Source: a virus. From it: DNA of 37,223 bases. This document shows, in pieces, positions 1-37,223 of the stretch. The stretch is taken from the IMG/VR virus record IMGVR_UViG_3300047367_000059, positions 1 to 37,223 of that record; one strand, given 5' to 3'. How positions within the stretch are numbered: position 1 is the stretch's first letter; each line of letters opens with the position of its first letter. The notes below the pieces were generated by a model. The model made no database searches. It worked only from the letters and a program-made list of their open reading frames with translations, and was not told the origin of the DNA. The position numbers were made by a program, and so were the translations under genes.

Positions 1-846
1 TCATCCAGCTTGACCGTCACCTGCCACTTGATAGTTATAAGGACTTGTAAACCCCATTGCTGGTGCGTCTGCTCCGTTACCACCTGAATTTGTTCCACCG
101 TATAAACGCATGCCGCCGCCATCGCCACCAGTAGCGGCTTTGTGATAGTTAAATCCTCCAGTGCTTCGATGAAATGATCCTATACCATAACCGCCCATAC
201 CGCCATACGCGACTCCGCCTCCTCCGCCAGCTTCAATAGAGCTTCGTTGCGTATTTCCATTGTAACCAGTTAAAACTGTTATATCTCCATTTTGGTTCAC
301 CCAATTAACATAGTTAGTACCGCCACCGATACCTCCACTGGAAGATGCACCAGGATTTTTTCCGCCATAGGCTGATAATATATAACTTGTAGGACTACTA
401 TAGTTGGGATCACCTGTATAACTTATGCGTGTGTCTCCACCGTCAGTTCCATTAACTTGATTAGTAGGATATATTTGACTTGCTCCGTTTACAGTTTCAA
501 AAGGAGAGTTTGTATTTTGATAGCCGCCTGTTCCTGCTTTACCTATTATGAAATAAAATGTTTCTCCAGGAGTTACAGTCAAGTTTTTTACATAGACGTA
601 TCCACCACCTCCGCCTCCGCCTCCGGATCCAGACGAGTAAAGTCCTTGTGCGCCACCGCCTCCAGCACCAATAGCGGATATATCTATACTAGTCACACCT
701 GCCGGCACTGTCCATGATTGATGAGAATTAATATTAGTTGTTTCTGTAAGGAACTCTACAGAACCTTCAGCAGTGCCGCCTGCACCTGCTCCAATTCCGC
801 CGTATGCTTTGACTGTTGCTGTACCTGTTGTGCTTATAATTGGCAT
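1..846 (-). CDS. Glycine-rich tail fibre tip / adhesin-like protein
   Basis: The protein has about 281 residues. It starts with a short Thr/Val-rich segment, followed by a domain that reads WTVPAGVTSIDISAIGAGGG and then runs of glycine (eight in a row near residue 85). Further glycine clusters follow, separated by aromatic and polar residues, up to the C-terminus. This matches the glycine-rich domain of phage tail proteins, and resembles in composition the polyglycine adhesins (gp38 type) at the tips of some T4-like long tail fibres. I infer receptor binding at the fibre tip. I chose the ATG at 846, because AAGGA lies six bases upstream; an in-frame TTG at 849 is less likely. The gene is complete, with its stop codon at bases 1-3. 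It lies nine bases after the preceding fibre gene and is the last gene of that operon in the window. Which sugar or protein it binds cannot be told. Confidence 0.6.
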   Translation of the reverse strand: MPIISTTGTATVKAYGGIGAGAGGTAEGSVEFLTETTNINSHQSWTVPAGVTSIDISAIGAGGGGAQGLYSSGSGGGGGGGGYVYVKNLTVTPGETFYFIIGKAGTGGYQNTNSPFETVNGASQIYPTNQVNGTDGGDTRISYTGDPNYSSPTSYILSAYGGKNPGASSSGGIGGGTNYVNWVNQNGDITVLTGYNGNTQRSSIEAGGGGGVAYGGMGGYGIGSFHRSTGGFNYHKAATGGDGGGMRLYGGTNSGGNGADAPAMGFTSPYNYQVAGDGQAG

Positions 847-855
847 CAAATATCC

Positions 856-2691
856 TTACGCAAATTGTGTCATTGTTCCAAAAACTTCAAATGTCGCTGA
901 GCCTGTTTTTACTACGCTAAAAGTATACCAATCTGTACTATTGGCATTACCAGCAGTTGGTGCTGAGCCACCTGACCACTGAGGTGTAACTGTGGTACCA
1001 TCAATTTGTACGGTGCTTATATAATAACCTGTAGATCCATTTTGAAATGACACTGCTAGTGTTCTAACTTGATTAGTAGATGTGCTACCATCAAATGTAG
1101 TGCCACTGTCTCCACTTATAAAAAGTGTTCTGTTGTTTTGTTGATCTACATTTAATCTTAAAATTTGATAATCGTTTGAATAGAAAACAATAGTACCAGC
1201 ATTGGTATTTGAAGTAGCTGACTCTTCTATTACAGATCCTATAAACTGATTTGATGATCCTGCACCTGCTGAGCCTGCTGTAAATAAAGATTTCCAAGAA
1301 CCATTTTCAGCAACAAACGTCTTATTGAGAGTGCTATCATAAACCATGTCACCGTCTGCTAGTGTAATTGCATTTCTATTTGTTGTTGATACGTTGTACA
1401 ATCTCAATGGACTCTGACTAACATGTACTCTACTGCTAGAATCAGCTTCTAGTGTAAGACTACTCGCACTTGATATAACAGGAGAACCTGATTGTGTACT
1501 TGTTATACTGCCCGTTATTGATAAGTCATCATCAACTATTACTGTTGAACCGCTACTGCTCATTGTACTGCCTGAGAAACTTATATCCCCAGTACTACCA
1601 CCGGATCCTATATCACTATAAGTTGTCCCGTCATTTGTAAACTCCCATTTATCTGTAGTTTCATTCCATCTTATATCAACGTTATCACTAGTTCCACGCT
1701 CTACTGCTATGCCTGCATTTTCTGTTGGAGTTCCAGTTACATCATTGTTAAGCACTACAATGTTATCGCTTACATTAAGTGTTGCTGTGTTTATTGTTGT
1801 TGTCGTACCATTAACTGTTAAATTTCCTGTGATGTTTAAAGCATCATTTATTGTAATAGATGATCCACTACTGCTCATAACACTACCACTAAAAGAAATG
1901 TCACCTGTACCAGATCCGCCAAGAATTTTTATAATACCTTTCATCGAACTATGAGCACCACAGTAATAATATAATTCATCCGGTGCATTCATCGGAGGTG
2001 TAAATCTAACTGTACTAGTTCCGCCGTTGTTAACTACTCCACCAACATAAAGTGCTCCGCCAGCACTGTTGACACTTTGAATTCTAAATGGGTGGTTTGC
2101 CGCAATATTAGTAAAATCGTATCTTACTCCTCTAGTAAGGTACAATGTTGGATTATTTTGACTACTAGTAAAAAAGTGATTATTTGTATCACTAAACACA
2201 TAGTTAGGAGACGAACTGCCAGATAAACTAAAAGTATATACAACACTGTTTCCATTAACATCTAAGTCACCACCGAGTTGCGGAGTTGCATCATCAACAA
2301 GATCATTCATACTACCGCCACCACCACTGCTGATAGTAATTGTTTTAGTTGCTCCTGTACCGCTAGCTGTAACACCTGTGCCAACAAAGTTAAGTGTAGT
2401 TGCATCAGTTGTAAGCGTTGAGCCTTCGTCTTGAATTGTTAATGTGCTTCCTGCGGCACTTGATGCCCACTTAAAACTTGTTGTAGCATGGTCATAAGAC
2501 AGTACTTTTCCATCGTCACTTGCTGATATTGCATCAACATCTTGTATGTCTTGTAAATGTACATCTACAATATTACCACTTGCTGTTAAGTCGGTGGTTT
2601 GTATCATATTTGCTACATATTTGACTCCACTACCATGTGTATAATCTTCACCTGCAAATTGAAAATCTGCCTTATCTCTTACTCTACTCAT
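856..2691 (-). CDS. Modular virion structural protein with cupredoxin-like domain
   Basis: This 611-residue, Ser/Thr/Gly-rich beta protein is probably a tail fibre or other appendage protein. Residues 1-125 contain a short module (IQDEG...TATGTGATKTITI type) also present in the next-but-one gene upstream. Residues about 150-257 form a cupredoxin-like domain: His200 in NHPFRI, then YYYCGAHSSM giving Cys244, His247 and Met250. These are the four positions of a type 1 copper site, with the C-x2-H-x2-M spacing seen in amicyanin. Residues 263-480 hold two repeats beginning GDISFSGS. The C-terminal part ends in a module (MVYDSTLNKTF...NGSWKSL) shared with the fibre protein at 10,569-11,288. Its ATG overlaps the upstream gene's stop (ATGA), so the two are translationally coupled. 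Structural role is inferred from composition and position; copper binding is inferred from residues only. Confidence 0.65.
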   Translation of the reverse strand: MSRVRDKADFQFAGEDYTHGSGVKYVANMIQTTDLTASGNIVDVHLQDIQDVDAISASDDGKVLSYDHATTSFKWASSAAGSTLTIQDEGSTLTTDATTLNFVGTGVTASGTGATKTITISSGGGGSMNDLVDDATPQLGGDLDVNGNSVVYTFSLSGSSSPNYVFSDTNNHFFTSSQNNPTLYLTRGVRYDFTNIAANHPFRIQSVNSAGGALYVGGVVNNGGTSTVRFTPPMNAPDELYYYCGAHSSMKGIIKILGGSGTGDISFSGSVMSSSGSSITINDALNITGNLTVNGTTTTINTATLNVSDNIVVLNNDVTGTPTENAGIAVERGTSDNVDIRWNETTDKWEFTNDGTTYSDIGSGGSTGDISFSGSTMSSSGSTVIVDDDLSITGSITSTQSGSPVISSASSLTLEADSSSRVHVSQSPLRLYNVSTTNRNAITLADGDMVYDSTLNKTFVAENGSWKSLFTAGSAGAGSSNQFIGSVIEESATSNTNAGTIVFYSNDYQILRLNVDQQNNRTLFISGDSGTTFDGSTSTNQVRTLAVSFQNGSTGYYISTVQIDGTTVTPQWSGGSAPTAGNANSTDWYTFSVVKTGSATFEVFGTMTQFA

Positions 2692-4199
2692 ACCGGTAAG
2701 TACCTTATATCTATTTGTTGTCCATTGAGTGGAGCACTAGCAAATGTTAATGTTGTTCCACTTACGCCGTAATCTGCAGGAGTTAAAATTAATCCGTCTA
2801 GTATTACTAATATACTATCAGCACTATGACCTCCTGGGATTGTATATTGTGCTAAACTACCATTTCCTATATATTGATCACTAGTATATGTTAAATCTAG
2901 TTTTGCATTTGTAACTGTTCCATCACTAGGAGCACCAATGTTGTTTAGTATACCATAACCTCTAGCTTCAACTATTTGACCGTTTTGTGGTGTGCCTCCT
3001 AGTGTAATAGTATTTCCACTTAGTGTTATATTACTATTAAGTTGAGGAATTCCATCTACAAAAACTTGTATGTTTGCTTTTGTACCAGGATTCTGACTGA
3101 GTGTGAATATGGCTGTTCCGCCATTTGCTGTAAATTCATCCACAAAACTATTTGTTGTGTTTAGGTTTTCGGCTGTAATCAATGACGGTACATAGTTACC
3201 AGCACTTTGATCGTAGACTAAAACTCTACCGCCTGCTAATCCAGTATTCACTACATCACTTAGATCATGTATACTCTTAGTGCCAAAATCAGTGTTAAAA
3301 GATCCAGTTGAATATGGATCACCTGGAATAAACTTTGAGTTTACATTATCCCAAACTATAATTTGACCATCGGTAATACTTGCTATATCTACATTAGATA
3401 AGTCTTCAATACCTTTTGTAGCGAAGTCTGTATCAAAATTAGTTGTTGCATATGGCACAGCTGGACGATAATGAGTAACGTCCCATACAAGCATGTCTCC
3501 TTGGTTTGGAGCATTAACACTATAGTCTACATCCGAAAGTGAATCGGTAGTGTGATTACTTAAATCGCTAACTTGACCTGTTACATTACCAGTTAAATTT
3601 CCATGTACTCTAGCAACATTAAGTTCTTTATTTAAATTCCAACGATCATCTGATGTTGTATATGTAAATGTAGCATTTGCACCATCAACTGTGATGCCTG
3701 CGCCATCTGCCGCGGCTGACGAACCTGCACCACTAGCTATAGTAATATTAAGGTCATCTACGTCTAATTGGGTACTATTTATAGTGGTGGTTGAACCATT
3801 AACGGTAAGATTACCGTCAATGACTGCATTACCTGACATATGCAAGTCTTTCCACTTTAGTGTTGTGCTACCTATGTCTCTTAAATTAGTTTGATCAGGT
3901 AAAAGATCAGTTGCAAAAGAGGATCCAACAGTTGCGTTAATTGTAAGTTGGTCATTAGCATCATCATAGTTGATTGTAATATTGTTACCAGCTTGTAGTA
4001 ATGACCCAACTCTATCATCAATGCTTTCGTTAGATGCATACAAGTTACTTGTACCTTGCGGTACATCATCACTGTCAAATGCAGTATTAACACGGATCAA
4101 TGCTTCCCAACTTCCAGAAGTTGAATTAAACTGCCAGCCTCTGCCTAGTGCTACGAATGTTTGTCCATTGGTTGGATTTGTAGGAAAATTTATTGCCAT
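2688..4199 (-). CDS. Tail fibre-like structural protein
   Basis: This 503-residue protein begins MAINFPTNPTNGQTF, a common opening for phage fibre and appendage proteins, with a motif GRGWQFNSTSGSWEAL that reports the same fold as the NGSAW modules in the neighbouring genes. The middle holds an LTVNG-TTTIN module like that in the gene at 856-2691, then three repeats of the type LSDV...GDMLVWD. The C-terminus carries two copies of an about 70-residue module (F-T-A-N-G-G...VFVDGIPQ...PQNGQIVEARGYG and GNGSLAQYTI...ILDGLIL...PLNGQQIDIRY). It has no enzyme motif. A start at 4199 is plausible, with GAGAT seven bases upstream. It lies between two other fibre-like genes with a nine-base gap upstream and a four-base overlap downstream. 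I infer an appendage role; the position within the fibre is unknown. Confidence 0.6.
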   Translation of the reverse strand: MAINFPTNPTNGQTFVALGRGWQFNSTSGSWEALIRVNTAFDSDDVPQGTSNLYASNESIDDRVGSLLQAGNNITINYDDANDQLTINATVGSSFATDLLPDQTNLRDIGSTTLKWKDLHMSGNAVIDGNLTVNGSTTTINSTQLDVDDLNITIASGAGSSAAADGAGITVDGANATFTYTTSDDRWNLNKELNVARVHGNLTGNVTGQVSDLSNHTTDSLSDVDYSVNAPNQGDMLVWDVTHYRPAVPYATTNFDTDFATKGIEDLSNVDIASITDGQIIVWDNVNSKFIPGDPYSTGSFNTDFGTKSIHDLSDVVNTGLAGGRVLVYDQSAGNYVPSLITAENLNTTNSFVDEFTANGGTAIFTLSQNPGTKANIQVFVDGIPQLNSNITLSGNTITLGGTPQNGQIVEARGYGILNNIGAPSDGTVTNAKLDLTYTSDQYIGNGSLAQYTIPGGHSADSILVILDGLILTPADYGVSGTTLTFASAPLNGQQIDIRYLPV

Positions 4200-4208
4200 G
4201 TTATCTCA

Positions 4209-7200
4209 TTATGCTCCAGTTCCACCATTTAGTGCTTTTACAACTGTGGCTAATCTATCAACTGCTTCTTCAATAGTTGTTGGTGCAGTGCCGTTCCAAT
4301 CAGATGTTACTGCTGGTGAATAAGTGTAACTGCTGGAAAATCCTAATTGTCCATTACCATCTGTTTTTAAAAATTGATTAGCTGTTCCGTCCGAAGTTGG
4401 AAAGTTCATTCCGCTTAAAACAATAATGCCCGGACCATTAGGTTGAATTACAATATTACCACTGCTAGAACTTACAATGCTGTTTCCGTTAACATCTAAA
4501 TCTCCACCAAGTTGTGGTGTAGTATCAAGTAATAGATCCGCAAGTCCTGCTGTAAAGTATTTGTTTGTTGAGCCTTCAGGTAAGTCATCTGTATTAACTT
4601 GATTTGTTCCTGTACCAAAATCAATGTGTGTATCATTAATGCTATTAGCAGTTGGTGTGAACACAGGAGTTACTGTGCTTATGCTTGTTATATGTCCTTC
4701 TGCATCTACAACAATCGCCGGAATAAGTGTTCCTGCTCCATAAGAACCAGCAGTTACACCACTATTGCCACTGTGTACATTAGCACCGTTAATTTGTGTT
4801 GCACCTGTTGCATAATCTATTGTAAATTTGTTTAAGCTGGCTCCAAATGCAAGATCTCCGCTTGCGTCAATTTGCATACGCTGAACACCTGCTGTAAAAA
4901 AGTCTATTTCATCATTGTCAACACCTGATTCAAATGCAATTCTCGTGTCACCGTCACTGTCTTCGGTTGCTTCTGTTCCTGCTAATAGTTTTTGCCATCC
5001 ATTTCCGCCACCATGATAAAATTCCATGCCATGAATAGATGTATTGTATCTGAACATACCTTGTGTAAGTCCTTGAGCACCAGTAGGTCTCTGTGCAGTA
5101 GTTCCCATTGGTCCTACAAATGCTCCTGTGCCTACTGCACTTAATGTTGCACCTGTCCAAGTTAATGTACTATCACCAACTAATTTACCGTTAACATTTG
5201 CATAAGGAATTTGTGTTGAAACTACATTTTGAGCTGTTAAGCTAGTAGCTTCTAAGTTACCTGATCCGTCAATACTAATTAATGTGTGGTTTGATAATCC
5301 TAGTTGTGGAAGTGTAATAGCAACTATCTCACCAGTAATGATAACATCAATTTGATCGCCGTTTTGTGGTGTTGATTGAAAGGTAATTATTCCATTTGTT
5401 TCAGTGTAGTCGTTTGTGTTTTGCATCAACACACCGTTTAAAAACACCATGCTAATAGTTCCATCGCCTGCATTAGGATCAAAGACTGTCTGTGATCCAT
5501 TAGCTGTAAAGTTTACAGGAATAAAACCTGTGTCAGCACCACTAACAACAGATATCCATTCACCGCCTGTGTATACATAAAGTTCAGCAGTAGTACCCGT
5601 ATCAAACCAAAGGTCACCAGAAACAACACCAACAGTTGGTGCATTATTTTGATAATAAGCTGTTCCGCTACCTTGTGCAATAGTTTGGAATGTTGCATTA
5701 CCTTGAGCGTCTAATACTGGAACTTGCCCAGTTGTGCCTCTAGCAGTTGGCAGTTTATAAAATGTTGCACTGTTAGGATCACCAATTATAAAGTCACCAT
5801 TGCTGTCTATTCTTGCACGTTCAGTACCTGCTGTAGTAAAACGTATTTTATCTTCGTCTGCTACAGTTTCGACTTTAATATGTGTATCAGCATCTTGGTC
5901 AATAATTGCATCGCCTGTGCCTCCACCGCCGCTACCTGTAATAGTAATAGTTTTAGTTGCGCCTGTGCCTGTTGCAGTAACACCAGGTCCTACAAAATTA
6001 ATTGTAGTAGCCGCAGTAGTTAAACTTGTACCTTCATCTTGAATAGTAATTGTACCGCCTACAGTACCCCAACTATAATCTGTACCATCATATATTAATG
6101 CTTGTCCAGTCGAAGCAGTGTTTAGATTTAAGTGTGTATCTACATCTGCATCAGTATATCCAGCATTGCTTACCCAATCATAATCACTGCCATTCCAACT
6201 TAGTACTTCGCCAATTTGTGCTGTAGCTTGATTTAAATGTGAGTCTACATCGCTATCGCCATATTGTGCCGCACCAGAAATAGTAATTTTATCTGTAATA
6301 GCATCTGTGGTAATTGATATTCCAGTTCCTGCCACTAGTGTAAGTGTATCTCCTACTTGATCTGCTTCTACAGTAGTTTGTCCTGCTACTGCGATTTTAT
6401 CAAATACATTTTGAGAACCTCCACTAACATCAAATCTTATACTATCGTTGTTTGAATTAGTTGTAATAGTCATGCCAGTACCAGCAATCATTGTAATGGT
6501 ATCTGCAACGTTATCTGCAATAATTGTATTTTGTCCACTAACTGCAACTTTATCAAATACGTTTTGTGCAGTTCCGCCACCACCACCTACTGTTTGTACT
6601 GTAATTTCATTAGTAGTGTTGTTGGTTGTAATTTGAATACCAGTACCGCCAACAAATGTTATATCATCAGTTGTACTAGTTGCTGTAATGTCTGGTTGTC
6701 CACTTACTTTTACAGTGTTAAACAAGTTTTGTTCAGGAGCATCAATAGTAAGTGATCCAGTAGCATTGTCAGTTGTGAGTGTAACTCCGCTACCAGCAAC
6801 AAATGTAAGTGTATCTTCAGCTATGTCAGCAATAATATCGTTTTGCCCATTAACTGCGATAGTTTTAAATGCTTCTGTTACAGGAGGTGTTGTGCCTACT
6901 TCTACCCAAGCTGTACCATTATATACTTCTGCTTTGTTAGTTGTTGTGCTAAAACGTAACATACCTGTTTGTGCAGTACCAGGTCTTTCAGCATCTGTAC
7001 CTTGAGGCAGAATAAAAGATTGTGTACTTGTACTAGCATCTATAGTGCCACTAAGAAATAAATTTTTCCATGCTTTACCAGTAACACCTAAACTAAAAGT
7101 ATCATCTCCGTTTGGTATAAGACTGTTATTGAACTCTGCATTGATATTGATGTTATCTGTATCAGCATCACCAATAGTAATATTGCCACCAATACTAACA

Positions 7201-7559
7201 TTACCTTTAATCTCAGCATCACCTTCAACGGTAAATTTACCAGTATCATCTATGCTTGCACGTTCTGTATTAACTGTGAAGAATTTAATAGTGTCATTGT
7301 CTAGAGGATTATCTACTTCAATAAACGTATCTTGGTCAGCATCAGTTACGCCGCCAATGTTTTGCCAGGCTGAGCCGTTGTAACCTTCGAATCTATTAAG
7401 TTGTGTATTAAATCTAAGTTGACCTGTTGCAACTGCCGCACCTTGAGGTCGTTGAGCTGTATTACCAACAGGTATCTTAATACTCCCGTTGGTATTAATG
7501 TTTAATGTACCACTCTGGGTGGTAATCCTATCTCTTTGATGATCTAAATTTAATGCCAT
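4209..7559 (-). CDS. Large tail fibre-like protein with tandem repeats
   Basis: The largest fibre-like protein of the cluster (1,116 residues) opens with MALNLDHQRDRITTQSGTLN and an NTAQRP...LRFNTQLNRFEGYNGSAW module. This RP-LRF-YNG-W module recurs twice more (about residues 190-220 and 820-860). Residues about 228-432 contain four tandem copies of an approximately 50-residue repeat of the type VFDKVAVSGQNTIIAD...AGTGMTITTN. Later come an IQDEG/ATGTGATKTITI module, an FTANGSQTVF...VFLNGVL...PQNGDQIDV module, and a DTTPQLGGDLDVNGNSI motif shared with the gene at 856-2691. Such repeats usually build a fibrous shaft. I infer a long or proximal fibre component. Its ribosome binding site (GAGAG) lies inside the hairpin at 7564-7602. 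No catalytic residues are evident. Confidence 0.65.
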   Translation of the reverse strand: MALNLDHQRDRITTQSGTLNINTNGSIKIPVGNTAQRPQGAAVATGQLRFNTQLNRFEGYNGSAWQNIGGVTDADQDTFIEVDNPLDNDTIKFFTVNTERASIDDTGKFTVEGDAEIKGNVSIGGNITIGDADTDNININAEFNNSLIPNGDDTFSLGVTGKAWKNLFLSGTIDASTSTQSFILPQGTDAERPGTAQTGMLRFSTTTNKAEVYNGTAWVEVGTTPPVTEAFKTIAVNGQNDIIADIAEDTLTFVAGSGVTLTTDNATGSLTIDAPEQNLFNTVKVSGQPDITATSTTDDITFVGGTGIQITTNNTTNEITVQTVGGGGGTAQNVFDKVAVSGQNTIIADNVADTITMIAGTGMTITTNSNNDSIRFDVSGGSQNVFDKIAVAGQTTVEADQVGDTLTLVAGTGISITTDAITDKITISGAAQYGDSDVDSHLNQATAQIGEVLSWNGSDYDWVSNAGYTDADVDTHLNLNTASTGQALIYDGTDYSWGTVGGTITIQDEGTSLTTAATTINFVGPGVTATGTGATKTITITGSGGGGTGDAIIDQDADTHIKVETVADEDKIRFTTAGTERARIDSNGDFIIGDPNSATFYKLPTARGTTGQVPVLDAQGNATFQTIAQGSGTAYYQNNAPTVGVVSGDLWFDTGTTAELYVYTGGEWISVVSGADTGFIPVNFTANGSQTVFDPNAGDGTISMVFLNGVLMQNTNDYTETNGIITFQSTPQNGDQIDVIITGEIVAITLPQLGLSNHTLISIDGSGNLEATSLTAQNVVSTQIPYANVNGKLVGDSTLTWTGATLSAVGTGAFVGPMGTTAQRPTGAQGLTQGMFRYNTSIHGMEFYHGGGNGWQKLLAGTEATEDSDGDTRIAFESGVDNDEIDFFTAGVQRMQIDASGDLAFGASLNKFTIDYATGATQINGANVHSGNSGVTAGSYGAGTLIPAIVVDAEGHITSISTVTPVFTPTANSINDTHIDFGTGTNQVNTDDLPEGSTNKYFTAGLADLLLDTTPQLGGDLDVNGNSIVSSSSGNIVIQPNGPGIIVLSGMNFPTSDGTANQFLKTDGNGQLGFSSSYTYSPAVTSDWNGTAPTTIEEAVDRLATVVKALNGGTGA

Positions 7560-7563
7560 GCAT

Positions 7564-7602
7564 GTCTCTCACAACTGTTTTATATATTTAGTTGTTTGAG
7601 AC
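7564..7602 (-). promoter_or_regulatory. Inverted repeat covering the ribosome binding site of the large fibre gene
   Basis: The arms are GTCTC plus ACAACT (7564-7576) and AGTTGT plus GAGAC (7590-7602), with a two-base internal mismatch and a 13-base AT-rich loop. On the minus strand the hairpin begins within the last codons and stop of the heme oxygenase gene and ends one base before the region just upstream of the fibre start at 7559, so GAGAG, the only Shine-Dalgarno-like sequence, is in the stem. No U-run follows, so it is not a standard terminator. A translational control or RNA-processing role is inferred. Confidence 0.4.
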
Positions 7603-8121
7603 CGACATTTGTTGGAAAAGCTCAGTAGCAAAGTCAAAGCAAATTTTAGCTTCGTCTGCCATACTGTCATCTAATTTTGTACGAATTCTATCTTTGAGTA
7701 CACTGACTTCTTCGTCAAACTGATACATGGTTCCTGCACCAGGAGTGCGTTTAGCAATCATTTGTCCTCCACTTAAATCTCCCATATGACGTACATATAT
7801 GTGTGCCATAAGTTTATTAGGGTCATCTTTGATAGATAACAAATGATTAGAATAACTTTCGACTACAGGATATATCGTTGGTTTATAATCTGTAAGCTGT
7901 GCTTCTAGTTCTAATATATCAGCATGTATTTTTGGAGCAATAATTACATCAGTTAGTCCGTGTAATTTTGCAAAGTTCTCTAAGAGATTGTATTGAGGAT
8001 GTTGATTATGTAGGAAATCACAGTAACGATTGGCACTGATGCCGCCCATTAGTTCTTTCACAAAGTCTTGCCTTTCAGCATTTTTGTGATGTTCCCATGT
8101 TAGTTCTTTAAGATTACTCAT
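7588..8121 (-). CDS. ho1: Heme oxygenase (biliverdin-forming)
   Basis: Heme oxygenase opens heme to biliverdin, CO and Fe2+ using reduced ferredoxin and O2. The 177-residue protein has the expected features: an N-terminal helix with H-x2-A-E (His12-Lys-Asn-Ala-Glu16), where His12 is the likely proximal heme ligand, and the distal-helix signature GDLSGGQ in HMGDLSGGQMIAKR (about residues 112-125). It is shorter than typical bacterial or plant enzymes (about 210-240), as phage versions tend to be. Heme oxygenase genes are known in marine T4-like phages, where they were linked to bilin synthesis. Here no bilin reductase gene (pcyA, pebA/B, pebS) is in the window, and it lies among fibre genes. 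It has no clear Shine-Dalgarno; a promoter-like sequence lies so close that the mRNA may be almost leaderless. Confidence 0.92.
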   Translation of the reverse strand: MSNLKELTWEHHKNAERQDFVKELMGGISANRYCDFLHNQHPQYNLLENFAKLHGLTDVIIAPKIHADILELEAQLTDYKPTIYPVVESYSNHLLSIKDDPNKLMAHIYVRHMGDLSGGQMIAKRTPGAGTMYQFDEEVSVLKDRIRTKLDDSMADEAKICFDFATELFQQMSVSNN

Positions 8122-8126
8122 ACTTT

Positions 8127-8154
8127 AATGTAGCACACTTCTTAAATTTGTCAA
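8127..8154 (-). promoter_or_regulatory. Candidate sigma70-type promoter for heme oxygenase
   Basis: Reading the minus strand, TTGACA (8154-8149) is followed after 16 bases by TACATT (8132-8127). The -35 is perfect and the -10 has four of six matches. It overlaps the stop codon of the subtilase gene. The expected transcription start falls at or within a base or two of the heme oxygenase ATG (8121-8119), which would make the transcript leaderless. Sequence match only. Confidence 0.4.
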
Positions 8155-10559
8155 TCTCTTTGAATGTTCCAAGTACCACTAATACTCACACCTGCATCTA
8201 TAGTGACATCTTTTGCAGTAATCTCTTTTGTACTATGACCGTATGTACCACCTTGATATATTACTCTAGCTGTAGCGCCTTGTAGTTTATTATAGTCACC
8301 ATGCCCTGAATCTGTAGCACCAGCATCTTCTACACCATCATAAAAATCATTTGTAGTGTCTTGATTCTGTAGTGTTCCAAGCCATGTCTTAATATCAAAT
8401 ACACTCCAGTTTCTATTAAACTCTAAAATAGTTCCAATCATACCTGCCGCTACAGGACATGCACTACTAGTTCCACTGAATCTAGTATCTCTGCTAGAGT
8501 TAGGTGATCCGGATTGTCCATCACTCCAACTTGTATTACCAGTTTTACTTACATAAGTGTCATCGTATCTAGGAATATCAGTACCATAAGTTCCTACAGT
8601 TGCGGCAACACTTCCGTCAGCTGGTGAAAACAAATCAATATTATTTCCCATATCACTGTAATTCACTTTACGTTCTTTTGTACTACTAGCATACTGATCA
8701 TCTAATGCACCTACATTTATCACTGGACTTGTTCTGTTACCAGATCTAACTTGTATATAATTATTCATGTTAATATGTGCTGAGCATTGATAGTGAAAGT
8801 TTATTCCACCTGTAGTTGATGCTGTACGTTGACTGGGTGTCCAAGTTACTGTACCATTGTCAGTTCCTTGATTAGTTGCAGTTGGGTACTGCACTTGATC
8901 TCCTGTGCCTGTACTTTGTGATGTCTTGATATAAAAAGGATGCCCGTTAGCATTTACAACAAAATTAATAGTATCTCCTCTGTTGATAGTTATAACAGGG
9001 TTTGCACCACTTACATTACCATTACGATCTGTACCAGTCATGCTGTAATAACTTGATCCACTATTAGTTACATTAATTGTAAATGTTTGAGGATCTCCCC
9101 AAGTTGATCCTGCATGTTGCGGAAAACCTGCTCTATTTGTTGTTGGCATAACCTGATATCCAAATTGATAAATGCCTACGCCGTCACCAAAATGTCCTGT
9201 ACTACTGGTATGCCAGTAGTTATCATAGTCTGGATGATCCCATTTTGTTTGTTTTTGATTACTATTACCTGATGCAACAACTGTAATAACACCAGCATCT
9301 ACCATTTCTTTAGCACTTGTAACTATACTGTTATCTAAGAATTCACTTTTCATTCTACCGCCATCGCCTGTGTCGCCTACATAACGCATAAATTGAGGTT
9401 TATTAGAATCTGTTGTGTATGATATTGCACTACCAGTTCTATGAAATCCATAACCTGAACTACTAGGAGTTGCTCTATAACCCCAACTGTTTGAACTAAT
9501 AGTTGGATCTTTTGTTCCGTACTTTGGATTTGTTGGCTTTGCGAGATGGAATATTTTTTGAATGTCCCATACTTTTGTAAGTCCTAATCCATATCCACTG
9601 TACCCATCAATTACCCATTTGTTAGCATTGTAAGACCAACCATGTGTTCTGCCGTATATCTGACTAGCACACTGAGTACCATGTGTACCACTATAAGTGT
9701 TTGTATTAAAATCGCCTAATGCTCTTAGTCTTGTGTATGAGGATTGTACTACCACTGTTCCGTAACTTTGAAATGCGGCACTTCTGTTGTTTACACTTCC
9801 CCACCATTGCCTTGCTTCTGCTTCAGTTGGAACAATAGTTCCGTCCCATCTAGTTTCTAATCTACTTCCAGGAGCGGCATCAAACCAGTCTGGATCAATA
9901 TAGTAAGGACTATCTAGCACAAGATCTAAGCAATCACAAATACCATTACCTGGTAATACGTTGCCGCCAACATAGTCTGTTGGTGACTCACTTGCTGGTC
10001 TATTGTTAATAAATTCAATATGTCCTATCCATGTACCATTGTCCATGCAAACAATATCAACATCTTTGCCTGTTCCATACTTTTTAATATTTTCAGAATT
10101 TACATCTGTTTCGCTTGCCCAAATATCTCTTTTTGCTTTAGGTCCATTTTCTCTTGTTATTCTCAACAGTTGATAACCACATCTACGCAAATCTGCACTA
10201 GTAGGAGTTGTTGGAAAATCGGAAGTAGATGCAAATCTGTTATGGTGCTTTACTGGTTCATTGTATCTATATGTATCTGTGATCTCACAATGTAATTCAT
10301 CTTCGGGAGGTTGCGGAAACTCGTCTGGATTTCTATCTGGGTCTTTGTGAATAAAAGCAATTTGTGGATCTTTTTCTAATTCTGCCGCTTCTTCTTCACT
10401 TAACCAAAACACACCTCTTGTGTTACTGTGTAGTATGTCATCAGTTTGTTCTACTTCTCTTGCTACATAAGTTGGATCATCTGCATCACGCAAACTAGCA
10501 TCTAATGCATCATATTGTTCTTTAGTATGTGTACCTAAATGATAATGAAATTCTGCCAT
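8151..10559 (-). CDS. Subtilisin-like serine protease (S8) with inserted cupredoxin-like domain
   Basis: The 802-residue protein carries the subtilase catalytic triad: Asp173 in IVCMDNG, His293 in GTHGTQCAS and Ser698 in GTSSACPVAAG, with the oxyanion Asn432 in VVASGNSN. The first 130 residues are a charged region that may be a propeptide. Between Asn432 and Ser698 lies an insertion of about 115 residues (491-606) that looks like a cupredoxin: His540 in NGHPFYI and HYQCSAHINM with Cys592, His595 and Met598. The C-terminus ends in a short beta segment (DVTIDAGVSISGTW) reminiscent of fibre modules. No signal peptide is seen. It sits between fibre genes, with AAGGA seven bases before its ATG. 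I infer a virion-linked protease that could process fibre proteins or host surface proteins; its target is unknown. Confidence 0.88.
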   Translation of the reverse strand: MAEFHYHLGTHTKEQYDALDASLRDADDPTYVAREVEQTDDILHSNTRGVFWLSEEEAAELEKDPQIAFIHKDPDRNPDEFPQPPEDELHCEITDTYRYNEPVKHHNRFASTSDFPTTPTSADLRRCGYQLLRITRENGPKAKRDIWASETDVNSENIKKYGTGKDVDIVCMDNGTWIGHIEFINNRPASESPTDYVGGNVLPGNGICDCLDLVLDSPYYIDPDWFDAAPGSRLETRWDGTIVPTEAEARQWWGSVNNRSAAFQSYGTVVVQSSYTRLRALGDFNTNTYSGTHGTQCASQIYGRTHGWSYNANKWVIDGYSGYGLGLTKVWDIQKIFHLAKPTNPKYGTKDPTISSNSWGYRATPSSSGYGFHRTGSAISYTTDSNKPQFMRYVGDTGDGGRMKSEFLDNSIVTSAKEMVDAGVITVVASGNSNQKQTKWDHPDYDNYWHTSSTGHFGDGVGIYQFGYQVMPTTNRAGFPQHAGSTWGDPQTFTINVTNSGSSYYSMTGTDRNGNVSGANPVITINRGDTINFVVNANGHPFYIKTSQSTGTGDQVQYPTATNQGTDNGTVTWTPSQRTASTTGGINFHYQCSAHINMNNYIQVRSGNRTSPVINVGALDDQYASSTKERKVNYSDMGNNIDLFSPADGSVAATVGTYGTDIPRYDDTYVSKTGNTSWSDGQSGSPNSSRDTRFSGTSSACPVAAGMIGTILEFNRNWSVFDIKTWLGTLQNQDTTNDFYDGVEDAGATDSGHGDYNKLQGATARVIYQGGTYGHSTKEITAKDVTIDAGVSISGTWNIQRD

Positions 10560-10568
10560 GTTCTATCC

Positions 10569-11288
10569 TTAATGTAAATCTACCCAAGAGCCATTTGCAA
10601 AGCCTTGAAATTTATTTGTTGTGCTATTGTAAATCATATCTCCATCAGCGGCTGATAAAGCATTTCTTGCTGTAGTTGTAAAACTGTGTAGTTTCAAAGG
10701 AGTGTTTGCAATAGTTGTTCTTGTGGTTGCTTGTAGTGTAAGTGTACTAGCACTAGTTATAATAGGAGCGCCTGCTTGACTACTAGTAATTGTACCAGTA
10801 ACTGTTACATCATCGTCTAGTGTAATTGTTGTACCGCTACTTGCTAGTGTACTACCAGTTACAGTAATATCACCTAAACTACCTCCGCTTGCTACAGAGT
10901 CTGCCGCCGGTGCCCAACTTGCACCATTATACTTTAGTACTTGTCCGGTTGTTACGCCTGCTGTACTAACATCTGTTAAACCGTTTAAGTTAGATGCTCC
11001 ACCGCCACCTCCGCCAGGTAAATTAATTAACTGTGAACCATCTACTGCTGGAAGTTTGCCTGATCCATCTAGTTGTACAATATCATTTGCACCTATGCCT
11101 ACATCAATGTCTAATGTTACTGATCCAGAAGTGCCACCGCCTTGTAATCCTACACCTGCAATAACTTCTGTAATGTCACCACCAAAGTTTGCGCCACTTA
11201 TACCAGTAAGTAGACTGCCATCACCTTGAAACTGAGTTGCTGTTACACGACCAGTGACTTCCATATTTTGTTTGAATTTTGTTGCCAT
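10569..11288 (-). CDS. Small tail fibre-like structural protein
   Basis: The protein has 239 residues and starts MATKFKQNMEVTGRVTATQFQGDGSLLTGI, a typical phage fibre opening with the GDGSLLTGI motif. It then has an LSDV/LNGLTDVS...GQVLKYNGASW module. The last 100 residues (GDITVTGSTLASSG...ADGDMIYNSTTNKFQGFANGSWVDL) are clearly related to the C-terminal region of the fibre protein at 856-2691, so the two are partial paralogues. GGAG lies eight bases before the ATG. It is separated from the capsid gene by a terminator and is the first gene of the fibre operon. Structural role inferred from composition and modules. Confidence 0.6.
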   Translation of the reverse strand: MATKFKQNMEVTGRVTATQFQGDGSLLTGISGANFGGDITEVIAGVGLQGGGTSGSVTLDIDVGIGANDIVQLDGSGKLPAVDGSQLINLPGGGGGGASNLNGLTDVSTAGVTTGQVLKYNGASWAPAADSVASGGSLGDITVTGSTLASSGTTITLDDDVTVTGTITSSQAGAPIITSASTLTLQATTRTTIANTPLKLHSFTTTARNALSAADGDMIYNSTTNKFQGFANGSWVDLH

Positions 11289-11309
11289 CTAACTGTCTCC
11301 TATTAAACA

Positions 11310-11317
11310 TATTTATT
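11310..11317 (-). promoter_or_regulatory. Candidate late promoter element (AATAAATA) for the fibre operon
   Basis: The minus strand reads TTCCTAATAAATATG here, between the gp23 terminator and the first fibre gene (start 11288). It resembles the TCCTATAAATA element at three other late start points in the window but has one additional base and AATAAATA in place of TATAAATA. Its position just after a strong terminator supports a new transcription start. Confidence 0.4.
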
Positions 11318-11329
11318 AGGAAACTACAA

Positions 11330-11357
11330 ACAAAAACAGGACCCGAAGGTCCTGTTT
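11330..11357 (-). terminator. Rho-independent terminator after the capsid gene
   Basis: A perfect ten-base-pair stem (AAACAGGACC / GGTCCTGTTT) closes on a UUCG tetraloop on the minus strand and is followed by T-rich sequence (TTGTTTG). It lies 20 bases after the gp23 stop codon. This would end the head-gene transcript and keep very high capsid expression from flowing into the fibre genes. Confidence 0.9.
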
Positions 11358-11377
11358 CCGATATTTGAAAATACCTA

Positions 11378-12538
11378 TTAGGTAAATGCAAGTTGACCGC
11401 TTGTAACTGCGATTTTGCTGAGATAATCAGCCGCGTTACCAAGTGAGCTAGCCTGGTTTGAAAGCTCTACATAACCATAACGTGTCATGAAGCTTACTAC
11501 TGGCTCAAATGTGCCTGGGTCAAGTACTGTACCGCTTGACATCAACGGAATGTATGGGCAATAGAACGCCGCGGCGTCTGTTTCTGTTGCACCTTTGTAA
11601 CCAACAAGTACGTCATCGTTAGCCGCATACTGGTTTACATAAATTCTCATTGTGCCATTCAAAGTACCTACAAATTTAGTATTTGTTGGTGCTTCAAAAG
11701 CGCCTTCAGTTGATCTTGCGAACGCTGAAGTTGTAGCACTTTGTAGTACTGTTAGTACTGTTGGGCTAACAACTGCCCAGTTACCAGCGCCACGTCTTGT
11801 TCTTGCGGCGATAGTGTTTGCATTCTTGTTAATAAGAACTGCAAGAGCGGCATGCTCGTCACCTACGAAAGTAGCTGTACCTGATACGCTACCTTGTGCG
11901 TATGTATCAGCGGCAGCACCTGCAAGTGAATTCAAGCTAGCAATGATTTCTTGGTCGATTTCAGCAGTAATCTCTTGGGCTAGTGCTTGCATGATTTCTG
12001 CTTCTACGTCCAATCCATGCATTGATTGTGCATCTTGAGCCGCTTCAAAAGTCCAGCGAGCTGATAGCTTTCTGGTTTTTGCTTCGACTGTTTGCTTCAA
12101 TACTTGAATGCTGAGCTTCTTACCACCAGTACCTTCTAGTACTGATGTAGCATCTGCTCTGTTTGTTGTTGCATTACCTGAGTAACCAGTTGCAATCTGG
12201 AATGGGCTTAGTGCCTCATCACCAGCTACAGCTGAGTCAAAAGTTTCTGCATATCTTACTCTAAGAGTATGAATTTGACCAACAGGGCCTGTCATAGGCT
12301 GTACACCAACGATCTCGTTGGCGATAACTGTTGGCATGACACGTCTAATCACTGGAAGGATAACCTTGTTAAGGGTCGCAACGTTACCAGCTTGAGTAGC
12401 ACCACTAGTTGCCGCCTCTGAGAGGTAGCTCTTAGTGTTCTCAAGTGTTGTTTCCATAACTTGCTTTTTCGTTCCAGTAAGACCGTCAGTTAGAGCGGCT
12501 TTAGTTTCGCTCCAATTTTCCATTAAATTGTCTGCCAT
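11378..12538 (-). CDS. 23: Major capsid protein gp23
   Basis: Forms the hexamers of the T4-like head shell. The stretch LPVIRRVMPTVIANEIVG followed by VQPMTGPVGQIHTLRVRY (about residues 61-95) is a hallmark of T4-like gp23. The protein has 386 residues, much shorter than T4 gp23 (521), so surface insertions of T4 appear absent. The N-terminal 41 residues are charged and helical. LSE at 39-41 followed by AATSGATQAGN fits the gp21 cleavage rule (hydrophobic-x-Glu), so removal of residues 1-41 during maturation is likely. It follows gp22 by 11 bases, in the same order as T4 (21-22-23), and is followed by the strong terminator. No gene 24 is adjacent in this window. Confidence 0.95.
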   Translation of the reverse strand: MADNLMENWSETKAALTDGLTGTKKQVMETTLENTKSYLSEAATSGATQAGNVATLNKVILPVIRRVMPTVIANEIVGVQPMTGPVGQIHTLRVRYAETFDSAVAGDEALSPFQIATGYSGNATTNRADATSVLEGTGGKKLSIQVLKQTVEAKTRKLSARWTFEAAQDAQSMHGLDVEAEIMQALAQEITAEIDQEIIASLNSLAGAAADTYAQGSVSGTATFVGDEHAALAVLINKNANTIAARTRRGAGNWAVVSPTVLTVLQSATTSAFARSTEGAFEAPTNTKFVGTLNGTMRIYVNQYAANDDVLVGYKGATETDAAAFYCPYIPLMSSGTVLDPGTFEPVVSFMTRYGYVELSNQASSLGNAADYLSKIAVTSGQLAFT

Positions 12539-12549
12539 TTTCGGTCTCC

Positions 12550-13644
12550 TTAACTTATACCGGCTAATTTTTGAAGGTAAACAATATCAGCTGTTTGCGA
12601 TTCAGCTGATGCTGATGCTTCTGCTTTGTTTCCAGTGACTTCTGTATTAGATTCACTTAGTACCTTCTTAGTAGTTTTAGCGTCTTCCTTCAAAACTGAA
12701 GGTAGATACTTGTTGAATGCATTCTGTAGCTTGTCTGTTTTTACACTTTCAAGCAATGCACCCATGATTTCTTTGTGATCTTTGCTTAAAGGTTGCATCA
12801 TTTCTTGCATAATTTGCTTTCTTTCTGCTGTGTCTTTAGCAATCCGTACAGTTTTTGCACTTTCTGCTATCATCACTTCCTTTTCAGCAATGGCTTTGTC
12901 TTTGCTTTCAATCTCACTTTGTAGACTTTCAACTACCTTGTTCAACTTAGAAACTTCTGTTCCTTCGTTGAGGTAACTTGACATAAACTCAGCGGCATAT
13001 GTTTCAAATATCTTACGTCCAAATTGATTTTCTTTGGCTGTTTGAATATCTTCACGCAATGTATTAAGTTCGTTACGGATAGTATTTTCCATAATTCCTT
13101 CAATTTTGCCTGCGGCTGTTTTAATAAAGTCTGCCTTAGTTTGATTAATAACCTCTTTGCCTTCTTTGATCATTTTGACTTTTGCTTCAACTAGTGAGCG
13201 TTTGTCTTCATGAAACTCATTGAGCTCTTTGGTTAGTTGCTCCATGACGAAACCTTCCAACTTGGTCATGTTGTCGTCTTGAGCATTCCGATCGTTGCGA
13301 AGTTCTTGTATTTCCTTCGCAAGTGTTTCCATCACAAACTTATCAAGAACAACTGCATGTTCCTTCATGTGCTTGCGATAAGCAACACGATCTTCTGCGA
13401 CCTGTGCTTTATCTTGCTTGAACTCTTCGAGTTCTTTTCCAATAACGTCACCGATCATATTATCCATAGCTTCGACCATTTGCTCTTTGTCATTTTCATA
13501 ACGCTGTGCAAATTCTTCTCTAAGTTCAGCTGTGATTGACTCACGAGCTTCTGTTAGTTGGGTCTCCCAAGCTTCAGATAACGAAGATCTAACCTCTTCG
13601 GAGAGCGTATTTGAGTTTAATAGTTCATCCATTGCATGAGCCAT
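12550..13644 (-). CDS. 22: Prohead core scaffolding protein gp22
   Basis: Builds the internal core around which gp23 assembles and is then degraded by gp21. The 364-residue protein is almost wholly charged alpha-helix with long coiled-coil stretches (about residues 20-290; for example KELEEFKQDKAQVAEDR and IESKDKAIAEKE), as expected for a scaffold. Many Glu-rich sites of the form L-x-E are present as possible protease cuts. It is longer than T4 gp22 (269). Identification rests on the conserved order protease-scaffold-capsid, with one base between it and gp21, and on the coiled-coil character. Sequence similarity to T4 gp22 is not obvious by eye. Confidence 0.85.
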   Translation of the reverse strand: MAHAMDELLNSNTLSEEVRSSLSEAWETQLTEARESITAELREEFAQRYENDKEQMVEAMDNMIGDVIGKELEEFKQDKAQVAEDRVAYRKHMKEHAVVLDKFVMETLAKEIQELRNDRNAQDDNMTKLEGFVMEQLTKELNEFHEDKRSLVEAKVKMIKEGKEVINQTKADFIKTAAGKIEGIMENTIRNELNTLREDIQTAKENQFGRKIFETYAAEFMSSYLNEGTEVSKLNKVVESLQSEIESKDKAIAEKEVMIAESAKTVRIAKDTAERKQIMQEMMQPLSKDHKEIMGALLESVKTDKLQNAFNKYLPSVLKEDAKTTKKVLSESNTEVTGNKAEASASAESQTADIVYLQKLAGIS

Positions 13645-13645
13645 A

Positions 13646-14284
13646 TTAATCTCTCCTATATCTCAGGTTTTTAATAAAGTTAGTCACCTCTTCCTGGAGA
13701 TAACGTTGTGCGCCTTTGTCGTGTCTAGTTGCTTCAGCGACATCCATCAATACATTGCCCCGGCTATGATTCATAATTCTTTCATAGATTGGATCGGGAT
13801 AAGCACTAGGTGCACTCGGATTTGCAACAATATCGACTGTAATGATTTCGAAATCCTTTACTATGCCGTTATCGTTAACATTGCCACTGCCTCGGCTTGA
13901 CACGCCTAAATGACACCCACTTTCAATAAGGGTTTTACAAATGTTTCCCATTGGAGTAGGTAATAGTTTTAGCTTGCCGATCCCATTTGCGCCATCAGTA
14001 TCCATTTCAGTGATCATGTGTGATACACGATCTAAATTGATATTCAGGTCATCTGGGTGATCAGCTTCGCCTAATACACTATATCCACCTTTGATTTTTT
14101 CATTAATTGCTTTAACAGCGTTATGAATTTCATCTTTTGTGTAGATACGGTTGTTCTGATTGCGTACATCGCCTTCTATAAAAATACCCTTCATATACAA
14201 GCTCTTACCGTTACCTTCATCAACTGTTTCAGTAACAATATTTGCTTGATTAAAAGAAAGATGTTCTTTTAGCGAAATACTCAT
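13646..14284 (-). CDS. 21: Prohead maturation protease gp21
   Basis: This serine protease cleaves scaffold and capsid proteins inside the prohead. The 212-residue protein has the herpesvirus/T4 prohead protease layout: MKGIFIEGDVRNQNNRIY at the start of the domain, His76 in LGEADHPDD, Ser129/Ser130 in HLGVSSRGSG, and Asp151 in ITVDIVANPSAP. The length equals T4 gp21 (212). It lies between the acidic core protein (one-base gap) and gp22 (one-base gap). The C-terminal 40 residues are basic and may be removed by self-cleavage, as happens in the family. Confidence 0.95.
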   Translation of the reverse strand: MSISLKEHLSFNQANIVTETVDEGNGKSLYMKGIFIEGDVRNQNNRIYTKDEIHNAVKAINEKIKGGYSVLGEADHPDDLNINLDRVSHMITEMDTDGANGIGKLKLLPTPMGNICKTLIESGCHLGVSSRGSGNVNDNGIVKDFEIITVDIVANPSAPSAYPDPIYERIMNHSRGNVLMDVAEATRHDKGAQRYLQEEVTNFIKNLRYRRD

Positions 14285-14285
14285 A

Positions 14286-15089
14286 TTATTTTACGCCTTT
14301 CATTGGACTTTCTGATTTGACATTTTCGTCCTTGGCTTTTGGAGCAGGGCTCGGTGAACCAGCTTCTTGTGGACCGTCAACACCCATGTCTTTTGCGGCT
14401 GGAGCAGGTCGTCCTGACTCGTCGCCTCCTGGTGTGTGATGTGCTTTAGCATCGTTAGGTGCTTTAGCTTGTCCTGCTACTGGTGATGCTTTGTCAGCTG
14501 TGTCACTGTGTGATACATTAACCGCTGTCATTGTAGCGCCTTCTTCCATAGCTTCTACAGTATCAACTGCTTCTTCCATGTCATCGTCGCCTTCTTCTGC
14601 TGGCTCTTCACCTTGCATTTCTGCAAATGCGGCTCTAAGTTCAGCAATAGCATCTTCCACGTCATCCATTGCTTCTTCAACATCAGGTGAATCACCTTCT
14701 GCATCTGCTTCTGGTTCCATGTCCATTGCGAGATCCATTTCTGCATCTCCGTCATCCATGTCCTCATCGTCCATGATTTCTTCTTGGTCAATCTCTTCTT
14801 CGGCTGTTTCAATATCATCTAAGAAATCTTCTTCAGCATCAGAGGCATCAATCGCTTCTTCTACTTCGTCGTCCTCAGAATCATCGTCAGCTTCGTCAAG
14901 ATCGATAGTTTCGTCTAGGTCTTCATCAGCAATCTCGTCTTCTACAATTTCATCATTCTCTTGTAGAGATGACCAATGATTTTTAGCTTTCTCTACAAAC
15001 ACGTTGTGAAGTAGATCAGCCGCTTTCTCTTGTTCATCATTAACGATATACTCGAGGACCTTTACTAAAGATTCCTTGTGTTCGCTCAT
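14286..15089 (-). CDS. Highly acidic prohead core protein (gp67/gp68 position)
   Basis: The protein has 267 residues, more than a third of them Asp or Glu, especially at 45-175 (for example EDEIADEDLDETIDLDEADD). The C-terminal 70 residues are Pro/Ala/Lys-rich and probably disordered. The first 40 residues look helical (SLVKVLEYIVNDEQEKAADLL). In T4 the small core proteins gp67 and gp68 sit between the portal and protease genes, and acidic internal peptides are made by gp21 cleavage. The position and charge therefore suggest a prohead core role, but there is no sequence match that I can see. The very repetitive codons create a long serine-rich open frame on the other strand, which I take to be spurious. 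Confidence 0.6.
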   Translation of the reverse strand: MSEHKESLVKVLEYIVNDEQEKAADLLHNVFVEKAKNHWSSLQENDEIVEDEIADEDLDETIDLDEADDDSEDDEVEEAIDASDAEEDFLDDIETAEEEIDQEEIMDDEDMDDGDAEMDLAMDMEPEADAEGDSPDVEEAMDDVEDAIAELRAAFAEMQGEEPAEEGDDDMEEAVDTVEAMEEGATMTAVNVSHSDTADKASPVAGQAKAPNDAKAHHTPGGDESGRPAPAAKDMGVDGPQEAGSPSPAPKAKDENVKSESPMKGVK

Positions 15090-15233
15090 ATCATTCTCCT
15101 TAAAAAATTACAGGCTTACCAAGATGGTTTACATCTATATTTACACAACCAAGACGTTTTGCTTGGAAAACACCCTAAAAAATGGGTATTTTATGAATAT
15201 CTATCTAAGATAAGTAAAATTTGCCTGAAAAAA

Positions 15234-15437
15234 TTAGCCTTGTGCTGGTTTTGCGTAGATTTTTTTAATCTTTTCTACGCGAGTAGCATGTTCAATATTA
15301 TGTACTTCTCTTTGCTTTCTAAGACGATTAATATGCTTTAAAGTAAGTCGTTGCTTACGAACATCATCTACTTTTCTGTTGTTATAATCGTCATTTTCAG
15401 CGTCATAATATTCATTTAAAATGTCTGTACTACGCAT
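15234..15437 (-). CDS. Small basic protein between portal and core genes (gp67-like position)
   Basis: The protein has 67 residues and is highly charged and helical: MRSTDILNEYYDAEN followed by a basic stretch (KVDDVRKQRLTLKHINRLRKQR). I chose the ATG at 15437 because AGGAG lies six bases upstream; a second ATG at 15443 abuts the AGGAG and is unlikely. The start overlaps the end of gene 20 (stop at 15430-15432), so translation is coupled. The place corresponds to T4 gene 67, a prohead core gene, but identity is not shown by sequence. The 144 bases between this gene and the acidic protein gene hold only weak hairpins. Confidence 0.7.
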   Translation of the reverse strand: MRSTDILNEYYDAENDDYNNRKVDDVRKQRLTLKHINRLRKQREVHNIEHATRVEKIKKIYAKPAQG

Positions 15438-17106
15438 TATCATCTCCTGCAGGTGCCGCTTCTGCTCCACTAATTGGGCTTGCACCTTCGTCTCCGCCTT
15501 CTTCTGGAGCGTCTGTTGGTATATCAATATCACTACCGTCTGGAACATCAAAACCTCTTACGCCAACATTACCCAATCCTGGCATTGCATCAGCTTCTGG
15601 TGTTGTACCAACAACATTTTCTTCTTCCCACATACGCTCATTTTTAAGAATTTCATCTTCAGTAAGACCTAAGTATTTCTCCATTAAGAAGCGTCTACTC
15701 ATATAAGGCACGCCTTCAAGTCCACCGAATACATTAGCTCTAGCCGCATGTACTTCAATTTCTTTGTATTGACTAAAGCTCTGTGGTTCAACAAATTTTA
15801 AATCAAATAAGCTAGCATCAATACTCAAACCTTTGTTTTTCATAAACAGTTTGAATTCTTTATCCATAGTAGGAGCAATACTTGCTTGTAGTCTTTGACA
15901 GTATTGATTAAATCTATATTCTTGAATAAATGCTGTACCTACTCTACCGTCTACAAAAGTTGCACTACCATCATCTGGTCCAGTTGGCAAATAACTACTA
16001 GGCACACGCAATGCTCTTAACATTTTATTTGTAAAGTAACGCAAGTCGTCAATTTGACCTAAGTTCTCACCGCCTGGAAGAACTTCAACTTTACTACCTC
16101 TACCTTCAGCAGTTTGAGCAAAGAAATAATCTTCCATAATGCTTAATGGATTATATGCCGCATCCATAATGGTTGTACCACCACCTGATTTGTTAGGAAT
16201 GCGTTTTTGATGAATTTCGTTTTTGACACGCTCAACAAAACCCATAGCTTTGTTGGGAGGCATGTTACCTACATCAACATAAAAAACTCTACGTTCTGGA
16301 GCACGTTGTACTCTATAAATGATAATACTATCTTCAAGCAGTTCTTTTTGCTTGTATGTTTTGAAAATTGGGTCTAATATACTGCTACCAAAGGGCCAAT
16401 TTGTGTCCATACCTTCTGTCATTCCTAGGTGAACAACATGTGTAGCATCTACTGTATATTCTTGAATCTGTCCTAAGTTACCACTATAACTGCCAGGTTG
16501 CATACCATATGCACTTTTGTCAATGGTCTGTCCACGCATCATACTGTTTACTGTACCGTATGTTTGTGCATGTTGTACAGGCTTACTAACAGTTTTTTCT
16601 TGCATGTTTAGATCTACATTTTTAACAATGTATTGCTCAGGCTTTTTGCCTTTAGCTTCGTTTACAACTGCTTTAGTTACATCAACTGGATTGACATAAT
16701 ACAGTTCCCATGTTTCTGGATCTCTAATGAAAAATTGATCGCCGTACTTGATAGTGTTTCTAAACATACGGAATATGCGTTTGTCCCAGTCTTGCAAATT
16801 ACACCATTGTTGTAGTGTTTGCTCTAGGATTTTAATTTCACTTTCAGTAGCTTGTTCTTTGTATTCTACTTTAAATGGAACACCAGTATGCTCATCTACT
16901 TGTGTGCTAAACTCACTGATAATGTCTAGGGCCGCATTGATCTCGCTGTCCATATCCATTTGGTCATACTGTGTGTATCTTTCCACACGATTGGGTTGAC
17001 CACTATATACTTCAGGTAACCAGCTTTGAAAACGGCTAGCACTACTAGGTTTCATACTGTCGGAACCTTGAGCTCCGTATGCGGTAAAGTGTTTTTTCCA
17101 ACTCAT
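15430..17106 (-). CDS. 20: Portal vertex protein gp20
   Basis: Forms the dodecameric portal at the unique head vertex, through which DNA is packaged and to which the tail joins. The 558-residue protein has the T4-like portal pattern: SWLPEVYSGQPNRVERYTQYDQMD near residue 30, EINAALDIISEFSTQ, then ILDPIFKTYKQKELLEDSIIIYRVQRAPERRVFYVDVGNMP (about 245-290) and PGGENLGQIDDLRYF plus LRVPSSYLP (about 340-375). T4 gp20 is 524 residues. The C-terminal 60 residues are acidic and Pro/Gly-rich. AGAGAT lies five bases before its ATG, and a composite promoter is just upstream. Confidence 0.96.
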   Translation of the reverse strand: MSWKKHFTAYGAQGSDSMKPSSASRFQSWLPEVYSGQPNRVERYTQYDQMDMDSEINAALDIISEFSTQVDEHTGVPFKVEYKEQATESEIKILEQTLQQWCNLQDWDKRIFRMFRNTIKYGDQFFIRDPETWELYYVNPVDVTKAVVNEAKGKKPEQYIVKNVDLNMQEKTVSKPVQHAQTYGTVNSMMRGQTIDKSAYGMQPGSYSGNLGQIQEYTVDATHVVHLGMTEGMDTNWPFGSSILDPIFKTYKQKELLEDSIIIYRVQRAPERRVFYVDVGNMPPNKAMGFVERVKNEIHQKRIPNKSGGGTTIMDAAYNPLSIMEDYFFAQTAEGRGSKVEVLPGGENLGQIDDLRYFTNKMLRALRVPSSYLPTGPDDGSATFVDGRVGTAFIQEYRFNQYCQRLQASIAPTMDKEFKLFMKNKGLSIDASLFDLKFVEPQSFSQYKEIEVHAARANVFGGLEGVPYMSRRFLMEKYLGLTEDEILKNERMWEEENVVGTTPEADAMPGLGNVGVRGFDVPDGSDIDIPTDAPEEGGDEGASPISGAEAAPAGDDNA

Positions 17107-17124
17107 GAGTATCTCTTTTTTATC

Positions 17125-17152
17125 ATTATAATGTATTTATAGGATTTGTCAA
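17125..17152 (-). promoter_or_regulatory. Composite sigma70-like and T4-type late promoter for the head operon
   Basis: On the minus strand TTGACA (17152-17147), a 16-base spacer and TATAAT (17130-17125) form a near-consensus sigma70 promoter. Inside the spacer lies TATAAATA (17141-17134), the T4 late element, embedded in TCCTATAAATACATTATA. That 18-base string is repeated exactly upstream of the tape-measure-like gene. Predicted late start is near 17128, about 22 bases before the gp20 ATG. Confidence 0.75.
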
Positions 17153-17158
17153 CCATTA

Positions 17159-19006
17159 TCAATTTTTAATCAATGGTGCTAATTTAGTCGTTAATCTAGT
17201 TATAGTATCATTTGTGAGATCTGCTGTAACTTTAGTTGCTTCTTCAATGAACTTATCGTAGTTGAATGTTTCATTTTCAGTTCCTTTGTTTTCTATAAAT
17301 TGTGGGAACATGGATTTTAATCCTGCTTCTGCGCCTCTGAACATTCCTCTAATATTTCCAGGACCTTGTAATAATTTTGCTAATTGAGGCGGAATTGCAC
17401 CCATTCCTCCGCCTATCATTCCAGTGACTTTCAATACATCTATTACATCTCTGTCTTCATTTGGATCTAAACCAAATGTCCTCATAAATGGTTGAAATGC
17501 CATTTCTCCAAATGCTTCACCAAAAGCCGTTGCGGCGGCTTTTGCATAGTCGCTGGTCATCATATTTGTCATACCACTTACTAGATTATCCATACTTTTA
17601 ACAAAGTCACTAGCATCATTACCAGTCATAGCAAATGTAAAATCCATGACCCTGTTTAAACTAGCGGCATAAAATTCATCTAGTTTGGCATTATAGCCCC
17701 TCATTGATCGTATGTATTCTTCACGTGCTTTGAATTCTTCTTCATCTAATGACTTTCTAGCCGCTGTAGAATTTTTTGTAAGCTCGTTCATTTCTAAAAA
17801 GCCTGACGCAATTTCTTTAGAAATTGCATCACCACCTATAAAACCAAGCTCAGCTAGTGTTCGAGCATTGGCTTTGTTGTCTTTGAATGCTTTTGCTAAA
17901 TCCAACATTCGATCGTTAACACCGTCAGAACCAGCGCCGCTTTGGGCCATCTTGATACCTTCTTGTATGATACGCATTAGTTCTGGACTACGTTGAGCCA
18001 TTTGACCGCCTTTGGTCATAAACTCAGTTCCAGGTTTGAACAAGCCCATTGTGATAGATTCTCTCATTGCGTCTTGCAATGCAGGCGAAAGTGTTGACAA
18101 TCCCGCCATAACATCATTAACTGCTCTCCTTTGATCCTCTGTCATACTCATTTGTGCAAATTGCATACGTTCATCAGCTTTTGCCGCCATTTGAGCTCTG
18201 ATTCTCTCTCTAACATTTTGCCCTGTTATTCTTGCCATCTTTTCTTGTTCTGTGAAGTTTTTGTTCATAACTTCCACAAGCTGTTGTTCAGCAAAAATTC
18301 TTAATTGGTCACTGTCCATTACTCTACGTCTGAGTTCTAATTCTTCAGCCATAAACTGTGCCATTTCATCACTAGCCATACCAAAGTATCCCATTGACTC
18401 TGTAGCACCTCTAAAACGTTCGACTAACTTAATAAAACGTTGACTTCCTTCGTCAACACTACCGCCTAGTTCGTACATTGCACTTAGATTGGTTCCAACG
18501 ATATCACCAAATTGATCTAAACGCAAACCTATCTCTGCTAGCGAGTAAGCAGTTTCTTGTATATTACCATTAAAGCTCAGTCCAACACTACCGCCAAAAG
18601 CCATAACTTTACTGAGTTCTTGTGCCGCACCAGCCGCCATACCAAGCTGTGTAGCCAGTGTGCCTACACCTACAGCTTTAAACATGTTAGCCATCATACC
18701 AGGATCACCAGCACCTTTTGCCATGCTAGGCACACTTGACATTGCTTTTTGATAACCTTTTTGGACAGCATTGCCCATAGCATTGGCATTTTTTCTAAAC
18801 TTATCATCACTGTCAAGGTCTTTTACTGCACGAACAACAGCTTGTTCACCTTGGCTAACACCCTGATTACTTGCTTTTAATCCTTGTAATTGAGCAGTTA
18901 ACTGTGATATAGCCGAGCGTACATCTTGCTGAGTTGATTCCATTGCAAAGTCTGGAACATCAACTGCCATTGGCCTACCGCCCATATTAATTGTGATTAC
19001 TGCCAT
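17159..19006 (-). CDS. Probable tail tape-measure / baseplate hub protein (gp29-like)
   Basis: The protein has 615 residues, close to T4 gp29 (590). It has a short beta start (MAVITINMGGRPMAVDVPDF), a helical, Gln-rich segment, a hydrophobic Gly/Ala-rich stretch (about residues 105-145: VGVGTLATQLGMAAGAAQEL) and then long amphipathic helices with many Arg, Glu and Met. This composition is typical of tape-measure proteins. It has no enzyme motif. It stands head-to-head with genes 26/51; in T4, genes 26, 51, 27, 28 and 29 are neighbours, and tape measures usually lie beside tail chaperones. I infer the role from length, composition and context. Another internal tail or head protein cannot be excluded. 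Confidence 0.55.
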   Translation of the reverse strand: MAVITINMGGRPMAVDVPDFAMESTQQDVRSAISQLTAQLQGLKASNQGVSQGEQAVVRAVKDLDSDDKFRKNANAMGNAVQKGYQKAMSSVPSMAKGAGDPGMMANMFKAVGVGTLATQLGMAAGAAQELSKVMAFGGSVGLSFNGNIQETAYSLAEIGLRLDQFGDIVGTNLSAMYELGGSVDEGSQRFIKLVERFRGATESMGYFGMASDEMAQFMAEELELRRRVMDSDQLRIFAEQQLVEVMNKNFTEQEKMARITGQNVRERIRAQMAAKADERMQFAQMSMTEDQRRAVNDVMAGLSTLSPALQDAMRESITMGLFKPGTEFMTKGGQMAQRSPELMRIIQEGIKMAQSGAGSDGVNDRMLDLAKAFKDNKANARTLAELGFIGGDAISKEIASGFLEMNELTKNSTAARKSLDEEEFKAREEYIRSMRGYNAKLDEFYAASLNRVMDFTFAMTGNDASDFVKSMDNLVSGMTNMMTSDYAKAAATAFGEAFGEMAFQPFMRTFGLDPNEDRDVIDVLKVTGMIGGGMGAIPPQLAKLLQGPGNIRGMFRGAEAGLKSMFPQFIENKGTENETFNYDKFIEEATKVTADLTNDTITRLTTKLAPLIKN

Positions 19007-19025
19007 TAACTACTCACTTAACTGT

Positions 19026-19033
19026 GATAAATA
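19026..19033 (+). promoter_or_regulatory. Candidate late promoter element for genes 26/51
   Basis: GATAAATA on the plus strand differs from TATAAATA at the first base. The predicted transcript start (about 19039) leaves a 30-base leader containing AGGAC seven bases before the gene 26 ATG. A plus-strand TATAAT at 19045-19050 lacks a clear -35. Weak evidence. Confidence 0.35.
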
Positions 19034-19051
19034 AAATTAACACATATAATG

Positions 19052-19059
19052 TATTTATA
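19052..19059 (-). promoter_or_regulatory. T4-type late promoter for the tape-measure-like gene
   Basis: TATAAATA on the minus strand, within TCCTATAAATACATTATA, which is identical over 18 bases to the element before gene 20. The predicted start is near 19046, about 40 bases ahead of the gene start at 19006. No TTGACA precedes it, unlike the gp20 copy. Confidence 0.75.
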
Positions 19060-19069
19060 GGACAAATTT

Positions 19070-19987
19070 ATGGAAAATCCACTTCAGGGCTACTATCGAC
19101 ACAAAGATCTCTATGTGAGATTACCAACCGGAGGTAAATGGTTAAAGAACAAACCTAAACTCACCGATGACGGAGAAATTGGTGTTAGACCAATGAGTAT
19201 GAAAGACGAATTGCTACTCACAATTCCAGATGCTTTATATAACGGACAAGCTATTTTTGAACTGATACAAAGTGTATGCCCTGATATAGTTGATCCATAT
19301 GAATTGTCTTTGCCTGATGCTGATGTAATTCTATTAGCCAGCAGAGCTAGTAGTTATGATAAAAAATTTCCTGTAGAAGCAAGATGTCCTAAGTGTGAAA
19401 CAACAAACATGTATGACGTTGATTTGCAAGTTGTATTGGGAAAAGTACATCTAATAGCAGAACAAACAGAAATTGAAATCGATGATTTAATAGTAGAACT
19501 TAGGTCCAATACACTTGCGGCTGTTAATGCTAACAACATTAAAACTGGTGAACTTGCTAAAATGCTAGGCAACATGAGAGAAAATGACGATATTGATCAA
19601 TCACTCAGAGAACAGTACAGTGAAAATATGCAAAACATCGCGGCGGCAAATATTGTACTAATAGCAGATGCTATTGTAAAAGTAATAATGCCAGACGGAA
19701 CAGAAGTCACAGATCCACAACACATTATCGATTGGATATCAAACAGCAATAGAAAAACTGTTACTGCACTACAAAGAGCTCAGACAGCAATGAATATAAA
19801 CGGCATTCCCAAAACTTTTGACTTTACATGTCCTGAAGAAAACTGCGACAACCATTTCGAAACTGCTGTAGAATTTAATCCAAGTTTTTTTTTCACAGAC
19901 AGCTCCAAACTTGCCGTGATGCAGAAGCAGTCAATAAGCTCGTCGAACAATACGAAGCCAGAAGATCAAGTATCAGAGAACAATTAA
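19070..19987 (+). CDS. 26: Baseplate hub / tail assembly protein gp26
   Basis: This belongs to the T4 baseplate hub protein family (gp26). The 305-residue zero-frame product opens with GYYRHKDLYVRLPTGGKW and has IGVRPMSMKDELLLTIPDAL, typical of the family. Four cysteines, C106-P-K-C109 and C254 plus C259, could form a zinc site that joins distant segments. From residue 273 the frame passes a run of nine T (Phe273-275), after which the zero-frame tail of 30 residues (Ser/Asn-rich, ending EDQVSENN) looks like low-complexity read-on, while the -1 frame encodes a folded-looking extension. I infer two products, a 305-residue form and a 359-residue frameshift form, as in tail assembly chaperone pairs. 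In T4, gp26 (208 residues) works with gp51 in hub assembly. Confidence 0.85.
   Translation: MENPLQGYYRHKDLYVRLPTGGKWLKNKPKLTDDGEIGVRPMSMKDELLLTIPDALYNGQAIFELIQSVCPDIVDPYELSLPDADVILLASRASSYDKKFPVEARCPKCETTNMYDVDLQVVLGKVHLIAEQTEIEIDDLIVELRSNTLAAVNANNIKTGELAKMLGNMRENDDIDQSLREQYSENMQNIAAANIVLIADAIVKVIMPDGTEVTDPQHIIDWISNSNRKTVTALQRAQTAMNINGIPKTFDFTCPEENCDNHFETAVEFNPSFFFTDSSKLAVMQKQSISSSNNTKPEDQVSENN
19885..19894 (+). other. Predicted -1 ribosomal frameshift (slippery) site
   Basis: Nine T then C, read in gene 26 as AGT TTT TTT TTC. U_UUU_UUC is a known efficient -1 slippery heptamer. The -1 frame has a stop at 19876-19878, just before the run, and stays open from there to 20148, with no ATG, GTG or TTG start until ATG 19987. 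The codons between 19894 and 19986 read as a plausible helix, so the simplest explanation is frameshifting (or polymerase slippage) at this run. No clear downstream stem was found. Confidence 0.7.
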
Positions 19988-20148
19988 TGGAAATTGTACT
20001 TTATACTGAAGGTGCATTTAGATATGATGATTTAGAACACTATCCTATACCTATGCAACAAGAAATTTACAACTCTATCAAAAAGAAAAACGACGAGATT
20101 AAAGAATCTATGGATAGAGTTAGAGGTACTAATCGTAGAACATTTTAA
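19894..20148 (+). CDS. 51: gp51-like C-terminal extension of gp26 made by -1 frameshift
   Basis: The -1 frame adds 84 residues after Phe275: a charged helix (CRDAEAVNKLVEQYEARRSSIREQ) and then MEIVLYTEGAFRYDDLEHYP and a Lys-rich helical end. A separate product could start at ATG 19987 (53 residues), but no Shine-Dalgarno sequence precedes it well and the protein-like sequence starts much earlier. In T4, gene 51 follows gene 26 and its product catalyses hub assembly; tail chaperone genes in many phages are expressed as a base form and a frameshift-extended form. The assignment to gene 51 is by position and role. The extended protein would be 359 residues. Confidence 0.65.
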   Translation, partial: HRQLQTCRDAEAVNKLVEQYEARRSSIREQLMEIVLYTEGAFRYDDLEHYPIPMQQEIYNSIKKKNDEIKESMDRVRGTNRRTF

Positions 20149-20170
20149 TTTCGAAGAGCTAAAGCTCATC

Positions 20171-20206
20171 GTCATACTCATTTCATTTCGTATGATAATT
20201 TTTTTT
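20171..20206 (+). terminator. Rho-independent terminator after gene 26/51
   Basis: Stem TCATAC / GTATGA (plus a G-U pair) at 20171-20177 and 20190-20196, 12-base loop, followed by AA and eight T (20199-20206). A small perfect palindrome GAGCTAAAGCTC (20156-20167) precedes it, eight bases after the stop codon. Confidence 0.7.
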
Positions 20207-20273
20207 AAACATATTTTATATGATACGTTATTACCTTGTTTTCAGTCGCACTTAGCTTGTTATAGCCAAGTGC

Positions 20274-20301
20274 AAAAAAAAGAAACGGTCATTACCCCGT
20301 C
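20274..20301 (-). terminator. Rho-independent terminator of the leftward early transcript
   Basis: On the minus strand GACGG (20301-20297), an eight-base loop and CCGTT (20288-20284) are followed by TCTTTTTTTT. The stem is only five pairs. A second stem, GCACTT / AAGTGC (20248-20273), lies immediately beyond the U-run. Together these would end transcripts coming from the GIY-YIG gene and the RNA-like region. Confidence 0.6.
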
Positions 20302-20530
20302 TACAGTTCGCATCGTTATAGTATAACCTATTGCTAGGCAGAGGCGGTTTTGCTATACCCCTTTACATACTGCTTAAAACGCAGAAACACTCTAAGCCAT
20401 AACGCCGACTTTTGAGCTATCCGTGGGTTACAATGGCACAGTAGAGCCCACTCTTTTGGTTTGTTTCCCTCGAGCAAGTTCCGACGGCCCGCATTACTGC
20501 GAACAATCTCAATGCTTTTAACAAAGAGGG
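20302..20530 (-). ncRNA. Possible structured non-coding RNA
   Basis: This is the only gene-free stretch over 300 bases (20149-20534, including the flanking terminators). No start-codon-led frame is convincing on either strand. The base composition is visibly richer in G and C than the genes around it. Several local stems occur on the minus strand: GCATT/AATGC (20491-20515), GTGGG/CCCAC enclosing TAC/GTA (20423-20451), CTGC/GCAG (20370-20384) and CCTA-GCAA-TAGG (20327-20338). The last closes on a GNRA tetraloop only when read on the minus strand. The stretch follows the GIY-YIG gene and ends at a minus-strand terminator. I do not recognise it as tmRNA, RNase P RNA, 6S, SRP RNA, a group I intron core or a known riboswitch. 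Confidence 0.45.
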
Positions 20531-20534
20531 TATG

Positions 20535-20963
20535 TTACGACTGGTGTCTGTTTAGTGATTCTACAAGTGCCTTGGAACTGCCAACTCTTACGTTTATAAT
20601 GCCGTTATAGTATTCATCAGTTTTAAGAACTTCACGGTCAAACTGTTCTTTGGCTTCTAAGTAACTTAGTTCGCCTCTGCTGGTGCAGTAGTACAGTATT
20701 TCTCTTGTGAAGTTTTCTGGGCCTAATTGTTCAACATCTGCATTCAAGTGATCACTGCTTCCCCAATAGGTTCTCCAGTCACTTTCTTTAGTTGAACGTC
20801 TTTTGTTTTTCTTGCCTTTGAGGGGTTTTTTAGTAACTTTAAATTTTGCCAGTTTTTTGCCAATGTACTTTTTGCCGTTTGTGAGGTTGGTAATAAGATA
20901 TACAAACCCTATGTATTCCTCACTGATTTCTTCTACTATTTTGCCTTGATAAGTCCATTGCAT
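20535..20963 (-). CDS. GIY-YIG family endonuclease (Seg-like)
   Basis: The 142-residue protein has the GIY-YIG nuclease motifs in slightly altered form: GFVYLI (19-24) and KKYIG (31-35), Arg64 in DWRTYWGSS, and Glu103 in ELSYLEAKEQF as the metal ligand. It is short and has no separate DNA-binding domain beyond the Lys-rich stretch 37-60 (for example KKPLKGKKNKRR). Such proteins are common in T4-like phages, some as free-standing homing endonucleases (T4 seg genes). It has its own strong early promoter (20981-21010), and a possible structured RNA lies directly downstream. Whether it is a homing enzyme or a domesticated nuclease cannot be said. Confidence 0.8.
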   Translation of the reverse strand: MQWTYQGKIVEEISEEYIGFVYLITNLTNGKKYIGKKLAKFKVTKKPLKGKKNKRRSTKESDWRTYWGSSDHLNADVEQLGPENFTREILYYCTSRGELSYLEAKEQFDREVLKTDEYYNGIINVRVGSSKALVESLNRHQS

Positions 20964-20980
20964 TGTTATTCATTACAACA

Positions 20981-21010
20981 ATTATATATATCTTTTTTAA
21001 CGTTTGTCAA
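20981..21010 (-). promoter_or_regulatory. Near-consensus sigma70 (early) promoter
   Basis: Minus-strand TTGACA (21010-21005), an 18-base spacer and TATAAT (20986-20981). Both hexamers are perfect. The predicted start (about 20974) is close upstream of the GIY-YIG ATG at 20963. The promoter would also transcribe the RNA-like region beyond that gene. Confidence 0.8.
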
Positions 21011-21015
21011 CCGGT

Positions 21016-21705
21016 TTAGTACATGTTTTTTAAGATTTCCCAAGTTTGTTTATAGCCTTGGTCAATCTGATGAAAATGCTTGCTTGCTTGTGCGGCTGTA
21101 AAATCATTGCCGCCGGGTTGACAATGGTCACCAAAATAAATTGTTGTACCTTCATGTTCTCTTATAGCTTGACTCTTGTCACAGCCTTTCTTAAAAATAT
21201 CTATGCTGGTCTGTCCAGCTACCTGAGCAATGCTATCATTGAATTCTTGATTGTAATACATTGCTACTGTATCTCTGCCTCTATTAGACTTTTCCCAATC
21301 AGCATATCTAGCACGTTGATCCCAGTTTGCATTTCTGCCTACTATACTAAAGTTTGCCGTTCCTGTGCGTTGCTCGATATGATTACCAGTCATTTCAGGA
21401 TAATCAAACGTGTGTAAGATAGCTTGTAAAAAAGTTTCTTGTGCATCTGATAAACGCCAATCGCTTTTGTATACTTCTTTATCTCCTTCAAACACATGAT
21501 TACCGCTACAGTGATAAACTCTTGCAAAACTGTTAGTCAAGTCTTCTCCGATTTGTTCTACAGTTTTAGGTCTATCACTTCCTGTTACAACTACACAATT
21601 ATTGTTTTTTATAAAGTTAAACATGAACTGTTTAAACTCAGGAACAATAGTACGTCTAGGATCGGTAAGTGTGCCGTCTATATCAAAAAGGAATGTCGTC
21701 ATCAT
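21016..21705 (-). CDS. HAD-superfamily phosphatase/mutase resembling eukaryotic-type phosphomannomutase
   Basis: The 229-residue protein has HAD motif I FDIDGTLT (Asp8 nucleophile, Asp10), motif II VVVTGSDRPK, and a C-terminal half close to the PMM1/2 family: FSIVGRNA..., a GQTSIDIFKKGCDKSQAI block matching GGQISFDVFP-GWDK, and FGDHCQPGGND matching FFGDKTMPGGND. Phosphomannomutase interconverts mannose-6-P and mannose-1-P for sugar nucleotide synthesis. A related sugar phosphatase role is also possible, and no other sugar nucleotide gene is nearby. Two start codons are adjacent (21705 and 21702). The start lies within the end of the upstream gene (23-base overlap), so expression is coupled to the gp47/gp46 operon. 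Confidence 0.75.
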   Translation of the reverse strand: MMTTFLFDIDGTLTDPRRTIVPEFKQFMFNFIKNNNCVVVTGSDRPKTVEQIGEDLTNSFARVYHCSGNHVFEGDKEVYKSDWRLSDAQETFLQAILHTFDYPEMTGNHIEQRTGTANFSIVGRNANWDQRARYADWEKSNRGRDTVAMYYNQEFNDSIAQVAGQTSIDIFKKGCDKSQAIREHEGTTIYFGDHCQPGGNDFTAAQASKHFHQIDQGYKQTWEILKNMY

Positions 21706-22057
21706 CTTTGTCTTTCATTTGTTCAGGATACCATTTGTGCAATATGTCAAGCGGTAGCTTTTTTTGTTTTGTTCTAGCAAAGTGCGGATCGTTTTTAATT
21801 GTAAAAGTAGGACTTAGTCCAGTTAATGTAGTTGTGCATGAAGTCGCACATGTGTCGTAAGTTGTATCTCCTATACTGATTGTATAAGAGTTATCGTCTG
21901 AGACAAAAGGAGCTTCGTTTACCAGCCATGTTTCAAAATCGTCATCTCCTTTTTGACCTTTGTTATTGAAACTATCAATCATATTTTGTTCTGTTTGTGT
22001 AGTACTTCCTATATCTATTGTAAACTCGTCTATTGTACTAGCTGGTTTTTTGTTCAC
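21683..22057 (-). CDS. Hypothetical protein (124 residues)
   Basis: I do not recognise this protein. The first 45 residues are polar. The middle holds a beta-like stretch with repeated short phrases (FTIDIGSTT and YTISIGDTTYDTC), then CATSCTTTLTGL, and the C-terminus is basic followed by an acidic DKDDDDIPF tail. The start is GTG at 22057, overlapping the upstream stop as GTGA with GGAG about eight bases before. It also overlaps the PMM-like gene by 23 bases. Its place in the operon behind gene 46 suggests an early function, nothing more. Confidence 0.65.
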   Translation of the reverse strand: MNKKPASTIDEFTIDIGSTTQTEQNMIDSFNNKGQKGDDDFETWLVNEAPFVSDDNSYTISIGDTTYDTCATSCTTTLTGLSPTFTIKNDPHFARTKQKKLPLDILHKWYPEQMKDKDDDDIPF

Positions 22058-22317
22058 GATATTTTCTCCGATCTAAAAAGTTTATAAAATACGTCTGGGG
22101 GTAATATCTTCTTTGTTAATAATTCTTGTGGGTGATATCCATAAAGTTTTTCACCTGTAGTAAGTTTACGACTAGAGTGCGGAGAATTAAATTCTCTTTC
22201 ATATACTGTTTTGCCACCGTCCGGTGATTCAAATATCTTAGGTTTTTTAAATGCACTTTGATCGTGATTAGGATCTGTCATCTGTTTAATATGTTCATCT
22301 GAATAATCACTTGGCAT
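22054..22317 (-). CDS. Hypothetical protein (87 residues)
   Basis: A small, charged, soluble protein without recognised motifs: MPSDYSDEHIKQMTDPNHDQ at the start, then KPKIFESPDGGKTVYEREF and a C-terminal KILPPDVFYKLFRSEKIS. Its ATG lies inside the last codons of gene 46 (11-base overlap) and its stop overlaps the next start (GTGA), so it is tightly coupled to gp46 translation. The conserved packing argues that it is real. Confidence 0.65.
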   Translation of the reverse strand: MPSDYSDEHIKQMTDPNHDQSAFKKPKIFESPDGGKTVYEREFNSPHSSRKLTTGEKLYGYHPQELLTKKILPPDVFYKLFRSEKIS

Positions 22318-24076
22318 CTACAAACTCCGTGTCTGTACTGAATGTAGTAAACCCACCTTCTTTAATAACTTGTAGTATTGTGTTTACACGACCTACTAGT
22401 TCATCTCTGTGTGAGATTAAGAAGATGTTTTTGTTACGTTCACGTTCTATCTTTTTAAGTACACTCAATGCACCGTCAACACCATTAGTGTCCATTCCAC
22501 TATCAATCAACTCGTCAATAGCTAAGAAGTTTATAGGTGTGTTCATGCTTTCAAATACATCTCTAAAACTCCAGCTAAGTCCAAGTATCAATCTGTTACG
22601 TTCACCTCTACTTAGATTATCAAAGTCTAAATCTCTACCTAGTTCTGTAATCTCAACTGTTAGGTCTGGTTGAAACGCAACTTCGTGTGGAAGTCCTAGC
22701 TTGGTCAAGTAATAAGCAAGTCTACTATTTAGATATTGCAAGTTCTGTTCAATAATACGTTTTCTAATAAAGCTGTCTTTGTTTGTTAACAATTTATACA
22801 AAAACTCTTGATGATCTTTTACATTGTTAAGTTCATTGATGGTATCCCACGTTATTTCTTGTACACCAGTTTCTCTTAAACTTTCTATTTGCTCTTGATA
22901 TGTGTCACTTTCACCTTGCTTGTTTGTAACTTGACTACGCAAATTTTCCAGTTCCATATTATGTTTATGTGCTTCTGTTTCTGTATTGTAATGAGTAACA
23001 GGCATTTGGCCTAGTTCACCTAATGAAGTCAAAGCTTCTGACCATTCTTGTTCTTCTAAGGAGTTCACTGCTATTTGCTCATTAGCTTCTTTACGCAATG
23101 CTTTTTTACTAGATAGTATTTCTTCTTGTTTAGCATCATGTATTTCTTGTCCGCAACTATGACATTTATGATCTTCTAATAGTGCAAGCTCTTTGTCTAG
23201 TTTAGTAACAAGTTTCTGTTGTTTAGCATTGTCTGCTTGTATATTAGATAGCCAACGTTCTGCTTCATCTTTTAGCTTTTTCTTTTCTAGGTAATCACTT
23301 AACAATGTGTGGTTGTTAAGTTCTGTTTGGATATCTATTTTTTCAAGTGTGTTTATTTGTTGTTGAATGCTTTCGATAGTAGTTTTTTGTTGATCCCACC
23401 AAATTTTCTGCCTGCGTTCCAAATCACTGATACTTTTCTCAATCCTGGAATTTGCTTCTTCAATAGCCTTAATTCGATACTCTTCTTCTTTAATTGCATC
23501 TCTCGTTAACCTTTGTTGTTCTTTAAGAACCTCTGCTTTTTCACTTAGCATTGTAATGCCTAGTAGTTGCTCAATTATAGCTCGCTGATCGTTAGCTCGC
23601 ATACTGAGGAAAGGTTCTGTGTATGTGTTTAATGCAACAATGTGTTTGAACATATCGTGACTCATACCAAATAACTTTTCTATATCGGTTTGAGTTTGAC
23701 GATTTTCACCTTGTGCTTCGTCTTCGTCAACATTTTGTTCGTTGACATAGTATTTAAGCACATTGGGCCTTCTTCCACGTTCAATGCGGTATTGAACGCC
23801 ATCTTTAACAAAATCTAGTGTAACCAACATACTTTTACCGTTGGTTTTGTTTATCAAATTGTCCTTGCGTATATTTGTTAATGCATTACCATAGATAGCA
23901 TAACTGAGTGCATTAATGATAGTAGTTTTACCAGTACCATTACGACTGCCATCTCCGCCTAAGTCTACATTGTTTCCGAGTACAAGTGTTAGTCCGTTAT
24001 CAGTAAAACGTACAGCCTGTGTAACGTTACCAACACTCATGAAGTTTTTAACTGTTAAATCTTTGATTGTAATCAT
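22307..24076 (-). CDS. 46: Recombination endonuclease subunit gp46 (Rad50/SbcC-like)
   Basis: Together with gp47 this ATPase processes DNA ends for recombination-dependent replication and host DNA breakdown. The 589-residue protein has a Walker A motif GSRNGTGKTT (43-52), a Q-loop region, two coiled-coil arms around a zinc hook C305-H-S-C308, the ABC signature LSRGERNR (about 490) and Walker B FLAIDELID (about 515) with the D-loop SGMD. T4 gp46 is 560 residues. Its start overlaps the gp47 stop by four bases (ATGA), as expected for subunits of one complex. Confidence 0.96.
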   Translation of the reverse strand: MITIKDLTVKNFMSVGNVTQAVRFTDNGLTLVLGNNVDLGGDGSRNGTGKTTIINALSYAIYGNALTNIRKDNLINKTNGKSMLVTLDFVKDGVQYRIERGRRPNVLKYYVNEQNVDEDEAQGENRQTQTDIEKLFGMSHDMFKHIVALNTYTEPFLSMRANDQRAIIEQLLGITMLSEKAEVLKEQQRLTRDAIKEEEYRIKAIEEANSRIEKSISDLERRQKIWWDQQKTTIESIQQQINTLEKIDIQTELNNHTLLSDYLEKKKLKDEAERWLSNIQADNAKQQKLVTKLDKELALLEDHKCHSCGQEIHDAKQEEILSSKKALRKEANEQIAVNSLEEQEWSEALTSLGELGQMPVTHYNTETEAHKHNMELENLRSQVTNKQGESDTYQEQIESLRETGVQEITWDTINELNNVKDHQEFLYKLLTNKDSFIRKRIIEQNLQYLNSRLAYYLTKLGLPHEVAFQPDLTVEITELGRDLDFDNLSRGERNRLILGLSWSFRDVFESMNTPINFLAIDELIDSGMDTNGVDGALSVLKKIERERNKNIFLISHRDELVGRVNTILQVIKEGGFTTFSTDTEFVDAK

Positions 24077-25089
24077 AGGTTATTATATATGTCCACTAGC
24101 AGTTTCTTATCTATTAGATCGCTGTCTACAGCATTTAAACTATTATACACTATTTGGTCTACATTTTCAACTTCAATATCGTCTACTACTCGCCAGTCTT
24201 GTGCATGTTCTTCTTTCTTAGTAGGCATAAGTGTTATCTCTCTTACGCCATACTGTTGACTAAATGTTTCTTTGATAAAGGTTGCTTCTTCATAACTGAT
24301 TGCAATGTCTAGTGTAGCTCTACAGTATGTTTTGCTGTTGAGTATTACATCTGGTTCATCAATCAGTCTACTTAAACTTACTGTTCGATATCTTGGACCT
24401 GCAAAGTCTATATACTTAGGTTTGCCACCCCATTCTAATACCATCATGCCACGCTCGTCATCCCAAGCATCAGCATAGTTATGTGGGAAAGGCGATCCTA
24501 AATAGTGTACATTGCCTTTGCTTTGTCTTTTGTGAAAGTGTCCACTAAACACATATTCTGGGCCTTGTAAATGTTCTGCATTCAGTTGTCCGTGATCTGG
24601 CATTTCTACCATAGCATTCATTTTAAAGTAAGGAAGTTCAAAGTGTCCAAACATATAACGACATTTGGTCTTGCTTACTTGTGTCCACTCATCACCAACT
24701 AACCAAGGAACAAGTGCAACTTCATCTTGTACTAGTGTTTTTTCATTTATTAAATGTACATTGTCAAACAGTTCTGCATAAGGCAAACTGTTATAGTCAC
24801 GTTTTTCTCTGTAATATAAATCATGGTTGCCAGTAATCATATAAACTTGTTTAAATGCTTTACTGAGCTTTGCTACGTTTTCCACACTATAATTAAGTGT
24901 ACTCACGTTTACACTGGCACGATGATGGTGCCAGTCTCCTAAGAATATGCAAGTTTCGCAATTTTGCTCTTTGGCTTGTTCAACAAACCAATCAACAAAT
25001 TCTACACAGTCACGATTGTGTTGTTTGCTGTTATTCTTGTTTCCGAAATGTATATCCGTGAAACAAGCCGCACGGTTAAAGAATGTCAT
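24073..25089 (-). CDS. 47: Recombination endonuclease subunit gp47 (Mre11/SbcD-like)
   Basis: The nuclease partner of gp46. The 338-residue protein has the metallophosphoesterase motifs: D12-I-H14 in FTDIHFGN, FLGDWHHHR (Asp52), TGNHD (88-90), FGHFELP and SGHFHKRQ. These bind the two metal ions of the active site. The length equals T4 gp47 (339). It is the first gene after the promoter at 25123-25151 and is translationally coupled to gene 46. Confidence 0.96.
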   Translation of the reverse strand: MTFFNRAACFTDIHFGNKNNSKQHNRDCVEFVDWFVEQAKEQNCETCIFLGDWHHHRASVNVSTLNYSVENVAKLSKAFKQVYMITGNHDLYYREKRDYNSLPYAELFDNVHLINEKTLVQDEVALVPWLVGDEWTQVSKTKCRYMFGHFELPYFKMNAMVEMPDHGQLNAEHLQGPEYVFSGHFHKRQSKGNVHYLGSPFPHNYADAWDDERGMMVLEWGGKPKYIDFAGPRYRTVSLSRLIDEPDVILNSKTYCRATLDIAISYEEATFIKETFSQQYGVREITLMPTKKEEHAQDWRVVDDIEVENVDQIVYNSLNAVDSDLIDKKLLVDIYNNL

Positions 25090-25122
25090 GGATTTCCGTT
25101 CACTCAGTTTAAACTTTCACTT

Positions 25123-25151
25123 AGTATAGCTTCATAGCTGTACCTTGTCAA
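25123..25151 (-). promoter_or_regulatory. Sigma70 (early) promoter for the 47/46 operon
   Basis: Minus-strand TTGACA (25151-25146), a 17-base spacer and TATACT (25128-25123). The predicted start is near 25116, giving a short leader before the gp47 ATG at 25089. It lies just after the gene 55 stop codon, where no terminator is seen, so the operon can also be read from the gene 55 promoter. Confidence 0.8.
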
Positions 25152-25154
25152 TAT

Positions 25155-26033
25155 CTAAATGTTGAATCCGTGTTCTTTACGTTCTTTGTCAGCTTTTTCG
25201 TCCCATTTGGCACGTTCTGCCATTTCGTGTTCGATTTGGCGTGTCCAACTTGGAGTTTGACCAGCTTCTTGCAATAAGTCATCTCTAATGTTTTGATTAC
25301 GTTTCTCTAGGTTTAACACTCTAGTAAAACTATTGGTAACTGCCGCTGTATAGTATGCAAATGGATTTTCACTTTTCAGTTCGTTAAACTGCAATCCAAT
25401 CTGCGATAGTTGCAATAATGCATGACTACGCATTTCATCTACATATGTGTATCCACGCCAGTTGCTACGCATACTATAACGTTCACATAGTTTAATAAAC
25501 ATTTTGGCCAAGTTATTTGTGATTGCACCATGCTGTACATTAAACTTACCATTGTCTAAACCACCTTCCCAGTGACTACGCAAACATTCTTTAATTTCAT
25601 TGTTTACATATGCATAGTGTTTAAACGGGGGAAAGTTACATTTACTGTGATGATCTGCTACAGTTTTTGGTTTGTTTTTTCTACCAGGTTCCAGTGGCAC
25701 ATGATCAAACGTCATTAATCTAAAAACCAATGATTTCTCATCAATTGTGTCTGGATCTAGTTTGTAGTTAATTTGTTTAGGTTTTTGACTTTGTTTGCTT
25801 TTTGGGTCATTGTACCATTCTAAGTATGCACGTTCATATGCTTCAGCACTTAACTGTCTAGCTCTATTTTCTTTTGCTGTCTGAATTACTTCAGGGAGTT
25901 TGATGTCGTCTAAATTTTCTACTATTGTATCAAATCTTGCATATTCATCGTCTAAGACATAACAATAGCTTAATTTGCTTTTGTGTATTTCTTTAAGCAT
26001 ATCTTTGTTGTTTAAATAATTTTGTTTCCTCAT
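25155..26033 (-). CDS. 55: Late-transcription sigma factor gp55
   Basis: gp55 directs host RNA polymerase to late promoters with the TATAAATA element. The 292-residue protein is longer than T4 gp55 (185), with an N-terminal addition of about 110 residues. The conserved part is FIKLCERYSMRSNWRGYTYVDEMRSHALLQL, then FNELKSENPFAYYTAAVTNSFTRVLN (about 190-255), the sigma region 2-like helices. I chose ATG 26033, which has AAGGAAT about six bases upstream; an in-frame ATG at 26063 lies inside the -10 region and would be untranscribed. The gene has a perfect sigma70 promoter, as fits an early or middle gene that switches on late ones. Confidence 0.92.
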   Translation of the reverse strand: MRKQNYLNNKDMLKEIHKSKLSYCYVLDDEYARFDTIVENLDDIKLPEVIQTAKENRARQLSAEAYERAYLEWYNDPKSKQSQKPKQINYKLDPDTIDEKSLVFRLMTFDHVPLEPGRKNKPKTVADHHSKCNFPPFKHYAYVNNEIKECLRSHWEGGLDNGKFNVQHGAITNNLAKMFIKLCERYSMRSNWRGYTYVDEMRSHALLQLSQIGLQFNELKSENPFAYYTAAVTNSFTRVLNLEKRNQNIRDDLLQEAGQTPSWTRQIEHEMAERAKWDEKADKERKEHGFNI

Positions 26034-26054
26034 TGTAATTCCTTGTTTGGTTTC

Positions 26055-26083
26055 ATTATACACAATATTTTACATAATGTCAA
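26055..26083 (-). promoter_or_regulatory. Perfect-consensus sigma70 promoter for gene 55
   Basis: Minus-strand TTGACA (26083-26078), exactly 17 bases, then TATAAT (26060-26055). It lies back-to-back with the late promoter of the baseplate operon about 22 bases away. The predicted start is near 26048. Confidence 0.88.
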
Positions 26084-26104
26084 TAACTACACATATAATT
26101 ATCC

Positions 26105-26112
26105 TATAAATA
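26105..26112 (+). promoter_or_regulatory. T4-type late promoter for the baseplate operon
   Basis: TATAAATA within TCCTATAAATA on the plus strand, the same extended element found before gene 20 and the tape-measure-like gene. The predicted start (about 26118) leaves a 13-base leader with GGAGATAGCA before the ATG at 26131. It is the only strong start signal found for the rightward genes up to 32,640. Confidence 0.8.
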
Positions 26113-26130
26113 TAACTATAGGAGATAGCA

Positions 26131-26724
26131 ATGAGAATATCGCAGTTGACAGAAGATATAGCAAAAGACGTTGCTGTATTTTATGGTGGTCGTTTTCAGC
26201 CAATGCATAAAGGTCATCACAAAGTGTATATGGATCTAGTGGAACAGTTTGGTTCCTCTAACGTATTTATCGCTACTACAGTGAGCAAGACTGCAACACC
26301 AGAACGTGACCCATTTAGCTTTGAAGAGAAAAAACGCATAATGAATGAGATGTTCAATATACCTGCAAGTAATGTTGTACAAACACAACCATACAGACCA
26401 GATGTGAGCTTAACAGGAAAGAACCCTGATAACACAGCGGTTATACTTGTGTTCAGTGCTAAAGATGCAGGAAGATTAAAAAGAGGTGGCTTTCTCAGAG
26501 ATTATGTACCGGGTGCTGAAATGGTACCTAGTGACCAAGGTGCTTATATACTGGAGGTAGGCATACAAGAAGGTGGTATGAGTGCAACAGATTTTAGAAA
26601 TGCAATGAAGAATGCAAGCCTAAATGACAATCAAAAGATGATGATTTTTAGAGAATTTTTTGGCTCTATTGAGCCCAAAACATACGAATTTATAAGGGAT
26701 AAACTTAATGCCAGTGCTAGCTAA
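26131..26724 (+). CDS. NMN adenylyltransferase-like nucleotidyltransferase
   Basis: This is a Rossmann-fold nucleotidyltransferase of the HxGH class. The 197-residue protein starts with a short helix and then FYGGRFQPMHKGHHKVY, with H26-K-G-H29, and has SATDFRNAM in the place of the second (ISSTxxR-like) motif around residue 150. The closest known pattern is NadM-type NMN adenylyltransferase (NAD synthesis and salvage); related genes are often annotated cytidylyltransferase in marine T4-like phages. It has no Nudix domain. Unusually, it is the first gene of a late baseplate operon rather than part of an early metabolic block. Its end overlaps the gp48-like start by 17 bases. The substrate is not certain. 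Confidence 0.8.
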   Translation: MRISQLTEDIAKDVAVFYGGRFQPMHKGHHKVYMDLVEQFGSSNVFIATTVSKTATPERDPFSFEEKKRIMNEMFNIPASNVVQTQPYRPDVSLTGKNPDNTAVILVFSAKDAGRLKRGGFLRDYVPGAEMVPSDQGAYILEVGIQEGGMSATDFRNAMKNASLNDNQKMMIFREFFGSIEPKTYEFIRDKLNASAS

Positions 26725-27313
26725 AAACCGTACTAAATTAGTCTTAAAACCTGGTGCAAGAGGTTTATACTTGGGACAAGATATATTAGCTCCGTTGAGA
26801 CCACATGGCGGAATAATGTTTCCATTACAACCAGATGTAATATATTCACAAAGTGTGAATTACAGTCCGTATGATATGGCACACACAAATTACACATACA
26901 ATGCTTATAGAAATACTCCAAGTCCGGACATACAGTTGACAGGCGTAATGGCTAGTGTAACAGACGATGAAGCAAGATACACATATGCTTGTTTACACTT
27001 TTTGCGAAGTGTAACTAAAATGTTCTATGGGCTAGGACAACAATCTCCTGCCGCTGGAACTCCGCCGCCTGTACTAGAGTTTAGTTCATTTGGTGATAAA
27101 CAGTTTAGTAACATTCCTGTTGTTGTACAGACATTTTCAACAACTTATGACAGTAATGTAGATTTAAAACTATTTGATGGCGAAACACAAATTCCAGCTA
27201 TGATGACAATTTTTATTCAGTTGAGTGTACAACTTAATCCAGATAAACAAAAACGTCAGTTTACAACATCTAACTTCATTAGTGGTTCAGCATATAGACA
27301 AGGATTCATTTGA
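26708..27313 (+). CDS. 48: Baseplate protein gp48-like (tail tube base)
   Basis: The 201-residue protein has a central DDEARYTYACLHFLRSVTKMFYG stretch, PPPVLEFSSFG and NIPVVVQTFSTTY, followed by a C-terminal IPAMMTIFIQLSVQLNPDKQK. This pattern is seen in the gp48-type baseplate proteins of marine T4-like phages, which sit on top of the hub and start the tail tube. It is shorter than T4 gp48 (364). It starts inside the end of the nucleotidyltransferase gene and overlaps gene 53 by four bases. I am confident of a baseplate role, less so of the number. Confidence 0.7.
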   Translation: MPVLAKNRTKLVLKPGARGLYLGQDILAPLRPHGGIMFPLQPDVIYSQSVNYSPYDMAHTNYTYNAYRNTPSPDIQLTGVMASVTDDEARYTYACLHFLRSVTKMFYGLGQQSPAAGTPPPVLEFSSFGDKQFSNIPVVVQTFSTTYDSNVDLKLFDGETQIPAMMTIFIQLSVQLNPDKQKRQFTTSNFISGSAYRQGFI

Positions 27314-27618
27314 TGGCGGCTACAGTATACAAAAGAGACAGTAATTATGCTAAAACAAGTCTGAATAGAAAGTACTTGAGTATATATGAGCCTCCTCTTA
27401 CTATAGATACACTAAGTGAAGAAACAACAACTTATATTATACAACCAAAGTTTGATAGAAGACCTGATCTGATGGCTTTTGAATTATTCGGAAGTGCTAG
27501 ACTTTGGTGGGTATTTGCACACTACAATAGAGATGCACTATTAGATCCGATCATGGATTTTACTGCTGGAACAAAGATTATAGCTCCTAATAATTTTCAA
27601 GTAACAGGAACTCTTTAA
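27310..27618 (+). CDS. 53: Baseplate wedge protein gp53
   Basis: The 102-residue protein matches the gp53 pattern: an N-terminal part with YLSIYEPPLTI, then ITPKFDRRPDLMAFELFG-type sequence (here IIQPKFDRRPDLMAFELFG), SARLWWVFAHYNRD and DPIMDFTAGTKI near the end. In T4, gp53 (196 residues) joins wedges at the hub. It overlaps its two neighbours (ATGA at its start, TAATG at its end). Confidence 0.82.
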   Translation: MMAATVYKRDSNYAKTSLNRKYLSIYEPPLTIDTLSEETTTYIIQPKFDRRPDLMAFELFGSARLWWVFAHYNRDALLDPIMDFTAGTKIIAPNNFQVTGTL

Positions 27619-30320
27619 TGGCTAAGGTACAGTTTTACGAAGATAACGTACTTAATGCGTTCGATAATTACACCTACAAATGGAAAGTTATGATGATGCA
27701 TCCTGATGATGTGTCGTTGCGTGATAGTATAGTAAACACAAATAGATATAGAGTAATTGCTGAGAGTGGTGTTGAAAGTGAAATCAACATACAAAGTGTA
27801 GTACAAAATCTTAAATTAGTTTTTAACAAAGAATCTGTTGACAGAAATGGGTTTGCTAATGTGTTTAGTTTTACTTTCGTTGAACCAATGGGTGCAACAC
27901 TGTACAGTAGAATTTATCTTGCCGCCCAAGAGTTAGGCATTGAAAATCATTTGCAAGCATGTTATTTGCTAGAACTTAGGTTTATTGGCTACGATGAAAA
28001 TGGTTCACCAGTTGATAATATAGCAGGACCTTTTTATTACAATACTATTATGACAGCTTTAGATTTTAGTTATTCAGATGGTGGTACTACATACAGAGCT
28101 GATATGTTAGAAACAGACCAAGAAGCATACAAAAAGTTAATGTTGTTTACCAAAGAACAAATTACTATTACAGCAAGTAAGTTTGGAGAGTTTCTCGAAC
28201 AGTTTACTAGTATAATCAACGAACAAGAAGAAAAAGAAGTTCTTACTAGTACTACAAGATTATATTCAAACACATTTGAATTTGGTTCAAAGAAACAAGA
28301 ATGGAACGACTGGGCATTTGATGCCGGCAGTGGTCCTGGTGGTGACTTAGAAAGTATAAGTGTAACTGGTGTAGGAACTCTGACATTTGTAATAAACCAA
28401 GGTACTAGTATTACAGATTCAATTATTATGGCACTCATGTGTACAACTAACTTTAGAAAGCTACCTACAGCAAACGGAGGATTTCATAAAGACAATCCAG
28501 ATGATCCGGAAGCAAAACCGTCTACATGGAAAGATCTCAGCGAGTGGTTTGTATTTGAAACTGAGGTAGATTATGACAAATATGATTTTTTATCTAAGAA
28601 TTATACAAAAAGTATAAAATACAACATTAAGCAATTCATTGTACCTGAACTTGTACATGACGCAGTTCAACATGATATAATTATGGGCGATGAAAGTATT
28701 CAGATGGATAGAATTAAAAATATAGTAGGAAACGATTTACTTAAAAAACGTTTTGATTATCACTTTACAGGATTAAACACTGAAGTTTTAAATTTAGATG
28801 TATATCTCAATCATACCTATTATCAAATACAAGCCGTCAACCAAGGTACAGCAAGAACAGGCGGGATAGCATTTCCAGGAGCAGGTTCAAAAGAAAATGA
28901 ACTAGCATTACTTAAAGGTCAACTTCAAGAAAATAAAGCAAAACTTAGTAAGAATGAAAGTAGAAGACTCAAGCTGGAACAAGAGCGAGAAAACTTCCAG
29001 TCTGGTTCTGACCCAGGAAGCAATAACCCTAACGAAATGGCATCTAAAGAGAGATCCTTAGATGAGAGGAAACAAAAGATTAAAGAAGAGAAGGCTCGTC
29101 TTGAAGAAAGACAAAACGAAATTGCCGAGCAAATAAAAGCTCTTCAACCTCTAGCAAATAAAGAAGCAAGACTAAGAACACAAAGTAGAATTGATAATGT
29201 TAGTGGTGATTTTTATATTACACAAAGTGATGTGGTAGGTAGTCAAGCAGAAGATTCAAGAAGCAGTCACCCTTTAAGTTTTAATGTAGCTGAAATTAAT
29301 AGTAAAGCAACAAATGGTCCTGAAGATGGAGATACAAATGGCGCATTATTTTTAGGTGCAGTTGATATCAACCTAAACAGTTTAGCTGATTTGATGCAAC
29401 AACAAATTACAGTTAGAGGAGATCCTTATTGGTTAGGCAGACCCCGTAGTACTAGTAGTGTACTCAATGGTGCAGAATATGAAAAGGGAGGCCCTTGCTA
29501 TTTCTTAAATATGAATTTCCCTACATATCCAGATGAGTCCTCTGGATTAATGAATATACCAGAGGCAAACTTTGGAATAGTTGGTGTTTATAGAGTAATT
29601 GAAGTTGATGCAAACTATCAAGACGGAATGTTTACAATGAACTTGACATCTTATAGAGATGTTAATACAAACGTTGGTAAAGTATGGACATTTTTACAAA
29701 AAGGCGAAATAGATGATAAGCCTTTTAAATCTGGAGAACCATTTAAACCAGGAGACGAACAAGGCGAAGGCGATGCTGAAGGAAGTGAAGACTCTAGGAA
29801 TACTGGACCAAGTGTAGTTGATCCAGAAAACTTACCTGGCAGTGACGGTAATGGTGTACTTACTGAAAGTCAACTTAATACAAGTAAAATTAGAAATCAA
29901 TCAGTTGCCAATGACTTAAAACAAATACTAATTAAAGCTGGACAAGCCGCAGGAGTTAATGTTGATGTGACTAGTGGAGGACAACCAGCTAAAGGAACAA
30001 GTACTAGAAGAACAGGTAGTACTAGACATGACAACGGACATGCGGCAGATGTGCAAATAACAACTGCAAATGGTAGAGTGCTAGATATCAACAACGCACA
30101 AGATTTGCCAATTATACAAAACTTTTTAACTGAAGCTAAAAAAGCAGGTGCAACAGGTATTGGTGCAGGAAATGGATATATGGGAGACAATACGTTTCAT
30201 ATTGATAATGCTAGCCAATATGGACAAGGTACAGCTGGATATTGGGGAGGTCCACTCGACGGCGGAACCTATCGTGCCAGAAATGCACCACAATGGCTAA
30301 AAGATATTATGACAGGATAA
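27618..30320 (+). CDS. Large baseplate hub-associated protein with C-terminal M15-type peptidase
   Basis: The protein has 900 residues. Residues 1-415 are a beta-rich structural part of the type found beside gp5 in marine T4-like phages (YKWKVMMMHPDD, FSFTFVEPMGATLYSRIY, LELRFIGYDENG, FDYHFTGLNTEVLNLDVYLN). Residues about 430-530 are a charged coiled coil, and 545-700 another structural part. The last 130 residues look like a metallopeptidase of the M15/LAS group: TRH804DNGHAAD811V and FH861ID supply the three zinc ligands. Such enzymes cut the peptide stems of peptidoglycan. Since the gp5-like protein next door lacks the lysozyme domain of T4 gp5, I infer this protein provides cell wall opening at injection. 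It could be a fused gp27-like hub protein. Confidence 0.75.
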   Translation: MAKVQFYEDNVLNAFDNYTYKWKVMMMHPDDVSLRDSIVNTNRYRVIAESGVESEINIQSVVQNLKLVFNKESVDRNGFANVFSFTFVEPMGATLYSRIYLAAQELGIENHLQACYLLELRFIGYDENGSPVDNIAGPFYYNTIMTALDFSYSDGGTTYRADMLETDQEAYKKLMLFTKEQITITASKFGEFLEQFTSIINEQEEKEVLTSTTRLYSNTFEFGSKKQEWNDWAFDAGSGPGGDLESISVTGVGTLTFVINQGTSITDSIIMALMCTTNFRKLPTANGGFHKDNPDDPEAKPSTWKDLSEWFVFETEVDYDKYDFLSKNYTKSIKYNIKQFIVPELVHDAVQHDIIMGDESIQMDRIKNIVGNDLLKKRFDYHFTGLNTEVLNLDVYLNHTYYQIQAVNQGTARTGGIAFPGAGSKENELALLKGQLQENKAKLSKNESRRLKLEQERENFQSGSDPGSNNPNEMASKERSLDERKQKIKEEKARLEERQNEIAEQIKALQPLANKEARLRTQSRIDNVSGDFYITQSDVVGSQAEDSRSSHPLSFNVAEINSKATNGPEDGDTNGALFLGAVDINLNSLADLMQQQITVRGDPYWLGRPRSTSSVLNGAEYEKGGPCYFLNMNFPTYPDESSGLMNIPEANFGIVGVYRVIEVDANYQDGMFTMNLTSYRDVNTNVGKVWTFLQKGEIDDKPFKSGEPFKPGDEQGEGDAEGSEDSRNTGPSVVDPENLPGSDGNGVLTESQLNTSKIRNQSVANDLKQILIKAGQAAGVNVDVTSGGQPAKGTSTRRTGSTRHDNGHAADVQITTANGRVLDINNAQDLPIIQNFLTEAKKAGATGIGAGNGYMGDNTFHIDNASQYGQGTAGYWGGPLDGGTYRARNAPQWLKDIMTG

Positions 30321-30324
30321 CACA

Positions 30325-31740
30325 ATGAGATATTTAGGAAGCAATGAAACAGCTACACCCGGCATTGACGAAAAAGCAGACAAAACTCGATTTGCTGGTG
30401 GTATAAGAAAATTATCAGGTCTCTACATTGCTAAAGTTATCGATATTACTGATGATAGATACGAAGGTTATATGAATGTTGAAATTATTGGAGAAGGATA
30501 TAAAGGTGATGTAGATAGTAAAGAATCAAGAAAAGAATATGCTCGTGTAAGACGTTCAAGTCCTTATGGAGGGAGTATACAATTTGAAGGATTTACAAAT
30601 TCATATGGATTTAGTAGTCACCCACCTAATCCAGGTACACAAGTGTTAGTTGCGTTTGCAAACAATAGTGATGTTGGCATTTGTATTGGTGTCTTACCTG
30701 ACACTACTCGTAATGCATCATATCCAACACAACCTGCCGCTAGAGTAGACAGTGAGCCTAATGCTGTAGGACCAACATACGACCCAAGTCCTAACAACAA
30801 AACAGTAAACAATCTAAGACCAAGAGCTAATCCTGATAGAATACGCAGAGAAAATAGTGATTTCAAAGACCAAGTAAACAACTGCGAAATCAGTGAAACT
30901 GGAACAGGGATCGACAGCATCAGAGGACTTAGCAGTAGTAGTGCTAGACGAGAATCACCTACACAAGTGTTTGGGTTTAATACTCCAGGCGGACATCAGT
31001 TTGTAATGGATGATGGAACAAAGGCTACAGGTGACAGAGTTATAAATCCTGATCCTGACAGACAAGCAGGTCTTAGTAAATTATTAAGATTGCGTAGTGC
31101 TGGTGGCGCTCAGTTTTTAATACATGATGGCCCAGGAATGATTTATATAAGTGATCAAGCTGGTAGTACTTGGATACAAATGAGTAGTGATGGTAAAATT
31201 GACATCTATGCTGGAAACGATATTAGTATGCATACCGAAGCAAACTTTAATCTACACTGTAAAGATAATTTCAATGTAGAAGCAGATGCAATTAATTTTA
31301 AAGCAAGAGGAACTGATGGAATAAAACTAGAAAGTTCAACAGGCGAATTTAATCTTCATGCTAACAAAGATATAAAACTTACAACTGATCTCAATGGTCA
31401 TATTAAAGCTAGTGGATTTGTTAGAGTAACAGCGGCAATGATTGATTTGAACGGCCCTGCCGCTACACCTGCTGAAAAAACTACAGCAATCAATCACACT
31501 TTAAACAAAACAGTAAAAGAAAGTATAGTAGGTAGAGTACCTGAGAAAGAACCTTGGGGAGGACATGGTGATTCCAGTCCTGATTCTAAAATCTTACCTC
31601 AAGTGGCTGATCCTAATCCAACGCAAGTCGTCAAAGATATTCAAATGGATGATCTTACACAAGATGCATGTGCAGGCGAATTGCCTAGCGGTGAAGATAT
31701 GATATCAGATGTAACTAATCCAAGAGGAGGCCCGCGTTGA
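30325..31740 (+). CDS. 5: Baseplate central spike protein gp5-like (no lysozyme domain)
   Basis: The 471-residue protein has an N-terminal OB-fold-like part (residues 30-140: LSGLYIAKVIDITDDRYEGYMNVEII, HPPNPGTQVLVAFANNSDVGICIG), a linker, and a C-terminal region of short repeats (DISMHTEANFNLHCKDNFNVEADAINF and so on, 290-375) like the three-stranded beta-helix needle of T4 gp5 and VgrG. T4 gp5 (575 residues) has a lysozyme domain between these parts; here that space holds only NGP-rich and Arg-rich sequence plus a GHQFVMDDGTK hairpin. It functions as the membrane-piercing spike. The gene follows the peptidase-bearing hub gene by four bases and overlaps the next one at TTGA. Confidence 0.85.
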   Translation: MRYLGSNETATPGIDEKADKTRFAGGIRKLSGLYIAKVIDITDDRYEGYMNVEIIGEGYKGDVDSKESRKEYARVRRSSPYGGSIQFEGFTNSYGFSSHPPNPGTQVLVAFANNSDVGICIGVLPDTTRNASYPTQPAARVDSEPNAVGPTYDPSPNNKTVNNLRPRANPDRIRRENSDFKDQVNNCEISETGTGIDSIRGLSSSSARRESPTQVFGFNTPGGHQFVMDDGTKATGDRVINPDPDRQAGLSKLLRLRSAGGAQFLIHDGPGMIYISDQAGSTWIQMSSDGKIDIYAGNDISMHTEANFNLHCKDNFNVEADAINFKARGTDGIKLESSTGEFNLHANKDIKLTTDLNGHIKASGFVRVTAAMIDLNGPAATPAEKTTAINHTLNKTVKESIVGRVPEKEPWGGHGDSSPDSKILPQVADPNPTQVVKDIQMDDLTQDACAGELPSGEDMISDVTNPRGGPR

Positions 31741-32639
31741 CAGATATAATTGACAACAAATTGCGAATGGTATGGGACGACTTTACAGTAAAAGATACTG
31801 AAAGTTACAGTACAGTTTTAGATACAACATCAACAACTGCTAGCGACAAAGCCCAACTTATGGCTTTGAGCTTTTTTGGTGTATACAGCGGATGGAACGG
31901 CAAAGCATATGGCGAAGGTAACTATAAAACAGGATTGACAGAACAACAAGCACACGATTTGTGGCAAGAACAATTTAATAAACAGCAAGCACTAGCAAAG
32001 AAACAACTTATAGCCAATGGAGTAGCTAGAATTACTCAGAGTGTGTATGATGGTATAATTTTACTACATTGGGCTACTGGCAAAGTATTGGTTGTAACAA
32101 ATGGAAAGATTGAATACAGATTACTTAATCCGTTGATAAAGCAAGATTATGATACAGTCGCAGATATGATTATAAACAGTTCAAATAACAAATCATTGTG
32201 TGTCAAAATTGCAACTTTGTTGAGACTGGTTGACTATGGACAACTTAGAACCAGAGAACAATATAGAAGTAAAGGTGTTTTCAGTATGCGTGACAGAAAT
32301 GAGCTGGGTATACTTACTGTAGAAGAAACAAGACGAGCTAGATATGCATATTACGCTGAAACACTTAAATTTTTGCCTAACACACCAGAAGGTGCTAAAC
32401 AACAATTAGTAAAAGAATACGAAGCTACTCTTATTAAGAAAAGTTTTACGTTTGATGGAACAAATACAACGTTTACATTAGAACGTTCTCCTAGCATGAC
32501 CCCACAAGAAAAGCTAGAAGTACTCATAAATGGCGCTATACAACAACATCTTTTTGATTTTAAAGTAGTAGGAGATCAACTTACTATTAGCAAGCCAATG
32601 ACTACAGGTGATATTATATCAACCACCATTAAAATATAA
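31737..32639 (+). CDS. Structural protein of unknown function between gp5 and gp25
   Basis: The 300-residue protein begins at TTG 31737; AGGAGG lies six bases upstream, and the TTGA overlap with gp5's stop supports this start. Residues 30-200 are helical (LSFFGVYSGWNGKAYGEGNYKTGLTEQQAHDLWQEQF, then SVYDGIILLHWATGK), with a faint echo of phage lysozyme helices but without a convincing catalytic triad. The last 65 residues (FTFDGTNTTFTLERSP...EVLINGAIQQ...GDQLTISKPMTTGDII) are the same about 70-residue module found in the fibre proteins at 2688-4199 and 4209-7559. I infer a baseplate-bound virion protein; the function is open. Confidence 0.65.
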   Translation: MTDIIDNKLRMVWDDFTVKDTESYSTVLDTTSTTASDKAQLMALSFFGVYSGWNGKAYGEGNYKTGLTEQQAHDLWQEQFNKQQALAKKQLIANGVARITQSVYDGIILLHWATGKVLVVTNGKIEYRLLNPLIKQDYDTVADMIINSSNNKSLCVKIATLLRLVDYGQLRTREQYRSKGVFSMRDRNELGILTVEETRRARYAYYAETLKFLPNTPEGAKQQLVKEYEATLIKKSFTFDGTNTTFTLERSPSMTPQEKLEVLINGAIQQHLFDFKVVGDQLTISKPMTTGDIISTTIKI

Positions 32640-32654
32640 ACTGAGTATTTAATT

Positions 32655-32678
32655 TTACCATAAATAATAGTATGGTAA
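32655..32678 (+). promoter_or_regulatory. Perfect hairpin over the gp25 start codon, overlapping a late-promoter-like element
   Basis: TTACCATA (32655-32662), loop AATAATAG, then TATGGTAA (32671-32678): an eight-pair perfect inverted repeat whose right arm contains the gp25 ATG. CATAAATA (32659-32666) resembles the late element TATAAATA; a start six bases on would fall at the ATG itself. No Shine-Dalgarno is evident in the 30 bases upstream. Function is inferred. Confidence 0.5.
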
Positions 32679-33034
32679 CCTATATCGGATATAGCACAAT
32701 AGACAGTATTAACGGAAGCAAAACTCTGGTAGATGCAGAGCTTGCTAAACGTGATCTATTAAACAATTTTTACACCAGAAGAGGTGAACGAGTACAAAAT
32801 CCTCTGTTTGGTAGCATTTTACCCGACTTGGTGTTTGAACCATTGGATGAAATGACTGAAAGAGAAGCTACAGAAGATGTTGATAGAATAGTAACAAATG
32901 ATCCACGTTGGCGAGTATTGGAAACGCTAGTCAGTAAACCAGATGATCATACACTAAACATCAAAGTTAGATTAGAATATATTAGCACAGGAACAGCAGA
33001 AGAACTGTTCCTAACATTTACAGGTGAGGAATAA
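32672..33034 (+). CDS. 25: Baseplate wedge protein gp25
   Basis: This sheath-initiating wedge protein of the gp25/GPW family has 120 residues (T4 132). It shows the family's FYTRRGERVQNPLFGSILPDLVFEPLDE block (residues 33-60), where RxGE-x-NP-FGS is the hallmark, and a beta C-terminus (HTLNIKVRLEYI). In all contractile systems it binds the first sheath ring. The start ATG lies in a hairpin stem and lacks a Shine-Dalgarno. The stop overlaps the gp6 start (TAATG). Confidence 0.93.
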   Translation: MVTYIGYSTIDSINGSKTLVDAELAKRDLLNNFYTRRGERVQNPLFGSILPDLVFEPLDEMTEREATEDVDRIVTNDPRWRVLETLVSKPDDHTLNIKVRLEYISTGTAEELFLTFTGEE

Positions 33035-36000
33035 TGGCACAAGGCGCACGTCAGAGTAGTTTGTTTGCGGCAGAAGATTTTACAGTAGCATACGAAAGTT
33101 TTGCTCAAGCTAATTTGCAAGCATATGATTTTGAAACCATAAGAAATTCTATGGTAGACTACATCAATACAAACTATCCAGAAAACTTTAATGACTATAT
33201 TAATAGCAGTGAATTTATTGCACTTATTGAATTAATTGCATTTCTCGGACACAATCTTGCATTTAGAGCAGATTTAGGTCAAAGAGAAAACTATCTTAGT
33301 ACAGCAGAACGCAGAGAAAGTGCTTTGCGTATTGCACAGTTCTTAGGATATACTCCTACTAGAAACGTTGTTGCTAGTGGATTCTTAAAAATTGATAGTG
33401 TACAGACTGACGAAGAAGTATTTGATTCAACTGGAGTAAGCCTTGCCAACGTTTCCACACAGTTTGAAGATGTGACTAATCCTCAAAGTTACCAAAACTT
33501 TTTAACAATTATGAATAGTATTTTTCAAAACAGTAGCCAATTTGGTAGTCCGTTTGATACTATTACCAGAGGCGGTATTGTAAATGATGTGTACAGAACT
33601 AATAGCACAAACAATACCAGCAACAGAGAATTTAGCAACCGTGTTAACAACAGCAAATCAACATTTAGTTTGCATAGTGTATCAACTAACAACGCAACAA
33701 ATAGTTTAAAAGAAAAAGATCCAAATCCATACGGAGTAGTTGATTTACTTTATAAAAATGATAACAGTGGATTCGGATCACCCGACACTGGATTTTTTAT
33801 TGGATTTAAACAAGGATCACTTGAATTCAGTGACTTTACAATCACCAATGGTTTGCCTAATATGATACTAGACATCAATGCAGACAATGTAGCCAATGGC
33901 GAAGTATGGGTACAAAACATCGACGAAGCTGGACAAGTAATAAAAACTTGGAGTAGAGTAGATAGACTATTTGGCGCTAACACAATGTTTAATGCAAAGA
34001 ACAATGCTATCAGAGATATCTATACTATTGCTAGTAGAGAGAATGATCAAATTAGTATTGTATTTGGCGATGGCAATTTTGGAAACATTCCAAGAGGCAA
34101 CATCAGAGTTTGGTACAGAACAGGGCTTAATCAAAGCTACACACTAACGCCAGACAGTTTTAACCAAGTAGCATTTACTTTAGACTATGTAAGTGCAAGC
34201 GGAAATGTGAACACTGCAAGATTTACAGCAAGTTTGAAAAGCACAGTAAGCAATGCAAGTACAAGAGAAAGTATTAGCAGTATAAAAGCAAACGCTCCTA
34301 GATTCTTTGCTACGCAGGATAGAATGGTCACAGCAGATGACTATACAATTATGCCTCTAACAGCAAGTCAGAATATTAGAAAAATTAAAAGTGTGAATAG
34401 AGTACACAGCGGACACAGTAGATTTAGAGATATCTATGATCCGACTGGAACATATAGCGATAGCACACAATATACAGATGATGCATATTTGTATGAAAAG
34501 AATCTCACAACAAGATCGGTTGTAAGTTTGCCTAACAATTTAAGTGCAACACAGATATATGACAAACATCTAAAACCATTTCTAAGTCACCCAGAGATTT
34601 TTAATTTTTATTACAACAGACAGGGTTGGAGTAGCACAACACATAATGCTTTTAAAGATTTTACAGACACAACACAGAATATTACTGTAATCAATTCCAA
34701 TGGCACTGATGCAAATACTTTTAGATGGAATCAAATAACCAAAGGAAACAATAGTTGTAGTGGATATATTACCTATAACAGTATTGTTCAACGTATGGGT
34801 AAAACTGCTACTAACAGTTTAAGTAAAGCAGATGTTAACGGTTTGATTGAATTTATCGAAGCACCATACAAAATGGGATATATCTCTAATGCAGTAATTA
34901 CAGCAGGTGGAAGTGGATACACAAGTACACCAACAGTAACTATAAGTGGAAAAGGTACAGGAGCAACAGCAATTTGTACTATTGCTAATGGAGCAGTAAC
35001 ATCAATAGCAATAACTTCGAGTGGTAGCGGATATGATCAGAGTACAAATATTTCTATCTCAGGCGGAGGCGGCACAGGCGCTACAGCTAGAGGTACTATT
35101 ATAGATGCAAACACACAATGGGTAAAAGTTGACAGACTTTATAAAAGCGGTTATGGAGATGATAACAGTGCTGGTAACCCAACAGGTATAGACAATACAG
35201 GCAAAGGAAGTATTGTTGTTAATGGAGTAGTTCCGAGCGGAAGCAGAATTAGAAGAATTGTTCCGAGACTTAGCGTGGACTTAGACGAAACAACTAGAAC
35301 AAACGTAATTGCAAAAATAGACAGCAATAATACGTTTGGTCTCAGATACGATGCACCTAGTCAGAAATGGATTATTATTGATAGTAGTAACCTTCCAACA
35401 AATAGTACAACACTAAATGATGCATCAAACTGGAGTAGACAATACGAAGGCGATGGATCTGGTACAGGACTAGATAACAGTTGGATTATAAGATTAAATC
35501 ATACAGCGACTGAATGGGAAATGTTAACGAGAAAGACACAGTTTATTATGGGTAGTAAGAAAAAGTTAAGGTTTACAAATCTAAACTTTAAAGATACCTT
35601 TAGTAGTGAAACACAAAAACCTCTCAGAGATAATGTTAAAGTATTAAAAATTAATCCTAAGAGTACTGTAGACCCAACTCCACTAAACAAAGATTATCAG
35701 TTTAATGCATTTGGATACTTTACTTACAATGATGGATATACTGATCCTCACAATGTAAGAGTAACACTAGCTGATCCTGATAACGATGGATACCCAAATG
35801 ATCCAGAAGCATTTGCAAATATTGTAGGTGACGAAACAATTAAATTGGGTACTAAAACTATTGATGGTTTTGATTATACTACATATGATGAAGTTAGCGG
35901 AACTTCGGTTGTTAGTGGTATAGGAAACTTACATACACAGTATAATAGAATTGCTGACATCAATCATTTAATTGATCCAAGCACAACAAATATAATTGAC

Positions 36001-36570
36001 ACTTATGTATTGTTAGATAGTTTCAATTCACTATTTAGAAACTGGGCATTGTATGACGGTAGACCAGAAACAAAACCCAACTCGCCAACTATTAGTGAGT
36101 TAACAGATTTGTTTGATAACTTGAATAGTAAAAAGAGTATCAGTGATCAGGTAATATACAGACCTGTTAAGTATAAGTTATTGTTTGGTGATTTAGCAAG
36201 TGCTGAACTACAAGCTAAATTTCATGTTACAAAAACAATAAACAGTACGCTAAGTGATACAGAGATTAAGCAGAGAGTCATTAACTTGATTAGTACATAT
36301 TTTAATATTGATAATTGGGACTTTGGCGAAGACTTTTACTTTACTGAAATGGCGGCTTTTATACACAATAATATGATTGGTGAAATAAGTCAAATTACAA
36401 TTAGCAGTATTGCTGATAATAGTGATAGCACAAATTTATTCCAAATAAGTTGTAGCAGTGACGAACTATTTTTACCAGTAGTTAAAACAAATAATGTTGT
36501 AGTTACTAATACTTCAAGTGCCAACCTTACAACAATTAGCGAAAACGCAACTTCAAGTGGAGGCTATTAA
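33034..36570 (+). CDS. 6: Baseplate wedge protein gp6
   Basis: gp6 forms the ring that joins the wedges and is the gpJ-like core of contractile baseplates. The 1,178-residue protein has the conserved N-terminus (YDFETIRNSMVDYINTNYPENFNDYINSSEFIALIELIAFLGHNLAFRADL, about 30-80, then RRESALRIAQFLGYTP) and the middle RENDQISIVFGDGNFGNIPRG plus FFATQDRMVTADDYTIMP. It is nearly twice T4 gp6 (660). Part of the addition is a Gly-rich repeat region (about 613-690) with two copies of GSGY...ISG-G-GTGATA. The C-terminus again resembles the family (VKYKLLFGDLASAELQAKFHV...IKQRVINLISTYFNIDNWDFGEDFYFTEMAAFIH). Confidence 0.93.
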   Translation: MAQGARQSSLFAAEDFTVAYESFAQANLQAYDFETIRNSMVDYINTNYPENFNDYINSSEFIALIELIAFLGHNLAFRADLGQRENYLSTAERRESALRIAQFLGYTPTRNVVASGFLKIDSVQTDEEVFDSTGVSLANVSTQFEDVTNPQSYQNFLTIMNSIFQNSSQFGSPFDTITRGGIVNDVYRTNSTNNTSNREFSNRVNNSKSTFSLHSVSTNNATNSLKEKDPNPYGVVDLLYKNDNSGFGSPDTGFFIGFKQGSLEFSDFTITNGLPNMILDINADNVANGEVWVQNIDEAGQVIKTWSRVDRLFGANTMFNAKNNAIRDIYTIASRENDQISIVFGDGNFGNIPRGNIRVWYRTGLNQSYTLTPDSFNQVAFTLDYVSASGNVNTARFTASLKSTVSNASTRESISSIKANAPRFFATQDRMVTADDYTIMPLTASQNIRKIKSVNRVHSGHSRFRDIYDPTGTYSDSTQYTDDAYLYEKNLTTRSVVSLPNNLSATQIYDKHLKPFLSHPEIFNFYYNRQGWSSTTHNAFKDFTDTTQNITVINSNGTDANTFRWNQITKGNNSCSGYITYNSIVQRMGKTATNSLSKADVNGLIEFIEAPYKMGYISNAVITAGGSGYTSTPTVTISGKGTGATAICTIANGAVTSIAITSSGSGYDQSTNISISGGGGTGATARGTIIDANTQWVKVDRLYKSGYGDDNSAGNPTGIDNTGKGSIVVNGVVPSGSRIRRIVPRLSVDLDETTRTNVIAKIDSNNTFGLRYDAPSQKWIIIDSSNLPTNSTTLNDASNWSRQYEGDGSGTGLDNSWIIRLNHTATEWEMLTRKTQFIMGSKKKLRFTNLNFKDTFSSETQKPLRDNVKVLKINPKSTVDPTPLNKDYQFNAFGYFTYNDGYTDPHNVRVTLADPDNDGYPNDPEAFANIVGDETIKLGTKTIDGFDYTTYDEVSGTSVVSGIGNLHTQYNRIADINHLIDPSTTNIIDTYVLLDSFNSLFRNWALYDGRPETKPNSPTISELTDLFDNLNSKKSISDQVIYRPVKYKLLFGDLASAELQAKFHVTKTINSTLSDTEIKQRVINLISTYFNIDNWDFGEDFYFTEMAAFIHNNMIGEISQITISSIADNSDSTNLFQISCSSDELFLPVVKTNNVVVTNTSSANLTTISENATSSGGY

Positions 36571-37223
36571 TGAGCGAACGCAAGCCTGACAGAAAACTAG
36601 CACCTAATATTACGAGACCAGGTGAAAGTTTAGAACGCAAAGGATCTAATAGAGTAACAGAGCTTTTACCTGATATTCTACAGACCACAGTTAACAAGCA
36701 ATTCTTTGATAGCACACTTGAACAGCTAATGTCAAGTGGTAGTTTAGAATCTGTTAAACATTTTGTTGGTAAACCATTTGGAAGACAGTTTGCTCCTAGT
36801 GCTTCAGACAGCTACTTGCATGACAATAGAAGTAATGATGCATATCAATTTGAGCCAGCAATGGTCAACAAAAATGAAGATAACAGCATTGACCAAGTAT
36901 TAGCATATGACGACTTAATCAAAAGTTTAAAGTACAATGAAGTACCTACTAATAATCACAATAAGATTTTAAATGAACCAGGATACACATTAGACTTACC
37001 TATTAACTATGATATGTTTTTAAATCATCATAGATACTTTTGGGTAATGGATGTTGTACCAGTTTGTGAATTAAAATATACACCTGGAAGTCATTTTAAC
37101 ATTGACACATTGCCTGGTATGATTAATTACACAACTCCTGTACAGAAAAATGGCAGAACACTTAAACTTGAAAATGGCATGCGTATTATGTTTGCTCCAC
37201 ATACAGTGGACAGATTTACACAA
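36570..37223 (+). CDS. Large baseplate wedge protein, gp7-like position (truncated by window end)
   Basis: The ATG at 36570 overlaps the gp6 stop (TAATG). The open frame runs past the window end and gives 218 residues here. It begins MSERKPDRKLAPNITRPGES, then VTELLPDILQTTVNKQFFDSTLEQLM, a Tyr/Asn-rich stretch, and YDMFLNHHRYFWVMDVVPV. Marine T4-like phages have a large virion protein with such an opening (LP-I-QT-VN-KF---T--QL) after gene 6, the place of T4 gene 7. Identity as gp7 is by position. Confidence 0.7.
   Translation, partial: MSERKPDRKLAPNITRPGESLERKGSNRVTELLPDILQTTVNKQFFDSTLEQLMSSGSLESVKHFVGKPFGRQFAPSASDSYLHDNRSNDAYQFEPAMVNKNEDNSIDQVLAYDDLIKSLKYNEVPTNNHNKILNEPGYTLDLPINYDMFLNHHRYFWVMDVVPVCELKYTPGSHFNIDTLPGMINYTTPVQKNGRTLKLENGMRIMFAPHTVDRFTQ

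Follow-up and report, generated by a model that had tools for sequence, protein, structure and literature searches.

Probable recoding at the nine-T run of gene 26

Gene 26 of the viral DNA analysed here (37,223 nucleotides of IMG/VR record IMGVR_UViG_3300047367_000059, called the window below) overlaps a second open frame near its 3' end, and the question raised by this locus is whether the two frames are separate genes or whether one gene yields a short and a long protein. The zero-frame protein of 305 residues (19070-19987, plus strand) matched PF12322 in a profile search (E-value 1.6e-17, residues 31-274, above the curated cut-off) and, among the PHROG profiles, the baseplate hub family phrog_150 (3e-20). 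These matches and its relatives mark it as a T4 gp26-like protein, a predicted tail-assembly chaperone (TAC-N) and the short form. The gene reads AGT TTT TTT TTC at 19883-19894 in its zero frame. The nine Ts (19885-19893) in this NNT TTT TTT TTC context contain two heptamers, T TTT TTT at 19885-19891 and T TTT TTC at 19888-19894, and the latter has the X XXY YYZ form in the zero frame. This run is the sole A or T homopolymer of at least nine in the 37-kb window, and T runs are six or shorter in all other main ORFs checked.

A stop at 19876-19878 closes the -1 frame, which is then open through 20145. This frame provides 84 codons past the run (19894-20145) and a stop at 20146-20148, so that residues 1-275 of the short form joined to this extension (TAC-C, 84 residues, 19894-20148, plus strand) give a long form of 359 residues. 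The zero-frame stop TAA at 19985-19987 overlaps an ATG at 19987 (TAATG), with which a 53-residue part of the -1 frame begins (19987-20148, plus strand); we judge that this ATG is not the real start. The positions of the run, the -1 stop, the open frame and the ATG given in the original prediction were all correct when the sequence was re-read, and the -1 frame indeed lacks a start codon ahead of ATG 19987, which lies 31 codons past the run.

We consider it highly probable that the -1 fusion is made in vivo as part of a short and long chaperone pair, a reading based on sequence, conservation, homology and copy number together with the lack of a conserved start. Normal translation would yield the 305-residue gp26-like short form, and a fraction of expression would change to the -1 frame on the nine Ts, yielding the 359-residue long form with a helical domain at its C-terminus. 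The 84-residue extension was modelled by AF2 as a helical domain with a pLDDT of 81.5, in which ATG 19987 falls inside the predicted helix 13-40. The zero-frame tail (residues 270-305) had a predicted pLDDT of 28-39, which is consistent with disorder. Foldseek searches with both models matched no solved tail chaperone, sequence searches of the PDB gave no match, and Pfam and PHROG searches with single extensions returned only noise or narrow families.

Conservation of the run and of the -1 frame

In the first relatives collected, seven from IMG/VR and twelve from an alignment-based scan, the run was kept in all, and it was exactly nine Ts in 12 of 12 from the scan. A further 57 stretches were fetched by a pattern from the downstream non-coding sequence and are hence unselected for the slip site. 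In 42 of these stretches tblastn matched gene 26, and all 42 had exactly nine Ts and, past them, a -1 extension that stays open for 78-85 codons. These 42 relatives represent 29 lineages when grouped at less than 95% identity of the extension. The codon preceding the two in-frame TTT codons ends in T in every lineage (AGT in 17, GCT in 8 and ACT in 4). Given only codon usage and amino acids, the log10 probability of finding nine Ts in all 29 is about -13.5, a value that overstates the strength of the result because it treats the lineages as independent.

Past the run, the three frames differ. Within the first 25 codons, stops occur in the -1 frame of none of the 29 lineages, in the zero frame of 26 and in the +1 frame of all 29. 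Over the same codons in nine close sequences, pN/pS is 0.69 in the -1 frame against 0.91 and 1.32 for the remaining two, and the mean BLOSUM62 score is 2.34 in the -1 frame and 0.72 and 0.47 in the others. Protein conservation begins at the run, 31 codons upstream of ATG 19987. The tail of the short form past the run varies from 3 to 31 codons among relatives. The original prediction had proposed that relatives be examined for a conserved slippery run and a conserved -1 protein, and had regarded -1 stops upstream of ATG 19987 as damaging; both forms of conservation were found, and such stops were not seen in any of the 29 lineages.

Two readings without recoding were weighed against this background. 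In one, the -1 frame is a separate small gp51-like gene whose start is ATG 19987 and which may depend on coupled reinitiation at TAATG. The stop/start overlap of this one strain could allow such coupling; for most phages the downstream ORF is annotated as a gene of its own, and in cyanophage-like contigs a start codon lies 1-3 codons from the slip. However, ATG 19987 is not conserved: one relative (L007) has no ATG at this position, and the first ATG of the -1 frame is scattered over codons 4-73 in the 29 lineages. A start there would also cut the predicted helix 13-40, and a separate gene leaves the invariant T run unexplained. The unconserved start and the onset of conservation at the run lead us to reject this gene as the main product, and we regard the reading as a whole as very unlikely. 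The other reading is that the run is a chance homopolymer or an error of sequencing or assembly, in which case the two frames would be a single ORF or the extension would be spurious. Homopolymers do attract errors in principle, but the identical nine Ts recur in contigs of many separate metagenomes and in divergent lineages, which refutes an assembly error and disposes of the run-length error that the original prediction had named as a possible pitfall. Moreover, the zero frame of other relatives stops 0-15 codons past the run, which indicates that both frames are maintained. We give this reading practically no credence.

Directly past the extension lies a non-coding element of about 380 nt (window 20149-20530, minus strand). 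It is conserved far more strongly than the adjacent proteins: its mean column identity is 87% in seven sequences, and gp26 of the same relatives is 41-71% identical to that of the window for most. The minus-strand fold has 70 predicted pairs, 17 of which show double-sided compensatory changes among 31 sequences, and a search of Rfam gave no credible match. The element was found in 57 IMG/VR stretches, nearly always beside a SegE-like ORF, and beside gene 26 as well where the contig extends that far. Judged from its covariation and conservation, the element is a strong candidate for a structured phage RNA not described before. The neighbouring ORF (20535-20963, minus strand) encodes a SegE-type GIY-YIG endonuclease (PF19835, 4.3e-36). 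In nearly all relatives this ORF, with 72-100% identity, sits immediately upstream of the RNA and shares its strand. Because its position is fixed, this suggests that the endonuclease ORF is not a recent mobile insertion and that it may be linked to the RNA.

One PF12322 gene in the relatives searched and two in T4

The same layout is present in distant phages. A tblastn search found 62 phage records at 23-32% identity, mostly of jumbo phages. In 13 of 13 jumbo phages examined, the gene ends at a slippery heptamer of six or seven Ts and the -1 frame is open. This frame leads into a domain of 60-80 residues that starts with FF and is usually deposited as a separate hypothetical gene. Where the annotation is comparable, the neighbourhood is often the same as that of the window, with portal, structural protein, gene 26, small ORF, endonuclease and gp46. 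All 80 cyanophage-like IMG/VR contigs (L040-L119) have T TTT TTC and the same layout, as do four of five other T4-like phages, namely Sf-FS3 (a cyanophage), IC12, phiAS5 and RL38J1. Pseudomonas phage Cygsa01 (L026, 2750-2982) is the only relative examined that has no canonical slippery heptamer, reading AGC ATT TTC ACC TAA. It also has a TAATG stop-start overlap. Reinitiation or a different slip may operate in this phage.

In public records such as NC_042013 (Atu_ph07), KM507819 (121Q) and PV340856 (Sf-FS3), the extension appears as a separate hypothetical gene, as a 'baseplate hub assembly catalyst', or is missed or truncated. The joined frameshift product is annotated in none of the public-record regions viewed. 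If the present reading is right, many marine and jumbo phages carry a single recoded chaperone gene where the annotation shows a hub subunit and a hub assembly protein, and public annotation usually splits or truncates this gene.

The original prediction had described genes 26 and 51 as joined by the frameshift. A whole gp51 as the downstream partner is ruled out, since T4 gp26 and gp51 both match PF12322 over their full length (8.8e-64 and 3.9e-52, respectively) and are paralogues. T4 gp26 ends in GLKEFFELL, at the place where the short form of the frameshifting genes ends, and gp51 is about 50 residues longer. Thus, the part of the claim that holds is that the short form is gp26-like and the long form gp51-like; the extension itself probably corresponds only to the C-terminal 50 or so residues of gp51. 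This correspondence was traced through a chain of hhalign comparisons. The extension of the window is homologous to that of the jumbo phages from FF on, including the part that precedes ATG 19987 (E-value 7.6e-13), and the cyanophage-type extension is homologous to the C-terminus of T4 gp51 (3.2e-11, with cross-hits between phrog_634 and phrog_150). The step between the jumbo and cyanophage types is weak (2.8e-4, probability 41), and the match of the window fusion to phrog_150 reaches only position 263 of 282. It is therefore likely, albeit unproved because of this weak step, that the extension is the counterpart of the gp51 C-terminal domain (residues 200-249 or thereabouts).

The number of gene copies is in line with a short and long pair made from one gene. 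T4 has two PF12322 genes per genome, and the frameshifting isolate records that were searched whole have one, SCTP-2 apart; in SCTP-2 the PF12322 profile finds none, yet tblastn finds a copy. Two partial IMG/VR relatives have one PF12322 gene each. The simplest reading of these sequences is that the T4 pair arose by duplication and that the other phages make both forms from one gene. In T4 itself, genes 26 and 51 are divergently transcribed; T4 carries the two genes and has no frameshift there.

The family, whose members gp26 and gp51 have been listed among hub assembly chaperones (PMC3004832), and the analogy with lambda gpG/gpGT (PMC5009743) make the short and long pair a predicted tail assembly chaperone. 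By the same analogy, the short form would act as a coat on the tape measure protein and the long form, the rarer of the two, would recruit tube subunits, after which both would leave. A possible client is encoded next to gene 26 on the opposite strand and divergently transcribed (17159-19006, minus strand). This 615-residue putative virion structural protein weakly matches the RaK2 ORF088-type structural protein (1e-5), for which a GenBank note gives a similarity to a tail tape measure protein. It matched neither T4 gp29 nor any family at an E-value of 0.001. We treat it as a candidate tape measure protein and candidate client of the chaperone.

Possible agents of the slip and comparison with known systems

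What slips at the nine Ts? The original prediction named a programmed -1 ribosomal frameshift. That expression is recoded here into the -1 frame is supported, but the ribosome is not the sole possible agent; it may be the ribosome, or RNA polymerase adding one U. Polymerase slippage comes into consideration because nine Ts is a classic slippage length (PMC5009743) and because the ribosomal stimulators seen in relatives are not clearly present here. In the cyanophage contigs, a Shine-Dalgarno-like GGAGG is located about 11 nt before T TTT TTC, with a five-base match in 51 of 57 distinct sequences as compared with 4.6% of control windows, a match owed partly to conserved Leu-Glu-Gly codons; its placement resembles the arrangement in E. 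coli dnaX. Downstream folding is also stronger than in controls in the cyanophage contigs (z -1.68 vs -0.17) and in the jumbo phages (z -1.58 vs -0.32), the latter having no Shine-Dalgarno-like element upstream of the slip site. In the 29 lineages of the window clade, no Shine-Dalgarno-like element was found (best match four bases or fewer), and no clear downstream structure was seen (z -0.59 vs -0.09 for pseudoknot-free folds). For the nine sequences nearest to the window the folding value is z 0.11 vs 0.25 in the control. These z-scores do not support a downstream hairpin as a stimulator in the window clade.

The ancestral signal would be T TTT TTC, at which the P-site and A-site tRNA-Phe would re-pair one base back. 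In the clade of the window, the run would have grown to nine, raising slippage without Shine-Dalgarno or hairpin stimulators. Alternatively, or in addition, the polymerase may slip on the nine Ts by adding one U (or losing two) in some of the transcripts, which would then yield the long form by normal translation; this would be the main or an accompanying mechanism, the relatives with six Ts being ribosomal. According to a 2016 review, runs of nine As or Ts are efficient slippage sites for bacterial RNA polymerase, and nine Ts in Thermus dnaX take the place of the ribosomal frameshift of E. coli (PMC5009743). The run reaches this length, at least nine A or T, throughout the clade. In the 29 lineages the exact nine includes the wobble T of the preceding codon, a base not required by the T TTT TTC heptamer. 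The clade also has no Shine-Dalgarno-like element and little or no downstream structure, unlike the cyanophage contigs and, for structure only, the jumbo phages. However, nine Ts also constitute two overlapping ribosomal heptamers, so that ribosomal slippage would be raised too, and the homologous sites with six Ts are too short for strong polymerase slippage and suggest that the ancestral mechanism was ribosomal. Weighing these points, we regard a part for polymerase slippage as a real possibility, with the balance somewhat against it. The further step, that in this marine T4-like lineage transcriptional slippage at an exact run of nine has taken over from, or come to exceed, an ancestral ribosomal frameshift, is put forward tentatively and with rather more doubt than belief. 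An exact run of nine without clear stimulators makes the choice between ribosome and RNA polymerase directly testable.

The original prediction had placed the 26/51 arrangement in the class of the lambda G/GT-type chaperones. The locus has the features of that class at the sequence level, a slippery site near the 3' end and a -1 frame open into an extension that is conserved across relatives. The proposal is not new, however. The G-T frameshift was described in 2016 as widespread except in T4 (PMC5009743), and Vladimirov, Gautam and Davidson (2022), as cited in the PRFect (PMC10885494) and Adele (PMC12846349) papers, reported that some T4-like phages have one short and one long gene and that poly-T serves as a frameshift signal in T4-like TAC-N genes. 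Short and long chaperones and poly-T frameshifting are thus already reported for T4-like phages in those accounts, and the present lineage adds a well-supported member, whose nine-T signal may be a distinct variant. Short and long forms and a poly-T signal are common to it and to the gp26/gp51-family chaperones as reported there; the window lineage differs from those T4-like systems, as far as these sources describe them, in having exactly nine Ts rather than six or seven and in having neither a Shine-Dalgarno-like element nor clear structure.

As predicted for the window, lambda gpG/gpGT has a short form and a rarer -1 extended form made from one gene, which lies near the tape measure gene. 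The neighbour that is a candidate for this role in the window is encoded on the opposite strand, and the likeness drawn here is one of layout. The chaperones of Vandenendeviridae and Andersonviridae (GTTTTT motif; PMC12846349) also have a T-rich slip site at the end of TAC-N and a -1 frame that is open in all genomes, and their downstream ORF is misannotated as a separate gene, as in the relatives of the window; they belong to other phage families and have a shorter run (PMC12846349). In dnaX, a gene unrelated to the window chaperone, homologues use a ribosomal frameshift with a short run and stimulators in E. coli and nine-base transcriptional slippage in Thermus thermophilus (PMC5009743), the corresponding slippage at nine Ts in the window being putative. 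If it occurs, there would be three routes to the short and long pair: ribosomal slippage at six Ts with stimulators in jumbo phages and cyanophages, polymerase slippage at nine Ts, and the gp26/gp51 duplication of T4. This lineage and its relatives therefore offer a comparison set for the making of two isoforms by ribosome slippage, possibly by polymerase slippage, or by duplication.
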